Shown piece after piece: positions 1-64,000 of a stretch of 64,000 bases of DNA (the stretch's first letter is position 1; every line of letters starts with the position of its first letter). The stretch covers positions 2,822,501 to 2,886,500 of the forward strand of contig NZ_CP056030.1 of NCBI RefSeq assembly GCF_013374995.1, in the 5' to 3' direction. The translations under genes were made by a program, and so were the position numbers. Source of the DNA: Pseudomonas eucalypticola. GTDB taxonomy: Bacteria; Pseudomonadota; Gammaproteobacteria; Pseudomonadales; Pseudomonadaceae. A model generated the notes under the pieces. That model was not told the origin of the DNA and ran no database searches. It worked only from the letters and a program-made list of their open reading frames with translations.

Positions 1-232
1 CGATGGCTTGCCGGCACCCTTCGGCGCTGCCTACGTCGGCGGTCAGCCCTTGCACCTGGGCACCGCTGACCGCCTGCTGCAACTTGGCGACGGCGGCGTC
101 CACCGCGGGGGCCTTGCGGCCATTTATCACCACCTTGGCGCCGGCCTCGGCCAGCCCCAGGGCAATGGCGAAACCGATACCTTGGGTGGAGCCGGTAACC
201 AGGGCGGTCTTGCCGTGCAGATCGATGTTCAT
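1..232 (-). CDS. Short-chain dehydrogenase/reductase (SDR), N-terminal part
   Basis: The first 77 codons of a classical SDR oxidoreductase, read from an ATG at 232 and cut by the window edge. The NAD(P)-binding TGSTQGIG glycine motif sits at residues 13-20, followed by the VVINGRK second beta strand, whose Arg-Lys suggests NADP(H) preference, and then a TADV segment typical of the adenine-ring pocket. The catalytic Ser-Tyr-Lys lies outside the window, so the substrate cannot be guessed. It lies 73 bp downstream of the Nudix gene on the same strand. Confidence 0.85.
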   Translation of the reverse strand, partial: MNIDLHGKTALVTGSTQGIGFAIALGLAEAGAKVVINGRKAPAVDAAVAKLQQAVSGAQVQGLTADVGSAEGCRQAI

Positions 233-305
233 GGCGCTGTCTCCAAGCAATGGGCGATAGCATCATGACCGGCCAGGGGCGCCAGCGTTCCATGCGCCAC
301 GGTGA

Positions 306-665
306 TCAGGCTGCGCGAAGGGTCTTGATGATTGCGCGGGCGTTGGGGGTCAGGCGCAGTTCATGCAATTGGCGGCGGTGCTGCCAGCGGCATTCGGCGA
401 TTTCGTTCTGCGCCTTGGGCTGGGCATTGTCGGCCAGCCGTGCTTCGAACAGATGATGCAAGGTGTCATCGCTTTCGTAGGCTCCCAGGAACACCAGCTC
501 CACCACCAGCAGGCCGGTTTCTTCCTGCAGTTCACGGGCGGCCGCCGCCGCTGGGCTTTCGTTCTTTTCGATCTTGCCGCCTGGCAGGTTCCAGCGCGAC
601 TTGGCTTTGCGCACGTAAAGGATCTGGTCTTCACGGCGGCAGATGAGGGTGGCACGCTCTTTCAT
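306..665 (-). CDS. Nudix hydrolase (MutT-like)
   Basis: A 119-residue single-domain Nudix pyrophosphohydrolase that would cleave a nucleoside diphosphate linked to another moiety. A perfect Nudix box (G-x5-E-x7-R-E-L-x-E-E-x-G-L) occupies residues 30-52, with the metal-binding R44 E45 and E48 E49 all present. The preceding RWNLPGGK and the small size match housecleaning MutT relatives, but substrate specificity cannot be read from sequence. The start at 665 gives the normal beta-strand N-terminus. The SDR gene follows on the same strand. Confidence 0.85.
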   Translation of the reverse strand: MKERATLICRREDQILYVRKAKSRWNLPGGKIEKNESPAAAAARELQEETGLLVVELVFLGAYESDDTLHHLFEARLADNAQPKAQNEIAECRWQHRRQLHELRLTPNARAIIKTLRAA

Positions 666-717
666 GGTGCGGGTTTCCTTCTTGCCTCAGCACAATGCCC
701 GCTGATGGGCACTGATA

Positions 718-735
718 CTGTCACAAATTCGTCAT
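718..735 (+). promoter_or_regulatory. Candidate PhoB (Pho) box
   Basis: CTGTCAC-AAAT-TCGTCAT resembles the tandem-heptamer Pho box (CTGTCAT-N4-CTGTCAT), with 6 of 7 and 5 of 7 matching positions and an A/T-rich 4-bp spacer. It lies in the 237-bp gap between the divergent Nudix and zinc-ribbon genes, so either could be the target. This is a motif match only. Confidence 0.35.
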
Positions 736-902
736 ATCCTTGACTGAAGCATTAAGAATGCCAAGTCATTATGACAAAGACTCGGTGAGGTACCGGTCGT
801 TCGGCGCATTGCCAGAAAAAAACGCGACCGGCCGGCTGCTGTCACACAAATTGCAGGTGCTCGACGCTAAAGTGAAGAAAAACAACAATAAGGAGGCCGC
901 CC

Positions 903-1136
903 ATGAGCTGCTTGATATGCGCGGGAAGCGCGGAAGATCTGCAGTGCGAAGGTGAATGGGAAGAGCGTCATTGTCCCGAGTGTGGCCGTTACCGCATGTC
1001 CCATGAATTGGTGCTCACCCTGATGGAACAGGGGCAGATATTCGATGTGCACAAGATGCGCGCCTGGTTGCAGGCGCAGCGGCACCATTGTCAGGTGCCG
1101 AGCGTGGAGATCCATGAAGCGTTGCTGGTGCCATGA
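903..1136 (+). CDS. Small zinc-ribbon-like hypothetical protein
   Basis: A 77-residue protein of unknown function. The N-terminus carries two Cys pairs, CLIC (residues 3-6) and CPEC (about residues 24-27), spaced as in a rubredoxin-type zinc knuckle, so it probably binds zinc. The C-terminal half is predicted helical. The start is well supported by a strong AAGGAGG ribosome-binding site 7-8 bases upstream. The neighbours are unrelated metabolic genes. No catalytic motif is visible. Confidence 0.7.
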   Translation: MSCLICAGSAEDLQCEGEWEERHCPECGRYRMSHELVLTLMEQGQIFDVHKMRAWLQAQRHHCQVPSVEIHEALLVP

Positions 1137-1208
1137 CGTGGGAAAGCCAATGGCGGCTTCCCAGGTCTTTAGGTGCAACAGCGGGGCGCCTGGTAGCGCG
1201 TGGCGTTC

Positions 1209-1230
1209 TTGACGCGGCCGGGTCCGCTGC
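1209..1230. repeat. Dispersed GTGACGCGGCC element, copy 1
   Basis: TTGACGCGGCCGGGTCCGCTGC lies just downstream of the thiamine-diphosphate enzyme stop codon. It shares TGACGCGGCC-x-GGTCCGCTGC with the copy at 4472-4494. It is short and could fold into a small GC-rich hairpin. Confidence 0.45.
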
Positions 1231-1234
1231 GGGG

Positions 1235-3022
1235 TCAGTCCTTTTTGCCGGGTAACAGGGCGCCCAGTACCTGTTTGGCGGTCTGGGTGATGATGCCGGC
1301 TTCGTCAGGGTCGCCCTTGAACAGCGTGGTGGCGAATTTCCTGGCCTGCTCCAGGGTGATGTGTGGCGGCAAAGGGGCCACGTTGGGGTCGGTCTTGAAC
1401 TCGATCAGCACGGGTGTGTCCGAGGCCAGCGCTTGCTCCCAGGCGGCGGCGACCTGGTCTTCGCGCTCGACGAAAATGCCCTTCAGGCCAATGGAAATGG
1501 CGAACAGGTGGTAGGGCACGTCGGGAATGTCCTGAGAGGCCGCGAACTTCGGGCTGCCTTCCATGACGCGCTGCTCCCAGGTGACCTGGTTGAGGTCTTC
1601 GTTGTTGAACACTGCGCAGATCCACTGGGGCGTGTCCCAGGTTTTCCAGTATTTGGCCACGGTGATCAATTCGGCCATGTTGTTCATCTGCATGGCGCCG
1701 TCACCCACCAGGGCAATGACCGGCTTGTCCGGGTGGGCGAATTTGGCGGCGATGGCATAAGGCACTGCCGCCCCCATGGAGGCGAGGCCGCCGGACAGGG
1801 AGCATTGCATGCCCTTGCGGATTTTCAGGTCGCGGGCGTACCAGTTGGCGCAAGAGCCGGAATCGCTGGTGATGATCGCCTGGTCGGGGAGGCGCGGCGA
1901 CAGTTCGTAGACCACGCGCTGCGGGTTGATCGGTTTGGCGCTGGCCAGCGCGCGGGCGGTGAGTTTCCGTTCCCAGTCGTCACGCCAGCCTTCGACCTTG
2001 TCGCGCCACGCGCGGTCGCTTTTTTCGTGCAGCAGCGGCAGCAAGGCACGCAGGGTTTCAGTGGCGTCACCCGTGAGGTTGACCTCCATGGGGTAGCGCA
2101 GGCTGAGCATGTCCGGCGCCAGGTCAATCTGCACACCCCGCGCCTGGCCCTCCTTGGGCAGGAACTCGGCATAGGGAAAGCCGGAACCGATCATCAACAG
2201 GGTGTCGCATTCGGTCATCAGCTTGTAGCTGGGCTCGGTGCCCAGCAGGCCAATGCTGCCGGTCACCCAGGGCAGGTCGTCGGGCAGCACCGCTTTGCCC
2301 AGCAACGCCTTGGCCACCCCCGCGCCCAGCAACTGGGCGACCTGGGTCACCTCGTCGGCGGCACCCAGGGCGCCGGCGCCCACCAGGATGGCGACCTTCT
2401 TGCCCTCGTTGAGTACATCGGCGGCCCGCTCCAGATCAGGCGGGTAAGGCAGCACGCGCGGCTTGCTGTAGCCCACGCCGGAGTGCACGGTGCCATGGGC
2501 GCGAGCCGGCTCCTGATAGGGCAGTTCCTGCAGGTCGTTGGGCAGGATCAGCGCGCTGACCCGGCGTTCACCGACGGCCGAACGCACGGCACGGTCGAGC
2601 AGGTGGCGCACCTGGGAGGGCACGCTGGCCTGTTCGACGAAGGTGCCGGCGACGTCCTTGAACAGTGACGCCAGGTCGACTTCCTGCTGGTAGTGACCGC
2701 CCAGCGCGCCGCGGGCTTGCTGGCCGACGATCGCCAGCACTGGCATGTGGTCCAGGCGTGCGTCATACAGGCCCGTGACAAGGTGCGTGGCGCCTGGGCC
2801 GGACGTGGCAATACAGACACCCAGCTCACCCGTGAACTTGGCGTGGGCCGACGCCATGAAGGCAGCCATTTCTTCGTGGCGAGCCTGGATGAACTGGATC
2901 TTGCCAAAGCGCTGCAAAGCCCCGAACACACCGTTGATGCCATCGCCCGGGTAACCATAGATGCGCGTCACGCCCCATTCGTGCAGCCGTTGAACCAGGA
3001 AGTCGCCTACTGTCTGAGCCAT
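1235..3022 (-). CDS. Thiamine-diphosphate-dependent oxidase/acetolactate synthase-family enzyme
   Basis: A 595-residue member of the pyruvate oxidase/acetohydroxyacid synthase family, closest in character to YdaP-type pyruvate oxidases. The Pyr domain carries the activating Glu in RHEEMAAFMA (about residue 51) and the SGPGATHL loop. A central FAD/nucleotide domain follows, then the PP domain with GDGAMQMNN and a later FNNEDLN, the split GDG...NN cofactor motif. An ATG 34 codons upstream is in frame, but the start at 3022 is preferred because GGTGAGG precedes it and MAQTVGDFLV is a typical N-terminus. Substrate (pyruvate, with quinone or oxygen as acceptor) is inferred from family. Confidence 0.8.
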   Translation of the reverse strand: MAQTVGDFLVQRLHEWGVTRIYGYPGDGINGVFGALQRFGKIQFIQARHEEMAAFMASAHAKFTGELGVCIATSGPGATHLVTGLYDARLDHMPVLAIVGQQARGALGGHYQQEVDLASLFKDVAGTFVEQASVPSQVRHLLDRAVRSAVGERRVSALILPNDLQELPYQEPARAHGTVHSGVGYSKPRVLPYPPDLERAADVLNEGKKVAILVGAGALGAADEVTQVAQLLGAGVAKALLGKAVLPDDLPWVTGSIGLLGTEPSYKLMTECDTLLMIGSGFPYAEFLPKEGQARGVQIDLAPDMLSLRYPMEVNLTGDATETLRALLPLLHEKSDRAWRDKVEGWRDDWERKLTARALASAKPINPQRVVYELSPRLPDQAIITSDSGSCANWYARDLKIRKGMQCSLSGGLASMGAAVPYAIAAKFAHPDKPVIALVGDGAMQMNNMAELITVAKYWKTWDTPQWICAVFNNEDLNQVTWEQRVMEGSPKFAASQDIPDVPYHLFAISIGLKGIFVEREDQVAAAWEQALASDTPVLIEFKTDPNVAPLPPHITLEQARKFATTLFKGDPDEAGIITQTAKQVLGALLPGKKD

Positions 3023-3186
3023 GTGAACCTCACCGTTGAAGGGATCCAGGTTCTGTACCCAATGCATCCCGACTCGGCCATGTTGAAAACAGGCTCGCCT
3101 GGCCTTCGCTGGAATACATTTCATACAGACCGTTAGGTTCTGGACCCGGCGCCCGGCGCGATAGTTTCATCGCATCCGGGCAGCCA

Positions 3187-4338
3187 TCAGCGCAGGGGGC
3201 GGAAGAACGCGCGGATGTCCTCGGCCAAGGCGTGCGGGCATTCCATGGCGGCGAAATGACCGCCGCGGTGCATGTGGCTCCAGTGCTGCACGTTGTAGCA
3301 GCGCTGCACCCAACTGCGCGGGGGCATGGGCAGTTCAGCGGGGAATTGCGCCACGCCCAGCGGTGGCAGTACCCGTTGGCCGGGGCTGAAGTGCAAGGGC
3401 TTGCGGCGGCTTTCCAGATAGAGGCGAAACGACGCGCCGATGCTGCCGGTGAACCAGTACAGGGCGATATTGGTCAGCAGCGCATCCAGGCCGAAGGCCT
3501 GCTCCACGTCGCCCTGGCAGTCGCTCCAGGCCTGGAATTTCTCCACGATCCACGCCGCCAGCCCTGCGGGCGAGTCGTTCAAACCCACCGCCAGGGTCTG
3601 CGGGCGGGTGCCCTGGATCTGGCCGTAGGCACCGTGCATCTGGCTCCAGGCACTGGCCTGATCGAGAAAGCGCTGCTCTTCACTGCTCACCGGCGGTTGG
3701 TCCGGGCCCAGCGGAGGGCGATAGGAGCCGGGCAGGAAGTTCAGGTGCAGGCCCTTGACCCGCACCGGGTAGCGATAGGCCAGCCACGTGGAAACGCTGG
3801 CGCCCCAATCGCCGCCCTGGGCGCCGAAGGTGTCATAGCCCAGCGCAGTCATCAACTGCGCCCACAGCCCAGCAATTTCGGAGGGGCCGGTCCCCTTGCT
3901 GGTGGGTGCTGGCGAGAAGCCGTAGCCGGGCAGGGAGGGTACCACCACATGGAACGCGTCGGCCGCGTCGCCCCCATGGGCAGCGGGGTCGGTGAGCAGC
4001 GGCAAAATGGCTTCCATTTCCACGAACGACCCTGGCCAGCCATGGGTCAGCACCAGTGGCAGCGGCGCAGGGCCGCGGCCGCGCTGGTGCAGGAAATGGA
4101 TACGTTGGCCCGGCATGTGGGCGATGAACTGCGGCAGGGTGTTGAGCCGGGCTTCCTGGGCGCGCCAATCGAAATCCCGCTGCCAGTATTCCACCAGGCG
4201 GCGCAGGGTGGCGCTGTCGGTGCCCTCGCTCCAGCCATTGCCTTCCACGCCCGTGGCCCAGCGCGTGGTGGCCAGGCGCTGGTGCAGGTCCAGTAGCGCC
4301 TGGTCGCTGATGGCGATACTGAAGGGCTCGATCCTCAT
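3187..4338 (-). CDS. Epoxide hydrolase (EHN-domain alpha/beta hydrolase)
   Basis: A 383-residue microsomal-type epoxide hydrolase. An N-terminal EHN domain (roughly residues 1-110, beginning MRIEPFSIAI) precedes an alpha/beta-hydrolase fold with the oxyanion HGWPGSF motif, the nucleophile aspartate in GGDWGAS and the catalytic histidine in RGGHFAAME near the C-terminus. Such enzymes hydrate epoxides to diols through an ester intermediate. The start at 4338 follows GGGAGTAAGACGG and matches the usual family N-terminus; an upstream in-frame extension of 59 codons is Arg-rich and unlikely. No signal peptide is seen. The natural substrate is unknown. Confidence 0.85.
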   Translation of the reverse strand: MRIEPFSIAISDQALLDLHQRLATTRWATGVEGNGWSEGTDSATLRRLVEYWQRDFDWRAQEARLNTLPQFIAHMPGQRIHFLHQRGRGPAPLPLVLTHGWPGSFVEMEAILPLLTDPAAHGGDAADAFHVVVPSLPGYGFSPAPTSKGTGPSEIAGLWAQLMTALGYDTFGAQGGDWGASVSTWLAYRYPVRVKGLHLNFLPGSYRPPLGPDQPPVSSEEQRFLDQASAWSQMHGAYGQIQGTRPQTLAVGLNDSPAGLAAWIVEKFQAWSDCQGDVEQAFGLDALLTNIALYWFTGSIGASFRLYLESRRKPLHFSPGQRVLPPLGVAQFPAELPMPPRSWVQRCYNVQHWSHMHRGGHFAAMECPHALAEDIRAFFRPLR

Positions 4339-4471
4339 CCGTCTTACTCCCTGACGTTGGCGGTAGCGTGCGGATGATAAATGACTTGGCGGTTTCCTGC
4401 ATGCCTGCGTCGACGCCACGGCGCTTTGCGCGCAGGTGGTGCGTGGGGCATGCCTGATGCTGCGCGGCGGT

Positions 4472-4494
4472 TGTGACGCGGCCAGGTCCGCTGC
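4472..4494. repeat. Dispersed GTGACGCGGCC element, copy 2
   Basis: TGTGACGCGGCC(A)GGTCCGCTGC lies between the porin end and the epoxide hydrolase start. It is closely matched at 1209-1230 and related to sequences at 10251-10286 and 36775-36798, always outside genes. This behaviour is typical of Pseudomonas REP-like palindromic repeats. Confidence 0.5.
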
Positions 4495-4514
4495 TACCCG
4501 GCGCAAAACACGCA

Positions 4515-5654
4515 TCAGAAATGGTAATACACCCCCACTGACAGGTTCTGCGGGTCGTCACCCGTCTGCTCTACCGGGGTTCCCGCATAGGTCACGGCCG
4601 AGTTGCGCTGGTTGCTGATCATGCCCAGGTGGACGTACGTGGCCAGGCGCGGGGTGAAGAAGTGATCGTAGCCGACCATGGCGCCGTAGGCGTCCTTGCC
4701 GCCGAATTCCACACTGCGCTTGACCAGCACCAGGCGAGTCAGGTCGCGTTTGCCCAAGGGCATGATGAAGCCTGCGGTGACCACCGTGGTGCTGGGGCTC
4801 GCGCTGTAATCGACGTCCTGACGCTGCCAGGTCAGGCTGCTGGAGAACGGCCCGAAGTCGTAGAACGCCGACAGACTTTTGTAGTAGTTGGCGGTTTGCT
4901 TCAGCGTGCCGTTGTCGTCCCACGGGTCACTGAGGTAACGGTTGAACGAGGCCAGCAGAATCAGGCGTTTGTCCGTGTACTGCACCTTGGCCCCGCCGCC
5001 GCGCAAGGTGCGCCCCTCGCTGGCGTGGTCGTCCAGGCCGAAGCTGGCGGCGCCGGCGGCGCTCCATCCGTGGAACGTAGGCGTGGTGTACGCCACGGTG
5101 TGCTTGGGGCGCAGGTCCAGGTAATAGGCGCCTTTGCCGGCGGCCGGCAATGCCAGGTAGGTGTAGGGCGAGCCGTAGCTGGCCAGGAACGGATCGGCGT
5201 AGGTGGGGGTGCCCATGCCGTAGGTCTTGCCCACCTCCAGTTTGCCGTACTCCCGGGAGCGCAACGCGGCCACGGCCAGGCGCAGGGCGCCGATGCTGCT
5301 CCAGTCCTGCCCCACGGTGTTGCCGTTGACGTTGAAGCCTTCCTCCACGTCCATTTCCAGCACGGTGTCGGTGGCCACCGGCGTACGCGCATACACCCCC
5401 AGCTTATTGGTCCAGGCACCGCCGCCGCCCAACTGGATACCGGTGGAGTGGCCCGAGTCGTGGTAACTGGCGAAGGCATCCAGGGTGCCGTATGCCTTGA
5501 GCTTGCTGTCAAAACCACTATCGATGGCGTAGTAGCCGAAGCCAGGGGCGATCATGGCGATACCGGGAAAACCATCGGCCTGGGCCGCAGGCACCGGGGC
5601 AAGGCCCTGGGCGAAGACGGCCAGTGACGCGGCGGTAGCATAACCTTTGTTCAT
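4515..5654 (-). CDS. Outer-membrane porin (Gram-negative porin family)
   Basis: A 379-residue porin with a Sec signal peptide (about residues 1-26, MNKGYATAAS...AAQA) followed by alternating beta strands and ending in the outer-membrane insertion signature VGVYYHF with a terminal Phe. The G-x-L-(D/E)-A-F-A strand after residue 50, the LEVGKTYGMG-type segment and the length resemble the 16-stranded Burkholderia-type porins rather than OprD. The start is set by AAGGAG 7-8 bases upstream. It is preceded by a 315-bp gap with no convincing gene, likely its promoter. Substrate is unknown. Confidence 0.8.
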   Translation of the reverse strand: MNKGYATAASLAVFAQGLAPVPAAQADGFPGIAMIAPGFGYYAIDSGFDSKLKAYGTLDAFASYHDSGHSTGIQLGGGGAWTNKLGVYARTPVATDTVLEMDVEEGFNVNGNTVGQDWSSIGALRLAVAALRSREYGKLEVGKTYGMGTPTYADPFLASYGSPYTYLALPAAGKGAYYLDLRPKHTVAYTTPTFHGWSAAGAASFGLDDHASEGRTLRGGGAKVQYTDKRLILLASFNRYLSDPWDDNGTLKQTANYYKSLSAFYDFGPFSSSLTWQRQDVDYSASPSTTVVTAGFIMPLGKRDLTRLVLVKRSVEFGGKDAYGAMVGYDHFFTPRLATYVHLGMISNQRNSAVTYAGTPVEQTGDDPQNLSVGVYYHF

Positions 5655-5969
5655 CGACGACTCCTTGGGCAAGACCGGGAGCGTCAGGGTCGCGGAGGAC
5701 GGGCCGCGAGGGGAATTGCCGATTGGTGCAGGCCATGCGTTTTGCGCAAGCGCCGCTCGCGCCGTGCAGGCCCCGGGGCAGAGCGCGCGTGCCCTTGGTT
5801 GCCACCCTCGCCAGGAGCGGGGCGGGTGCGCCATGGTGGTTCACGGCGGGCCGAACACCCCTGCGGCCCGGCGGCGGTGGGGCACGCCACCGCTCACGTG
5901 GGCCGGGGCCTCAACCGCTGCTCAAGCCCTTGCCCAATTGGCACGGTGCGCGCGCGATTGCGACGTCGC
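5655..5969. other. Intergenic stretch, no gene recognised
   Basis: This GC-rich gap lies between the porin start and the lipoprotein end. Open frames exist on both strands, but none has a ribosome-binding site or a recognisable protein signature. It presumably holds the porin promoter; no clear -10/-35 or operator could be picked out. Confidence 0.4.
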
Positions 5970-6299
5970 TTACAGGCATTCGCGCACCGCTTTGTTCAGC
6001 GCGCCACGGTTGAAGCTCAGGGGTTCGCGCTGGTACCACGACACTTCACTGCCGTTCTGGGTCTTGTAGATATCCAGGATTTCATCGGCGGCCATCTTGC
6101 TGCTGACGGTCAGGCGATAGTGGCGCTGGTTGCCAGTGTTTTCGGTGTCCGGGCGCAAGGCCTGCCATTTGGGCAGGATACAGCTGCCAACTTCCTCGGG
6201 GGACTTGCTGCTGGTGAATGTCTTGGAGGGGGCGTTGGGCGCCGACGCACAGCCGGCCAAGCCAATGACGCAAAGCAGGGAAAACACGGGTAGTCGCAT
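5970..6299 (-). CDS. Small lipoprotein of unknown function
   Basis: A 109-residue predicted lipoprotein. A hydrophobic N-terminus leads to the lipobox LAGC (Cys about residue 17), so the mature protein would be lipid-anchored in the periplasm. The mature part has two further cysteines (in GSCIL and RECL) that could form a disulfide. It resembles small Pseudomonas lipoproteins without known function. It lies downstream of prpF on the same strand, 98 bp away, where prpD is often found in other pseudomonads; a functional link is not implied. Confidence 0.7.
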   Translation of the reverse strand: MRLPVFSLLCVIGLAGCASAPNAPSKTFTSSKSPEEVGSCILPKWQALRPDTENTGNQRHYRLTVSSKMAADEILDIYKTQNGSEVSWYQREPLSFNRGALNKAVRECL

Positions 6300-6397
6300 T
6301 GAGCGCAATCCTGAAGCACGGGCGCAGCCGCGGGAGGGTGTGGGTCTAAGCAGGCAACGTTCGATTATATCGATAAAACGCGATATGGGCAGGTTTT

Positions 6398-7609
6398 TCA
6401 GGCAGGGTTCAGCGCCGTGACAGCCTCCCCTCGGGGCACGCGCACCCAGCCTTCCATCAATACCCGGGCGCTGCGGCTCATGATGGCCTTGACCACCGCC
6501 CACTGGCCGTCGACGAGCTCGGCTTGTGCGCCCACGCGCAGGGTGCCCGAAGGGTGGCCGAAGCGCACGCTCTGGCGTTCGCCGCCCCCGGCCGCCAGGT
6601 TCACCAAGGTACCCGGGATGGCGGCCGCGGTGCCGATGGCCACCGCCGCGGTGCCCATCATGGCGTGGTGCAGCTTGCCCATGGACAGCGCCCGTACCAG
6701 CAGGTCGACGTCACAGGCGGCCACTGCCTTGCCGCTGGAGGCCGTGTAGGCGGCAGGGCCGGCGACGAACGCAACCTTGGGGGTATGCTGGCGAGTGGCG
6801 GCTTCGCTCAGCTCATCGATCAGGCCCATGCGCAAGGCCCCATGGGCGCGAATGGTTTCGAACCGGGCCAGGGCCTGAGGGTCGCCATTGATGGCGTCCT
6901 GCAACTCGGTACCGGTATAGCCGATGTCGGCGGCGTTGAGGAAAATGGTGGGGATACCGGCGTTGATCAAGGTGGCCTTGAAGGTGCCGACGCCGGGTAC
7001 CTGCAGGTCATCGACCACGTTACCGGTGGGGAACATGGCACCGCCACCGTCTGGTTCCTCGGCTGCAGGGTCCATGAATTCCAGTTGCACCTCGGCTGCC
7101 GGGAACGTTACGCCGTCCAGTTCGAAGTCCCCGGTTTCCTGGACCGCGCCCTCGGTGATCGGCACGTGGGCGATAATGGTCTTGGCGATGTTGGCCTGCC
7201 AGATGCGCACCGTGGCCACGCCGTTGCGCGGGATGCGTTCGGCGGGCACCAGGCCGTTGCTCAGGGCAAACGAGCCGACGGCTGCCGACAGGTTGCCGCA
7301 GTTGCCGCTCCAGTCGATGAAGGCGGCATCGATGGCCACCTGGCCGAACAGGTAATCCACATCATGGCCCGGGCGCGTGCTTTTGCTCAGGATCACCGTC
7401 TTGCTGGTGCTTGAGGTGGCGCCGCCCATGCCGTCGATCTGCTTGCCGTAGGGATCGGGGCTGCCGATCACCCGCAGCAGCAGTTGGTCGCGGGCCGGCC
7501 CCGGTTGGCGCGCGTCCTCGGGCAGGTCATCGCGTATGAAAAACACGCCCTTGCTGGTGCCGCCACGCATGTAGGTGGCGGGTATCTTCAGTTGTGCAGG
7601 GTAGCTCAT
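6398..7609 (-). CDS. prpF: 2-methylaconitate cis-trans isomerase PrpF
   Basis: A 403-residue PrpF-family protein (DAP-epimerase-like fold). It isomerises the 2-methylaconitate made by AcnD so that the methylcitrate cycle can proceed to 2-methylisocitrate. Recognisable segments are the N-terminal YMRGGTSKGVFF and DWSGNCGNLSAAVG around residue 100, which contains the conserved active-site Cys region. It starts 12 bp after the acnD stop, so the two are certainly co-transcribed. AcnD is only useful with PrpF, and their adjacency supports both calls. Length matches the family. Confidence 0.93.
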   Translation of the reverse strand: MSYPAQLKIPATYMRGGTSKGVFFIRDDLPEDARQPGPARDQLLLRVIGSPDPYGKQIDGMGGATSSTSKTVILSKSTRPGHDVDYLFGQVAIDAAFIDWSGNCGNLSAAVGSFALSNGLVPAERIPRNGVATVRIWQANIAKTIIAHVPITEGAVQETGDFELDGVTFPAAEVQLEFMDPAAEEPDGGGAMFPTGNVVDDLQVPGVGTFKATLINAGIPTIFLNAADIGYTGTELQDAINGDPQALARFETIRAHGALRMGLIDELSEAATRQHTPKVAFVAGPAAYTASSGKAVAACDVDLLVRALSMGKLHHAMMGTAAVAIGTAAAIPGTLVNLAAGGGERQSVRFGHPSGTLRVGAQAELVDGQWAVVKAIMSRSARVLMEGWVRVPRGEAVTALNPA

Positions 7610-7621
7610 GGGGGTGGGTCC

Positions 7622-10216
7622 TCAGGCGGCGGGCGCTTGTTCAAGGAAGTCCTGGGCAAAGCGCTGCAGCACGCCGCCGGCCTCGTAGATGGACACTTCC
7701 TCGGCCGTGTCCAGGCGGCAGGTCACTGGCACTTCCAGGCGCTGGCCGTCGCGGCGGGTGATGACCAGGGTCAAGGTGGCGCGGGGCGTGCGGGCGCCTG
7801 CCACGTCATACAGTTCGGTGCCGTCGATGCCCAGGGTGTGGCGGCTGGTGCCGGGCAGGAACTCCAGCGGCAGCACGCCCATGCCCACCAGGTTGGTGCG
7901 GTGAATGCGTTCGAAGCCTTCGGCGACGATGGCTTCCACGCCAGCCAGGCGCACGCCCTTGGCCGCCCAGTCGCGGGATGAGCCTTGGCCATAGTCGGCA
8001 CCGGCGATGATGATCAGCGGCTGTTTGCGGTCCATGTACGTCTCGATGGCCTCCCACATGCGCATGACCTGGCCGTCAGGCTCCACGCGCGCCAGGGAAC
8101 CCTGTTTGACCTTGCCGTTCTCCACCACCATTTCATTGAACAGTTTCGGGTTGGCGAAGGTAGCGCGCTGGGCGGTCAGGTGGTCGCCGCGGTGGGTGGC
8201 GTAGCTGTTGAAGTCCTCCTCGGGCACGCCCATTTTCGCCAGGTATTCGCCCGCGGCGCTGTCGAGAAGTATGGCGTTGGACGGTGATAGGTGGTCGGTG
8301 GTGATGTTGTCCGGCAGCACGGCCAGTGGGCGCATGCCCGTGAGCGGCCGGGCACCGGCCAGGGCGCCTTCCCAATAGGGGGGGCGGCGGATGTAGGTGC
8401 TTTGCGGGCGCCAGTCGTACAGCGGGGGCGCCTTGGGGCCATTGTCTTCCTGCACGGCGAACATGGGGATGTACACCTGGCGGAACTGCTCGGGCTTGAC
8501 CGAGGATTTGACCAGGGCGTCTATTTCTTCATCGCTGGGCCAGAGGTCCTTCAGGCGGATCTCGGCGCCATCGGGGCCATGGCCCAGCACGTCCTTCTCG
8601 ATGTCGAAACGGATCGTGCCGGCAATCGCGTAGGCCACGACCAGCGGCGGCGAGGCCAGGAACGCCTGCTTGGCGTAGGGGTGAATGCGCCCGTCGAAGT
8701 TGCGGTTGCCCGACAGCACAGCGGTGGCGTACAGGTCGCGGTCGATGATCTCCTGCTCGATGGCCGGGTCCAGGGCGCCGGACATGCCGTTGCAGGTGGT
8801 GCAGGCGAACGCCACCACGCCGAACCCCAATTGCTCCAGTTCCGGCAGCAGGCCGCCTTCTTCCAGGTACAGCTTGACGGTTTTCGAGCCCGGCGCCAGC
8901 GAGGTCTTGACCCACGGCTTGCGAGCCAGGCCCAGGCGGTTGGCGTTGCGCGCCAGCAGGCCCGCGGCGATCACGTTGCGTGGGTTGCTGGTGTTGGTGC
9001 AACTGGTGATGGCGGCGATGATGACCGCGCCATCGGGCATCTGCCCGGGTGTCTCGACCCAGGGCCCGGCGATTCCCTTGGCGGCCAGGTCACGGGTGGC
9101 CAGGCGTGCGTGCGGGTTGCTGGGGCCGGCCATGTTGCGCACCACGGTGCTCAGGTCGAAGTGCAGGCGGCGTTCGTATTCGGCGCTTTCCAGGCTGTCG
9201 GCCCACAGGCCGGTGAGCCGTGCGTAGTGCTCGACCAGGTGCACCTGCTGGTCTTCACGGCCGGTCAGTTTGAGGTAATCGACGGTCTGCTGGTCGATGT
9301 AGAACATCGCTGCCGTGGCGCCGTATTCCGGGGCCATGTTGGAAATGGTCGCGCGGTCGCCCAGGGTCAGCTTCGAGGCGCCCGCCCCGAAGAACTCCAG
9401 CCAGGCGCCGACCACCTTCTGCTGACGCAGAAACTGGGTCAGGGCCAGCACCATGTCGGTGGCGGTGATGCCCGGCTGCAACTGGCCGCTCAGTTCGACG
9501 CCGATGATGTCCGGCAGGCGCATCCACGAGGCACGGCCGAGCATCACGCTCTCGGCCTCCAGGCCGCCGACGCCGATGGCGATCACCCCCAGGGCATCCA
9601 CGTGGGGGGTATGGCTGTCGGTGCCCACGCAGGTGTCGGGGAACGCCACGCCGTCCTGGACCTGGATCACCGGTGACATTTTCTCCAGGTTGATCTGGTG
9701 CATGATGCCGTTGCCCGGCGGAATCACGTCGACGTTCCTGAAGGCCTTTTTGGTCCAGTTGATGAAATGGAAGCGGTCTTCGTTGCGGCGGTCTTCGATC
9801 GCGCGGTTCTGCTCGAACGCCTGCGGGTCGAAGCCGCCGCGCTCCACGGCCAGGGAGTGGTCGACGATGAGCTGGGTCGGCACCACCGGGTTGACCTGGG
9901 CCGGGTCGCCGCCCTGGCGGGCGATGGCGTCGCGCAGGCCGGCCAGGTCCACCAGGGCGGTCTGGCCGAGGATGTCGTGGCACACCACGCGGGCCGGGAA
10001 CCAGGGAAAGTCCAGGTCGCGCTGGCGGTTGATCAGTTGGTTCAAGGAGGCGGTCAGGGTCGCCGGGTCGCAGCGGCGCACCAGGTTTTCCGCCAGCACC
10101 CGGGCCACGTAGGGCAGGGTGGCGTAGGCGCCGGGCTGGAGGGCGTCGACGGCGGCGCGGGTGTCGAAATAGTCCAGGGGCGTGCCTGGCAGGTTCGTGC
10201 GGTATTGAGTGTTCAT
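7622..10216 (-). CDS. acnD: Fe/S-dependent 2-methylisocitrate dehydratase AcnD
   Basis: An 864-residue aconitase-family enzyme that dehydrates 2-methylcitrate in propionate catabolism. The 4Fe-4S cysteines are visible in SCTNTSNP and in FACTTCNGMSG. The substrate-binding DYGQGSSRDWAAKG segment marks the swivelling C-terminal domain. The N-terminus MNTQYRTNLPGTPLDYF is the AcnD type and distinguishes it from AcnA. The start at 10216 is chosen on that basis; a GTG six codons upstream is an alternative. It sits between prpC and prpF in the standard order. Confidence 0.93.
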   Translation of the reverse strand: MNTQYRTNLPGTPLDYFDTRAAVDALQPGAYATLPYVARVLAENLVRRCDPATLTASLNQLINRQRDLDFPWFPARVVCHDILGQTALVDLAGLRDAIARQGGDPAQVNPVVPTQLIVDHSLAVERGGFDPQAFEQNRAIEDRRNEDRFHFINWTKKAFRNVDVIPPGNGIMHQINLEKMSPVIQVQDGVAFPDTCVGTDSHTPHVDALGVIAIGVGGLEAESVMLGRASWMRLPDIIGVELSGQLQPGITATDMVLALTQFLRQQKVVGAWLEFFGAGASKLTLGDRATISNMAPEYGATAAMFYIDQQTVDYLKLTGREDQQVHLVEHYARLTGLWADSLESAEYERRLHFDLSTVVRNMAGPSNPHARLATRDLAAKGIAGPWVETPGQMPDGAVIIAAITSCTNTSNPRNVIAAGLLARNANRLGLARKPWVKTSLAPGSKTVKLYLEEGGLLPELEQLGFGVVAFACTTCNGMSGALDPAIEQEIIDRDLYATAVLSGNRNFDGRIHPYAKQAFLASPPLVVAYAIAGTIRFDIEKDVLGHGPDGAEIRLKDLWPSDEEIDALVKSSVKPEQFRQVYIPMFAVQEDNGPKAPPLYDWRPQSTYIRRPPYWEGALAGARPLTGMRPLAVLPDNITTDHLSPSNAILLDSAAGEYLAKMGVPEEDFNSYATHRGDHLTAQRATFANPKLFNEMVVENGKVKQGSLARVEPDGQVMRMWEAIETYMDRKQPLIIIAGADYGQGSSRDWAAKGVRLAGVEAIVAEGFERIHRTNLVGMGVLPLEFLPGTSRHTLGIDGTELYDVAGARTPRATLTLVITRRDGQRLEVPVTCRLDTAEEVSIYEAGGVLQRFAQDFLEQAPAA

Positions 10217-10252
10217 GGTGCTGGGCTCGATCACGGTTAAGTCTCAGGGCTG

Positions 10253-10286
10253 TGACGCGGCCTGGCGTCTGCCACAGGCCGCGTCA
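10253..10286. repeat. Perfect 12-bp inverted repeat between prpC and acnD (REP-like)
   Basis: TGACGCGGCCTG and CAGGCCGCGTCA form a perfect 12-bp stem with a 10-base loop in the 76-bp prpC-acnD gap. The arm shares TGACGCGGCC with the copies near 1.2, 4.5 and 36.8 kb. It could act as an mRNA-stabilising or attenuating hairpin inside the operon, or simply be a REP-type repeat. Confidence 0.65.
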
Positions 10287-10292
10287 GCGCGC

Positions 10293-11420
10293 TCAGCGTT
10301 GCTCTATCGGCACGTACGCGCGCTGTTCCACGCCGGTGTACTCGGCGCTGGGCCGAATGATGCGGTTGTTCGCCCGCTGTTCGAACACATGCGCAGCCCA
10401 GCCGGTCAGGCGCGAACACACGAAAATGGGGGTGAACAGCGCCGTGGGGATGCCCATGAAGTGGTACGCCGAGGCGTGGTAGAAATCGGCGTTGGGGAAC
10501 AGCTTCTTCTGCTCCCACATGGTCTTGTCGATGGCTTCGGAGACGGGAAAGACCACTTTATCGCCCACTGCCTGCGCCAGCTGTTTGGCCCAGACCTTGA
10601 TCACCTCGTTGCGCGGGTCATTGTCCTTGTAGATGGCATGGCCGAAGCCCATGATCTTGTCCTTGCGTTCCAGCATGGCCAGGGTGCCGCGGACCGCTTC
10701 CTCCGGGCTCTTGAACTTGTCGATCATGGCCATGGCCGCCTCATTGGCGCCACCGTGCAGCGGCCCGCGCAGGGTGCCGATGGCGGCGGTGATGCACGAG
10801 TGCAAGTCCGAAAGCGTCGAGGCACAGACCCGGGCCGTGAAGGTCGAAGCGTTGAACTCGTGCTCGGCGTAAAGAATCAGCGACACGTTCATGACCTTGC
10901 GGTGCAGCTCGCTCGGCGCCTTGCCGTGCAGCAGGTGCAGGAAGTGCCCGGCGGTGTCCGGCTCGTCGGTACGGCAGTCGATGCGCACGCCATGGTGGCT
11001 GAAGCGGTACCAGTAGCACATGATCGCCGGCAACGCGGCCAGCAGCCGGTCGGTGGCGTCGTGTTGCTGCTTGAAGTTCTTCTCGGGCTCCAGGTTGCCC
11101 AGGAACGAGCAGCCGGTGCGCATCACGTCCATGGGGTGAGCGTTGGTGGGGATCCGTTCCAGTACTTCCTTCAGCGCCTGGGGCAGGTCGCGCAGCGTGG
11201 CCAGCTTGTGCAGATAGTGGTCCAGGTCTGCGTGGTTGGGCAATTCGCCGTACAGGAGCAGGTAGGCCACTTCCTCGAAGCTGGCGTGCTCGGCCAGTTC
11301 GCGCACGTCATAGCCCCGGTAGGTCAGGCCGGCACCGGCCTGGCCTACGGTGGACAGGGCGGTCTGCCCGGCTACCTGGCCACGCAGGCCGGCACCACTC
11401 AATACTTTTGCTTCGGCCAT
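10293..11420 (-). CDS. prpC: 2-methylcitrate synthase PrpC
   Basis: A 375-residue citrate-synthase-family enzyme that condenses propionyl-CoA with oxaloacetate. Its length (about 375 rather than about 430 residues), the N-terminal GAGLRGQVAGQTALSTV and the location in the prp operon identify it as methylcitrate synthase. Catalytic-region motifs seen are LILYAEHEFNAST, GPLHGGANEAAM (His) and GFGHAIYKDNDPR, with the catalytic Asp in the later VCSRLTGW region not resolved here. The start at 11420 follows GGAGAGAACC. It lies 77 bp from prpB. Confidence 0.94.
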   Translation of the reverse strand: MAEAKVLSGAGLRGQVAGQTALSTVGQAGAGLTYRGYDVRELAEHASFEEVAYLLLYGELPNHADLDHYLHKLATLRDLPQALKEVLERIPTNAHPMDVMRTGCSFLGNLEPEKNFKQQHDATDRLLAALPAIMCYWYRFSHHGVRIDCRTDEPDTAGHFLHLLHGKAPSELHRKVMNVSLILYAEHEFNASTFTARVCASTLSDLHSCITAAIGTLRGPLHGGANEAAMAMIDKFKSPEEAVRGTLAMLERKDKIMGFGHAIYKDNDPRNEVIKVWAKQLAQAVGDKVVFPVSEAIDKTMWEQKKLFPNADFYHASAYHFMGIPTALFTPIFVCSRLTGWAAHVFEQRANNRIIRPSAEYTGVEQRAYVPIEQR

Positions 11421-11497
11421 GGTTCTCTCCATTCTTGAATTTATTGTCTGGATTCACGGTAAAACGGTGTGAGCAGGTCCAATCCTTGCCGCAGCGG

Positions 11498-12394
11498 CTA
11501 CAGCGGTGTTCTGGCCTGGGCGAACAGGGCGTCGAGCTTCTGTTCAAACACGTGGTAATCAATGGCGTCATACAGCTCCAGGCGAGTCTGCATGGTGTCG
11601 ATGACATTTTTCTGCGTGCCGTCGCGGCGGATGGCGCCATAGACGTTCTCGGCAGCCTTGTTCATGGCGCGGAACGCCGACAGCGGGTAAAGCACCAGGC
11701 CGACGTCGACGCTGGCCAGTTCTTCGGTGGTGTACAGCGGCGTGGCACCGAACTCGGTGATGTTGGCCAGGATCGGCACGCGCACCCGGTCGGCGAACTG
11801 TCTGTACATGGCCAGTTCAGTGATGGCTTCGGGGAAGATCATGTCAGCGCCAGCCTCGACGCAGGCCTCTGCGCGGTCCAGCGCGGCCTGCAAGCCTTCC
11901 ACGGCCAGGGCATCGGTGCGTGCCATGATCACGAAACTGTCGTCGGTGCGGGCATCCACCGCCGCCTTGATACGGTCGACCATTTCCTGCTGGCTGACGA
12001 TCTCCTTGTTCGGCCGGTGGCCGCAGCGCTTGGCACCCACCTGGTCTTCGATGTGAATGGCGGCAGCGCCGAACTTGATCATCGACTTGACGGTACGCGC
12101 CACGTTGAACGCCGACGAACCGAAGCCGGTGTCCACGTCAACCAGCAAGGGCAGGTCGCAGACGTCGGTGATGCGCCGCACGTCGGTGAGTACGTCATCC
12201 AGGTTGCTGATGCCCAGGTCCGGCAAGCCCAGGGAGCCGGCCGATACGCCGCCGCCCGACAGGTAGATGGCCTTGAAGCCGGCCCGCTTGGCCAGCAGGG
12301 CATGGTTGGCGTTGATGGTGCCCACCACTTGCAGGGGCTGTTCACTGGCTACAGCGTCGCGAAAGCGTTGGCCTGGGCTGTTCTTGTTATTCAT
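11498..12394 (-). CDS. prpB: 2-methylisocitrate lyase PrpB
   Basis: A 298-residue enzyme of the isocitrate lyase/PEP mutase superfamily. It cleaves 2-methylisocitrate to pyruvate and succinate, the last step of the cycle. The signature KRCGH lies at residues 122-126 with catalytic Cys124, and the Mg-binding aspartates are in LVDVDTGFG (Asp86, Asp88). It is the first enzyme gene after the GntR regulator; only 8 bp separate them, so regulator and enzymes likely share a transcript. Confidence 0.95.
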
Positions 12395-12402
12395 GACTCA
12401 CC

Positions 12403-13101
12403 TCAAGGGTTGGTGGCGGTGTCACCGTAGTGACGCTCGATATTGCGCCGGGACGCGCCAATGTGGCGGCGCATCAGCAATTCGGCCAGTTCGCCATCGC
12501 GGTCGGCGATGGCGTCCAGAATGCGGTGGTGCTCGGCAAAAGCCTGGCGGGGGCGGTTGGGCGTGGTGGAAAACTGAATGCGGTACATGCGCACCAGTTG
12601 GTACAGCTCCCCGCACAGTATTTGCGCCAGGGTGCGGTTACCGCTGCCCTGGATGATGCGGTAGTGGAAGTCGAAGTCGCCTTCCTGCTGGTAGTACCCC
12701 AGGCCGGCCTGGAAGGTGGCATCGCGCTCGTGGGTGTGGAGCACCTGGCGCAGCTCGTCGATTTCGGCGTCGCTCATGCGTTCGGCGGCCAGGCGGCAGG
12801 CCATGCCTTCCAGCGACTCGCGAATCTCGTACAGCTCGATCAGTTCGGCGTGGCTCAGGGACACCACACGGGCGCCGACATGGGGCACGCGCACCAACAG
12901 GCGCTGCCCCTCCAGGCGGTGAATGGCCTCGCGCAGCGGGCCTCGGCTGATGCCGTAGGTGCGCGCCAGCTCGGGCTCGGAAATTTTGCTGCCTGGGGCG
13001 ATTTCACCGCTGACGATGGCGGCCTGGATGCGCCGGAAGACGTTTTCCGAGAGGGTCTCGGTGTCTTCGCCGGAAACGAGGGTAGGGGAGTCCGCAAGCA
13101 T
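12403..13101 (-). CDS. GntR-family (FCD/FadR subfamily) regulator of the prp operon
   Basis: A 232-residue regulator with an N-terminal winged helix (about residues 18-85; SEPELARTYGISRGPLREAIHRL) and a C-terminal all-helical FCD ligand domain with metal-type residues (H-x-E-R-D; DFDFHYRII; EHHRIL). Its position at the head of prpBC-acnD-prpF makes it the operon regulator, presumably responding to a methylcitrate-cycle intermediate. The ATG at 13101 is forced: an in-frame TGA lies six codons upstream and there is no other start before the HTH. No Shine-Dalgarno is visible, and an operator-like palindrome directly abuts the start codon. Confidence 0.88.
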   Translation of the reverse strand: MLADSPTLVSGEDTETLSENVFRRIQAAIVSGEIAPGSKISEPELARTYGISRGPLREAIHRLEGQRLLVRVPHVGARVVSLSHAELIELYEIRESLEGMACRLAAERMSDAEIDELRQVLHTHERDATFQAGLGYYQQEGDFDFHYRIIQGSGNRTLAQILCGELYQLVRMYRIQFSTTPNRPRQAFAEHHRILDAIADRDGELAELLMRRHIGASRRNIERHYGDTATNP

Positions 13102-13113
13102 ATTGTCGACACA
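13102..13113. promoter_or_regulatory. Operator-like half-palindrome abutting the GntR start codon
   Basis: ATTGTCGACACA shares nine bases (ATTGTCGAC) with the perfect palindrome at 13175-13186 and begins at the base next to the regulator's start codon. TTGTCGACAA-type sites are typical for FCD-type GntR proteins, so autoregulation is inferred. Confidence 0.55.
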
Positions 13114-13174
13114 CTGTCAGGTTGTTGGCTGAAAAATAGCGCTACGGGGCCTTTTGGTCAATTGTGGAGTGGGT

Positions 13175-13186
13175 ATTGTCGACAAT
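13175..13186. promoter_or_regulatory. Perfect palindrome ATTGTCGACAAT, likely GntR operator
   Basis: A perfect 12-bp palindrome in the 163-bp gap between the divergent prp regulator and ogt. The second copy lies at 13102, centre-to-centre about 73 bp, close to seven helical turns. Two phased sites would suit cooperative or looping repression of the prp promoter. Binding by the adjacent GntR protein is inferred from position and family consensus. Confidence 0.65.
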
Positions 13187-13264
13187 GGTCTGATGGCACG
13201 GGCCTGTTACCTCCCCAAGCCGCATGCTTTACACTGGTGCCTCATGAACCGCCCGGAGGGGGCC

Positions 13265-13762
13265 ATGCCCTATACCTGCACATGGATCGACTCCCCGGTC
13301 GGCACGCTCACCCTGGTCGCGCGCGGCCCCAAGCTGGCGGCCATCCTCTGGCAGGATGACCGTCCCGAGCGCGTGCGGCTGGGCAAGTTGCGCGAACAGC
13401 ACGACCACCCGATGCTGGTACGCACCGCCGCGCAGTTGAGTGATTATTTTGCCGGGCGCCGGGAAACCTTCGACCTGGACCTGGACTTCGTGGGCACCCC
13501 GTTCCAGGTGCAGGTGTGGCAGGCGCTGTTGCGCATTCCCTTCGGCGAAACCCGCAGCTACCTGGATATCGCCACGCAGTTGGGCAACCCCAAGGCCGTA
13601 CGGGCCGTAGGTGCAGCCAACGGCCGCAACCCTATCTCCATCATCGCGCCGTGCCACCGGGTGATCGGCAGCTCCGGTAGCCTCACCGGGTTTGCCGGTG
13701 GCCTGGCCGCCAAGCAGTACTTGCTGAGCCTGGAGCGCCGCGACCTGTTTTCCGGCCTTTAA
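13265..13762 (+). CDS. ogt: Methylated-DNA--protein-cysteine S-methyltransferase (Ogt)
   Basis: A 165-residue suicide DNA-repair protein that removes alkyl groups from O6-alkylguanine onto its own cysteine. The acceptor motif PCHRVIGSSG has Cys130. The preceding GTPFQVQVWQALLRIPFGET and the Arg-finger region RAVGAANGRNP are conserved, and the final LSLER matches the family. GGAGG five to nine bases upstream fixes the start at 13265. It converges with thiM, and the two stop codons overlap by four bases. Confidence 0.93.
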   Translation: MPYTCTWIDSPVGTLTLVARGPKLAAILWQDDRPERVRLGKLREQHDHPMLVRTAAQLSDYFAGRRETFDLDLDFVGTPFQVQVWQALLRIPFGETRSYLDIATQLGNPKAVRAVGAANGRNPISIIAPCHRVIGSSGSLTGFAGGLAAKQYLLSLERRDLFSGL

Positions 13763-14613
13763 AGGCGCACGCTTTCGACCTGCGCCTTGGCGCGGATCAG
13801 GCTGGCGTCCACCCGGTCAAGCCCGTCCAGAAAGGCTGGCAGGAATGAACCCGGGCCTTGGGCCTGGGGCTCGGCGTATTCGGCGGCCAGGGCAACATGC
13901 ACATGGGCCGCGGCCGCGGCGCAGAAGCCGTCCCCGGTCGCCGCGGCGTATGCTGCCACCAGCGCGCCCAACGAACAGCCCGAGGCCGTGATACGCGGCA
14001 GTAGTGCGCTGCCGCCGGCGATGCGCAGCAGGTGATGGCTGACCTCGCCGTGCTCGTTCTGAACCTTGCCCACCACATGGTCGATGGCCCCCGACGCCGA
14101 TACGCAGGTCGCGTATTTGAGCAGGGTGATCGCTGCGGGCATGGCATCGGCTGGGTCGCTGGAGCTGTCGAAACCCTTGGCCTGGCTATTGCCCAAGCCC
14201 GCCAGGCCGATGATTTCCGCAGCGTTGCCACGGATCACCGTGGGCCGCTGCGCCAGCAACTCGGCCGCCACCTGGCCACGCCATGGCAGCACCCCGGCGC
14301 CGATAGGGTCCAGTACCCAAGGGCGGCCCAGGCTGTGGGCGGCCTGCACGGCCAGGCGCATGGCGCGCACCTGGGCGTCGGTGGGCGTGCCCAGATTCAC
14401 CAGTACGGCGCCAGCGATGGCTGCGAAGCCGGCGGCTTCCTCGGGGTTGTCGACCATGGCCGGCGAAGCCCCGGCGGCCAGCAGCACATTGGCCATGAAG
14501 TTCACCGACACGGTGTTGGTCAGGCACTGCACCAGCGGGCCTTGTGCGCGCAGGGCGGCATGGGCAGCGATGATAGTGTCGACGCTGGGGGGCTGCTGGG
14601 GGATGAGCGGCAT
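13759..14613 (-). CDS. thiM: Hydroxyethylthiazole kinase ThiM
   Basis: A 284-residue ribokinase-like enzyme that phosphorylates 4-methyl-5-(2-hydroxyethyl)thiazole in thiamine salvage. Family segments seen are PLVQCLTNTVSVNFMANVLLA, PAMVDNPEEAA, WVLDPIGAG, VIRGNAAEI and the catalytic-loop ITASGCSLGAL, with the Cys typical of ThiM. No thiE or thiD lies next to it, and no TPP riboswitch could be recognised in the 160-bp leader, so regulation is not evident. The start at 14613 lacks a strong ribosome-binding site. Confidence 0.92.
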   Translation of the reverse strand: MPLIPQQPPSVDTIIAAHAALRAQGPLVQCLTNTVSVNFMANVLLAAGASPAMVDNPEEAAGFAAIAGAVLVNLGTPTDAQVRAMRLAVQAAHSLGRPWVLDPIGAGVLPWRGQVAAELLAQRPTVIRGNAAEIIGLAGLGNSQAKGFDSSSDPADAMPAAITLLKYATCVSASGAIDHVVGKVQNEHGEVSHHLLRIAGGSALLPRITASGCSLGALVAAYAAATGDGFCAAAAAHVHVALAAEYAEPQAQGPGSFLPAFLDGLDRVDASLIRAKAQVESVRL

Positions 14614-14773
14614 GTGGGTGTTCCGAAAAAGGCAGGAGGTGATCAAAATACTCTCTTCTTTCGCGGTTGGCGCCAAGGTGCCCTGAAAAACCGGAAAGTG
14701 CGCAATATCATTCAAGACCTGCCTACGCCCCCGGTGCCACACTGGCTGTCCGTCCCAGCCATTGCCGCACACC

Positions 14774-15472
14774 ATGCCCACTACCATGCTTCCTCGCCAC
14801 GCTTTTTTACGCGGAGCCGCTGCCATCGTGCCGCTGTCCCTGGCCACTGCGCCCTGGGGGCTGCTGGCCGGCTCCATGGCCATCGAGGCCAACCTCACTC
14901 CGTTGCAGGGCCAAGGCCTGTCGGCCATTGTTTTCGCCGGTGCCGCGCAACTGGTGGCCATCGGCATGCTCAAGGGCGGGGCGGGGGTGCTGTCGATTCT
15001 CTTGACCACCTTGCTGCTGACCTCCCAGCACCTGTTGTATGGCATGAGCCTGCGGCCGATGATTGCCGGGTTGCCAGGCCGGTGGCGCGCGGGGCTGGGC
15101 TTTCTGCTCACCGATGAACTGTTCGCCCTGACCAGCCGTCACGACCAGCAGACTTTCAGCCGCTGGTACGCCCTGGGCGTGGGGTTGACCTTCTATGTGG
15201 CCTGGAACCTGTTCACCCTGTTGGGCATCGTGCTGGGCCGCAGCCTGCCCGGGCTGGAACACCTTGGCCTGGACTTCTCCATCGCCGCCACGTTCATCGC
15301 GCTGATCACCCCGGTGGTGCGCAACGTGCCGGCGCTGGTGTGCGTGGCGGTATCGCTGTTCTGCTCCGTTCTGTTCAGCTACTGGCAGTGGGGCTCGGCC
15401 CTGGTGCTGTCGGGGCTGGCGGGGATGACGGCGGGGTTTTTCTGCAGCAAATTTCAAGGAGCGCGCGCATGA
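14774..15472 (+). CDS. azlC: AzlC-family branched-chain amino acid exporter, large subunit
   Basis: A roughly 232-residue integral membrane protein with five or more hydrophobic segments and the AzlC-type opening RGAAAIVPLSLATAPWGLLAG, then FAGAAQLVAIGML and LTSQHLLYGMSLRP. With the small AzlD partner it exports branched-chain amino acids or analogues. Several in-frame starts are close together (14762 TTG, 14774 and 14786 ATG) and none has a clear ribosome-binding site; 14774 is a compromise. It is translationally coupled to azlD through an ATGA overlap. Confidence 0.87.
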   Translation: MPTTMLPRHAFLRGAAAIVPLSLATAPWGLLAGSMAIEANLTPLQGQGLSAIVFAGAAQLVAIGMLKGGAGVLSILLTTLLLTSQHLLYGMSLRPMIAGLPGRWRAGLGFLLTDELFALTSRHDQQTFSRWYALGVGLTFYVAWNLFTLLGIVLGRSLPGLEHLGLDFSIAATFIALITPVVRNVPALVCVAVSLFCSVLFSYWQWGSALVLSGLAGMTAGFFCSKFQGARA

Positions 15473-15780
15473 TCTGGGTCGTCATCATCGGTATGGGCGT
15501 GCTGGTCTTTCTCAACCGCTACGTATTCCTCGAACCACGCCTGCCGGTACAGCTGGGAAGCAACGTGCGGCAGTTCCTGGGTTTTGCCGTGCCGGGCATG
15601 CTCACGGCCATTTGCGGCCCGATCGTGTTCATGCCCGACCGGCAGTTGAACCTGCACCTGGACAACCCCTACCTGATCAGCTCGGCAATCGCGGTGGTGC
15701 TGGTGCTGTTGACCCGCAATACCTTGGTGAGCATGGTCCTGAGCATGGCCTTCTTTTTCGCCCTGCGCGCCTGGGGCTGA
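15469..15780 (+). CDS. azlD: AzlD-family small membrane partner
   Basis: A 103-residue protein with three to four hydrophobic segments (MIWVVIIGMGVLVFLNRY, FAVPGMLTAICGPIVF, YLISSAIAVVLVLL), matching AzlD, the small subunit of AzlCD exporters. The start is set by overlap with the azlC stop (ATGA) and the upstream AAGGAGCG. Its neighbour downstream is a LysR regulator 60 bp away on the same strand, which may or may not control it. Confidence 0.87.
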   Translation: MIWVVIIGMGVLVFLNRYVFLEPRLPVQLGSNVRQFLGFAVPGMLTAICGPIVFMPDRQLNLHLDNPYLISSAIAVVLVLLTRNTLVSMVLSMAFFFALRAWG

Positions 15781-15840
15781 GGGCGGGGCGCTTGTTTTGC
15801 GGCATAATCGGCCTTCGCTTTCCCAGGATGCCCCGGCCCC

Positions 15841-16737
15841 ATGCCCCGCGAAAACTTCAACGACCTGCAGGCGTTCGTCATCATTGCCCGCGAAGGCAGT
15901 TTTACCCGTGCCGCTGCCCAGATGGGAGTCTCCCAGTCGGCCTTGAGCCATACCCTGCGGGCGCTGGAAGCGCGCCTGGGGGTACGCTTGCTGACGCGCA
16001 CCACCCGCAGCGTATCGCCCACCGAGGCAGGCCAGCGCCTGCTGGAAACCCTGGCGCCCCGGTTCGCGGAAATCGAGGCAGAGCTGGCGGCGCTCAGCGA
16101 GTTTCGTGACACCCCCGCGGGCACCGTGCGCATCACCGCGGCCGAACATGCGGTGGACACGCTGTTGTGGCCCAGGCTGCAGCCTGTGCTGCGCCAGTAC
16201 CCGGACATCAAGGTGGAGATCAGCACCGACTACGGCCTTACCGATATCGCTGCCCAGCGTTTTGACCTGGGCGTGCGCCTGGGCGACCAGGTGGCCAAGG
16301 ACATGATCGCGGTGCGCATTGCCGCGGATATGCGCATGGCCGTGGTCGCCACGCCCGGCTACCTCGCCCAGCGTGGCGTGCCGCAAACGGTGCAGGCCCT
16401 GGCCGAGCACGACTGCGTCACCTTGCGCCTGCCCACCCACGGGGGGCTCATGGCATGGGAATTCGAGAAGGACGGCCACGAGGTCAAGGCCAAGGTGGAA
16501 GGGCAGTGGGTGTTCAACACCGGCTCGCAGATTCTGCGCGCGGTCGTTCAGGGATTCGGGCTGGGCTACATGCCCGACGACATGGTGCGTGAGCACCTGA
16601 CGGCCGGGCGCCTGCAATCGGTGCTGCAGGACTGGTGCCCGACGTTCCCTGGCTACCACCTGTACTACCCCAGCCGCCGGCAGTCGTCACGGGCATTGCA
16701 AGTGGTGATCGACGCCTTGCGCCATCGCGGCGGCTGA
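15841..16737 (+). CDS. LysR-family transcriptional regulator
   Basis: A 298-residue LysR-type regulator. The N-terminal winged HTH (residues 1-60; FVIIAREGSFTRAAAQMGVSQSALSHTLRALE) is followed by a periplasmic-binding-like effector domain (about 90-295). The FTRAAAQMGVSQSALSH recognition segment and the phrase RLLTRTTRSVSPTEAG are typical of the CrgA/AaeR-like branch. It is in the same orientation as azlCD, whereas most LysR regulators are divergent from their target, so the target is unclear. Confidence 0.9.
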   Translation: MPRENFNDLQAFVIIAREGSFTRAAAQMGVSQSALSHTLRALEARLGVRLLTRTTRSVSPTEAGQRLLETLAPRFAEIEAELAALSEFRDTPAGTVRITAAEHAVDTLLWPRLQPVLRQYPDIKVEISTDYGLTDIAAQRFDLGVRLGDQVAKDMIAVRIAADMRMAVVATPGYLAQRGVPQTVQALAEHDCVTLRLPTHGGLMAWEFEKDGHEVKAKVEGQWVFNTGSQILRAVVQGFGLGYMPDDMVREHLTAGRLQSVLQDWCPTFPGYHLYYPSRRQSSRALQVVIDALRHRGG

Positions 16738-16926
16738 CCCTCAGGCGTGTGCGACGTCTCCCCCCTGAACCGAATTTCATCCTGTGGCAACTTGACGCAC
16801 CCCCGTCAAAATTGCGCTAATCCCTTTTTTGACGTGAAAAGAGAAGCCGTCGCCCACCCTGTCACGCCCGCGCAGCTTGCGCGCGTCACAGTGGGTGGTG
16901 CGCCTTAGCCTATGACGGATAAAGAG
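16738..16926. promoter_or_regulatory. maeA upstream region with inverted repeats
   Basis: This gap holds TTGACG...CGTCAA (about 16791-16808), a six-base-arm inverted repeat, and a larger imperfect palindrome around 16853-16905 (CCCACCCTGTCACGC against GCGTCACAGTGGGTGG). The second lies just upstream of the malic enzyme start and could be an operator or leader structure. No established motif was recognised. Confidence 0.35.
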
Positions 16927-18624
16927 ATGAAAAACGTGCCGAACCAGTCCCGCCCACTCTACATCGCCTACGCCGGCCCTTCACTGCTGGAGATGCCGCT
17001 GCTCAACAAGGGCAGCGCCTTCACGCCTCAGGAGCGGATCGACTTCAACCTGATCGGCCTGCTGCCGCAGAATGTCGAGACCATCGAAGAACAGGTCGAC
17101 CGCGTGTACCGCCAGTACGAGCAGTGCGCCAGTGACCTGGACAAGCACATCTACCTGCGTTCGATCCAGGACAACAACGAGACCCTGTTCTTCCGCTTGC
17201 TGGAATCGCACCTGGACAAGATGCTGCCGATTATCTACACCCCCACCGTCGGCCAGGCTTGCCAGGAATTTTCCAAGATCTACCGCACGCACCGCGGCCT
17301 GTTCATTTCCTGGCCCGACCGCGACCGCATCGACGACATCCTGCGCAGCGCTACCAAGGACTCGGTGAAGATCATCGTGGTCACCGACAGCGAGCGCATC
17401 CTTGGCTTGGGCGACCAGGGCATCGGCGGCATGGGCATCCCTATCGGCAAGCTGTCGCTGTACACCGCCTGTGGCGGCATCAGCCCGGCCTACACGCTGC
17501 CGATCGTGCTGGACGTGGGCACCAACAACCAGGAACTGCTGGACGATCCGATGTACATGGGCTGGCGCCACCCGCGCGTGACCGGCCAGGAATATGCCGA
17601 GTTCATCGATCTGTTCATTCAGGCGGTCAAGCGCCGCTGGCCGGGCGTGCTGCTGCAGTTCGAGGACTTCGCCCAGACCAACGCCATGCCGTTGCTGGAG
17701 AAATACCGCGACGAACTGTGCTGCTTCAACGACGATATCCAGGGCACCGCTTCGGTGGCCGTGGGTACGCTGCTGGCGGCCTGCAAGGTCAAGAACCAGA
17801 AACTGGGCGAGCAGGTCGTGGCCTTCGTCGGTGCCGGTTCGGCCGGGTGCGGTATTGCCGAACACATCGTTGCCGCCATGCAACTGGAAGGGTTGTCGGA
17901 AAGCGAGGCGCGCCAGCGCATCTTCATGGTCGACCGTTTCGGCCTGCTGACCGATGACATGAGTGGCCTGCATGATTTCCAGATGCGCCTGGCGCACAAG
18001 GCCGGCGCTGTGCAAGGCTGGCAGCGTGACGACAATGGCATCGCGCTGCTGGAAGTGGTCAAGCAGGCGAAGCCGACCATCCTGATCGGTGTCTCGGGTC
18101 AGCGCGGCCTGTTCACCGAAGCGGTGGTGCGCCAGGTATACGCCCATTGCCCGACGCCGCTGATCATGCCGCTGTCCAACCCTACCTCGCGGGTCGAGGC
18201 CACCCCGGCCGATGTCCTGGCATGGACCGACGGCAACGCCCTGGTCGCCACCGGCAGCCCGTTCGCCCCCGTGGAAATCAATGGCCGCACGCTGCCGATC
18301 GCCCAGTGCAACAACGCCTATATCTTCCCGGGCATTGGCCTTGGGGTCGTGGCCGCCAAGGCCACGCGCATCACGGACGCCATGCTGATGGCCGCCTCCA
18401 ACGCCCTGGCCGAATGCTCCCCAGTGGTCACTGGTACCGGCGACGCGGTGCTGCCGCCGCTCAAGGATATCCAGGCGGTCAGCAAGAAGATCGCGGTGGC
18501 CGTGGCCAAGCAGGCCCAGGCCGATGGCGTGGCCCTGGAAACCCCGGAAGAACAGCTGTTGCAGGCCATCGAACGCAACTTCTGGTTCCCGCGCTACCGT
18601 TTCTATCGCCGTTCGGCGGTGTAA
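16927..18624 (+). CDS. maeA: NAD-dependent malic enzyme (MaeA/SfcA type)
   Basis: A 565-residue malic enzyme that oxidatively decarboxylates malate to pyruvate. It shows the family core [18 protein letters not shown], the [18 protein letters not shown] segment, the metal-binding [19 protein letters not shown] and the nucleotide loop [16 protein letters not shown]. The length of 565 equals E. coli MaeA when translation starts at 16927, which has GGATAAAGAG upstream; an in-frame ATG at 16912 has no such site. A hairpin terminator follows directly. Confidence 0.92.
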
Positions 18625-18631
18625 TCAGCCG

Positions 18632-18672
18632 ACGGGCCTGCTCGCCAGGCCCGTTGCCCATCGCTTTTTTCC
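18632..18672 (+). terminator. Rho-independent terminator after maeA
   Basis: An 8-bp perfect stem, ACGGGCCT (18632-18639) with AGGCCCGT (18647-18654), has a 7-base loop and is followed after about 11 bases by a run of six T. This is a plausible intrinsic terminator, although the T-run is a little distant. Confidence 0.65.
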
Positions 18673-18719
18673 GCGGTTTCGCCTATTACTGTGTGACGTT
18701 CGTGACACAGGATGCCTGC

Positions 18720-20327
18720 GTGAACCCATCTGCCAAACACCCCCGGCGCTTCTCTCTGGTATGGCTGCTGCCCCTGGCCGCCGCCATCGCCGCCGTGCTG
18801 GTGCTGTCCGGGCATTTTCGCGGCCTGGGCCCGCGTATCACGGTCAGTTTCCAGACCGCCGAGGGGCTGGAAGTCGACCAGACCCCGGTGCTCTATAAAA
18901 GCGTGCCCATCGGCAAGGTGGTGGGTATCAGCATCGATAAGCGCCGTGACCGCGTGGACGTCGACCTCCAGCTACAAGCCGATGCCGGCGCGTTCGCTGA
19001 CAAGGGCACGCGCTTCTGGGTGGTGCGGCCGCGCATTGGCCTCAGCGAGATTTCCGGGGTCAAGACCCTGCTCACGGGCAGCTTCATCGGTGCGGACGCG
19101 GGCCACGCGGGCGAAACGGCCGAGCGTTTTCGCGGCCTGGAGCACCCGCCTGCCATCCGCTTTGGCGAGAAGGGCACGCGGTTTGTGCTGCATGCCGACA
19201 GCCTGAACTCATTGAACATCGGCTCGCCGGTGTATTACCGCCGGGTTCAGGTGGGCAGGGTGATCGGCAGTGGGTTGAGCCCCGAAGGCAAGGGCGTGGA
19301 TGTGACCGTGTTCATCGCCGCCCCCAACGACCGCTTCGTGACCCAGAACACCCGGTTCTGGAACGCCAGCGGCGTTGACATCAAGGTCGGGGTGGGCGGC
19401 CGTCAGGTCAATGTCGAATCCATGGCGTCGGTGCTCAACGGCGGGGTGGCGTTCCAGGCGCCGGCCTACCCGCCGGACTCACCCGTGGCCGAGGCCAACA
19501 GCCGCTTCGCCCTGTTCGACGAGCGTGACGACGCGTTGTCCCGGCCCGTGGGCTACGCGCGCTACCTGGTGATGCACTTCGATGATTCGACCCGTGGCCT
19601 GGCGGTAGGTGCGCCGGTAGAGTTCTTCGGCATCGACATTGGCCGGGTGGTGTCCGTGCAACTGGACTATGACCCCCAGCGCCAGTGGCTCAGCAGTCGG
19701 GTGGGCGCGGTGATCTACCCCAACCGCCTGGGCGCGGTGCACGAAAAACTGCACAAGGATCTGGGCCGCGATGACGAGTCCACCACGGCAATGCTGATGG
19801 GGCGCTTCATCGAGCACGGCCTGCGGGCCCAGGCGCGAGTGGGTAACCTGCTGACCGACCAGAAATATATTCAGCTGGGTTTCGTGCCGGGCGCACCGGC
19901 GGTACCGTTCGACTATGACGCGCGGCCTATCGAGGTGCCCACGGTCGCCGGCAGCTTCTCGGTGATGGAAGACCAGATCAAGCGCATCATGGCCATGGTG
20001 GGGCGTGTGCAGGCCAACGACCTGTCGCGCAACCTGACCCGCAGCCTGGAGCAATTGCCGTTGGTGGTGAACCAGGTGAACCAGCAAGTGGTGCCGCAGT
20101 TGCGCGATACGTTGCTGGAAGCGAACCAAACCTTGCAGGGGGTGGTCGATAGTGTCGCCGAGGGTTCGTCCCAACGGGACCAGGTGAACCAGACCGCCGC
20201 ACAGCTCAAGCAGGCTTCGCGCTCGGTGCAGGCACTGCTGGACCTATGGAACCGCTACCCGGAACTGTTCCTGCGCGGGCGCTCGGCCGAAGACCCGGCG
20301 GCGACCACGTCGCTGCCACGAAACTGA
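18720..20327 (+). CDS. MCE-domain intermembrane transport protein, PqiB-like
   Basis: A 535-residue protein with one N-terminal transmembrane helix (about residues 13-35) and three consecutive MCE domains. Each starts with a V-x-F-x-x-A-x-G-L-type strand: VSFQTAEGLEVDQTPVLYKSV, then FVLHADSLNSLNIGSPVYYR, then LVMHFDDSTRGLAVGAPVEF. A C-terminal coiled coil (about 430-520) completes the PqiB architecture. PqiB forms a periplasm-spanning lipid conduit between inner and outer membranes. Translation begins at a GTG. The usual membrane partner PqiA and lipoprotein PqiC are not adjacent. Confidence 0.83.
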   Translation: MNPSAKHPRRFSLVWLLPLAAAIAAVLVLSGHFRGLGPRITVSFQTAEGLEVDQTPVLYKSVPIGKVVGISIDKRRDRVDVDLQLQADAGAFADKGTRFWVVRPRIGLSEISGVKTLLTGSFIGADAGHAGETAERFRGLEHPPAIRFGEKGTRFVLHADSLNSLNIGSPVYYRRVQVGRVIGSGLSPEGKGVDVTVFIAAPNDRFVTQNTRFWNASGVDIKVGVGGRQVNVESMASVLNGGVAFQAPAYPPDSPVAEANSRFALFDERDDALSRPVGYARYLVMHFDDSTRGLAVGAPVEFFGIDIGRVVSVQLDYDPQRQWLSSRVGAVIYPNRLGAVHEKLHKDLGRDDESTTAMLMGRFIEHGLRAQARVGNLLTDQKYIQLGFVPGAPAVPFDYDARPIEVPTVAGSFSVMEDQIKRIMAMVGRVQANDLSRNLTRSLEQLPLVVNQVNQQVVPQLRDTLLEANQTLQGVVDSVAEGSSQRDQVNQTAAQLKQASRSVQALLDLWNRYPELFLRGRSAEDPAATTSLPRN

Positions 20328-20413
20328 CCGTTAATTTACGTTTTGCAGACGTTACCGGTGGTTTTTTAACCGATACTGAAGGTGCACGGGCCGAATGCCC
20401 CATGGAGCTCTAC

Positions 20414-20869
20414 ATGAAGAAAATCATCGCCGCCAGTTGTGCCTGCCTGATGCTGCTGACACCGCTGGCCAGCTTTGCCCAGCCGGGCCCCGACAACGGC
20501 GGCCCTGACCGCGGCCACGGTGGCCAACAGCAAGGTCGCCCACCGCAGGGCAATGGTGGCCACGGTGGCCCGCAGCAGGGTGGCCAGAACCGGCCGCCGC
20601 AGCAACATGGCGGCCCTCAGCGGCCCGGTGGACATGGCGGTGGCCAGGCGTACCACCCTCAGCCGAACATGCCGCGCCCCCATAGCGAATGGCACCGCGG
20701 TGGCTTCGCGCCGCCCCAGTACCGCGGCGACCGCTACTGGGTCACCGACTGGCGCGCCCGCCACCTGCGCCAACCGCCTCGTGACCACCGCTGGTTGTAC
20801 GTGAATGGCGACTACGTACTGGTGGCGATTGCCACAGGTGCGATCGTGCAAATCCTCAGCGGTTATTGA
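20414..20869 (+). CDS. RcnB-family periplasmic protein, Gly/His/Gln-rich
   Basis: A 151-residue secreted protein with a Sec signal peptide (MKKIIAASCACLMLLTPLASFA, cleavage about residue 22). A low-complexity region rich in Gly, Pro, Gln and His (about 25-85) follows, then a C-terminal RcnB-like domain (YWVTDWRARHLRQPPRDHRWLYVNGDYVLVAIATGAI). RcnB is a periplasmic nickel/cobalt homeostasis protein. The His-rich linker suggests metal binding, but no rcnA efflux gene is nearby. GGAG precedes the chosen ATG by eight bases. Confidence 0.8.
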   Translation: MKKIIAASCACLMLLTPLASFAQPGPDNGGPDRGHGGQQQGRPPQGNGGHGGPQQGGQNRPPQQHGGPQRPGGHGGGQAYHPQPNMPRPHSEWHRGGFAPPQYRGDRYWVTDWRARHLRQPPRDHRWLYVNGDYVLVAIATGAIVQILSGY

Positions 20870-20909
20870 CGTCCCTGCCAAGGCCGCCATGGCCTTGTGT
20901 GACCTGATG

Positions 20910-20938
20910 CCCGCTCGGGAAGCGAACTCCCGGGCGGG
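20910..20938. terminator. Bidirectional hairpin between convergent genes
   Basis: CCCGCTCGGGA (20910-20920) pairs with TCCCGGGCGGG (20928-20938), an 11-bp stem with one wobble or mismatch and a 7-base loop. It sits in the 76-bp gap between the RcnB-like gene and the convergent symporter. There is no T-run, so it may be a terminator or a REP-type palindrome. Confidence 0.55.
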
Positions 20939-20945
20939 ACTATCG

Positions 20946-22388
20946 TCAGCCGTTGGCCAGGGCGCCGTCGAAGGCGCGGCCACGTTTGTTCAAGGGTGGT
21001 AGCAACGAACCGATCACCATGCCCAGGGCACTGATCAGCAGCCCGGCCAGTTGCGGCGGCCACAGGTCGCCGTCATGGTGGGTCAGCTCCAGCAAGCCCC
21101 AGGACGTCAAGCCGAAGATGATCGCCGTGATAGCGCCCTGGTTGGTGGCGCGTTTCCAGAACAGTCCGGCGAACAAGGGCACCACGGCCGCCACCAGGGT
21201 CACTTTGTAGGCGTTGCCGACCATTTCATAAATGCTCGAATCCGAATACAGCGCGAACAGGCACGTCAAACCGGCACCCACGGCGATGGTGATACGCATC
21301 GCCAGCAGGAACTGGCGGTCGGTCATGTTCGGGCGCAGGCGCTTGAGCACGTTTTCAGTGAAGGTCACCGAAGGCGCCAGCAGGGTACCCGAAGCGGTGG
21401 ACATGATCGCCGACAGCAGGGCGCCAAAGAACATGATCTGGGCGAACAATGGGGTGCGCTCCATGATCAAGCGCGGCAGGATCATCTGCGCATCGCCGTC
21501 CAGCAGCTCGCTGACCATCTGCGGGTCGATCATCGACGCTGCGTAGGTCAGGAAGATCGGCAGCATGCAGAAGGTCAGGTAGCAGCACGCCCCGGCGATG
21601 GAGGCGCGCGAGGCGATCTTCTCGGTCTTGGCCGACATCACCCGGGCATACACGTCCTGCTGGGGAATGGAGCCGAACATCATGGTCACCGCGGCGCCCA
21701 GAAACGCCAGAATATCCTTGGCCGAGGTGCTGTGGACCATGGTGAACTTGCCGGCCTGGGCCGCATGCTCGATCACATGGGCAGGGCCGCCGGCCATGTT
21801 GCCCAGCAGCCAGGTCAGGTAGGCCAGGCCGCAGACGATGATCAGCATCTGCATGGAGTCGTTCATGGCCACCGACCACATGCCGCCGAACAGGGTGTAC
21901 ACCAGCACGATGAAGGTACCCAGCAGCATGCCTTGGGTGGTGCTGATGGCACCATCGGACAGCACGTTGAACACCACGCCCAGCGCGGTCAGCTGCGCGG
22001 CGATCCAGCCCAGGTACGAGCCGATGATCACCAGGCTGACGAACAGCTCCACCTTGGGCCCGTAGCGTTTGCGAAAGAAGTCGCCAATGGTGAGCATGTT
22101 CAGCCGGTACAGCGGCCGGCAGAACACCAGGCCCACCAGCATCAGGCAGCCGAATGAACCGAAGGGGTCTTCGATGATGCCGGAGAAGCCGTTCTTCATG
22201 AACGCGGCGGGAATGCCCAGCACGGCCTCGGAGCCGAACCAGGTCGCAAAGACCATGGCCGTGACCACCGGGAATGACATGCTGCGGCCGGCAGCCGCGA
22301 AGTCCTTGGAGTTTTTGACACGAGTGGAGGCGTAGAAACCTACACCTACGGTGATCAGCAGGTAAACCGCGACAAACCAGATCAGCAT
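20946..22388 (-). CDS. Sodium:solute symporter family transporter
   Basis: A 480-residue SSS-family permease with about 13 transmembrane segments. The opening MLIWFVAVYLLITVGVGFYA, the AGRSMSFPVVTAMVFATWFGSEAVLG segment and the GSIPQQDVYARVMSAK loop are characteristic of the family. FGALLSAIMSTASGTLLAPS carries the Na2-site Ser/Thr region of helix 8. Substrate cannot be assigned; proline, pantothenate and monocarboxylate members all share these features. GGAAGAAC precedes the start at 22388. Confidence 0.85.
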   Translation of the reverse strand: MLIWFVAVYLLITVGVGFYASTRVKNSKDFAAAGRSMSFPVVTAMVFATWFGSEAVLGIPAAFMKNGFSGIIEDPFGSFGCLMLVGLVFCRPLYRLNMLTIGDFFRKRYGPKVELFVSLVIIGSYLGWIAAQLTALGVVFNVLSDGAISTTQGMLLGTFIVLVYTLFGGMWSVAMNDSMQMLIIVCGLAYLTWLLGNMAGGPAHVIEHAAQAGKFTMVHSTSAKDILAFLGAAVTMMFGSIPQQDVYARVMSAKTEKIASRASIAGACCYLTFCMLPIFLTYAASMIDPQMVSELLDGDAQMILPRLIMERTPLFAQIMFFGALLSAIMSTASGTLLAPSVTFTENVLKRLRPNMTDRQFLLAMRITIAVGAGLTCLFALYSDSSIYEMVGNAYKVTLVAAVVPLFAGLFWKRATNQGAITAIIFGLTSWGLLELTHHDGDLWPPQLAGLLISALGMVIGSLLPPLNKRGRAFDGALANG

Positions 22389-22772
22389 GTGTTCTTCCCG
22401 TTCGCACGCCTGGCCTGGCCAGGGTCGAGCCCTGGGCGCAAGGGGCGTTGCGCTAGACAATTGTTTTTTTTGGACGCGTACGGGGCGCTCAGGCGGGACG
22501 GGGCAACCTGGGCAGGTTGGCTGGCGGCCCGGTGATCTCCGGTACAACGGGTCGGCAGTGTGCCAAACACGTCAAATATGTCAAACATTTACAGCGCTTT
22601 GCGTGCAAAATAAACCGCGGGCATTCCGCTGAAACGTTGTAACTGCCTGATATTAGTCGGTTTATGCCTAAGGGTGATAAATGAGCTTCGTCAAGAATTA
22701 TGAACCGCGAGGGGCTTGACCCTACCAACACCCAGCGCGAAGAATGGGAGACTGGATCAGCAGGGATTTCCC
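22389..22772. promoter_or_regulatory. Intergenic region with tandem 9-bp repeats, no gene
   Basis: This is a 384-bp divergent gap between the symporter and the DUF2784 gene. At 22562-22588 it contains three head-to-tail 9-mers, GCCAAACAC, GTCAAATAT and GTCAAACAT, in A/T-rich surroundings. Phased repeats of this kind often bind a regulator. No convincing coding frame is present. Confidence 0.4.
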
Positions 22773-23156
22773 ATGATTTACCGCGTGGCTGCCGATGGAC
22801 TGGTACTGTTCCATGGCCTGTTCATTATTTTTGTACTGCTGGGTGGGCTCTGGGTGCTCAAGTGGCACGCTGTGGCGTGGCTGCATGTGCCGGCGGCGGT
22901 GTGGGGCGTGGCGGTGGAGGTGTTTCACCTGGCCTGTCCGCTGACATACTGGGAGAACCTGTTGCGGCTCATGGCCGGGCAGCAGGGGTATGCCGGTGGT
23001 TATGTGGAGCATTACCTGTTGCCAGTGATCTACCCGGCCGGGCTCACGGCGGGTATCCAGCTGGTGCTGGGCAGCGTGGTGCTGCTGATCAATGGCACGG
23101 TCTACTGGCGGTTGTATCGCCAATGGCGCGGTGGAGTGAGGCAGGCTATTCCTTGA
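22773..23156 (+). CDS. DUF2784 family membrane protein
   Basis: A 127-residue protein with four predicted transmembrane helices. It opens [25 protein letters not shown] and continues with [27 protein letters not shown], a good match to the DUF2784 signature. Function is unknown. The start at 22773 follows AGGGA. Its last codons overlap the end of the convergent oxaloacetate decarboxylase-like gene by 11 bases. Confidence 0.8.
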
Positions 23157-24015
23157 CGTCCATGAACTCGCGCGCCCAGACAATGTAGCTTTCGGGCAGG
23201 GTATAGGTGTGGGTCAGTTCGGTGGCACTCAGGTTCTGGGTGCTGCGGGTCAGTTTGCGTTGTTCACGCAGGGAATCGTAGGTGGCCTTGATGGCGGCGA
23301 AATACGCGCCGTGACCATCCACGCTGATGCGCACGCCCAGTTTCGCCAGCCGCTCGTCATCCTGCAGCGCGGGGTTGCCGTAAGTGACCAGCATCAGCGG
23401 TACGCTGAGGTGCTGGGCGATCTCTTCCAGGTGCTCGAAATCACGTACACCCACCATGCAGATGCCGTCGGCGCCCGCTTCCTGGTAGGCCTTGGTACGG
23501 GCAATGACGTCTTCAGTAGACAGCACGCCGGCATGGGTGCGGGCGATGATGGTCAGTTCCGGGTCGACCCGCGCTTCCAGCGCGGCCTTGATCTTGCCGA
23601 TGCCTTCGGCCACCGAGATCAGGTCGGTGGACTTGCGGCCGAACTGGGCTGGCAGCAGGGTGTCCTCGATGGTCAGCGCGGCGACGCCGGCGCGCTCCAG
23701 CTCTGCCACTGTGCGCATCACGTTCAGGGCGTTGCCGTAGCCGTGGTCGGCGTCGGCGATGAATGGCAGCTGGGCCACGCGGCCGATGCGGGTGGCCTGC
23801 TCGACGAACTCGCTCAGGGTAATCAGGGCGAAGTCAGGGGCGCCCAGCACCTGCAGCGAGGCGACGGAACCGCCGAGGATGCCGACCTCAAAGCCCAGGT
23901 CGGCGGCGATGCGCGCTGACATGGGGTCGAAGACGGAGGCTGTGTGGAAGCAGGCATTGGAGGCGAGCAGTTGCCGAAACGCACGACGCAAACCTTGGTG
24001 GGAAATTCTGGGCAT
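23146..24015 (-). CDS. Oxaloacetate decarboxylase-like protein (PEP mutase/isocitrate lyase superfamily)
   Basis: A 289-residue member of the isocitrate lyase/PEP mutase superfamily. It strongly resembles the Pseudomonas oxaloacetate decarboxylase group typified by PA4872: similar length, the [17 protein letters not shown] loop, the metal-site [24 protein letters not shown] and the histidine in [12 protein letters not shown] that is characteristic of that group. It lacks the KRCGH of true lyases such as the PrpB at 11.5 kb. It would decarboxylate oxaloacetate to pyruvate. No operon partners are evident. Confidence 0.83.
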
Positions 24016-24258
24016 GACCGCTCCTCAATGTGGCATGAATCGGTGGTACCTTGCGGGCCGATAGGAAAATGGTGGGAGACTATCACAGGCGCCCCGGCCA
24101 TTGATGTCGTTTTCGCATCACTCGATGCGTGGACGTTATCAGCAGCTTAAACGTTTCAGGCGTAGAAAGTCCCCGACCACTGGTTGGCGATTATACAGCG
24201 TGGGATCAAGGACTTGGGAGTTTCCGCGCCAGGCTTGCGCGCCAATGACGGGCCGGTT

Positions 24259-24280
24259 GCCGAGCAGGCGAGGGCTCGGC
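24259..24280. terminator. Small perfect hairpin downstream of the DUF305 gene
   Basis: GCCGAGC and GCTCGGC form a 7-bp perfect stem with an 8-base loop, 21 bases past the DUF305 stop on the minus strand. No T-run follows, so terminator function is weakly supported. The rest of the 286-bp gap (24016-24301) holds nothing recognisable. Confidence 0.35.
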
Positions 24281-24301
24281 GAGGGGCGGCCGCCGACTGG
24301 T

Positions 24302-24628
24302 TTACTTCGGCTGCTTGGCCAGCCAGGCCTTCATTTGCGCAATCTCGGCATCCTGGGCCTTGATGATGGCTTCGGCCAGCTTGCGGATTTCCGGGTCTTT
24401 GCCGTACTTGAGTTCGGTCTTCGCCATGTCCACGGCGCCCTGGTGGTGCGGCAGCATACCCTGCACGAACAGCACGTCCGGGTTGTCGCTGGTGCTTTCC
24501 ATGTTCATGTCCGCCGACATGCCATGGGCGGCGTGCTGGTATTCGGCCTTCATGGCCTCGGTGGTGTCGGCGGCGTAGGCGGCACTGCACAGGCCGGCGG
24601 CGAGGATGAAGCTCAAGAGTCGGGTCAT
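24302..24628 (-). CDS. DUF305 domain protein, periplasmic
   Basis: A 108-residue exported protein with a Sec signal (MTRLLSFILAAGLCSAAYA, cleavage about residue 19-20). It carries the DUF305 metal-binding-like motif FVQGMLPHHQGAVDMAK and the later IIKAQDAEIAQMKAWL helix. DUF305 proteins are often encoded near copper or other metal-handling genes; the His-His and Met-rich HGMSADMNM stretch fits a ferritin-like metal-binding role, which is inferred. AGGAG lies seven bases before the start. Confidence 0.82.
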   Translation of the reverse strand: MTRLLSFILAAGLCSAAYAADTTEAMKAEYQHAAHGMSADMNMESTSDNPDVLFVQGMLPHHQGAVDMAKTELKYGKDPEIRKLAEAIIKAQDAEIAQMKAWLAKQPK

Positions 24629-24798
24629 GGAAGTGCTCCTGCTGATGAAGAGGGAAAGGGTAGACCTTGCCACGAGGGGAAGGTCAAGCCGTGAGGGTTC
24701 TTTGACCCACTACCAACGTTTTTTTAACTCATGCCTCAGCACACTTCGCGCCAACTCCCGCCGTGGTGGCGGGGTGGACACCTCAAGAGTGCTGCCGC

Positions 24799-25548
24799 AT
24801 GAATAAACTTCCTCAGATAACCCTGGCGTTCTGGATCATGAAGATCTGCGCCACCACCCTCGGCGAAACCGCGGGTGACCTGTTGTCGATGACCCTGGAC
24901 GTGGGTTACGCACTGAGTTCGCTGATCCTCATCAGTGCCTTTGCCGTCACGCTGGGCGGGCAGCTGGCAAGCAAACGCTACCACCCGGCCCTGTACTGGC
25001 TGGTGATTCTATCCACCAGCACCGCCGGGACCACCCTTTCAGACTTCATGGACCGCACGCTGGGCCTGGGGTACGCGGCCGGCTCAGCCATTCTGATCAC
25101 TGTGTTGCTGGCGCTGTTCAGCGTCTGGTACCTCACGGAAAAGTCGTTGTCGGTTGACCGGGTCACCACGCGCCGCGCCGAACTGTTTTACTGGTTCGCC
25201 ATTCTGTTCTCCAACACGCTGGGTACCGCCTTGGGCGACTTCCTGGCCGACGATTCGGGCCTGGGGTTTGCCGGTGGCGCGCTGTTGATTGGCAGCGCCA
25301 TCGTCGCGGTGGTACTGCTCAACCGCTTCACCCGCCTCAGTGGCGTGCTGTTGTTCTGGGTAGCCTTTGTCCTGACGCGGCCATTCGGGGCGACGTTGGG
25401 CGACGTGCTGACCAAACCTCACGCCAAAGGTGGCCTGGACTTCGGTACCGTCGGATCCTCGATGGTGTTGCTCGCGGTGCTGGTGGCGCTGGTGGTAGCG
25501 GCCATGCTCCGCAAGCGGCCTGAGCGCACTGTTTACGAACCGGCCTGA
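24799..25548 (+). CDS. COG4705-type membrane protein built of four repeats
   Basis: A 249-residue inner-membrane protein of unknown function with about eight hydrophobic segments. The sequence is four copies of one unit, each with a G-x-x-x-x-D core: LGETAGD, AGTTLSD, LGTALGD and FGATLGD. Each core is followed by a loop containing G-(Y/F)-(A/G) and then a hydrophobic helix. Intramembrane Gly and Asp in every repeat suggest a four-fold pore or ion site; this is inference. The start ATG at 24799 has only a weak upstream AAGAG. It is divergent from the DUF305 gene 170 bp away. Confidence 0.75.
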   Translation: MNKLPQITLAFWIMKICATTLGETAGDLLSMTLDVGYALSSLILISAFAVTLGGQLASKRYHPALYWLVILSTSTAGTTLSDFMDRTLGLGYAAGSAILITVLLALFSVWYLTEKSLSVDRVTTRRAELFYWFAILFSNTLGTALGDFLADDSGLGFAGGALLIGSAIVAVVLLNRFTRLSGVLLFWVAFVLTRPFGATLGDVLTKPHAKGGLDFGTVGSSMVLLAVLVALVVAAMLRKRPERTVYEPA

Positions 25549-25638
25549 CGGCGGTGACCAGCATCGCAGGGGACAATCGGGCGCGGCGACGGTCGCATGT
25601 GTAACCCTTGCGAACACTGGCCACACGAGTACCCGGCA

Positions 25639-26385
25639 ATGAGCATCCCCGACCAAGACCGCGACCAACTGCAACTGGCCAAGAACCTGCTGGAGAACCC
25701 GGGCTTCGTGGCCAAGGTCACCCACGTCATTGGCATGCCCATCGAGGGGGCTTTGGCGCGCTTGCCCAAGAGCCTCACCTCGCGCATCGCGGGGGTGACC
25801 CAATCGGCGTTGCTCAAGGCAATGGACGCGGCCGTGTTCACCCTCAAGGACGTGCCGGGCGTCACGGCATCGAATCGCTGGCACAAGGCGGGTATCGCCG
25901 TCAGTGGCGGGGTGGGCGGCTTCTTCGGGTTCACCGGGCTGGGGGTGGAGCTGCCCTTGTCGACGTCGATCATGTTGCGCTCCATCGCCGACATCGCGCG
26001 GGCCCACGGCGAACAGGTGGACAGCGAAGAAGCCAAGCAAGCCTGCCTGGCGGTGTTTGCCCTGGGCGGACGGGCGGCCGCCGATGACGACTCCGAGACC
26101 GGTTACTACGCGGTGCGCGCGGCCTTGGCCAAGTCGCTGTCCGACGGCTCCTTCGTCAAGCTGGTGGCGGCCATTGCCCAACGCTTCAGCGTGCAGGTCA
26201 GCGAGAAGGTCGCGGCCCAGGCCATCCCGGCCATAGGCGCAGTGGGCGGGGCGCTGATCAACCTGGCGTTCATCGACCATTTCCAGACCATGGCCCGTGG
26301 GCATTTCATCGTTCGGCAACTGGAGCGGCGCCATGGCCAGGCGGCGGTACAGCAGCTTTACCAGGCGTTGCCCCGGCGCGGTTGA
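25639..26385 (+). CDS. EcsC family protein
   Basis: A 248-residue protein matching the EcsC family: a hydrophobic glycine-rich core AVSGGVGGFFGFTGLGVELPLSTSIMLRSIADIARA (residues about 85-120), a ...CLAVFALGG segment and the terminal IPAIGAVGGALINLAFIDHFQTMARGHF. EcsC in Bacillus accompanies an ABC exporter, but Pseudomonas members are stand-alone and uncharacterised. The chosen ATG at 25639 starts a soluble helical N-terminus; support from a ribosome-binding site is weak. The convergent AraC gene ends 5 bp away. Confidence 0.8.
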   Translation: MSIPDQDRDQLQLAKNLLENPGFVAKVTHVIGMPIEGALARLPKSLTSRIAGVTQSALLKAMDAAVFTLKDVPGVTASNRWHKAGIAVSGGVGGFFGFTGLGVELPLSTSIMLRSIADIARAHGEQVDSEEAKQACLAVFALGGRAAADDDSETGYYAVRAALAKSLSDGSFVKLVAAIAQRFSVQVSEKVAAQAIPAIGAVGGALINLAFIDHFQTMARGHFIVRQLERRHGQAAVQQLYQALPRRG

Positions 26386-26390
26386 CGGGC

Positions 26391-27188
26391 CTATTCGCGC
26401 AGCGCCCGCGGGCTGATGCCCAGGCGCTGGCGAAACAGGGTGGCCATGTGCGCCTGAGAGGCAAAGCCACAGGCCTGGGCGATGTCGGCCAGCCGTTGGC
26501 GTGACCCGCACAACAGGGCCCTGGCGCGCGCCAGGCGGCGGTCGATGAGGTAGCTGTGGGGGCTGCTGCCTGTTGCCTGCTTGAATGCCCGCATGAAATG
26601 CCCCTCGGACAGCCCCAGCAGGGCGGCCATGGCCTGCACGCTGAGCGGGCCGCCAAGGCCGGCGTCGATGAAGTCGTCCAGCCGTGCCAGGCGCCGACGC
26701 GTCATGGCGCCGCCGTCAGCCACGGCCTGTCCCCCGGCGCTACCCCGTTGCGCCAAGGCCAGCGCCCACCCTTCCCAGTCAGCGTCCGCCGCACCCCGCA
26801 TCAGCGCGCTGCGCAGGCATCGGGCCAGGGCCACGGCGGTCAGGTCCACGCGGTTGTTATAAGGCTCTTCGCCCGGTAGCGCGAAGCCATCGGTGCGGGT
26901 CAAGCGCAGGTATTCACCGCCTGCTTCGGACACCGAATACACGTCGCAACCCGGCGGCACGAACGCCAGGCCGTTGGCGGTGGCCTGGAAGGGCAGCACC
27001 CGGTCACTGCCGATGGCATGGGTACCACGCTGGCTATCAAAGGCAAAGCCGATGGCCGCCTGCGTGGCCACGTAGCGAGCGTGGTAAGGGGCGCGGGGCA
27101 ACAACTCGATCGCCCAGGGCCCGGCCTGGGCACGGCGCACCGGTTCGTGGGCAAGGGGCAGGGGGGCTGATCGTTCCATGCTTGCCAT
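26391..27188 (-). CDS. AraC-family transcriptional regulator
   Basis: A roughly 265-residue regulator. The N-terminal part (about 1-150) is a cupin-like or unrecognised sensing domain. The C-terminal double HTH (about 165-265) shows SVQAMAALLGLSEGHFMRAFKQATGSSP and LADIAQACGFASQAHMATLFRQRLGISPRALR, the AraC signature. Start candidates 27188 and 27179 are both ATG. It is divergent from the PLP-dependent lyase with about 96 bp between, so it probably controls that gene. Confidence 0.88.
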   Translation of the reverse strand: MASMERSAPLPLAHEPVRRAQAGPWAIELLPRAPYHARYVATQAAIGFAFDSQRGTHAIGSDRVLPFQATANGLAFVPPGCDVYSVSEAGGEYLRLTRTDGFALPGEEPYNNRVDLTAVALARCLRSALMRGAADADWEGWALALAQRGSAGGQAVADGGAMTRRRLARLDDFIDAGLGGPLSVQAMAALLGLSEGHFMRAFKQATGSSPHSYLIDRRLARARALLCGSRQRLADIAQACGFASQAHMATLFRQRLGISPRALRE

Positions 27189-27284
27189 GGTACGCAATGA
27201 CAGGCCTCGACGTCAGGTCAGTTTTCTGAAAGCCCGGGCCGTCGATGGCTGCGTAGACTGGGCGAAAACCCAGGAGACGACACC

Positions 27285-28247
27285 ATGCATGGCTTTACCC
27301 TCGACGACCTTGAACGTGCAGCCCGCCAGGTGTATCAGGTGATGCCACCCACCCCCCAGCACGCCTGGCCATTGCTGGCCCAGCGTACCGGCTGCAGCGT
27401 ATGGGTCAAACACGAAAACCATACCCCCACCGGTGCGTTCAAGGTGCGCGGCGGCATCACGTTTCTGCATTGGCTCGTGCATACCCAGCCTCAGCTTCGC
27501 GGCATCGTCTCGGCCACCCGCGGCAACCATGGCCAGAGCCTGGCGTTGGCGGCGCGGGCCCATGGCGTGCGCACAGTGATCGTCGTACCGCGGGGTAACT
27601 CGGTGGAAAAGAACGCCGCCATGGCCGCCTTCGGTGTCGAACTGGTGGAGCATGGCCGTGACTTTGACGAAGCACGCGAAGAGGCCGCTCGCCTGGCGGA
27701 GCGAGAGGGCTTGTACCTGGTACCGCCTTTCCACCCGGCCCTGGTCAAGGGCGTGGCCAGCTACGGACTGGAACTGTTCGCAGCGGTTGCGGACCTTGAT
27801 GCCGTCTACGTGCCCATGGGCTGCGGGTCGGGCGTGTGCGCGTTGATTGCCGCCCGTGATGCGCTGGGGGTGCGCACCCAGGTGATCGGCGTGGTGGCCG
27901 AGCAGGCTCCCGCGGCCAAGTGGTCATTCGACAGTGGTCGTGTCCAGGAAAGTGCCACGGCCGATACCCTGGCCGACGGCATGGCCGTGCGCCGGCCCGT
28001 CCCCGAGGCGTTCGCGGTGTATGCCCAGGGGGCCGCGCGGATTGTCGCGGTCAGCGAGGCGCAGATCGCCGAGGCCATGGCGGTGTATTACCGCGACACC
28101 CATAACGTGGCGGAAGGCGCCGGCGCTGCGGCCCTGGCAGCACTGTTGCACGAGCGCCAGGCCATGGCCGGGAAACAGGTGGCCGTGGTGCTCAGTGGCG
28201 GCAATGTCGACTGGCCAGTGTATGCCAAGGTGGTGAACGGACACTGA
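27285..28247 (+). CDS. Threonine/serine dehydratase-like PLP enzyme
   Basis: A 320-residue fold-type II PLP enzyme. The lysine that binds PLP lies in TGAFKVRGG (about residue 51), ATRGNHGQSLA binds the cofactor ring side, and the phosphate-binding glycine loop is MGCGSGVCA. The best family fit is threonine/serine dehydratase, producing a 2-oxoacid and ammonia. The shortness (no C-terminal ACT domain) indicates a catabolic, non-allosteric form. AGGAGACGACACC precedes the ATG. A flavin reductase follows 92 bp downstream. Confidence 0.85.
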   Translation: MHGFTLDDLERAARQVYQVMPPTPQHAWPLLAQRTGCSVWVKHENHTPTGAFKVRGGITFLHWLVHTQPQLRGIVSATRGNHGQSLALAARAHGVRTVIVVPRGNSVEKNAAMAAFGVELVEHGRDFDEAREEAARLAEREGLYLVPPFHPALVKGVASYGLELFAAVADLDAVYVPMGCGSGVCALIAARDALGVRTQVIGVVAEQAPAAKWSFDSGRVQESATADTLADGMAVRRPVPEAFAVYAQGAARIVAVSEAQIAEAMAVYYRDTHNVAEGAGAAALAALLHERQAMAGKQVAVVLSGGNVDWPVYAKVVNGH

Positions 28248-28339
28248 GCCTGTCCCGTGTTTCATCTGGCGCCCATAACCGATACCCTCACTGCTCGCTG
28301 CCTGCCCACGCAGGCGATCAGGTACACAGGAGCCAGACC

Positions 28340-28957
28340 ATGCCATCCCCCCACTGTTCGGCGTTCGATGACGCGCTCGCGGCTGGACACATCGTCCCGG
28401 TGCCGCTGGAGAAGGCCTACCGGCTGGTCAACCACGGGCCGACGGTGCTGGTGTCAGCCCGGCACGACGGCGTCGACAATGTGATGGCCGCGGCCTGGGC
28501 ATGCGGCCTGGATTTCAGCCCGCCGAAGGTGACCGTGGTGCTGGACAAGATAGCGGCAACCCGCGCCCTGGTCATCGCCAGTGGCTACTTCGCCCTGCAG
28601 GTGCCCAACGTGGCCCAACTGCAACTGACCTACGACCTGGGCACCACCAGCCTGGCCGAGGACGCCGAGAAGCTGGCCCACGCCGGCGCGCAGCTGTTCG
28701 ACGCCCCTGGCCATGATGTTCCTCTGGTGCAGGGCTGTTCGGCCTGGCTGGTGTGCAAGCGCGTTCCCGAAGCGCATATCGAAGAGGCCTACGACCTGTT
28801 CGTGGGGGAAGTGGTGGGGGCGTGGGCCAACCCCCAGGTGTTCGAGGACGGGCATTGGCGATTTGACCGCGCGCAGCCGTCGCTCCGAAGCTTGCATTAC
28901 ATTGCCGGTGGGCAGTTTTATGCCATTGGTGAGTCGCTCACGGCTGAGGTGAAGTAA
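28340..28957 (+). CDS. Flavin reductase (DIM6/NTAB) family protein
   Basis: A 205-residue flavin-binding split-barrel protein, FMN reductase-like. The segment RLVNHGPTVLVSARHDGVDNVMAAAWACGLDFSPPKVTVVLDK corresponds to the flavin phosphate loop of this family. Members supply reduced flavin to monooxygenases or reduce other acceptors. An AraC-PLP enzyme-flavin reductase trio is suggested by orientation and spacing, though no shared pathway is evident. GGAG lies about eight bases upstream of the start. Confidence 0.83.
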   Translation: MPSPHCSAFDDALAAGHIVPVPLEKAYRLVNHGPTVLVSARHDGVDNVMAAAWACGLDFSPPKVTVVLDKIAATRALVIASGYFALQVPNVAQLQLTYDLGTTSLAEDAEKLAHAGAQLFDAPGHDVPLVQGCSAWLVCKRVPEAHIEEAYDLFVGEVVGAWANPQVFEDGHWRFDRAQPSLRSLHYIAGGQFYAIGESLTAEVK

Positions 28958-28989
28958 CCCATCTGTGGCGCGGCAGCGGAACCGCCGGG

Positions 28990-29964
28990 CTAAAGGTCGG
29001 CCCGACGGATACCATTGCTGGCCCGCAGGATGTCGGCCAGCACTGCCAGGGCTATCTGCGCAGGGGTCTTGCTACCGAGGTTGAGGCCGATGGGCGCGCG
29101 GATGCGGCTGAGCTGCTGGTCCGACAACCGGCCAATGCGCCGCAGCCGCTCCAGGCGCCGCTCGGAGGTACGCTGCGAGCCCATTGCACCGATATAGAAC
29201 GCAGGCGTGCGCACCGCTTCCATCATGGTCAGGTCATCCAGGCGCGGGTCGTGGGTCAGCGCGACGACTGCGGTGTGGGCGTGGCAGCCACCGTTTTCGA
29301 TGTACACCGCCGGCAACTCCCGGCGGCAGGTGACGCCGGGCAGGGCAAACCCGGCCCAGGCCTCGTCGCGAGGGTCGCAGATCACCACTTCCAGCCCCAG
29401 GGTCAGGGCAAATTGCGCGCAGAATTCGGCCACGGGCGACAAGCCGGCAATCAACAGCTTGTGCGCCGGGCCAAGGTGCAGCTGTATGCGGGTATGGGTA
29501 TCGTCAAGGATGACCTTCGCCGAGGGGCCGGCGTGGCCGCAGGTTTCGCTGGTCTGGGCCGCAAGGTCCAGGCGGCGGACGACAGCGCCTTCGCCGAGCA
29601 GTGCGCGGCGCATCAATTCCATGTCCTGCAGCGTGCGGGGTGACGGCGCCAGGCGCTCCACCAGCACCAGCAGGCTGCCGCCGCAGGGCAGCGCCACGGC
29701 CACCGGGTGGCCGCCGGCACCGTAGCGGATCAACTGCTGCGGCTGGGCAAACCTGCCTTCTGCCAGGCGGGCGATGAAGTCTTCTTCCACGCAGCCACCC
29801 GACAGCGAGCCGCAATGTGCGCCGTCTCCGCGTGCCACCAGCATGGCGCCGGGTTCGCGCGGGGCCGAGCCATAAGTGGAAAGTACCGTGCTGAGCCAGA
29901 TGGGCTGGTCTTGCTGCAGCCAATCCAGGGCCTGCTGTACAACCTGAAGGTCGAGGTGTTGCAT
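28990..29964 (-). CDS. XdhC/CoxI-family molybdenum cofactor maturation protein
   Basis: A 324-residue XdhC-family protein. These proteins bind molybdenum cofactor, help its sulfuration and insert it into Mo-hydroxylases. The N-terminal domain has STYGSAPREPGAMLV and the conserved GSLSGGCVEED. The C-terminal Rossmann-like domain has LLIAGLSPVAEFCAQFA, VVALTHDPRLDD, IGAMGSQRTSERRLERL and GLNLGSKTPAQIALAVLADI. GAAGGAGG is five bases before ATG 29964. It lies 52 bp downstream of nicT on the same strand, so it is a good candidate for maturing the NicAB hydroxylase. Confidence 0.88.
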   Translation of the reverse strand: MQHLDLQVVQQALDWLQQDQPIWLSTVLSTYGSAPREPGAMLVARGDGAHCGSLSGGCVEEDFIARLAEGRFAQPQQLIRYGAGGHPVAVALPCGGSLLVLVERLAPSPRTLQDMELMRRALLGEGAVVRRLDLAAQTSETCGHAGPSAKVILDDTHTRIQLHLGPAHKLLIAGLSPVAEFCAQFALTLGLEVVICDPRDEAWAGFALPGVTCRRELPAVYIENGGCHAHTAVVALTHDPRLDDLTMMEAVRTPAFYIGAMGSQRTSERRLERLRRIGRLSDQQLSRIRAPIGLNLGSKTPAQIALAVLADILRASNGIRRADL

Positions 29965-30016
29965 GTGCGCCTCCTTCAACGGCGAGCACGGCAGGGCAGG
30001 CCTGCCGTGCGCGGGC

Positions 30017-31324
30017 TCAGCGGTTGACGGTCTTGGCCGGCAGTGCCAGCACCAGCAGGGAGCTCACCAGCAGGCAGCCGGCGAAAATCCACATGGCGAT
30101 CTGCGGGCTGTGGAAGTGGTCCATCACCGCCCCCATCAGCGAGTTGCTCACCAGCCCGGCGATGTTCGCCACCGAACAGGCAAGCGCAAAGCCGGTGGCG
30201 GCGGCGGTGCCCTTGAGGAAGGTGGCCGGCAGGCTGAAGAACACCGGCACTGCACCGATGATGGTCAACGACGCCAGGGAAAACAGCAGCACCGTGATGG
30301 CCACGTTGTGGGTGAAGAAGGTGCTGAGGAACATCGAGGCGGCGCCGATGATGAACGGCACCACGATGTGCCAGCGGCGTTCGCGCTGGCGGTCCGAGCT
30401 GGCGCCGATGGCCAGCATGCCGATCAGCCCCGCCAGGCTGGGGATGGCCACCAGCAGGCCGATCTGGCTCGGGTCGGCGACGCCGGCGTTGCGGATGAAG
30501 GTCGGCAACCAGAAGCCCATCGCATAGGCGCTGAGCAGGATGGAGAAGTCGATGCCGCCCAGCATCCACACCTTGATGTCGAAGAAGCCGTCGCGGAATG
30601 AGTGGCCGCCCTTGTTTTCACCTTCGTCCTGGTCCAGCAGGCGCTTGAGTTCGAGCTTCTCGAGGTTGCTCAACCAACTCGCCTGGCTGATGCCGTTGGG
30701 CAGAATGACCACGCACAGAAAGCCCAGCAGCACGGTGGGTACCGCTTCCAGCAGGAACAGCCATTGCCAGCTTGCCAGGCCGCCGACCTTGTCAAAGTTG
30801 CCCATGATCCAGCCGGAAATGGGGCTGCCCAGCAGGCTGGACAACGGCAGGCCAATCATGAACAGGGCAATGATGCGGCTGCGGCGGTAGGAAGGAAACC
30901 ATTGGCTGAGGTAATACAGCACACCCGGCAGGAACCCGGCCTCGGCGGCGCCCAGGAGGAAACGCAGGGTATAGAACTGCCACTCGGTGGTCACGAACAT
31001 GGTCATGCCCGACAACAGCCCCCAACTGACCATGATGCGCGCGATCCACAGCCGCGCGCCAACCTTTTCCAGGGCCAGGTTGCTGGGCACTTCAAACAGG
31101 ATGTAGCCGACGAAAAACAGCCCGGCGCCCAGGCCGTAGGCGGTTTCGCTCATGTGTAGGGTGTCGAGCATCTGCAGTTTGGCGAAGCCTACGTTGATGC
31201 GGTCCAGGTACGAGGCCAGGTAGCAAAAGCACAGGAAAGGTATCAGCCGCCAGATGATCTTGCGGTACAGGGTGGTACTGCTGACCTCGGCAAGCGGCAC
31301 CGCGGAAGCTTGGCTCAATGACAT
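30017..31324 (-). CDS. nicT: Nicotinate-cluster MFS transporter NicT
   Basis: A 435-residue MFS permease of the anion:cation symporter family with about 12 transmembrane helices. LDRINVGFAKLQML in the first loop and the GAAEAGFLPGVLYYLSQWFPSYRRSRI segment are the family signature. Position downstream of nicF in the same orientation fits the known nic order, so it likely imports nicotinate or 6-hydroxynicotinate. AGGAGAACCACC precedes the start at 31324. The NicP porin described for P. putida is not found next to it in this window. Confidence 0.88.
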   Translation of the reverse strand: MSLSQASAVPLAEVSSTTLYRKIIWRLIPFLCFCYLASYLDRINVGFAKLQMLDTLHMSETAYGLGAGLFFVGYILFEVPSNLALEKVGARLWIARIMVSWGLLSGMTMFVTTEWQFYTLRFLLGAAEAGFLPGVLYYLSQWFPSYRRSRIIALFMIGLPLSSLLGSPISGWIMGNFDKVGGLASWQWLFLLEAVPTVLLGFLCVVILPNGISQASWLSNLEKLELKRLLDQDEGENKGGHSFRDGFFDIKVWMLGGIDFSILLSAYAMGFWLPTFIRNAGVADPSQIGLLVAIPSLAGLIGMLAIGASSDRQRERRWHIVVPFIIGAASMFLSTFFTHNVAITVLLFSLASLTIIGAVPVFFSLPATFLKGTAAATGFALACSVANIAGLVSNSLMGAVMDHFHSPQIAMWIFAGCLLVSSLLVLALPAKTVNR

Positions 31325-31498
31325 GGTGGTTCTCCTGGATCTGCCGCAAAAGCACAGCGGCGCAAGACGGTTCATGGGGGGCAGTCAGGAATGACAGGCT
31401 TCTGGACGGCCTTTTTTTATTGTTCGTGCATCCGCCACTGTGTTCGGGCGGTATGCCTTGCGGTATTCAGGAGCGTCCCTGCTCGTTGACGATCGGCT

Positions 31499-32125
31499 TC
31501 AACGTGTCTTCAGGTAAACCAGGGTCTCGTCCTTGCTGACCACGTCGCCATATTTGTTGTCGATGTCGAACAGGTTGGCTTCGTGAGGCGCTTCGTGGCG
31601 GTCGCCCACGCACTGGCGCACCACCATCGTGCGGAAGCCATGCTGCACGCCGTCCACGGCCGTGGCACGAATGCAGCCGCTGGTGGAACAGCCGGCCAGA
31701 AGCAGCGTATCAACATTCAGCGCCTGCAACATGGGCGCCAGCGAGGTGCCGAAAAAGGCGCTGGCGTACTGCTTGCTGAGCACCACTTCCTCGGGCAAAG
31801 GCAGCACGGCCGGGCAGAACGCGGCCAAGGGGTTGCCTTCGACCATGTCCTTCATCACCGGTGCTTTCTTCACCCACATGCCACCGTCGGCGAAGTGCCC
31901 GGGATGGTAGCGGATATTGGTGTGGATGACCGGGATGCCCGCTGCCCGCGCCGCGGCCAGCAGCGCCACGCTTTCGGCCACCGCGCTGACCACCCCGGGG
32001 GCGAACAGCGGCGCGCCCTCGGTGGTGTAGCCTTGCATGAAGTCGATCATCAACAGGGCGGGGCGCTGGCCGAAGCCGATGCGGTTGCCCCACACGCCCT
32101 GGTAGTTGTCTTGTGCACTGGCCAT
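31499..32125 (-). CDS. nicF: Maleamate amidohydrolase NicF
   Basis: A 208-residue cysteine hydrolase of the isochorismatase superfamily that converts maleamate to maleate and ammonia. The catalytic triad positions are visible: Asp28 in MIDFMQGY, Lys118 in LSKQYAS and nucleophile Cys151 in STSGCIRATAVDG. GAGGAG lies six bases before ATG 32125. It is 10 bp downstream of nicE and clearly in one operon with nicC-nicD-nicE. Confidence 0.93.
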   Translation of the reverse strand: MASAQDNYQGVWGNRIGFGQRPALLMIDFMQGYTTEGAPLFAPGVVSAVAESVALLAAARAAGIPVIHTNIRYHPGHFADGGMWVKKAPVMKDMVEGNPLAAFCPAVLPLPEEVVLSKQYASAFFGTSLAPMLQALNVDTLLLAGCSTSGCIRATAVDGVQHGFRTMVVRQCVGDRHEAPHEANLFDIDNKYGDVVSKDETLVYLKTR

Positions 32126-32135
32126 GGGGTGCTCC

Positions 32136-32888
32136 TCAGTAGGCGCCGGACAGCAGGGCGCCGGCACCGGGCACGATCGGCTCCAGGCCCAGGGCCTTGA
32201 GCAGGGCGTAGGTCGTGGTGATGGCGGCGGTCAGCACCGGCTTGCCGGTTTGCGCCTCGACCTTGGCGACGGCGCCCAGCGAGGGCATCTGCACGCAGGC
32301 CGACAGCACGATCACGTCGACGCCGTCCAGGTCCAGCGCGGCGACGATGCCGGGCAGGCGCGCAGGATCGTGGCGCGCCACGTCCAGGTTGTCGGGGATT
32401 TCCAGTGCGTGCCAGACCTTCACTTCAATGCCCTCATGCTGGATATAGTCCACCACCAATTCAGTCAGCGGCTTCATGTAGGGCGCCACCAGGGCGATGC
32501 GCTTGGCGCCCAGCACGTTCAGGCCGTCCACCAGGGCGCCGGCGCTGGTGATGACGTTGGCGTGCGAGTCGTTGTCGCGCACCACCTGGCCCAGGCGCTG
32601 CTGGGACTCGCGGTGGTAGCCACGGCCCATGGCCATGATGGCGACCAGGCAGGCGTAGCCCAGCACGTCCACCCGTGCGTCCGAGAGCTCCAGGGCGCAG
32701 CGGTCGGACTGCGCGTCCATGGCGGCCAGTTCTTCCTTCTTGACGTGTTTCATGCGCATGCGCGCCGAGTGGAAGGTGAAGCGTTCGGGGCGGATCAACT
32801 GGCGCGCGGTAAGCATCGCCGGGATCTCGGTTTCCATGGTGGTGTTGGAGCTCGGCACAATCTGGCCGATGCGGTAAGGCTGGGTCAT
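32136..32888 (-). CDS. nicE: Maleate cis-trans isomerase NicE
   Basis: A 250-residue member of the Asp/Glu racemase superfamily that isomerises maleate to fumarate, the last pathway step. The two catalytic cysteines are Cys80 in GYACLVAIM and Cys198 in LSACVQMPS. The N-terminal QIVPSSNTTMETEIP is characteristic of maleate isomerases. The start at 32888 follows a GGAG-type site. It lies 13 bp after nicD, within the nicC-D-E-F operon. Confidence 0.94.
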   Translation of the reverse strand: MTQPYRIGQIVPSSNTTMETEIPAMLTARQLIRPERFTFHSARMRMKHVKKEELAAMDAQSDRCALELSDARVDVLGYACLVAIMAMGRGYHRESQQRLGQVVRDNDSHANVITSAGALVDGLNVLGAKRIALVAPYMKPLTELVVDYIQHEGIEVKVWHALEIPDNLDVARHDPARLPGIVAALDLDGVDVIVLSACVQMPSLGAVAKVEAQTGKPVLTAAITTTYALLKALGLEPIVPGAGALLSGAY

Positions 32889-32901
32889 GAGGGTCTCCGG
32901 G

Positions 32902-34976
<2,075 letters not shown>

Positions 34977-34986
34977 CTAGCGATAG

Positions 34987-35017
34987 ATACGCCGGTAACA
35001 CCGGTTTCACGGCGTAT
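34987..35017. promoter_or_regulatory. Nested inverted repeats in the centre of the nicC-nicX region
   Basis: ATACGCCG (34987-34994) and CGGCGTAT (35010-35017) are a perfect 8-bp inverted repeat. Inside it, overlapping its left arm, CCGGT-aac-ACCGG (34992-35004) is a second perfect 5-bp dyad. The structure lies in the middle of the 313-bp nicC-nicX gap and is not explained by a gene. Two different regulator-binding modes, or a cruciform, are possible. Confidence 0.55.
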
Positions 35018-35089
35018 ATGTTACGTTATTTCCCATCTTTGTCCGGGGCTTGCAGCATGGCCCGATTCCATCCATATTGAAAAGCAATG

Positions 35090-35101
35090 AGTGTATACGC
35101 T
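35090..35101. promoter_or_regulatory. Operator-like site upstream of nicX
   Basis: AGTGTATACGCT contains the palindromic core GTATAC and matches the nicC-side site in 10 of 12 positions. It is followed directly by A/T-rich TATTAAATTG, a plausible promoter region for nicX. Binding of NicR, encoded just downstream of nicX, is inferred. Confidence 0.6.
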
Positions 35102-35169
35102 ATTAAATTGCACCACTCTGGCGCTCGCCGCGCTGCGATGGTGCAGGAATCGATACGAGGAGATAGGCA

Positions 35170-36222
35170 ATGGCTGTCAGCGATGGTGAGTTGGTCCAGA
35201 TGTTCGAGCATGTGTTGACACTGTCGCGGGTGGACCCCACCCAGAGCGTTGCCGTGCTCAAGAGTCATTACTCCAACCCGCGCACTGTGCGTGCTGCCAC
35301 CGAGGCAGCGCAGCGGCTGGGGGCCAAGGTGTATGCGGTGGAGTTGCCGGCGTTCAATGCGCCGGTGGCCATGGGCAACGACATGACCGCCTACTGCGGC
35401 GATACCGCGTTGACCGGCAACCTGGCGGCGCAACGGGCGCTGGAAGCGGCTGACCTGGTGATAGACACGATGATGTTGCTGCACTCGCCGGAGCAGGAGC
35501 AGATACTCAAGACCGGCACGCGTATCCTGCTGGCCGTGGAGCCCCCGGAAGTGCTGGCGCGCATGCTGCCCACCGAGGCGGACAAGGCCCGGGTACTGGC
35601 GGCCGAGCAGTTGCTCAAAGCGGCGCGCTCGATGACCGTGCGCTCGGCGGCCGGCAGTGATTTCCGCGCGCCGCTGGGGCAGTACCCGGCCGTCACCGAG
35701 TACGGTTATGCCGATGAGCCAGGCCGCTGGGACCACTGGCCCAGCGGCTTCCTGTTCACCTGGCCGGACGAGGACAGCGCCGAGGGCGTGCTGGTGCTGG
35801 ACGTGGGCGACATCGTGCTGCCGTTCAAGAACTACTGCCGCGAGCGCATCACCCTGGAGATCGAAAAGGGCTTCATCACCGGTATCCATGGTGGCTTCGA
35901 GGCGCACTACCTGCGCGAGTACCTGGCCTATTTCAAGGACCCTGAGGTGTATGGCATTTCGCACATTGGCTGGGGCCTGCAGCCGCGCGCGCAATGGACT
36001 GCCATGGGGCTGCACGACAAGAACGACGGCATGTGCATGGATGCGCGCGCGTTCTACGGCAACTTCCTGTTCTCCACCGGCCCCAACACCGAGGTCGGCG
36101 GCAAGCGCAAGACCCCTTGCCACCTGGATATACCGCTGCGCAACTGCGACATCTACCTGGACGACACCGCCGTGGTGCTGGCCGGCGATGTGGTAGCCCC
36201 TGCCGCCTCCATCGCGCGCTGA
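35170..36222 (+). CDS. nicX: 2,5-dihydroxypyridine 5,6-dioxygenase NicX
   Basis: A 350-residue mononuclear-iron ring-cleavage dioxygenase that converts 2,5-dihydroxypyridine to N-formylmaleamate. The H-x52-H-x-D ligand pattern of the founding enzyme is reproduced exactly: His265 in ISHIGWG, His318 and Asp320 in TPCHLDI. It is unrelated to classical extradiol enzymes. GAGGAGATAGGCA gives a strong ribosome-binding site. A 14-bp hairpin follows the stop codon, separating it from nicR. Confidence 0.96.
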   Translation: MAVSDGELVQMFEHVLTLSRVDPTQSVAVLKSHYSNPRTVRAATEAAQRLGAKVYAVELPAFNAPVAMGNDMTAYCGDTALTGNLAAQRALEAADLVIDTMMLLHSPEQEQILKTGTRILLAVEPPEVLARMLPTEADKARVLAAEQLLKAARSMTVRSAAGSDFRAPLGQYPAVTEYGYADEPGRWDHWPSGFLFTWPDEDSAEGVLVLDVGDIVLPFKNYCRERITLEIEKGFITGIHGGFEAHYLREYLAYFKDPEVYGISHIGWGLQPRAQWTAMGLHDKNDGMCMDARAFYGNFLFSTGPNTEVGGKRKTPCHLDIPLRNCDIYLDDTAVVLAGDVVAPAASIAR

Positions 36223-36231
36223 GCCGCTGCA

Positions 36232-36267
36232 GCAACCGGCCGCCGGTGCGCATCGGCGGTCGGTTGC
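36232..36267 (+). terminator. Strong 14-bp hairpin between nicX and nicR
   Basis: GCAACCGGCCGCCG (36232-36245) pairs with CGGCGGTCGGTTGC (36254-36267), including one G-T wobble, leaving an 8-base loop. It follows the nicX stop by nine bases. Only a weak T-run follows (GTTATCGTAT), so it could be a partial terminator or an mRNA 3' stabiliser. Confidence 0.65.
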
Positions 36268-36309
36268 GTTATCGTATGCGCCTCTTCACGGATTGCCGGG
36301 CTGCACAGC

Positions 36310-36750
36310 ATGAGCGCTTCACACTACACCTACACCGAACAGGTCGGCCATTTGCTGCGCAAGGCCTACCAGCGGCACATGGCAATTTTCCAGCAGAACG
36401 TCGGCGAGTCGCAGCTCACCGCCGTGCAGTTCATCACCCTGTGCGCCGTGCGCGACCACGGGCCCAGCTCCCTGAGCGAACTGGTGAAGATGACCGCGGT
36501 GGACCAGGCCACCATCCGCGGCATCGTCGAACGGCTGAAGGCCCGTGAGCTGATCGAACTGGGCCATGATGCCCAGGACAAGCGCAAGGTCATCGTCAGC
36601 CTGTCGGCGGCCGGGCGCCTGGCGGTAGAGCAGACCGTGCCTTGCGCCGAGGCCATCAGCGAGCTGACCCTGAGCAACCTCAACGCCGGCGAGCGCGTGG
36701 CCATGATGTTCCTGCTGCGCAAGATGATCGACGACCCCCACGAGGCGTAG
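36310..36750 (+). CDS. nicR: MarR-family regulator NicR
   Basis: A 146-residue MarR-type winged-helix regulator. The HTH spans about residues 45-95 (GPSSLSELVKMTAVDQATIRGIVERLKARELIEL) and the wing contains DKRKVIVSLSAAG. In the known system NicR represses the lower-pathway promoters for nicC-F and nicX and is released by 6-hydroxynicotinate. Its position directly after nicX supports that role here. The start at 36310 lacks a strong ribosome-binding site. Confidence 0.9.
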   Translation: MSASHYTYTEQVGHLLRKAYQRHMAIFQQNVGESQLTAVQFITLCAVRDHGPSSLSELVKMTAVDQATIRGIVERLKARELIELGHDAQDKRKVIVSLSAAGRLAVEQTVPCAEAISELTLSNLNAGERVAMMFLLRKMIDDPHEA

Positions 36751-36774
36751 CCGCTGCTGGAGCGCACGCCGCTC

Positions 36775-36798
36775 GTGACGCGGCCCTGGGGCCGCTGC
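36775..36798. repeat. Dispersed GTGACGCGGCC element, copy 4
   Basis: GTGACGCGGCCCTGGGGCCGCTGC lies in the nicR-nicA gap and can fold as CGGCC-x-GGGGCCG. It shares TGACGCGGCC and CCGCTGC with the copies at 1209 and 4472. Confidence 0.45.
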
Positions 36799-36864
36799 TT
36801 CGGGCGGCGGCGTGGCGCTACTGGCCATTCCCCGTATTCATCCACTTGGCACCGTTCTTGCCTT

Positions 36865-36888
36865 TTCATGTAGTAAGCACTTCATGAA
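36865..36888. promoter_or_regulatory. TTCATG direct repeat at the nicAB promoter
   Basis: TTCATG occurs at 36865-36870 and again within the palindrome TTCATGAA at 36881-36888, 16 bases apart and just before the nicA ribosome-binding region. It is a candidate operator for the TetR regulator encoded downstream, but the motif is short and unverified. Confidence 0.35.
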
Positions 36889-36903
36889 TGGGTGGGTAAC
36901 ACA

Positions 36904-37413
36904 ATGAACAAGGCCGTTTCACCGGGCGCGTCGGTCAGCGTCTCGTGCACTGTCAATGGGCAAGCCGTCACCTGCACGGCCATGGCGGACACGCCATTGC
37001 TGCTGGTGCTGCGCAATGACCTGGCCCTCAACGGCCCCAAGTACGGCTGTGGCCTGGGCGAGTGCGGCGCCTGCACTGTCATTGTCGACGGCAAGGCAGG
37101 GCGCTCCTGCGTGTTGCCCTGGGCCGGCATGCAGGGGCGCACCATCACCACCCTTGAAGGGCTGGGTACCCGGGGCAACCTGCACCCGGTGCAGCAAGCC
37201 TTCGTCGAAGAGCAGGCCGCGCAATGCGGCTACTGCCTCAACGGCATGATCATGACCACCAAGGCCTTGCTGGACCGCAACCCAGACCCCACCGACGAGC
37301 AGATTCGTCGCGCGCTGTCCGCCAACCTGTGCCGCTGCGGCACGCACATCGAAATCATCAACGCGGCGCACCGCGCCGTGACGCTATGCCGGGAGTGCCC
37401 ACGCCGTGACTGA
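36904..37413 (+). CDS. nicA: Nicotinate hydroxylase small subunit NicA (2x[2Fe-2S])
   Basis: A 169-residue iron-sulfur subunit of the hydroxylase that converts nicotinate to 6-hydroxynicotinate. The plant-ferredoxin-like cluster ligands are Cys49, 54, 57 and 69; the second cluster has Cys108, 111, 143 and 145. There is no Tat signal, consistent with a cytoplasm-facing active site. Of two in-frame starts (GTG 36892, ATG 36904), the ATG is taken. It overlaps nicB by eight bases. TTCATG repeats at 36865 and 36881 precede it. Confidence 0.94.
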   Translation: MNKAVSPGASVSVSCTVNGQAVTCTAMADTPLLLVLRNDLALNGPKYGCGLGECGACTVIVDGKAGRSCVLPWAGMQGRTITTLEGLGTRGNLHPVQQAFVEEQAAQCGYCLNGMIMTTKALLDRNPDPTDEQIRRALSANLCRCGTHIEIINAAHRAVTLCRECPRRD

Positions 37414-40400
37414 CTCGACCTCGACCATCCCTACCCAGGCGCAATTGCTGGCACGCGAGGGCGTGTTGCTGGTGGTCAATGAAATCCAGCCACCGTCCGG
37501 CCCTGTGCCCAAAGGCCAGCAGCCGGTCCTCAAGCCCAAGGAACTGGGGGTGTTCATTGCCCTGTGCGATGACGGCCAGTTCTATGCTTTCAACGGCCAC
37601 GTTGACCTGGGCACCGGCATCCAGACCTCGCTGGCGCAGATCGTCGCCGAGGAACTGGACCTGCGCATGGACCAGCTGCGCATGGTGCTGGGTGATACCG
37701 CACGGGCGCCCAACCAGGGCGCGACCATCGCCAGCGCCACCTTGCAGATTTCCGCCGTGCCGCTGCGCAACGCCGCCGCCGAGGCGCGCCGCTGGCTGTT
37801 GGGCGCGGCGGCCGAACGCCTGGGGGTGGCCGCCAGCGAGTTGCGCATCGAGGCCGGTTGTATCCATGCGCCTCACGGCGCAGCGGTGACTTTCGAGCAG
37901 TTGATCGGCGGCCAGCACATCGAGCTGACCCTCTCGGGCACGGCGCCGCTCAAGCCCGTCGAAGCCTACACCCTGGTGGGGCAGAGCTCATCCCGGGTGG
38001 ATATCCCGGCCAAGGCCACGGGCGAGCTGACCTTCGTGCACGACATGCGCGTGCCTGGCATGCTGCATGGCCGCATGGTGCGCCCCCCTTATGACGGCTA
38101 CGACACCGGGCCATTCGTGGGCACCAGCCTGATCGGCGTGGACGAGTCGTCGATTGCCCACCTGCCGGGCATCGTCAAGGTGGTGGTCATCGGCGACTTT
38201 GTCGGCGTGGTGGCCGAGCGCGAAGAACAGGCGGTCAAGGCTGCCGAGCTGCTGCGGGTGGAGTGGCGGCCCTGGCAGCACCACCTGCCCGACATGAGCG
38301 ACGTCGAGCAGGCCATTCGGGACAACCCGCACATTGAACGGGTGGTGCATGACACCGGGGGCGTCGATGCGGCGCTAGCGACGGTGGACCGGCGTTTCAC
38401 CCGTAGCTACCTGTGGCCCTACCAGTTGCATGCGTCCATCGGGCCGTCGTGTGCCGTGGCTGACTACCAGCCCCAGGGCATCCGCATCTGGTCCGGCACG
38501 CAAAATCCGCACCTGCTGCGCGCCGACCTGGCGTGGCTGCTGGAGTGCGATGAAACCCTGATTGAAATCATCCGCATGGAGGCGGCCGGCTGCTACGGGC
38601 GCAACTGCGCCGATGACGTCTGTGCCGACGCCTTGCTGCTGTCGCGCGCAGTGGGCAAGCCGGTGCGGGTGCAACTGACCCGCGACCAGGAACACGTGTG
38701 GGAGCCCAAGGGCACCGCGCAACTGATGGAAGTGGACGGCGGCATCGATGCCGCCGGCGACCTGGCGGTGTATGATTTTCGCACCAGCTACCCCTCCAAC
38801 GGCGCGCCCAACCTGGCGCTGCTGCTCACCGGGCGCATCGAGCCGGTGCCGGTGACCTATGAGATGGGCGACCGCACCTCCATTCCGCACTACCAGTACC
38901 CCGAGCTGCGCGTCAGCATCAATGACATGGCCCCCATCGTCCGCGCCTCATGGCTGCGCGGGGTGTCGGCGCTGCCCAACGTCTTTGCTCACGAATCCTA
39001 TATCGACGAGCTGGCCTTCGCCGCCGGAGTCGACCCGGTCGAGTACCGCCTGCGCTACCTGCCGGATGAGCGCGCCGCTGAGCTGGTGCGTTCCACCGCC
39101 CAGCGCGCCGCCTGGACGCCACGTACCCAACCCGGCAGTACCCCCGCCGAGGACGGCGTGCTGCGGGGCCGCGGTTTCGCCTACGCCCGCTACATCCACA
39201 GCAAGTTCCCAGGCTTCGGCGCGGCATGGGCAGCGTGGGTGGCCGACGTGGCCATCGACAAAGCTACCGGTGAGGTGGCGGTGACCCGCGTGGTGGTGGG
39301 CCACGACGCCGGCATGATGATCAACCCTGCCGGCGTGCGGCATCAGATACACGGCAATGTCATGCAATCCACCAGCCGCGTGCTCAAGGAGCGCGTCACC
39401 TTCGAGGAGTCGCGGGTGTCGAGCAAGGAGTGGGGCGGCTACCCGATCCTGACCTTCCCGGAAGTTCCCCAGGTCGATGTAATGATGATGCCGCGCCAGA
39501 ACGAGCCGCCCCTGGGCGCGGGCGAGTCGGCGTCGGTGCCCAGCGCCGCCGCCATCGCCAACGCAATTTTCGACGCCACCGGCATTCGCTTTCGCGAGCT
39601 GCCCATCACCCCCGAGCGCGTACTGGCGGCGCTCAAGGCCAAGGAACCGGCCGACCCCGTGGACCCGGTGGGGCTACCCTACGCCGCGCCAGTGCGGCCC
39701 AAACGGCGGAAATGGCTGTTCGGCGGCCTGACCGGGCTGCTGGGCGCCGCCCTGGGCCTGGGGATCACCGCCATGCCCTGGCGCCAGGAGATCGCCCGCG
39801 TGGCACCGCCATCGGCCGGCACCTGGAGCGCCGCTACCCTGGAGCGCGGGCGGCTGCTGGCTGCCGCCGGCGATTGTGCCGTGTGCCACACGGCGCCCGG
39901 TGGCACCGTGAACGCTGGCGGCCTGGCCATGGACACGCCCTTTGGCCGGCTGTACAGCAGCAACATCACCCCGGACCCCGCCACGGGCATCGGCAACTGG
40001 TCGTTCAACGCCTTTGACCGTGCCATGCGCCAGGGCATCAGCCGCGATGGCAAGCACCTGTACCCGGCGTTTCCCTACACGGCCTTTCGCAACACGACCG
40101 AGGCCGATATGCAGGCGCTGTATGCGTACTTGATGTCGCAAACGCCGGTCACCAGCACGCCGCCGGCCAACAGCATGAGTTTCCCCTTCAACCTGCGGCC
40201 ACTGATGGCGGGCTGGAACACCCTGTTCCTCAAGCGCGGTGAGTTCCAGCCGGTGGCCGGGCGCAGCGAACAGTGGAACCGCGGCAATTATCTGGTCAAC
40301 GGCCTGGGCCACTGCGGGGCCTGCCACTCGCCTCGCAACCTGATGGGGGCAGAGCAGGGCGGGCGCGGCTTCCTGGCGGGTGCGGTGGTGGATGGCTGGG

Positions 40401-40999
40401 AGGCGCCTGCCCTGGCCGGCATGGCCAACGCCGCGGTGCCGTGGCGTGAAGCGCAATTGGTGGAGTACCTGCGCACCGGGTTCTCCGCCAACCATGGCGT
40501 GGCGGCGGGGCCCATGGGGCCGGTGGTGGCGGAGTTGGCGATGCTGCCGGAAACAGATGTGCAGGCCATCGCGCACTACCTGCTGTCGTTGCCTGGCCAG
40601 GCGTCGACACCGGGCGCCAGGCAGGCGGCCGCGGTGAACATCAGCACGCGCATTCCTGACCTCGCGGCCGGCAAGCGGATTTTCGAAGGCGCCTGCCTCG
40701 GTTGCCATACGGCTGCCAGCGGCGGGCCCGTGCTGTTTGGCGTGAGCCCGCAAATGGCCGCCAACACCAGCGTACACAGCGACCGCCCGAACAACCTGGT
40801 GCAAGTGATCCTGCAAGGCATTGAAAGCCCGCCCATGGGTGACCTGGGCTACATGCCAGCGTTCAAGGGCAGCTTCAGCGACACCCAAGTGGCGGACCTC
40901 GCCGCCTACTTGCGCGCCGAGTTCGCCCCGCAGCAGCCCGCCTGGCCGGAGCTGAGCAGACAGGTGGCGTGGCTGCGGGCAAACCCCGGCAGCCACTGA
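37406..40999 (+). CDS. nicB: Nicotinate hydroxylase large subunit NicB, Mo-cofactor plus three c-type hemes
   Basis: A 1197-residue fusion. Residues about 1-750 are the xanthine-oxidase-type molybdopterin domain, with catalytic Glu707 in GAGESASVPSAAAIANA. A transmembrane helix follows at about 767-790. The C-terminal part is a tri-heme cytochrome c with CAVCH (824-828), CGACH (970-974) and CLGCH (1097-1101). Electrons from nicotinate hydroxylation thus reach the respiratory chain directly instead of NAD. Translation starts at GTG 37406 inside nicA. The heme region closely resembles the separate cytochrome at 62.6 kb. Confidence 0.96.
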   Translation: MTDSTSTIPTQAQLLAREGVLLVVNEIQPPSGPVPKGQQPVLKPKELGVFIALCDDGQFYAFNGHVDLGTGIQTSLAQIVAEELDLRMDQLRMVLGDTARAPNQGATIASATLQISAVPLRNAAAEARRWLLGAAAERLGVAASELRIEAGCIHAPHGAAVTFEQLIGGQHIELTLSGTAPLKPVEAYTLVGQSSSRVDIPAKATGELTFVHDMRVPGMLHGRMVRPPYDGYDTGPFVGTSLIGVDESSIAHLPGIVKVVVIGDFVGVVAEREEQAVKAAELLRVEWRPWQHHLPDMSDVEQAIRDNPHIERVVHDTGGVDAALATVDRRFTRSYLWPYQLHASIGPSCAVADYQPQGIRIWSGTQNPHLLRADLAWLLECDETLIEIIRMEAAGCYGRNCADDVCADALLLSRAVGKPVRVQLTRDQEHVWEPKGTAQLMEVDGGIDAAGDLAVYDFRTSYPSNGAPNLALLLTGRIEPVPVTYEMGDRTSIPHYQYPELRVSINDMAPIVRASWLRGVSALPNVFAHESYIDELAFAAGVDPVEYRLRYLPDERAAELVRSTAQRAAWTPRTQPGSTPAEDGVLRGRGFAYARYIHSKFPGFGAAWAAWVADVAIDKATGEVAVTRVVVGHDAGMMINPAGVRHQIHGNVMQSTSRVLKERVTFEESRVSSKEWGGYPILTFPEVPQVDVMMMPRQNEPPLGAGESASVPSAAAIANAIFDATGIRFRELPITPERVLAALKAKEPADPVDPVGLPYAAPVRPKRRKWLFGGLTGLLGAALGLGITAMPWRQEIARVAPPSAGTWSAATLERGRLLAAAGDCAVCHTAPGGTVNAGGLAMDTPFGRLYSSNITPDPATGIGNWSFNAFDRAMRQGISRDGKHLYPAFPYTAFRNTTEADMQALYAYLMSQTPVTSTPPANSMSFPFNLRPLMAGWNTLFLKRGEFQPVAGRSEQWNRGNYLVNGLGHCGACHSPRNLMGAEQGGRGFLAGAVVDGWEAPALAGMANAAVPWREAQLVEYLRTGFSANHGVAAGPMGPVVAELAMLPETDVQAIAHYLLSLPGQASTPGARQAAAVNISTRIPDLAAGKRIFEGACLGCHTAASGGPVLFGVSPQMAANTSVHSDRPNNLVQVILQGIESPPMGDLGYMPAFKGSFSDTQVADLAAYLRAEFAPQQPAWPELSRQVAWLRANPGSH

Positions 41000-41002
41000 G
41001 CC

Positions 41003-41659
41003 TCAGGACAACCCGGCTGGCAGGTTGCGCAGCCCGCGCAGCACCTGGTCGCAGGCATACGCCAGCCAGCCCTCGCGAGCCTGGGGGCTGGCCAGGTCGA
41101 TGCCAAGGAAGGCGCCCAGGGGGTGCTGGTTGGAATGGTAGAAGTAGCACAGGGATGAAATCAGCAGGTAGGTATGGTGAATGTCCACGTCGGCACGGAA
41201 CACGCCCTGCGCCTGGCCGGCGTGGATGATCGGCGCCAGGTTGCCCAGCGCTTCGCCGCTCAGCGCCTTCAATGCAGGCGACTTGCGCGAGTGGGAGGCC
41301 TTGTGCAGGTTTTCGGTGTTGAGGATGCTGATGAATTCAGGGTGCTGGATATAGTAGTGCCACACGAATTCGATCAGCTGCCGCAGCGCGCCCACCGGGT
41401 CGTCGAGCTCGAAGCGCTGGCGGCTTTCAGCCTCGTTGAAACCGGCGTAGATGCCTTCCAGCACACTGATGAACAGCTGCTCCTTGTTTTTGAAGTAGTA
41501 ATAGATCATGCGGTCGTTGGACTTCGCCAGGCGCGAGATCTTTTCGATGCGCCCGCCACTGAAGCCGTCCTGGCTGAACACGCGGGTGGCGGCCTTGAGG
41601 ATGCGGGCGCGCGTCATCTGCGCTTGATGGGCGCGCAGGCCGGAGTTGGGGGTGGGCAT
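41003..41659 (-). CDS. nicS: TetR-family regulator NicS
   Basis: A 218-residue TetR-type repressor. The HTH (about residues 15-60) reads ARILKAATRVFSQDGFSGGRIEKISRLAKSNDRMIYYYFKNKEQLF, and a long helical ligand domain follows, with a C-terminal TetR_C segment typical of RutR/NicS-like proteins. In the known system NicS represses nicAB. It converges on nicB with three bases between the stop codons. The ATG at 41659 is preferred to one ten codons upstream because GGAG lies seven bases before it. Confidence 0.88.
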   Translation of the reverse strand: MPTPNSGLRAHQAQMTRARILKAATRVFSQDGFSGGRIEKISRLAKSNDRMIYYYFKNKEQLFISVLEGIYAGFNEAESRQRFELDDPVGALRQLIEFVWHYYIQHPEFISILNTENLHKASHSRKSPALKALSGEALGNLAPIIHAGQAQGVFRADVDIHHTYLLISSLCYFYHSNQHPLGAFLGIDLASPQAREGWLAYACDQVLRGLRNLPAGLS

Positions 41660-41839
41660 GAACACTCCGAGGCTTGTTGTCTCTGGCATGATACGGCATG
41701 GCCGGTTCCACAGTCTTGCTCTTCGCAGGAGGCCGGCCCGCTTAGACGATTCTTCGTTGAAATAGGCAATAACGCGCTCTTTATGGGCAATCGTTTACAC
41801 GTTTCCCAGACGCATACTCTAAGTGATAGACGCGTCCGT

Positions 41840-42000
41840 GCCGTGCTGGTCCGGAAGCCGCCTGCCGTCTACAGTTCTGGAGGTGGTTGCCACACGGGTA
41901 CAGCGGTAGCGCTTACTCACGATCCCCGACTGGCCTAAGCCTTGGGAGTAGAACCCTCGCCGAAATCGCTTTAATTGTCATGTTCGATAGCGTTCGCGTC
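41840..42000 (+). pseudogene. xdhC remnant with internal deletion
   Basis: Two blocks of an XdhC-family C-terminal domain survive in different frames. The first reads PAVYSSGGGCHTGTAVALTH then DPRL (about 41863-41934), matching PAVYIENGGCHAHTAVVALTHDPRL of the intact XdhC at 29 kb. The second reads PTGLSLGSRTLAEIALIV (about 41926-41979), matching the end of that protein. About 75 intervening residues and the entire N-terminus are missing. The two blocks meet over CACGATCCCCGACTGGCC. It has no plausible start and is a decayed fragment, probably once the maturation factor of the paoABC genes downstream. Confidence 0.8.
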
Positions 42001-42004
42001 GGCA

Positions 42005-42355
42005 ATGGAGAAGACCGTGGCTCACTTCAAGATGGCGTCCAGTGGAGTCTCTCCAGCCCCGAGCACCTCGGGTGCGCTGACTCGCAATGACACCCGCATG
42101 CTCGCCAGCGCCGTCAGTCAATGTGCGAGGAGCGCTGGTGATTGTGCGACGGCGATTCCTGGCCTGAGCTTGCATCGGCACCCGAAGCTGACCCTGCCGT
42201 TGCATTGCGTCTACGGCTTGGGGATGGGGCTCACACTGCAAGGGCGCAAGCAGGTGGTTGTGGGGGATGAAGTGGTGACCTACTCACCTGGCCAGTCAAT
42301 GGTGACAAGCGTTGATCTTCCGGTGAGTTCTGCGCCGTGGGTGTCAGTACCGTGA
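42005..42355 (+). pseudogene. Truncated AraC-family regulator (N-terminal domain only)
   Basis: An open frame of 116 codons from ATG 42005 contains a clear AraC N-terminal sensing domain of the cupin type: AIPGLSLHRHPKLTLPLH, then LTLQGRKQVVVGDEVVTY and SPGQSMVTSVDLPVSS. It ends at a TGA without the C-terminal double HTH that such about 300-residue regulators need to bind DNA. It directly precedes the paoABC genes and probably once regulated them. An independent small protein cannot be excluded. Confidence 0.75.
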
Positions 42356-42388
42356 TCTGAACCATAAGAAGCCAATGAGGACCCAACC

Positions 42389-43066
42389 ATGACCGAACCG
42401 ACCGGAAAAAACATTCCAGACGCAAACAGCCCCGGTCAGCTCTTCACTGAGCTGACAACCCCTTCGCGGCGTCATTTCCTTCGAACAATCGGTATTTCTG
42501 GAATGGCTGCCGCTACCGCTCCAGTATGGGCCCAGGCCGCCCAGTTGGAAGCGCCCATCGATGACAGCGAAAAGCCCCTGGCCAAGGGTGAGCAGCGCAT
42601 TACCTTGAAAGTGAACGGGCAGCCGCACACGCTCAATGTTCCGGGTAATGCAGTGTTGTTGGACGTAGTGAGGGACCGGCTGAAGCTGACGGGCACCAAG
42701 AAGGGCTGCGACCACGGCCAATGCGGCGCGTGCACATTGCACATCAACGGTATCCCCGTGAACAGCTGCCTTTCGCTGGCCGCCATGCACCAGGGTGATG
42801 AGATCACCACCATCGAAGGTCTCGAGCACAATGGGCAATTGCACCCCATCCAGGAGGCCTTTTGGGCCCACGACGCCTTTCAATGCGGTTATTGCACTTC
42901 CGGCCAGATGATGACAGCGGCGGCAATCATCAAAGACCCGAACATCGGTGCCGATGATGCCAGCGTCCGGGAGGCCATGAGCGGCAACATCTGCCGCTGC
43001 GGGGCCTACAAGAACATCCTTGCCGCTGTGCAGGATGCCCGAAGCAAAATACAAGGAGCCAGCTGA
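42389..43066 (+). CDS. paoA: Periplasmic aldehyde oxidoreductase 2Fe-2S subunit (PaoA-like)
   Basis: A 225-residue iron-sulfur subunit with a twin-arginine signal ([20 protein letters not shown] from residue 26), so the folded complex is exported to the periplasm. Cluster ligands are Cys107, 112, 115 and 127, then Cys166, 169, 202 and 204. This matches PaoA (YagT) of the E. coli periplasmic aldehyde oxidoreductase, which detoxifies aromatic aldehydes. TGAGGACCCAACC precedes the ATG. The TGATG junction couples it to the FAD subunit. Confidence 0.88.
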
Positions 43067-44061
43067 TGAGAGCCTTGGAATATACCCGCGCTACCACTGC
43101 CGAACAGGCTATTGCGACCCACGCCCGCACCGAGGCTACCGCATTCCTGGCGGGCGGCACCACGCTGCTCGATCTGGTGAAACTGGACATCATGCAGCCG
43201 GATCGCGTTGTGGATGTCCATACGCTGGCCCTGAATCAGGTCGAAACCCTGGGTGATGGCCGCACTCGTATTGGCGCGATGGTCACCAATACTCAGCTGG
43301 CTCATCACCCGCGAATCAGTGAGCAATACGCGGTGCTCTCTCAGGCGCTTCTTTCCGGCGCCACGACTCAATTACGCAACAAGGCAACCACTGCCGGCAA
43401 TGTCATGCAGCGCGTGCGGTGCAACTATTTCCGCGACGGTGTCTCGGCGTGCAACAAGCGCGTTCCAGGTTCGGGTTGCGCCGCCATTGGCGGGCATAAC
43501 CGCAGCGTCCATGCGGTGCTCGGTACCAGTGACCACTGCATCGCGACTCACCCCTCCGATATGTGCGTCGCGATGGCCGCCATCGGTGCCAAGGTCGAAG
43601 TACAAGGGCCCGCGGGTAAGCGGGAGATCGACTTTCTGGATTTTCACCTGTTGCCCGGTAGCACCCCCTGGAAAGAGCATGCGCTTGGCTCTGACGAGCT
43701 GATCACCCATGTGACCCTGAACGCCCCGCTGGGGAACAGCAAGTCGGGCTACCTGAAGTTGCGCGACCGCGCTTCCTACCAATTCGCCCTGGCCTCCAGC
43801 GCGGTAATACTGGTGATGGATGGCCAGGTCATCCGAGAAGCGCGTATCGCCCTGGGAGGCGTCGGGACCAAGCCATGGCGTGCGCTTGAGGCGGAGCGAG
43901 CGCTCCGCGGGGTGACCGCCACACCGGAAAACTTCGCCAAGGCTGCGGCAATCGCTTTGCAAGGGGCAAAGCCCTACGCCCATAACGCCTACAAGATTCC
44001 TCTGGCAAAACAGGCCATCGTGCGCAACCTCACGGTAACCGGCACAGGAGCTATCGCATGA
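43066..44061 (+). CDS. paoB: Periplasmic aldehyde oxidoreductase FAD/4Fe-4S subunit (PaoB-like)
   Basis: A 331-residue FAD-binding subunit of the CO-dehydrogenase medium-chain family. FAD contacts are in FLAGGTTLLDLVKL (residues about 27-40) and LRNKATTAGNV. The extra cysteines Cys119, 129, 138 and 158 in the insert RVRCNYFRDGVSACNKR and SGCAAIGGHNRSVHAV match the additional 4Fe-4S cluster known for E. coli PaoB. This sets it apart from ordinary xanthine dehydrogenase FAD subunits. It overlaps paoA by one base and paoC by four. Confidence 0.88.
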   Translation: MRALEYTRATTAEQAIATHARTEATAFLAGGTTLLDLVKLDIMQPDRVVDVHTLALNQVETLGDGRTRIGAMVTNTQLAHHPRISEQYAVLSQALLSGATTQLRNKATTAGNVMQRVRCNYFRDGVSACNKRVPGSGCAAIGGHNRSVHAVLGTSDHCIATHPSDMCVAMAAIGAKVEVQGPAGKREIDFLDFHLLPGSTPWKEHALGSDELITHVTLNAPLGNSKSGYLKLRDRASYQFALASSAVILVMDGQVIREARIALGGVGTKPWRALEAERALRGVTATPENFAKAAAIALQGAKPYAHNAYKIPLAKQAIVRNLTVTGTGAIA

Positions 44062-46286
44062 GTGACTCAATCATGGGGGCCTCCCCGCGTCGTATCGATG
44101 GCCGCCTCAAGGTCACTGGTCGTGCACAGTACGCAGCCGACCATCATCCTGAGGGCATGGTTTTCGCTTATGGCGTCTACAGCACTGTGGCGAGCGGCTC
44201 CATCAAAGCGCTCGATATCACCGCAGCTCGCCAGTCGCCTGGCGTGATCGAGATACTGCACCACGGTAACTTTCCCCAGGCATTTCACACGTCGCCGGTG
44301 CCATTCTCGCTGTCCGGCGTGCTGACGGGGTCACGAACGGATGAAAAGCGCCTGCCGTTTGAAGATGATGTCATTCGGTATGCGGGACAGTTTGTCGCCC
44401 TGGTAGTCGCGGATACGTTCGAGCACGCGCGCGAGGCAGCGCTCAAGGTCAAGGTCAATTACGCCAGTGCCGCCACATTCGCCAATTTGAAGCAGGGCCT
44501 GAAGCAGCGGGCGCCTGCGGAGGGTGGCCACGGTCACAAACGAGGTGACCCTGCCGCAGCGTTCGACCAGGGCGTGCAGACGGTGGATGCAACCTATACC
44601 ACTCCCTGTGAAACCCATAACCCGATGGAAATGCATGCCACGGTCGCGGAGTGGACAAACGGCAGGCTAGTGGTCTACGAGGCCACGCAATCCGTGGTCG
44701 TTCACCGTAATACGCTTGCCCAGGTATTCGGCTTGCCGACTGAGCATGTCGAAGTCAGGGCGCCATTCATTGGCTCTGGCTTTGGCGGCAAGCTGTGGAT
44801 ATGGCCGCACTCGGTCGCCGCGTGTGCAGCCGCCAAAGTGGTGGGGCGTCCGGTTCAACTGGTCGTGCCGCGAGCGCAGATGTTCACAACGGTCGGGCAT
44901 CGTCCTGAAACCGAACAAAGAATGAGGTTGGCTGCCGATGCCAACGGCAAGCTGGTTTCGCTGCGACATGAATCGCTCAACACCACTGGCTTCGGTGATC
45001 AGTACGTGGAGAATTGTGGCGGGATGAGTGCGAGTCTCTACGCCTGCGCCAATGTCGAGATCACCCACGGGACAGTGCAGGTCAATCGAGGCGCCCCCAC
45101 ATCGATGCGCGCACCCGGTGCAGCGCCGGGGCTGTTTGCGTTGGAGTCGGCTATCGATGAATTGGCGGAGAAGTGCCGGATGGACCCGCTCGCTTTCCGC
45201 CAACTGAATTGGGCGGCGCAAAACGGTCAGGAGAACCTGCCGTGGTCAGGTAACCACTTGCGTGAGGCGCTTGCCCAAGGCGCGGAAAAATTCGGATGGG
45301 CCCAGCGTACTCCTGGCATTGGCAGCATGCGCGATGGCCATGAGGTCATCGGTTATGGCATGGCGCAGTGCAACTGGGATGCCTTCCGTACCCCCGCGAA
45401 GGCTCGCGTATCGCTGAAGTCCGATGGTCGCGCAGAGGTGTATTGCGGCGCCCAGGATATCGGGACCGGAACCTACACCGTCATCGCGCAATGTGTCAGC
45501 GACATCACGGGGCTGCCCCTGGACAAGATTGTGGTGGAGTTGGGCAACTCATCATTCCCACCTGCTCCCGTCTCCGGTGGATCGTGGATCACTGCCAGCG
45601 TACTGCCTGCGGTCGCCGAAGCCACCCGCGCCGCACTGACACAGCTCAAACGCTTTGCGTCGTCAGCTGAAGGCGGGCTTGCCGATGCGAAGCCCGAAGC
45701 CATCAACGTGAGTAACGGTCGGCTGGACGATGGCACCACCCGTCTTGGTTTCGCCGATGTCCTCAACCGGTTGAAAATCGCCAGCGCCGAGGGCGAAGCA
45801 CACACCGGCATGGCCGATACGGCGAAACACGCCTTTGCTTCGTTTGGTGCCCATTTTGTCGAGGTCCGCTGGGATCCGGGGATCTCTCGACTGCGAGTGT
45901 CGCGGGTGGTCAGTGCTATTGACGTGGGCAAGATCATCAACGCCAAAACCGCACGTAACCAGGTGGAAGGGGCGATTGTCATGGCCATCGGTATGGCGCT
46001 GTTCGAGTCCGCCGATTACGACGAGCGTAACGCCATGCCGGTGAACAACAACTACGCCGAGTACATGGTTCCCGTCCACGCGGACCAGCCGGAGATCGAT
46101 GTGATCCTGCTGGACTATCCCGACTACAACCTCAACGAGTTCGGTGCCCGCGGGGTAGGGGAGATCGGCGTGACCGGCCTGGCCGCAGCCGTGGCCAACG
46201 CGGTCTATCACGCGACCGGGAAACGGGTACGCGACTTGCCCATCAGCCTTGAGAAGCTCATGGATGAGGGGCATCAGGTCGCTTAG
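44058..46286 (+). CDS. paoC: Periplasmic aldehyde oxidoreductase Mo subunit (PaoC-like)
   Basis: A 742-residue molybdenum-binding catalytic subunit of the xanthine oxidase family. Family landmarks are TGRAQYAADHHPEGM near the N-terminus, FIGSGFGGKLW, RAPGAAPGLFALESAIDELA, and the catalytic Glu702 in GVGEIGVTGLAAAVANA. PaoC-type enzymes oxidise a broad range of aldehydes. It has no signal of its own and would be carried out by PaoA. No paoD (xdhC) follows; instead an inverted repeat ends the operon. Confidence 0.9.
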   Translation: MSDSIMGASPRRIDGRLKVTGRAQYAADHHPEGMVFAYGVYSTVASGSIKALDITAARQSPGVIEILHHGNFPQAFHTSPVPFSLSGVLTGSRTDEKRLPFEDDVIRYAGQFVALVVADTFEHAREAALKVKVNYASAATFANLKQGLKQRAPAEGGHGHKRGDPAAAFDQGVQTVDATYTTPCETHNPMEMHATVAEWTNGRLVVYEATQSVVVHRNTLAQVFGLPTEHVEVRAPFIGSGFGGKLWIWPHSVAACAAAKVVGRPVQLVVPRAQMFTTVGHRPETEQRMRLAADANGKLVSLRHESLNTTGFGDQYVENCGGMSASLYACANVEITHGTVQVNRGAPTSMRAPGAAPGLFALESAIDELAEKCRMDPLAFRQLNWAAQNGQENLPWSGNHLREALAQGAEKFGWAQRTPGIGSMRDGHEVIGYGMAQCNWDAFRTPAKARVSLKSDGRAEVYCGAQDIGTGTYTVIAQCVSDITGLPLDKIVVELGNSSFPPAPVSGGSWITASVLPAVAEATRAALTQLKRFASSAEGGLADAKPEAINVSNGRLDDGTTRLGFADVLNRLKIASAEGEAHTGMADTAKHAFASFGAHFVEVRWDPGISRLRVSRVVSAIDVGKIINAKTARNQVEGAIVMAIGMALFESADYDERNAMPVNNNYAEYMVPVHADQPEIDVILLDYPDYNLNEFGARGVGEIGVTGLAAAVANAVYHATGKRVRDLPISLEKLMDEGHQVA

Positions 46287-46301
46287 GCGTGGTGGCCATA
46301 C

Positions 46302-46335
46302 GGGGCGAAGCTCTCTCCCTTGAGGACTTCGCCCC
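46302..46335 (+). terminator. Hairpin after paoC
   Basis: GGGGCGAAG (46302-46310) and CTTCGCCCC (46327-46335) form a perfect 9-bp stem with a 16-base loop, 16 bases past the paoC stop. There is no good T-run, so terminator function is moderately supported. The remaining gap to selD (46336-46590) holds no recognisable gene. Confidence 0.55.
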
Positions 46336-46589
46336 TTGCGGCGATTACCCTCCGGATAGCCAGAGTCGATTGATGGCGTGGCGCCTATCTGCTAGCCCGG
46401 ACGTATGATAGCCGCACGCCTAAAGACGTAGGGCCGTCGATACCCGGCACGTCCACTGTTCACCCATCCACCCGCACCCCGGAAAGTTGTCCCCGAAAAT
46501 CGTGAGTATCTCTGTGGATAAAACGTTAAACCTCCCTGAAACCGGGGCCAAAGTCGATGTGATGAAATAATGACCAAAGGTTGCTGCCG

Positions 46590-46643
46590 CCGGGTGCCCG
46601 GCCCCTCTGGTAAACTCTACCAATTGACCAGAGGGCCCCGTCC
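46590..46643 (+). promoter_or_regulatory. Structured selD leader masking the ribosome-binding site
   Basis: CCCTCTGGT (46603-46611) is perfectly complementary to ACCAGAGGG (46627-46635), a 9-bp stem with a 15-base loop. The 3' arm contains the GAGGG Shine-Dalgarno of selD, whose ATG is at 46644. A competing mini-stem GGTA/TACC lies within the loop side, and CCGGG-TG-CCCGG sits just upstream. The fold could switch translation of selD on and off. Confidence 0.55.
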
Positions 46644-47678
46644 ATGAGTGAACCGATTCGCCTTACCCAGTACAGCCACGGCGCTGGCTGTGGCTGCAAG
46701 ATTTCCCCCAAGGTGCTGGAGGTGATCCTGGCGGGCAGTGGCGCCCAGAACCTGGACCCGAACCTGTGGGTAGGCAATGCTTCGCGCGACGATGCGGCGG
46801 TGTACGGCATCGATGGCGAGCGCGGGGTGGTGTCGACCACCGACTTCTTCATGCCGATCGTCGACGACCCGTTCGACTTCGGCCGTATCGCCGCAACCAA
46901 CGCCATCAGTGATATCTACGCCATGGGCGGCGATCCGATCATGGCGATCGCCATTCTCGGCTGGCCGGTCAACGTGCTGCCGGCGGAAGTGGCGCGCGAG
47001 GTGATTCGTGGCGGCCGCGCGGTCTGCGACGAGGCAGGTATCACCTTGGCTGGCGGCCACTCCATCGATGCGCCCGAGCCGATTTTCGGCCTGGCGGTCA
47101 CGGGGCTGGTGGAGAAGCGCTTCATGAAGCGCAACGACACCGCCACCCTGGGCAGCGAACTCTACCTGACCAAGCCCCTGGGCATTGGCGTGCTGACCAC
47201 GGCGGAAAAGAAGGGTGTGCTGCGCACCGGTGATATCGGTGTCGCCCGCGACCAGATGTGCACCCTGAACAAGCCCGGCAGCCGCTTCGCGCGCCTGGCA
47301 GGCGTTACGGCCATGACCGACGTCACGGGCTTCGGCCTGCTCGGCCACCTGGTGGAAATGGCCGATGGCAGTGGGCTCACCGCACGCCTGGACGCCGCCG
47401 CGGTGCCGCTGCTGCCCAACATCGAGTACTACCTGGACAAGGGCTGCGTACCGGGCGGCACCCTGCGCAATTTCGACAGCTATGGCGAACGTATCGGCCG
47501 GCTGAGCGCGCTGCACAAGTTGTTGTTGTGCGACCCGCAGACCAGCGGTGGCCTGTTGATCGCGGTCGAACCCCAGGCGCGTGCCGAGTTCCTGGCGATG
47601 GCCCGCGAGCAAGGCCTGGACCTGGCGCCCATCGGAACGCTGGTGGCGCGCCAGGCCCACGCGGTCGAGGTTGCCTGA
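46644..47678 (+). CDS. selD: Selenide, water dikinase SelD
   Basis: A 344-residue enzyme that makes selenophosphate from selenide and ATP. The active-site GCGCK (residues 15-19; Cys16 and Lys19) is present with Cys rather than selenocysteine. The PurM-like nucleotide-binding segments [31 protein letters not shown] and [18 protein letters not shown] follow. It is joined to mnmH by a TGATG overlap, so selenophosphate is likely made for tRNA modification; no selA or selB is in the window. Confidence 0.95.
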
Positions 47679-48769
47679 TGCGTGACAACTGCACGGATTA
47701 CCGCGGGCTGTTCCTGGCCGACACACCGCTGATGGATGTGCGCGCGCCGGTGGAGTTCGAGAAGGGCGCCTTCGCCCGCAGCCTCAACCTGCCGCTGATG
47801 AACGACAGCGAGCGCGAGCAGGTCGGCACCTGCTACAAGCGCCACGGCCAGCAGGCCGCCATCGAACTGGGCCATCGCCTGGTGCAGGGCGAGCTCAAGG
47901 AGGCCCGCATCGAAGCCTGGGCGACGTTCGCTCGCCAGAACCCCGACGGCTACCTGTATTGCTTTCGCGGTGGCCTGCGCTCGCAGATCACCCAACAGTG
48001 GTTGAAAAGCGAGGCGGGCATCGACTACCCCCGGGTGGTGGGGGGCTACAAGGCCCTGCGCCATTGCCTGATGGACACAACCGAGCAGGCCGTGCAGGCC
48101 TGTGATTTCGTGCTGGTGGGTGGCTTGACCGGTTCGGGCAAGACCGAGGTGCTGGCGTGCCTGGGTAACGCCCTTGACCTGGAAGGCCACGCCAACCACC
48201 GCGGCTCCAGCTTTGGCAAGCACGCCACGCCGCAGCCGGGGCAGATCGATTTCGAGAACCGGTTGGCCGTGGATATCCTCAAGAAGCGCGACCGGGGCAT
48301 CGACTCTTTTGTGCTGGAAGACGAAGGCCGCGCCATCGGCAGCCGCGCGGTTCCGCTGTCACTGTACCAGCGCATGCAGGAGGCGCCGCTGGTGTGGCTG
48401 ATGGACGGCGTCGAAGAGCGTGTCGAGCGCATTCTCAAGGACTACGTGGTGGACCTGTGCGCGGAATTTCTCGCGGTGCATGGCGTTGAGCAGGGTTTCG
48501 ACCGGTTTGCCGAGCGTCTGTGCCAGAGCCTGGCGAGCCTGGTCAAACGGCTCGGGGGTGAGCGCTACCAGCGCCTGGCCAAGGCCCTGGACAGTGCCCT
48601 GGACGAGCAGGCGCGCGGCGGCGGAGTGGAAGGGCATCGGGCGTGGATCAGCGGGTTGCTGACCGAGTATTACGATCCGATGTACGCCTACCAGCGCGAG
48701 GCAAAAGGTGCACGAATCGAATTCGCCGGCGGCCGCGACGAAGTACTGGCGTACCTGCGCGACCGCTGA
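47678..48769 (+). CDS. mnmH: tRNA 2-selenouridine synthase MnmH (SelU)
   Basis: A 363-residue enzyme that replaces the 2-thio group of wobble uridine (mnm5s2U) by selenium, using selenophosphate from SelD. The N-terminal rhodanese domain has Cys95 in [12 protein letters not shown], the residue essential in the E. coli enzyme. The C-terminal part has the P-loop GLTGSGKT (149-156), which binds the geranyl donor or nucleotide. Length and motif spacing match the family. Confidence 0.93.
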
Positions 48770-48794
48770 CGTTGCCGCTCCCCGTGGCAGAAGG

Positions 48795-49850
48795 TTATAG
48801 CACCAGCGCGCCAATCAGCCCGGTGATCACGCCCACCGCCATGGTCAACACCGCCACCGTCACCAATACCCGGGTGTCGAACGACTTGCGCAGCATCAGC
48901 AGCGACGGCAGGCTGATGCTCGGCAATGTCATCAGCAGTGCAACCGCTGGGGCGGTGCCCAGGCCCAGGGTCATGAGGGTCTGCACGATGGGGATCTCCG
49001 CTGCCGTGGGGATCACGAACAGGGTGCCCACCACCGCCAGCGGTACCAGCCACAGCAGGCTGTTGCCCATGGCGCCGTCCACGTGGGGGAACAGCCACAC
49101 CCGTGCGGCGCCCAGCACCAGCACCGCCAGCACGTAGACAGGGATGGTGGTCCAGAACAGGTGCCACAGCGACCGCATCCAGCGCCCGAACCAAGGGCCC
49201 TGTTCTGGCTCGCTGGCCTGTTCGACCGCTGCCACCGCCGCTTCGGGCAGCACCTCGGGGCGGGAAATGCGCTGCGCATACAGCGATACACCGACCACCA
49301 GGATGACCCCCGCGATCAGCCGCACCGCCGTGAAGCCCCAGCCCAGCACGAAGCCCATGAACACCAGGGTGGCCGGGTTGAGCACAGGGTTGGCCATCCA
49401 GAAGGCCAGCGCCGCGCCTACCGAGACCTGCTGGCGGCGCAGGCCGGCGACCACCGGGGCCGCGCAGCAACTGCACATCATGCCCGGCAGCGCGAACAGC
49501 CCGCCGCGCACGGTAGAACCCATGCCGGCCTGGCCAAAGGCACGCAGCAGCCAGTCACGGGGTATCAACACTTGCACCAGCGAACCGAGAATCACCCCCA
49601 GCACGGCGGCTTTCCAGATCGCCAGGAAATACACCTGGGCATAGGCCAGCGCGGCGGCCAGTGGCTCCTGGGCATGGTCGTCGATGATGGAGCCACCGAT
49701 GCTGTGGTTGCTGGCCGCCACGAACGACTTCAGGTAATAGGGCGACCACTTCACGTAGTAAAGGCCGATCACGGCCACCAGCACGAAGGCCAGGGGTTTA
49801 AGCCAGAACAGCCGGGAACGCTGTTGGGCGGGGGAAGTGAGGGTAGTCAT
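48795..49850 (-). CDS. Permease of the ArsP/YraQ (DUF318) family
   Basis: A 351-residue membrane protein with about eight transmembrane helices and the family signature LPGMMCSCCAAPVVAGLRRQ, containing three closely spaced cysteines, then NPVLNPATLVFMGF. The second half repeats the fold (FVIPTAAEIPIVQTLM). ArsP members export methylarsenite and others are uncharacterised; no ars genes are adjacent, so substrate is unknown. The start at 49850 is taken because the upstream extension is Pro/Arg-rich. Confidence 0.82.
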   Translation of the reverse strand: MTTLTSPAQQRSRLFWLKPLAFVLVAVIGLYYVKWSPYYLKSFVAASNHSIGGSIIDDHAQEPLAAALAYAQVYFLAIWKAAVLGVILGSLVQVLIPRDWLLRAFGQAGMGSTVRGGLFALPGMMCSCCAAPVVAGLRRQQVSVGAALAFWMANPVLNPATLVFMGFVLGWGFTAVRLIAGVILVVGVSLYAQRISRPEVLPEAAVAAVEQASEPEQGPWFGRWMRSLWHLFWTTIPVYVLAVLVLGAARVWLFPHVDGAMGNSLLWLVPLAVVGTLFVIPTAAEIPIVQTLMTLGLGTAPAVALLMTLPSISLPSLLMLRKSFDTRVLVTVAVLTMAVGVITGLIGALVL

Positions 49851-50084
49851 CGGTGGGTTCCGGACAGGACGAGATAAGTAGGGAGCCATTTTAGCTCAGG
49901 TTGCCTGCCAGCAGCGCGTAGCGTGTGCGTGCCCAGCAAACCCCGCGACGATGGTGAGCGCACTCAAGGTTTGTCCGCTACAGTGTTCACACTAATAAGG
50001 ATAAAGCCCCGTTACGCCCGTGCACACGGGGGGAAACGGCGGCCTGAGGCAGGAAGCGTTCTGGCTCGCTCGGTGGGTTCGATC

Positions 50085-50705
50085 ATGCGCTTTTCTCGTT
50101 TCGTCGCAGCCTGGGCATTCGTGTGTTGCGGTGGCCTGGCCCTGGCCGCCGATCCCTCTGCCAATCCGCAGCACACTATCGAAAAGGCCGAGGTGCTGGA
50201 ACACAAGGTCGCGGACAAGGATAGCGCCCAGGCGCCGCCCAAGGCCGCGATCATCAGCAAGCCCGAGGCCCAGGCAGTGGACCCTGTCGGTGAAAAACCG
50301 GTGGATGACGCCCTGACCTGCCTGGCCCGTACGCTGTATTGGGAAGCCAAGGGCGGGACCCCAGAAGACATGGCGGCAGTGGCCAATGTGGTGCTCAACC
50401 GGCTGGGCCATGACGGTTTTCCAGGCACCGTGTGCGAAGTGGTGAAGCAGGGCGCCGACAAGAAAGTCTGCCAGTTTTCCTGGTGGTGCGACGGTCGCTC
50501 CGATGATGTGCAGGAGCCCGAGCGCTACAGCGTCGCCAAGGAGGTTGCACGCAAGGCGTTGAACCAGGAACTGCCCGACCGTACCCGCGGGGCCATGTAC
50601 TTCCATGATCGCCAGGTCAAGCCAGAGTGGGCGGGGCAGTACCTGAAGACGGCCGAGTCGGGCAAATTCCTCTTCTACAAACCTCGCGAAGGCAAGGCCA
50701 AGTAG
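50085..50705 (+). CDS. SleB-type cell wall hydrolase (Hydrolase_2 family)
   Basis: A 206-residue exported protein. A signal peptide (MRFSRFVAAWAFVCCGGLALA, cleavage about residue 21-22) precedes a charged linker and the catalytic domain (about 77-200). That domain contains CLARTLYWEAKGGTPEDMAAVANVVLNR, where the Glu of YWEAKG is the lytic residue, and later QFSWWCDGRSD. The family cleaves peptidoglycan; in non-spore-formers it is thought to act in wall remodelling. The start could be further upstream, but ATG 50085 gives a proper signal peptide. Confidence 0.82.
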   Translation: MRFSRFVAAWAFVCCGGLALAADPSANPQHTIEKAEVLEHKVADKDSAQAPPKAAIISKPEAQAVDPVGEKPVDDALTCLARTLYWEAKGGTPEDMAAVANVVLNRLGHDGFPGTVCEVVKQGADKKVCQFSWWCDGRSDDVQEPERYSVAKEVARKALNQELPDRTRGAMYFHDRQVKPEWAGQYLKTAESGKFLFYKPREGKAK

Positions 50706-50733
50706 CCATGCAGAACAGACGTCAGCGGCAGGC

Positions 50734-50750
50734 GACCGGGCGAAGCTCGG
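50734..50750. repeat. Solitary copy of the REP arm found in the 57.6-kb array
   Basis: GACCGGGCGAAGCTCGG is identical over 17 bases to the right arm of each 119-bp repeat at 57.6-58.1 kb. It lies between the convergent SleB-type gene and the alpha/beta hydrolase. This shows that the array is built from a dispersed genomic element. Confidence 0.65.
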
Positions 50751-50774
50751 CCAGGCCACGCCGCCATCTGCTCG

Positions 50775-51575
50775 TCACTCGGCGTTCAGGCACCGGGTCA
50801 CCACCCGTGCCAGCAACACCGGGTCGGTGAGGTAAGCCGCATGGCCCTGGCGCGGCAGGGTATAGAGCGTCAGGCCGCGCAGGCGGTCCACCAGCGCCGC
50901 GGCGCAGGTCAGGCAGGGGTCATGCTCGCTGATCTCACCTACCAGCAGAAACGGCCGGGCCTTGAGCCGGCGCGCTTCGGCGACCGATGGCTTGATGGTA
51001 TCCAGCGCGGCAGCTTCGTTCACGAAGGCCGGGACGGTGCTGACCATCGCTGGCCATAGCGGGATGTGTTTCATCTGCTCGACCTGGGCCGCAGGCATGC
51101 GCACCACGTGCCGGAGGGCGTGCACCGTGGCCGCCTCCATCTCGCCTTGGGCCACCAGGGCTTGCAACTGCGGGTAGTGTTCGCCCGTGGCGGGGCGTGG
51201 CAAGGAGTTGATGGGTTCGTACAGCACCAGGGTGCCGTCGAAGCCATCCCGCAAGGCCTGCATCAAGGCACAGCCGCCACCGAAGCTGTGGCCCAGCACC
51301 GCGGTGCCGGCGCCTGCCAGCGTGACCATCGCCGCCAGGTCATCCAGCTCGGCATCCAGGCTGTAGGGGGCGTCGCCATAAGGGCTGCTGCCGCGGCCGC
51401 GGCGGTCGTACAGGTACACGGTATGGCTGGCCGCCAGTTGCCGGGCGAACGTGGCCCAGTCGCTGGCCAGGGTGAACGCGCCATGGCAGACCACCAGCGC
51501 CGGGCCTTGGCCCCAGCGCTGGTAGCCAATGGACGTCCCGTCGCGGGAGATGACAGATCCTTCGATGCACTTCAT
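50775..51575 (-). CDS. Alpha/beta hydrolase
   Basis: A 266-residue alpha/beta-fold hydrolase with oxyanion HGAF (residues about 32-35), nucleophile Ser in GHSFGGG (about residue 97), an acid candidate in the LLVGEISEHDP region and His in RQGHAAYLTDP near the C-terminus. DRRGRGSSPYGD is typical of esterase/lactonase-like members. Substrate is unknown. It shares orientation with the haloalkane dehalogenase-like gene 66 bp upstream, so the two may form an operon. Confidence 0.82.
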   Translation of the reverse strand: MKCIEGSVISRDGTSIGYQRWGQGPALVVCHGAFTLASDWATFARQLAASHTVYLYDRRGRGSSPYGDAPYSLDAELDDLAAMVTLAGAGTAVLGHSFGGGCALMQALRDGFDGTLVLYEPINSLPRPATGEHYPQLQALVAQGEMEAATVHALRHVVRMPAAQVEQMKHIPLWPAMVSTVPAFVNEAAALDTIKPSVAEARRLKARPFLLVGEISEHDPCLTCAAALVDRLRGLTLYTLPRQGHAAYLTDPVLLARVVTRCLNAE

Positions 51576-51641
51576 GGTTGCAGCGGGTCCTCGGGGAGAA
51601 ATTCGAGGCGCCAACCTAGCACACCCCGAGGCCCATGCAAG

Positions 51642-52517
51642 CTAGACGATGGAGTGCCCCAGTACGTCGATGATGCGTTGGGCGATGTGCTCCACATGGG
51701 TCTCCAGGGCAAAGTGCCCGGTATCCAGCAGCTCCACGTGGGCATTGGGGTTGTCCCGGCGGTAGGCCTCGGCACCGGGCGGAATGAAGAACGGGTCGCC
51801 CTTGCCCCAGATCACCAGGGTCGGCACCTGGGTGTCGCGGAAGAACTGCTGGAACGCCGGGTAAAGCGTGAGGTTGTTGCGGTAGTCATAGAACAGGTCC
51901 AGCTGGATCTGCTTGTTGCCAGGGCGTTCCATCAGCAGCGCATCCAGGTAATAGCCTTCGGGGGCGATCTGCTCGGGGTCGCTGACGCCCTCCACGTATT
52001 GCCAGCGGGTGGCTTCCAGGTTCAGCACGTTGTCGTGCACGGCCTGGCGGTGTTGCGCCGTAGGCTCGGCCCAGTAATCCCGAATGGGCGCCCAGGCATC
52101 GCCCAGGCCTTCCAGGTAGGCGTTGCCGTTCTGCGACACCAGCGCGGTGACCCGTTCCGGGTGGGCCAGGGCCAGGCGCAGACCGGTAGGGGCGCCATAG
52201 TCGAACACATACAGCGCGTAGCGTTGCAGGCCCAGGGCTTCGACGAAAGCCTCCAGGGTCTTGGCCAGGTTGTCGAAGCTGTAGACGTAGTCGCGTTCGG
52301 CTGGCACCTGGGTGAAACCAAAGCCGGGCAGGTCCGGGGCAATCACCCGGTAGTGAGGAGCCAGCAGGGGGATCAGCGTGCGGAACTGGTGGGATGAACT
52401 GGGATAGCCATGCAGCAGCAACAGCACCGGTGCATCGGGCTGGCCTGCTTCGCGGTAGAAAACGTTGACGCCATCGGCGTCGACACGGTGGAAGTGGACG
52501 CGGGGAACAGTGCTCAT
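51642..52517 (-). CDS. Haloalkane dehalogenase/epoxide hydrolase-like alpha/beta hydrolase
   Basis: A 291-residue alpha/beta hydrolase with aspartate as nucleophile in VFDYGAPTGLRLA, the oxyanion HGYPSSSHQFR and the catalytic His in DTGHFALETH. Asp nucleophile plus HGYPSSS is typical of the dehalogenase/epoxide hydrolase branch common in pseudomonads, with substrate unknown. AGGAG precedes ATG 52517. It is divergent from a CGNR-domain regulator across a promoter with a striking array of inverted repeats, suggesting direct control. Confidence 0.85.
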   Translation of the reverse strand: MSTVPRVHFHRVDADGVNVFYREAGQPDAPVLLLLHGYPSSSHQFRTLIPLLAPHYRVIAPDLPGFGFTQVPAERDYVYSFDNLAKTLEAFVEALGLQRYALYVFDYGAPTGLRLALAHPERVTALVSQNGNAYLEGLGDAWAPIRDYWAEPTAQHRQAVHDNVLNLEATRWQYVEGVSDPEQIAPEGYYLDALLMERPGNKQIQLDLFYDYRNNLTLYPAFQQFFRDTQVPTLVIWGKGDPFFIPPGAEAYRRDNPNAHVELLDTGHFALETHVEHIAQRIIDVLGHSIV

Positions 52518-52529
52518 GTGGGGGGCTCC

Positions 52530-52614
52530 TGTAACTGGGTAAGTTGTTATTGCCGGTTACAGCTCTATTTGCTCAGGCCTGGTGTAACTAGTCAAATTAT
52601 TTTTATAGGTTACA
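52530..52614. promoter_or_regulatory. Four-element TGTAAC/GTTACA operator array
   Basis: Two copies of TGTAAC-N20-GTTACA occupy this divergent promoter: 52530-52535 with 52556-52561, and 52583-52588 with 52609-52614. Consecutive half-sites are 26, 27 and 26 bp apart. The arms extend imperfectly (CTGTAACTGG against CCGGTTACAG). The array is very likely an operator for the CGNR-domain protein encoded immediately to the right. Confidence 0.75.
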
Positions 52615-52645
52615 ATGTGCGGACACCTGTCAGGAGAGGCTGTTG

Positions 52646-53218
52646 ATGAGCGCTGAAACCCCCGCCCCCTTGGTGCTGGCCGACCACCCGGTGCTGGACC
52701 TGCTCAACACCCGCATGATGGTTGAAGGGCATCGCCAGGATCTGCTGACCGACGGCGTTCAGGCGGTGGAGTGGTTGCACAGGGTTGGCCTGCCGCTGGA
52801 GGACGTGGGCGGCGAGGCGGATCGTCAGCGCTTGCTCGAGCAGCTGCGCACGTTGCGTGACGTGATCGAACCGCTGGTGCTGGCGCGCGGGCAGGGCATC
52901 GTGGCTGACCCGCAGGGCTTGAACGGCTTTCTACGCAACGCGGTGGTCCAACTGATGTGGACCCAGGAGCAGGGGGTGGTGCTGGACCGCAGCCATGACC
53001 CCGACCCGGTGACACGGTGCATCAGCCAATTGGCGTTGGAGGCGGCCACATTGCTGGCCGAGGGCGATTTCACGCTGGTGCGCCAATGCGAAAGCCACGA
53101 CTGTACGCTGATGTTCTACGACCGCACCAAGTCGCACAAACGCCGCTGGTGCAGCATGGCCGTGTGCGGCAACCGCCACAAGGTGACGGAGTTTCGCAAG
53201 CGGCGCCAGGGACTGTAG
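52646..53218 (+). CDS. CGNR zinc-finger domain regulator (ABATE family)
   Basis: A 190-residue protein with an N-terminal ABATE domain (LADHPVLDLLNTRMM near the start) and a C-terminal CGNR zinc finger. The Zn ligands are in RQCESHDCTLMFYD and RRWCSMAVCGNRHKV, a C-x4-C...C-x4-C arrangement ending in the name-giving CGNR. Such proteins are thought to be DNA-binding regulators. AGGAG lies about nine bases before ATG 52646. It is divergent from the dehalogenase-like gene. Confidence 0.87.
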   Translation: MSAETPAPLVLADHPVLDLLNTRMMVEGHRQDLLTDGVQAVEWLHRVGLPLEDVGGEADRQRLLEQLRTLRDVIEPLVLARGQGIVADPQGLNGFLRNAVVQLMWTQEQGVVLDRSHDPDPVTRCISQLALEAATLLAEGDFTLVRQCESHDCTLMFYDRTKSHKRRWCSMAVCGNRHKVTEFRKRRQGL

Positions 53219-53259
53219 GGGGAGGCCCCGACAGCCGCTCGCTGGCAAGGGCGGTGCGC

Positions 53260-54423
53260 TTACCCCTCGCTCAATTCCGCCCGTGAACCCATGCGCCAGG
53301 CACTGCCCACTGCCGTGCACACGAACACCCCTGCGGCCACTGACAACGCCAACGGCAAGCCGACGTTCGAGGCTTGCATCAACCCGCCGCTGACCACCGG
53401 CCCCAGTACGCTGCCCAGGCCGAACAGCATGCCGGCGCCGGCATTGGCGGTCACCAGGTCATGGCCGCGGAAGCGTTGGCCGATCAGGACGATGGCCAGG
53501 GTATAGGTGCCGCCCGCCGCTGCACCCAGCAAGAACAATACGGGCCACAACACCGGGTTGCCACCCATCAACCACGCCAGGCTGGCGCCGATGGCCAACA
53601 CGCACACGCCACAGGCCAGGTGCAGGGCGGTGCGTGGCACGCGGTCGGCCAGCCAGCCCAGGGGCAGTTGCAGGCACATGTCGCCCAGCAGGATGACGCT
53701 GACCATCAGCGCGGCTTCGGCGGGGCCGAAGCCGTTGTCGGCGGCATAGACCGGAAACAGCGCCAGGATCACGCTGTCGAAGAACGAGAAGAACAACACG
53801 CCCATGCACAGGGTGGGCGCCAGCCGCACGAAGCCCAACAGGGAAAAACGGCGGGGGGCGTGGTGTTCCTCCTCGCGGCCGCGGCCATTGGGCAGGCCGA
53901 ACAGGCTCAGGCATGCGAGCCCCAGGGCGACACTCGCGCAGCTGACCACGTAGGGGCCAGTGGTGCCCAGCAGGGAAATCAGCAGCGGCCCGAGCATCTG
54001 GCTGCCGGTGTAGGCAGTGGTGTAAACGGCGATGGACTGGCCGCGGCGCTGGTCGCTGCACAGTTCGTTGATCCAGGCTTCACTGAGGATGATCACCACG
54101 CCCATGCCCAGCCCCATGGCCAGACGCAGCCCGGCCAGGGCGTACAGCGAGTCACGCAATGGTTCAAGCAAGGCGACGCTGGCCAGGCACAGCGCCAGGC
54201 AGGCCTGGAACAACTGGCGGCGGTTGAAACGTCGGGTCAGCGCGGCGCACAGGCTGGCGGCGAGCATCATGCCGACGGCGGGCAAGGCCGAGAGGATACC
54301 GATCTGCGCGGCACTGGCGCCGGTGTCGAGCAAGCGCAGGGCGGTGAGGGGGGCGGTGGCGCCCAGGCATATGCCGGCCACGGCGGCGACAAACAGCAGA
54401 ACAGGCAGGGTCAGGCGATTCAT
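53260..54423 (-). CDS. MFS transporter (YcaD-like)
   Basis: A 387-residue MFS permease with 12 predicted helices. LSEAWINELCSDQRRGQSIAVYTTAY between helices 4 and 5 and PLGWLADRVPRTALHLA between helices 8 and 9 are typical of the YcaD subgroup. Substrate is unknown. The start at 54423 begins MNRLTLPVLLFVAAVAGICLG; the long upstream extension is Arg/Pro-rich and unlikely to be translated. Confidence 0.85.
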   Translation of the reverse strand: MNRLTLPVLLFVAAVAGICLGATAPLTALRLLDTGASAAQIGILSALPAVGMMLAASLCAALTRRFNRRQLFQACLALCLASVALLEPLRDSLYALAGLRLAMGLGMGVVIILSEAWINELCSDQRRGQSIAVYTTAYTGSQMLGPLLISLLGTTGPYVVSCASVALGLACLSLFGLPNGRGREEEHHAPRRFSLLGFVRLAPTLCMGVLFFSFFDSVILALFPVYAADNGFGPAEAALMVSVILLGDMCLQLPLGWLADRVPRTALHLACGVCVLAIGASLAWLMGGNPVLWPVLFLLGAAAGGTYTLAIVLIGQRFRGHDLVTANAGAGMLFGLGSVLGPVVSGGLMQASNVGLPLALSVAAGVFVCTAVGSAWRMGSRAELSEG

Positions 54424-54804
54424 GTGAGATCCACGCGGGCAAATCAACGGCGCGCGCAAGATCACTGCGTGCGTCACGGGGCCAACCGAGGCTGGCCGGA
54501 AGATCAGGCGTGGGAAGCGGGCGGCGAGAAAGTGAACGCGAACAGCACGCTGCGGCGACGGCTGAGGCCAGCGTCGGTCATGCAGGGGGGCATTGCCTGG
54601 AAGGGGTGGTGGGCACGAGGCATGTGCAAAGTGATCCGCAATACAGGCGCGCACTGTAGGCCACCGGGGCAGTGGTGGTCAATACTGCTAGCAAACGATA
54701 CGCTAACGGGCGCCATGCTCTCCCGGTGGCACAGGTGGTCTTCAGAATTGGCTTGCCTCGGACCCTGGCGGCTAGCCGCTTATTTTTTCAAGGTGCAAGG
54801 TTTC
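54424..54804. other. Intergenic region between divergent MFS and Rieske genes
   Basis: A 381-bp divergent promoter region. No gene with a ribosome-binding site was found. The part near the Rieske gene is comparatively A/T-rich (around 54661-54720, and TATTTTTTCAAGG before the start), suggesting its promoter. No palindrome stood out. Confidence 0.4.
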
Positions 54805-55923
54805 ATGCTGATCAATCTCTGGTACGTCGTCATGCCCTCGGCGCAGTTGACCGATGGCCTGGCCCCGGTACAACTGCTCGGCCAACCGTTCGTGGCTTTT
54901 CGCGACGAGGCCGGTCATGCCCGCTTGCTGTCAGACATCTGCGTGCACCGCGGCGGCTCGTTGTCGGCCGGGGGCAAGGTCGGTGCCACCGTGCAATGTC
55001 CCTACCATGGTTGGCGGTTCGGCGCCGATGGCCGGTGCAGCCACATCCCCGCACAGCCGGAAGCACGAGTGCCGGTCAAGGCGCGGGTCGACGCTTACCC
55101 CACCGTGGAACGCCATGGGTGGATCTGGGCGTTTCTCGGCGATCTTCCCGAGGCCGAGCGGCCGCCCCTGCCGGCCCTGGACTGGGTCGATGACCCGAAC
55201 GTGCGGGTGGTGGCGGGGCATTTCGACTGGGATGCCAGCTGGGACCGTGTCATGGAAAACGGCCTGGACTTCGCCCATGCGCCTTTTGTCCACGGTTCGA
55301 CTTTCGGTGACCCCGACCACCCGGAAATCGCCGCCTTCGAGGTGCAACGTGATACCTGGGGCGGCCAGGCGCAAATGCTCATGCGCCGCCCTGTGCGCAA
55401 GGGATGGCTGCGGCGCAGGCCCACGGGCGAGCACGTCGAGGTGGCCACGGTACCGGGCTATCACTTCTCCGGCCCGTGCGCCACGCTGCACCTGACCCCG
55501 CGCCCCGGCTGGACCATCCACATCGTCTCGGCCCACGTGCCGGTGGCCGCCAACCGTACCCGTACCTGGTGGATGATGGGCCGTACCTTCCTGCGCTCGC
55601 CGCTGTTCGACCGGCGCACCATCGCCAGCAACCTGCGCATCTTCGAGCAGGACCATGAAGTGCTGCGCAAGGTACGCCCTGAGCGCGTGCCGGACACGTG
55701 GCAGCAGGAAGTGTCGGTAAAGTCCGATGGCCTGCAGATCGCCTTTCGTCAGCGTCTTCGCGAACTGGAGCAGCGTGGCTGGCGTATCGACGAGGCGCGC
55801 CTGGCGCGGGAGTTCACCGGCCGCACGGCGTGCGTGGTGCCGGGGCCGGAGCGGCGCGAAGGTGGGGCCTGGGCCATCGAGACGATTCCCCTGGTGGCGC
55901 TCGACCCTGTCACCCCGGCCTGA
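54805..55923 (+). CDS. Rieske-type aromatic ring-hydroxylating oxygenase, alpha subunit
   Basis: A 372-residue oxygenase. The Rieske [2Fe-2S] ligands are Cys46 and His48 (CVHRGG), Cys65 and His68 (CPYHGW). The catalytic non-heme iron region is ENGLDFAHAPFVH, with Asp155 (the bridging acid), His158 and His163. It resembles stand-alone phthalate/vanillate O-demethylase-type oxygenases. No ferredoxin reductase is adjacent, so its electron donor must be encoded elsewhere. AAGG about nine bases upstream supports ATG 54805. Confidence 0.87.
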   Translation: MLINLWYVVMPSAQLTDGLAPVQLLGQPFVAFRDEAGHARLLSDICVHRGGSLSAGGKVGATVQCPYHGWRFGADGRCSHIPAQPEARVPVKARVDAYPTVERHGWIWAFLGDLPEAERPPLPALDWVDDPNVRVVAGHFDWDASWDRVMENGLDFAHAPFVHGSTFGDPDHPEIAAFEVQRDTWGGQAQMLMRRPVRKGWLRRRPTGEHVEVATVPGYHFSGPCATLHLTPRPGWTIHIVSAHVPVAANRTRTWWMMGRTFLRSPLFDRRTIASNLRIFEQDHEVLRKVRPERVPDTWQQEVSVKSDGLQIAFRQRLRELEQRGWRIDEARLAREFTGRTACVVPGPERREGGAWAIETIPLVALDPVTPA

Positions 55924-56062
55924 GCGGACGTAGGGTTCAGCGAGGCGGGCGCCCGCGGCAATTGTGCAGTTTGTGCGGAGGTTTGCTCCATGCCCTTGTC
56001 AGACCCAGGGTCGGCAAGGCTAAATCGACGGCCGCGCCTTTACCGCTTGGAGGAACTGCCCG

Positions 56063-57589
56063 TTGTCTTCCCACTCCCACACCGAATCCGCCATCGCTTC
56101 AACCACGAGTAGCAGCCGCCCAGGGTTCTGGCTGCTGGCCTCGCTGCTGGTCGCCATGGTCCTGGCTGCCTTGGACCAGAGCATCGTGGCCACCGCGCTG
56201 CCGGTGATCGCCAGCGAGATGAAAGGCATCGAGGGCATGAGCTGGGTGGTCACGTTGTTCATGCTGACGTCCACCATCGGTGCACCCCTGTATGGCAAGT
56301 TGTCGGACTTGTATGGCAAGCGGCCGTTGTTCCTGCTGAGCATCGGCGTGTTCGTCGGTGCCTCACTGCTGTGTGGCCTGGCCAACAGCATGGGCCAGCT
56401 CATCGCGTTTCGTGGGCTTCAGGGCCTGGGCGCTGGCGGGTTGATGACCCTGTCCCAGGTGGTGATCGGCAGTGTGGTCAAGCCCTCCGAGCGGGGGCGT
56501 TATCAGGGGCTGTTCTCGGCGGCATTCGCGGTCAGCGCGGCGGCCGGGCCATTGCTGGGTGGTTTCATTACCACGCAGTTCAGCTGGCGCTGGGTATTCC
56601 TGATCAACATTCCCCTGGGGGCGTTGGCCATCGCTGGCTTGATGATCAACCTGCCGGCCATCAAGCGGCGGCCGGACGTGAAGGTCGACTACCGCGGCGC
56701 GGCCGTGCTGTGCGTGGCCACCTCGGCGTTGCTGCTGCTCACCCATTCCTTTTCCCAGGCTGGGCAGGTCGACCCGCTGGCCACGTGGGGCCTGGGTTTG
56801 CTGGCGGTGGTCGGCTTCGCCGTGCTGTACAAGGTGGAGCACAAGGCGCCGGAGCCCATCATCGACCCGCGCCTGTTCGCCAACCGACGCTTCAGTGTGG
56901 CGGTGGCGGCGATGGCGGCCATGGCCTTCGCCATGATGGGCTCGCTGGTATTCATGCCGCTGTACTACCAGGCGGTGCTGCACCAGACCCCGACCGAGTC
57001 GGGCATCATGACCTTGCCCCAGGTGGTGATGATGGTGGTCAGCTCGTTCATCGGCGGCGCCATTTCTACCCGCCGGCAAAATCATGCCACCTTGCTGCTG
57101 CTGGGCGTGGGCCTGGAAGCGCTGGGCCTGTTCCTGCTGCTGATCTTTGCCCGCCACCAGCTGGGTGCACCGTATTTCCTGCTGGCCATGGGCGTGCTCG
57201 GTTCCGGCATGGGCATCGGCATGCCCAACGCCACCGTGATCGTGCAGAATGCCGTGGATCTGAAAGTCATGGGCGCTGCCACGGCGGGGCTGTCGTTCTG
57301 CCGCTCACTGGGGGCGGCGCTGGGCGTGGCCGTGGCAGGGGGCATCATGAGCTATACCCTGCGCCATGAACTCGCCCAACTGCCGGCTGCGTTGCAGGGA
57401 ATGTCGCTGACCTTGCCCCAGGGCATTGGCTCGGCGGTGCAATCGGGCACCGACGTGGCCCAGCTCACCGAGCTGTACCGCACGGCGATCAGCGCCAGCC
57501 TGCTGGCCGGTGGTGCGGTAATGACGGTGGCGTGGTTGCTGGTGTTGTGGTTGGTGCTGGGCAAAAAACCTCGCAGCGAGCAGTCCTAG
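56063..57589 (+). CDS. DHA2-family multidrug efflux MFS transporter (EmrB-like)
   Basis: A 508-residue, 14-helix MFS drug exporter. Helix 1 carries LVAMVLAALDQSIVATALPVI, the DHA2 motif D1-type, and loop 2-3 has GKLSDLYGKRPLFL. RGLQGLGAGGLMTLSQVVIG and LFSAAFAVSAAAGPLLGGFI (motif C region) complete the picture. It starts at TTG with GGAGGA about ten bases upstream. No emrA or TolC partner is adjacent. The 119-bp repeat array follows. Confidence 0.87.
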   Translation: MSSHSHTESAIASTTSSSRPGFWLLASLLVAMVLAALDQSIVATALPVIASEMKGIEGMSWVVTLFMLTSTIGAPLYGKLSDLYGKRPLFLLSIGVFVGASLLCGLANSMGQLIAFRGLQGLGAGGLMTLSQVVIGSVVKPSERGRYQGLFSAAFAVSAAAGPLLGGFITTQFSWRWVFLINIPLGALAIAGLMINLPAIKRRPDVKVDYRGAAVLCVATSALLLLTHSFSQAGQVDPLATWGLGLLAVVGFAVLYKVEHKAPEPIIDPRLFANRRFSVAVAAMAAMAFAMMGSLVFMPLYYQAVLHQTPTESGIMTLPQVVMMVVSSFIGGAISTRRQNHATLLLLGVGLEALGLFLLLIFARHQLGAPYFLLAMGVLGSGMGIGMPNATVIVQNAVDLKVMGAATAGLSFCRSLGAALGVAVAGGIMSYTLRHELAQLPAALQGMSLTLPQGIGSAVQSGTDVAQLTELYRTAISASLLAGGAVMTVAWLLVLWLVLGKKPRSEQS

Positions 57590-58286
57590 CCGGCGGAAAG
57601 CCTGTTGGCGCCAAGTCGCCTGCCTCCCGAGCTGGCGCCCGGTCCCACAGGGTTGTTTCTGAACTCGGGGCTTGCCCCTGTGGGACCGGGCGAAGCTCGG
57701 GAAAAGACCACCGCGGATCAACTGCCACACCGAGTCACCCGCTTCCCGAGCTGGCGCCCGGTCCCACAGGGTTGTTGCTGGACTCGGGGCTTGTTCCTGT
57801 GGGACCGGGCGAAGCTCGGGAAAAGACCACCGCGGATCAACTGCCACACCGAGTCACACGCTTCCCGAGCTGGCGCCCGGTCCCACAGGGTTGCGACTGG
57901 ACTCGGGGCTTGTTCCTGTGGGACCGGGCGAAGCTCGGGAAAAGACCACCGCGGATCAACTGCCACACCGGGTCGCCTGCTTCCCGAGCTGGCGCCCGGT
58001 CCCACAGGGTTGTTGCTGGACCCGGGGCTTGCCCCTGTGGGACCGGGCGAAGCTCGGGAAAAGCGCAACGCGGTTCGACTGCCGTATCGCGTCAAACGGT
58101 TAACGTCCTAACCGCTTATCCCGCGCCAGACGCCGTGCATGCATTTCTGCCATGACTTGGGGTAACCTTTGAGCCAACAGAATCAAACCGTAACAATACC
58201 TGCCATTCCTTGTGTCTCAGGTCGATTCTGAATGTGCTATACCATTGCAATTGCCTCCACCTGCATCCTCGTTGACGGAGTTCTCG
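57590..58286. other. Gene-free stretch holding the REP array
   Basis: This 697-bp stretch is almost entirely the tandem repeat array plus about 185 bp of more A/T-rich sequence leading into the zeta-kinase pair. The open frames seen in it repeat the same peptide in all three frames and are artefacts of the 119-bp period. Confidence 0.6.
57626..58101. repeat. Four tandem 119-bp REP-type repeats
   Basis: CCCGAGCTGGCGCCCGGTCC begins at 57626, 57745, 57864 and 57983, a constant period of 119 bp. In each unit a left arm is followed about 25 bases later by the complementary right arm (CCTGTGGGACCGGGCGAAGC and on), forming a hairpin of about 76 nt with a 43-nt spacer. The units are nearly identical; the fourth diverges after about 58062. 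The inverted-pair design is that of REPIN doublets in pseudomonads, here tandemly amplified. Confidence 0.85.
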
Positions 58287-58553
58287 ATGTCTCGCAAACA
58301 AAAAACTTCACCCAGTGAAAACCAGATAGCCGTGCAGGAGTCTCGTATACCTGACATTGCGATCAAGGCGTTCAGCAACGCCTTCAAGGCTGCCATCGCT
58401 CAAGGTGCAAGTGTGCTCGTGGCCAGGAACGGTGAATTGCTCGAGGTTTCTGAACATGCCCGCACGCCTATTCGCTCACTGGGTGAATATGGCCATCTGA
58501 AAAGCGGCACTCGGTTGAAGATTCGTAAGCAAGAGGATCGGGCCAGTTCTTGA
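58287..58553 (+). CDS. Small protein upstream of zeta-type kinase, putative antitoxin
   Basis: An 88-residue, basic, unrecognised protein. A predicted amphipathic helix (IPDIAIKAFSNAFKAAIA) is followed by a short beta segment (SVLVARNGELLEVSEH) and a Lys/Arg-rich tail. The order (small gene first, then kinase) and the four-base TTGA overlap are typical of type II toxin-antitoxin operons, so it may neutralise the kinase. GGAG lies seven bases before the ATG. GC content is visibly lower than in the flanks. Confidence 0.65.
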   Translation: MSRKQKTSPSENQIAVQESRIPDIAIKAFSNAFKAAIAQGASVLVARNGELLEVSEHARTPIRSLGEYGHLKSGTRLKIRKQEDRASS

Positions 58554-59287
58554 GCACGCCCCGAATACGGATATTTGCGGGGCCGAACGGTTCAGGTAAA
58601 AGCACGTTCAATCGGTTGATACCGAAACACCTCCTAGGCTGTTATGTCAATCCAGATGACATAGAGAGGAACATCGGCAGTACCGGCTATTTCGATTTTT
58701 CCTCCTACGGGATCGAAAAGCACCAGGCTGAGGTTTTCGAATTTCTTCGCGCCCACCCGGTTCTGAATGTCTCCGCGACTGCGCTGCATAAATTGCAGCG
58801 GCTCTCCATTGACGGGAACCGTTTGAATTTCGACAGAACTACCATTGATTCGTACGTCGCGTCGGCGTTGTCCGATTTTGTCAGGCGTATGCTCATTCGC
58901 GAACGCATAAGCTTTACGTTTGAGACGGTAATGTCTTCCGCGGACAAAGTAGGCCTGCTGCGTGAAGCTCGCGATGCGGGTTACCGGGTATACGTGTACT
59001 ACGTGGCCACCGCCGATCCTGAAATCAATGTCCGTCGTGTGGCCTATCGGGTTTCTCAGGGGGGGCATCATGTTGCACCTGAGAAAATTCGTACGCGTTA
59101 TTTCCGCTCGCTCGACCTTTTGTCCGAAGCGATTTTGGTCTCCAACAGAGCTTATGTATTCGATAACTCCGATGAGGGCGAGGGTTTCGCTCAGCTGGCC
59201 GAAATAACCGATGGCGAATGTATCGAAATCAAGTCGGACATTCAGCCACCCTGGTTTGACACTTATGTGCTCAACAAGCTGCTCTGA
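58550..59287 (+). CDS. Zeta-toxin-family kinase
   Basis: A 245-residue P-loop kinase. The Walker A AGPNGSGKST (residues 10-19) follows a short beta strand, and VNPDDIERN holds the acidic catalytic residue typical of zeta/UNG kinases. SFTFETVMSS and later RARYR-like basic residues (VRRVAYRVSQGGHHV, RTRYFRSL) would bind nucleotide and substrate. Zeta toxins phosphorylate UDP-sugars and block wall synthesis. It begins at TTG within the stop of the small upstream gene. It may also be a housekeeping kinase of this fold. Confidence 0.8.
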   Translation: MSTPRIRIFAGPNGSGKSTFNRLIPKHLLGCYVNPDDIERNIGSTGYFDFSSYGIEKHQAEVFEFLRAHPVLNVSATALHKLQRLSIDGNRLNFDRTTIDSYVASALSDFVRRMLIRERISFTFETVMSSADKVGLLREARDAGYRVYVYYVATADPEINVRRVAYRVSQGGHHVAPEKIRTRYFRSLDLLSEAILVSNRAYVFDNSDEGEGFAQLAEITDGECIEIKSDIQPPWFDTYVLNKLL

Positions 59288-59325
59288 TAGGATCACGTCA
59301 TAGCGTGGCCCTGCCGCTATCGAAT

Positions 59326-59727
59326 TTACGCCCCCCGCAACAAGTCATGCTCATCCAGCAGCCGAAAGAAGATCTCCGGACGTCGCGCCAGCGCCCGGCG
59401 AATCGCCGCCGGGATCGCTTCACGGGTCTTGCGGCACAGCCCCGGCTGTTCATCGAATTCAAACACCAACCCGCGCACGCTGCGCACCTCGTTGTAGCCC
59501 GGGGTGATCCGCACAACGATGCCCAGCAGTTCCTGCATTCTGCCGCACAGGCGTTGCAGGTCTTCCAGGCTTTGCAGGTTCTCGAGGCGGTCGATCAGTT
59601 TGCGCTCTTCATGCCGGGTCAACTGCAAGATTCGGCAGTCGGCCCCTGGGGTGTCCAGCAACTGCCCGTGCCCGCAAATGCAGGCGGCAGGGGGGCAGGG
59701 TTGGCGGGTCGGGGCAGGGTTGGTCAT
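59326..59727 (-). CDS. Hypothetical protein, Cys-rich N-terminus
   Basis: A 133-residue protein of unknown function. The first 33 residues contain four cysteines (CPPAACICGHG and DCRI), perhaps a metal site. The rest is predicted helical and includes DRLENLQSLEDLQRLCGRM. The start at 59727 is supported by the shift from unstructured upstream sequence, not by a strong ribosome-binding site. It lies on the opposite strand to the flanking zeta-kinase and iorA genes. Confidence 0.6.
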   Translation of the reverse strand: MTNPAPTRQPCPPAACICGHGQLLDTPGADCRILQLTRHEERKLIDRLENLQSLEDLQRLCGRMQELLGIVVRITPGYNEVRSVRGLVFEFDEQPGLCRKTREAIPAAIRRALARRPEIFFRLLDEHDLLRGA

Positions 59728-59910
59728 GGCTCCAGCATAGCCAGTGGGCATCGGCTTGCACAATGCTGCGGAATGTTTGCGTGATCGTCCGGAAACAGCA
59801 CACCCGTGCAATATTGCGCGGCCTACGCTGCTAGAGTTCAGACTGCTTACGTACTGCCCGGCCAACGTAGCCCGGCAGGCGCCACCGTGATTGCTGCAAA
59901 TGAGGAAGCC

Positions 59911-60363
59911 ATGCACAAACTGACCATCAATGGGCAGGAACACGCTGTAGACGTGCCGGCCGATATGCCATTGCTATGGGTGCTGCGCGACGTGCTGGGC
60001 ATGACCGGCACCAAATATGGATGCGGTATCGCTCAGTGTGGCGTGTGTACCGTGCACCTGGATGGCCAGGCCGTGCGCTCGTGCGTGCTGCCGGTCAGCG
60101 CCGTGGAAGGCCATGCCATCACCACCATCGAAGGGGTCGGCGAGACCCCGGTGGGCGCCCAGTTGCAACAGGCCTGGCTTGAACATGAAGTGGTGCAGTG
60201 CGGTTACTGCCAGCCAGGCCAGATCATGGCCGCTGCCGCGCTGTTGCATAACCACCCGCAGGCCGATGACGAGCAGATCGTCACGGCGATGACCGGCAAC
60301 CTGTGCCGCTGCGCGACCTATACCCGCATCCGCGCCGCGATCAAAAGCGTCAGCCAGGCCTGA
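59911..60363 (+). CDS. iorA: Mo-hydroxylase 2Fe-2S subunit, IorA-type
   Basis: A 150-residue iron-sulfur subunit of a two-subunit molybdenum hydroxylase. Ligands are Cys38, 43, 46 and 58 and then Cys97, 100, 132 and 134. It resembles isoquinoline 1-oxidoreductase alpha subunits, but the gene order with a cytochrome is that of Pseudomonas periplasmic aldehyde oxidases. No signal peptide is present; export would rely on the Tat signal of the large subunit. GAGGAAGCC precedes the ATG. Confidence 0.88.
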
Positions 60364-60374
60364 GGAACAACCTG

Positions 60375-62567
60375 ATGAAAACCGCCACTCTCCTGGGTAC
60401 GGCGCTCTCTCGCCGTGGCTTGCTCAAAAGCAGTGCACTGACCCTCGGCGGCCTGGTGCTCAGTACCTGGCTCCCACCGATAGTCGCCCGCTCCGCCGCC
60501 GCCGAGGCGGTGGCCCCCGGCCGCCCGGGCACGCCGAATTTCGAAGGCTTCGGCGCATTCGTGCAGATCGCCGAGGACGGCAGCGTGCGCGTCATCTCGC
60601 CAAAGATCGAAATGGGCCAGGGCGCCCAGACGGGCATCGCCATGATGGTGGCTGAAGAGTTGGAAGTGGACCTGGACCAGGTGCACATCCAGGAAGCACC
60701 GCCCAACGGCGCGCTGTATACCGACACCCTCCTGAAATTCCAGGCCACCGGAGGCTCGTCGTCCACCCGCTTCACGTGGGAGCCGCTGCGCAAGGCCGGC
60801 GCCACGGCGCGTATCCTGCTGACCCAGGCCGCCGCCCTGCGCTGGAACGTGGCGCCCAGCCAGTGCCGTGCGCAGAAGGGCCAGGTACACGGGCCCCAGG
60901 GTCAGAGGCTGGGTTATGGCGAGCTGGCCAACGCGGCCGCGCAGTTGCCGCTGCCCACCGACGTGCCGCTCAAGGCCATGGCCGACTTCACCTTGCTCGG
61001 CACCCCGGCCCGGCGCCTGGACACCCCCGACAAGGTCATCGGCAAGGCGCAGTTCACCATCGATTTGCAGGTGCCAGGCATGCGCATCGCCTCGACGCTG
61101 ACGTGCCCGGTGCATGGCGGCACGCTCAAGGCGCTGGAGGAGGGCGATGCCCGCCAAGTGCCGGGCGTGCGCGACATCATCCGGCTGAGCAACGCGGTGG
61201 CGGTGATTGGCGACCATTTCTGGGCCTGCCAGCAGGGCCTGAAGGCCTTGCGCATCGACTGGGACTACGGCGCCAACGCCGACGGCCATTCGGCGTCGCT
61301 GGACAAGGCGCTGCTGGCGGCCAGCAGCCGGGACGGCGTGGTGGCCCATGAAGCCGGCGACATCGCCAACACCCTGGCCTCCGCCAGCAGCCGCTTCGAA
61401 GCGGTGTACGAACAACCGTTCCTCTCGCACTCGCCGCTGGAACCCATGGGCTGTGTGGCCCACGTGCGTGCCGATGCCTGCGAGTTGTGGGTCGGCACCC
61501 AGGCGCCCGTGTTCGCGCAGATGGGGGCGGCGAAAATCAGCGGCCTGCCGCCAGAAAAAGTCATCATCCACAACCAGTTGATCGGCGGTGCCTTCGGCCG
61601 CCGGCTGGAGTCGGACTTCATCTTCCAGGCAGTGGACATCGCCCGCCAGGTCGATTACCCGATCAAGCTGGTGTGGAGCCGCGAAGAAGACATGACCCAC
61701 GACCTGTACCGGCCGCACTACGTCGACCGCCTGAATGCGGCCCTGGACGATGATGGCGGGTTGCAAGGCTGGGAGCACCGGATTGCCGGCGCCTCGGTGA
61801 TCGCCAGCTTCGTCGGTGCCTTGCCGCCCAACGGCGTCGACGCCGACGCGGTGGAAGTGGCCATCGAGCCCATCTACCAGTTGCCGCACTTGAAGGTGCG
61901 CTATATCCGCGAAGACCCCAAGACCATCCCCGTGTCCTGGTGGCGCGGGGTGGGTCCGTTGCGCAGTACCTATGCGCTGGAGTCGTTCGTCGACGAGCTG
62001 GCGCACCGTGCCAAGGCCGACCCCGTTGCCTACCGCGAACGCTTGATTGCTACGCAGCCGCGCGCGCTGGCGGTGCTCAAGCGCGCCGCCGAGGCGGCTG
62101 ACTGGCATACGCCGCTGCCCGCCGGGCAGGGCCGTGGCATTGCCGTGAGCGCAGTGTTCGGCAGTTTCATCGCCACCGTGGTGGAGCTGGAAATGCAGGG
62201 CGAACGTGGGCTGCGGATCAAGCGCCTGGTCTCGGCGATCGACTGTGGCTTCGTCAACAACCCCACTTCGGTGACCTCCCAGGTGGAAGGCGGCACGCTG
62301 TTCGGCCTGTCGGCAGCGCTGTTCAACGAGATTCTGGTGGAGAACGGTCGCGTGCAGCAGAACAACTTCAACGCCTACCGGCAGATCCGCATGAGCGACG
62401 CGCCACCGGTTGAAGTGCACCTGGTACCCAGCCTGGAGGCCCCCGGCGGCGTCGGCGAAACCGGTGCGGTACCGGTGGCGGCCGCCCTGGTCAATGCCCT
62501 GCACGCGGCCAGCAATGCCCGCGTGCGCCGCTTGCCCCTGAGCCGCTCCGGCTACTACACCGTTTGA
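60375..62567 (+). CDS. iorB: Mo-hydroxylase large subunit, IorB-type, Tat-exported
   Basis: A 730-residue molybdopterin-binding catalytic subunit with a Tat signal (SRRGLLKSSALTLGGLVL from residue 12). Motifs include EMGQGAQTGIAMMVAEELEVD, FGRRLESDFIFQAV, WWRGVGPLRSTYALESFVDELA and catalytic Glu695 in GGVGETGAVPVAAALVNAL. It belongs to the isoquinoline oxidoreductase branch of the xanthine oxidase family. Natural substrates are probably aldehydes or N-heteroaromatics; this is inference. The cytochrome gene overlaps the end region by context and is 11 bases downstream. Confidence 0.9.
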   Translation: MKTATLLGTALSRRGLLKSSALTLGGLVLSTWLPPIVARSAAAEAVAPGRPGTPNFEGFGAFVQIAEDGSVRVISPKIEMGQGAQTGIAMMVAEELEVDLDQVHIQEAPPNGALYTDTLLKFQATGGSSSTRFTWEPLRKAGATARILLTQAAALRWNVAPSQCRAQKGQVHGPQGQRLGYGELANAAAQLPLPTDVPLKAMADFTLLGTPARRLDTPDKVIGKAQFTIDLQVPGMRIASTLTCPVHGGTLKALEEGDARQVPGVRDIIRLSNAVAVIGDHFWACQQGLKALRIDWDYGANADGHSASLDKALLAASSRDGVVAHEAGDIANTLASASSRFEAVYEQPFLSHSPLEPMGCVAHVRADACELWVGTQAPVFAQMGAAKISGLPPEKVIIHNQLIGGAFGRRLESDFIFQAVDIARQVDYPIKLVWSREEDMTHDLYRPHYVDRLNAALDDDGGLQGWEHRIAGASVIASFVGALPPNGVDADAVEVAIEPIYQLPHLKVRYIREDPKTIPVSWWRGVGPLRSTYALESFVDELAHRAKADPVAYRERLIATQPRALAVLKRAAEAADWHTPLPAGQGRGIAVSAVFGSFIATVVELEMQGERGLRIKRLVSAIDCGFVNNPTSVTSQVEGGTLFGLSAALFNEILVENGRVQQNNFNAYRQIRMSDAPPVEVHLVPSLEAPGGVGETGAVPVAAALVNALHAASNARVRRLPLSRSGYYTV

Positions 62568-62578
62568 GGAAGGCTGAC

Positions 62579-63802
62579 ATGACGTTTATCAAACTGGCCC
62601 TGGCCGCCACCCTCGTGACGGTGTGCGCGACGGCGCAGGCGGCCGACCCGCAACTCGTTGCCAAAGGCCAATACCTGACCCGCGCCGCCGACTGCGAGGC
62701 CTGCCATACCACCCCTGGCGGCAAGCCGTTCACCGGCGGCCTGGCGTTCCAACTGCCGTTCGGCACCCTGTACTCACCCAACATCACCCCAGACCCGGCC
62801 ACCGGCATCGGCGCCTGGAGTGACGACGAGTTCGTCAGTGCCCTGCAGAAAGGCGTGGGCAAGGACGGCAAGCATTACTACCCGGCGTTCCCGTACACCT
62901 CCTACACCCTGATGCCGCGCGAGGACATCCTGGCGATCAAGGCGTACCTGTTCAGCCTGGCGCCGGTGGACCAGCCGCCCAAGGACAACGACATCGGCTT
63001 CCCCTTCAACCAGCGGTGGGGCATGGCCCTCTGGAACCCGATGTTCGCCGCTAACGAGCGCTTCGTGCCTGACCCGCAACAGTCCGCCGAATTCAACCGG
63101 GGTGCGTACCTGGTGCAGGGACCGGGGCACTGTGGCGAGTGCCATTCGCCGCGTACCCTGTTCCAGGCGGTAGACACCGGCAAGTCACTGGCGGGCGCGA
63201 CCATCGGCAACTGGCAGGCCTACAACATCAGTTCCGACCCGCGCTACGGCGTCGGTGGCTGGCCACGCGACGTGCTGACCCGCTATCTGGCCACCGGCGA
63301 GGCGCCGGGCTATGCCATGGCCGGTGGGCCCATGAGCGATGTGGTGGAACACAGCCTGCGCTTCCTGACCCCCGCTGATATCCAGGCGGTGGCCGTGTAC
63401 CTGCAAGGCGCGCCCGCCCGTGCCGAAGGCATCACACGGCCCAAGGCGGTCGTGAATGATGGTCCGCTGGCGCCGGGCGATGGCCTGGGGCGCAAAGTCT
63501 TCGTCGATGCCTGCGCCGGCTGCCACCGCCTGGACGGCCAGGGCAACCAAAGCCCGGTGGCCACCCTGAGCGGGCTCAAGACCCTCAACGATCCGTTGGG
63601 TACCAACCTGATCGCCGTGCTGTTGGCCGGGCACTATCCGGCCACGTTTGGGTCGCAACAGAAGATGCCTGATTTTGCCCATAGCTACAGTGACAAGGAG
63701 CTGGCCGCCGTGAGTACTTTCGTCTTGCGCCGCTTCGGTGAGAGCGACGCGCGCATTACCCCGCAACAAGTGGCTCGGAGCCGTAGCAGTGCCTTGCATT
63801 GA
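62579..63802 (+). CDS. Tri-heme cytochrome c, electron acceptor of the Mo hydroxylase
   Basis: A 407-residue exported cytochrome with a signal peptide (MTFIKLALAATLVTVCATAQAA) and three heme-binding CxxCH motifs: CEACH (39-43), CGECH (185-189) and CAGCH (312-316). It is of the alcohol dehydrogenase cytochrome subunit family and should pass electrons from IorAB to the respiratory chain. The region around NITPDPATGIG is shared almost word for word with the C-terminal part of NicB. GAGGAAGGCTGAC precedes the start at 62579. Confidence 0.92.
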   Translation: MTFIKLALAATLVTVCATAQAADPQLVAKGQYLTRAADCEACHTTPGGKPFTGGLAFQLPFGTLYSPNITPDPATGIGAWSDDEFVSALQKGVGKDGKHYYPAFPYTSYTLMPREDILAIKAYLFSLAPVDQPPKDNDIGFPFNQRWGMALWNPMFAANERFVPDPQQSAEFNRGAYLVQGPGHCGECHSPRTLFQAVDTGKSLAGATIGNWQAYNISSDPRYGVGGWPRDVLTRYLATGEAPGYAMAGGPMSDVVEHSLRFLTPADIQAVAVYLQGAPARAEGITRPKAVVNDGPLAPGDGLGRKVFVDACAGCHRLDGQGNQSPVATLSGLKTLNDPLGTNLIAVLLAGHYPATFGSQQKMPDFAHSYSDKELAAVSTFVLRRFGESDARITPQQVARSRSSALH

Positions 63803-64000
63803 CCGCTTGCTGGCCGCGATAGACGCCAGCCTCGACGCGGGTACCGAAGCCGTGGTGGCCACGGTAGTCAAGGTCCGTGGTTCGGCGTACCGACGGCCAG
63901 GGGCGCGCATGCTGATCCCGCTGGTGGGCGCCCCCAGTGGCACGGTCAGTGGGGGTTGCCTGGAAAGCGAGGTGGCGAAGAAAGCCTGGTGGCTGAGTGA
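63789..64000 (+). CDS. XdhC-family protein, N-terminal fragment
   Basis: Beginning at GTG 63789 inside the end of the cytochrome gene, the frame reads DRLLAAIDASLDAGTEAVVA, then VRGSAYRRPGARMLIP and TVSGGCLESEVAKKAW to the window edge, the N-terminal signature of XdhC/CoxI maturation proteins. Conserved Cys in SGGCLE is present. It overlaps the cytochrome by 14 bases and completes the iorA-iorB-cyt-xdhC operon. The C-terminus lies outside the window. Confidence 0.87.
   Translation, partial: MPCIDRLLAAIDASLDAGTEAVVATVVKVRGSAYRRPGARMLIPLVGAPSGTVSGGCLESEVAKKAWWLS

Follow-up and report, generated by a model that had tools for sequence, protein, structure and literature searches.

Conserved palindromes beside a CGNR/ABATE zinc-finger gene of Pseudomonas eucalypticola as probable operators of its product

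The window analysed here is a stretch of 64,000 nucleotides from Pseudomonas eucalypticola (contig NZ_CP056030.1, positions 2,822,501 to 2,886,500) and harbors a divergent gene pair separated by a promoter gap of 128 bp (52518..52645). On the plus strand the gap is followed by a gene for a CGNR/ABATE protein of 190 amino acids (52646..53218; PF07336 and PF11706), which begins with an ATG at 52646 preceded by AGGAG at 52632-52636 and whose product is proposed to repress both its own gene and its neighbour. This neighbour, located on the minus strand (51642..52517) and classified by means of Pfam and NCBIfam, encodes an alpha/beta hydrolase of 291 amino acids with an aspartate nucleophile motif (FDYG) and is the proposed target. 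A further gene, MFS-like as judged from its sequence, is found at 53260-54654, convergent towards the CGNR gene and without an exact copy of the palindrome described below.

The original prediction placed two inverted TGTAAC-N20-GTTACA pairs with centres 53 bp apart between the zinc-finger gene and the hydrolase gene, and both the pairs and their location proved exact. The copies occupy 52530-52561 (P1) and 52583-52614 (P2), their half-sites start at 52530, 52556, 52583 and 52609 with steps of 26, 27 and 26 bp, and 100 dinucleotide shuffles of the sequence produced no copy. P1 covers the positions 13-44 bp ahead of the start codon of the hydrolase gene and shares its first base with the AGGAG ribosome-binding site of that gene (minus strand, 52526-52530). 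P2 (TGTAACTAGTCAAAT...TTTTTATAGGTTACA) lies within the putative promoter of the CGNR gene, overlapping a promoter-like TAGTCA-16-TACAAT pair on the plus strand (52589..52616) that was recognized by consensus match. In an alignment of seven orthologous gaps of the window type, the left arm GTAAC of P1 is kept in all seven and the right arm GTTAC in six, being altered in locus L007; most of the invariant columns sit inside P1 and P2, the latter being the better conserved.

Scanning the complete genome (6,401,699 bases in two contigs) for the motif, as had been proposed along with the prediction, detected TGTAAC-N18..22-GTTACA nowhere except at the two copies in the gap. With two mismatches allowed, a search for a wider regulon in the same genome yielded 11 matches in the forward and 12 in the reverse direction, P1 and P2 among them; the 17 and 14 matches of a reversed-pattern control were not exceeded. 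One common sequence, which we take to be that of 16S rRNA, accounts for six of the places. No more than weak peaks came from a sequence-blind search for perfect inverted repeats of 7 bp.

Both domains of the CGNR protein score well above their Pfam cut-offs (ABATE, 60.5 bits against 24.4; zf-CGNR, 64.7 bits against 24). Over 55 aligned rows the zinc cysteines C148, C153, C169 and C174 as well as G175 are invariant, and N176 and R177 are nearly so. The closest named homologues come from Pseudomonas, and the genome itself contains no second CGNR match. An AlphaFold2 monomer model of the protein (pLDDT 90.7) led in fold searches to one clear match, 3h0n, and the predicted structure shares the fold of that entry. 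3h0n (Jann_2411) is the founding structure of the ABATE and CGNR domain combination, for which a ligand-sensing, DNA-binding dimer was proposed and dimerization regarded as likely; the parts of the paper considered here (PMC2954205) do not name a DNA site. In the alignment Jann_2411 carries Gln at the position of Arg167 in the window protein. The titles and abstract openings of the literature searched, mostly non-subscription papers, contained no DNA site for the CGNR/ABATE family, and one source labels some of its members “predicted RNA-binding Zn ribbon-like protein”.

For the hydrolase, the original label “dehalogenase-like” holds at the level of the fold only. It has the alpha/beta fold of the haloalkane dehalogenase and epoxide hydrolase superfamily, with the Asp nucleophile aligned to DhaA-type structures. 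Its best NCBIfam model is indeed haloalkane dehalogenase, but the score of 99.1 bits is far under the cut-off of 241 bits. Unlike haloalkane dehalogenases, it also shows HGYP and FDYG instead of HGNP and HDWG, so that an Asn and a Trp, which we take to be the halide-binding positions of these enzymes, are both replaced by Tyr.

Among 199 genomes of the genus, 28 including the own genome contain a CGNR homologue at E 1e-20 or better. The pattern TAAC-N20/21-GTTA occurs at least once in each of the 28 upstream regions, compared to a mean of 0.22 after shuffling. With one mismatch tolerated across ten core bases, these loci hold between one and three palindromes each and 67 in total, with an inner spacer of 20 in 45 cases and of 21 in 22; a third palindrome is present in 12 of the 28 loci. 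The half-sites had been expected to recur in orthologues with the same gene pair, and at least two palindromes were found in 27 of 27 genus loci that have the hydrolase gene next to the CGNR gene. In addition, NAT comes directly after the CGNR-proximal GTTAC in 19 of the 28 loci, which creates TACNAT; among the other exact palindromes this applies to 1 of 28.

The inner spacer is steady at 20-21, whereas the gap between palindromes ranges from 11 to 27 bp in the 27 loci with two or three palindromes; centre-to-centre distances among the relatives are 53, 54-57, 41.5 and 43.5-46.5 bp. The gap of the window, 23 bp, is found in 3 of the 28 loci, namely the window, L005 and L011. Because the gap varies and the 23-bp value is confined to these three, the palindrome emerges from the comparison of the loci as the unit, and the 26/27/26 step as a local feature. 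The significance originally attached to a very regular array of four half-sites was thus not borne out, and the step was rejected as a functional ruler.

The distribution of the palindrome follows the regulator and not the hydrolase. A strict pattern, GTAACYNGTCAA-N12..14-GTTAC, gave 24 rows representing 23 distinct sites in 21 of the 199 genus genomes, and its reversed control gave 5. Of the 46 genomes with a CGNR match 21 have it, versus none of the 153 without (Fisher p 6e-16), and 22 of the 23 sites lie no more than 1 kb from a CGNR gene. The other 25 CGNR-bearing genomes lack an exact strict match; some of them have variant sites and others different CGNR subfamilies. Two sites in genome G100 and one in G167 belong to a CGNR subfamily that is missed by the protein search at E 1e-20. 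G167 contains a second CGNR gene (L062:1501-2189) with a near-symmetric palindrome and, judged by eye, a divergent dehydrogenase-like gene. In G100 a hydrolase gene is located downstream of the CGNR gene on the same strand, and each of the two has its own palindrome (L061:1501-1531 and L063:1501-1531).

The hydrolase is found at E 1e-70 in 54 of the 199 genus genomes with 60 matches, the best 30 of which were inspected with flanks of 1.5 kb. Two or three palindromes accompany each of the 20 hydrolase genes that adjoin a CGNR gene, and none accompanies the 10 without a CGNR gene in the flanks (p 3e-8). Seven of the 10 unpartnered genes are from genomes without any CGNR match, and three (G020, G022 and G121) are from genomes with one elsewhere. 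Since hydrolase genes lacking a CGNR partner adjoin SDR, Ada or LysR genes, the regulator of the hydrolase may be exchanged between lineages. Pfam assignments for the neighbours of five such genes (L203, L222, L225, L227 and L228) comprise LysR in three cases, SDR in one and Ada in one.

Two genomes show regulator and hydrolase apart. In G066 the regulator gene has one palindrome and no hydrolase gene within 1.5 kb, and a gene for a related hydrolase about 30 kb away has two. In G449, from a different family in the same class, one palindrome lies at the CGNR gene, and a hydrolase of 75% identity is encoded about 7 kb away with a palindrome of its own. Control in trans predicts palindromes at hydrolase genes that are separated from the regulator gene.

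Beyond the genus, TAAC-N20/21-GTTA was detected upstream in 32 of 48 rows from other Pseudomonadota, or 31 of 47 distinct places (L059 and L068 are identical; a 108-amino-acid match in G366 and the row of the own genome were excluded), with a shuffle mean of 0.14; it is lacking in 16 of the 48 rows. Of the loci compiled, L039 duplicates L025. A lax pattern applied to the phylum detected 39 sites, distributed over 35 of 299 genomes; 21 of these sites are no more than 1 kb away from a CGNR match and two more are those of G449. As the reversed control matches often too, the remaining 16 may represent background. Sixteen plasmid loci, picked by hand from 100 listed rows (223 and 195 records matched), were scored as four long, four short, two doubtful short and six without a site. 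These loci suggested, from their sequences, a second and shorter form of the palindrome in actinobacteria and some alphaproteobacteria.

The short form was assessed on the best 80 of 577 confirmed loci, which are mostly from Actinomycetota and mutually related; one of them, L120, shares 95% identity with a plasmid locus. AAC-N11-GTT is present in 49 of the 80, and other gaps up to 44 reach 9 loci at most, except for gap 2 (22 of 80), which can arise within the same motif (AACCAGTT). At a threshold of at least 11 of 14 matching positions, TGTAACC-N9-GGTTACA occurs in 52 of the 80 loci, compared to a shuffle mean of 0.2 per gap; 28 of this mostly actinobacterial set lack it. This form is about one helical turn shorter than the long form. 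In 30 genomes, hand-picked mostly for having loci with sites, the exact short pattern was found at 10 places in 10 genomes, nine of them at a CGNR gene, and its reversed control was not found at all. On a FastTree phylogeny of 172 rows, 63 long and 57 short labels require four changes, compared to a mean of 40 for shuffled labels; for this count 52 rows without a clear label were excluded, several long branches were flagged, and near-copies in the set favour such clustering.

With start codons assigned by script and by eye (that of L106 is approximate), the start codon directly follows GGTTAC in 43 of 57 short sites with at least 10 of 14 matches. The hexamer ahead of GGTTAC has A at position 2 and T at position 6 in 45 of the 57, the commonest being TATAGT with 22 occurrences. 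As the start codon follows GGTTAC and a -10-like hexamer precedes it, the short form suggests a leaderless promoter within the operator. Many actinobacterial CGNR genes in the range L120-L199 look leaderless, with TATAGT-GGTTAC-ATG or a similar arrangement at the start.

Variation of the half-site offers a possible clue to its recognition. By mutual information, the second Arg of the RRWC motif (Arg167) shares first rank among the partners of the G in TGTAAC. Of 172 rows, 146 were usable: with R or K at position 167, G is found on both sides in 106 of 127, versus 1 of 19 with other residues. Leu at this position accompanies TCTAAC (eight rows with a site), Ala or Thr accompany TATAAC or a near variant (four rows), and Lys and, once, Glu pair with G. 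Residue 167 changes only four times on the tree and an independent-pairs test has no power, so the link between Arg167 and the G, although strong in numbers of rows, is suggestive and not proven. Within f44, a family of Pseudomonadota, the paralogues L055, L056, L058, L065-L067, L072 and L074 have a TCTAAC half-site and RLWC rather than RRWC; L048, L053, L057 and L070 have TATAAC together with RAWC or RTWC.

In our view the palindromes are, with high probability, operators of a CGNR autorepressor that also controls the divergent hydrolase gene. Each 32-bp palindrome would serve as an operator to which the CGNR/ABATE protein (gene at 52646-53218) binds as a dimer. Because P2 covers the promoter of the CGNR gene, the protein would repress its own gene; through P1, just upstream of the hydrolase gene, it would repress the hydrolase as well. 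A small molecule handled by the hydrolase or related to it would bind to the ABATE domain and release the protein. From the sequences we infer the CGNR protein as the binder, dimeric binding, repression and the existence of a ligand. The palindrome positions, over promoters and at the ribosome-binding site of the hydrolase gene, would suit repression, and with predicted promoters a palindromic operator does lie over the regulator's own promoter. TetR and QacR are self-repressing divergent regulators. The arrangement resembles theirs in the palindromic operators placed over a promoter in a divergent promoter region and in the regulator gene beside its target. It differs in the window protein, which according to Pfam has no helix-turn-helix and instead combines ABATE with a treble-clef zinc finger, and in the long spacer of 20-21 bp between the half-sites.

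It is unlikely that the CGNR protein binds the palindromes and activates, or activates the hydrolase gene and represses its own. The third palindrome in 12 of the 28 genus loci implies that the arrangement around the two start sites varies by lineage, which would leave room for activation, but the -10-like hexamers in CGNR-proximal sites of both forms (19 of 28 in the genus and 45 of 57 short) are typical of repressors. Considerably less probable is a different host regulator for which the CGNR gene is merely a target. Such a regulator could be envisaged as the assignment to the CGNR protein comes from comparison; it is difficult to reconcile, however, with the lack of the strict pattern in all 153 genus genomes without a CGNR gene, with the 10 palindrome-free hydrolase genes without an adjacent CGNR gene, and with a half-site that accompanies CGNR genes into another phylum among different neighbours. 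Slightly weaker again is the idea of one array of four half-sites bound by a cooperative filament that requires the 26-27 bp step: the steps in the window and the same palindrome spacing in L005 and L011 agree with it, but gaps of 11-27 bp over 27 loci beside a fixed inner spacer of 20-21 do not. Least credible, with next to no chance of being right, are RNA hairpins for a protein named RNA-binding by some sources, as on the CGNR strand of the 67 palindromes pairs 1-5 are nearly always possible, pair 6 forms by G-U in 38 and pairs 8, 11 and 12 are possible in most cases, but pair 6 is mismatched in 4, its G-U turns into A-C in the hydrolase transcript, and mismatches predominate at pair 7 (42 of 67) and pair 10 (52 of 67). 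By these counts a hairpin is not favoured for both strands. In addition, a leaderless transcript starting directly after GGTTAC, as in 43 of 57 short sites, would presumably not contain the hairpin.

The core of the original prediction, DNA sites for the CGNR protein, gained strong support from conservation, co-distribution with the CGNR gene, the separated loci and the shared half-site; its array spacing and dehalogenase label were not supported. For the family at large, we lean towards a reading in which CGNR/ABATE proteins recognize one half-site, TGTAACY, by their treble-clef finger with the RRWC Arg (Arg167) on the G. The spacing would be N11 (AAC to GTT) in actinobacteria and N20-21 in Pseudomonas and many other Pseudomonadota, with the short form placed in a leaderless promoter, TATAGT-GGTTAC-ATG. 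If true, an orphan family would become a large class of local repressors whose code can be read, and two spacings on one half-site would show the evolutionary re-spacing of a dimer. CGNR/ABATE proteins are present in many Pseudomonadota and Actinomycetota, with 3h0n as the single matching structure, and a poorly understood family would gain a testable DNA target, its defined operator serving as a gel-shift probe. A zinc-finger repressor without a known helix-turn-helix would be of use for comparison and for the building of sensors.

The operator furthermore predicts targets in each genome, which comprise the regulator's own gene, epoxide-hydrolase-like enzymes and, in a single genome, a transporter. 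A possible further target in G449 is an MFS transporter gene which, at a distance of about 25 kb from the CGNR gene, is accompanied by a palindrome of the CGNR type (L255:1567-1597). A Streptomyces genome contains one exact TGTAACC-N9-GGTTACA about 26 kb from its CGNR gene (L256, G502:C1:4021391-4021413).
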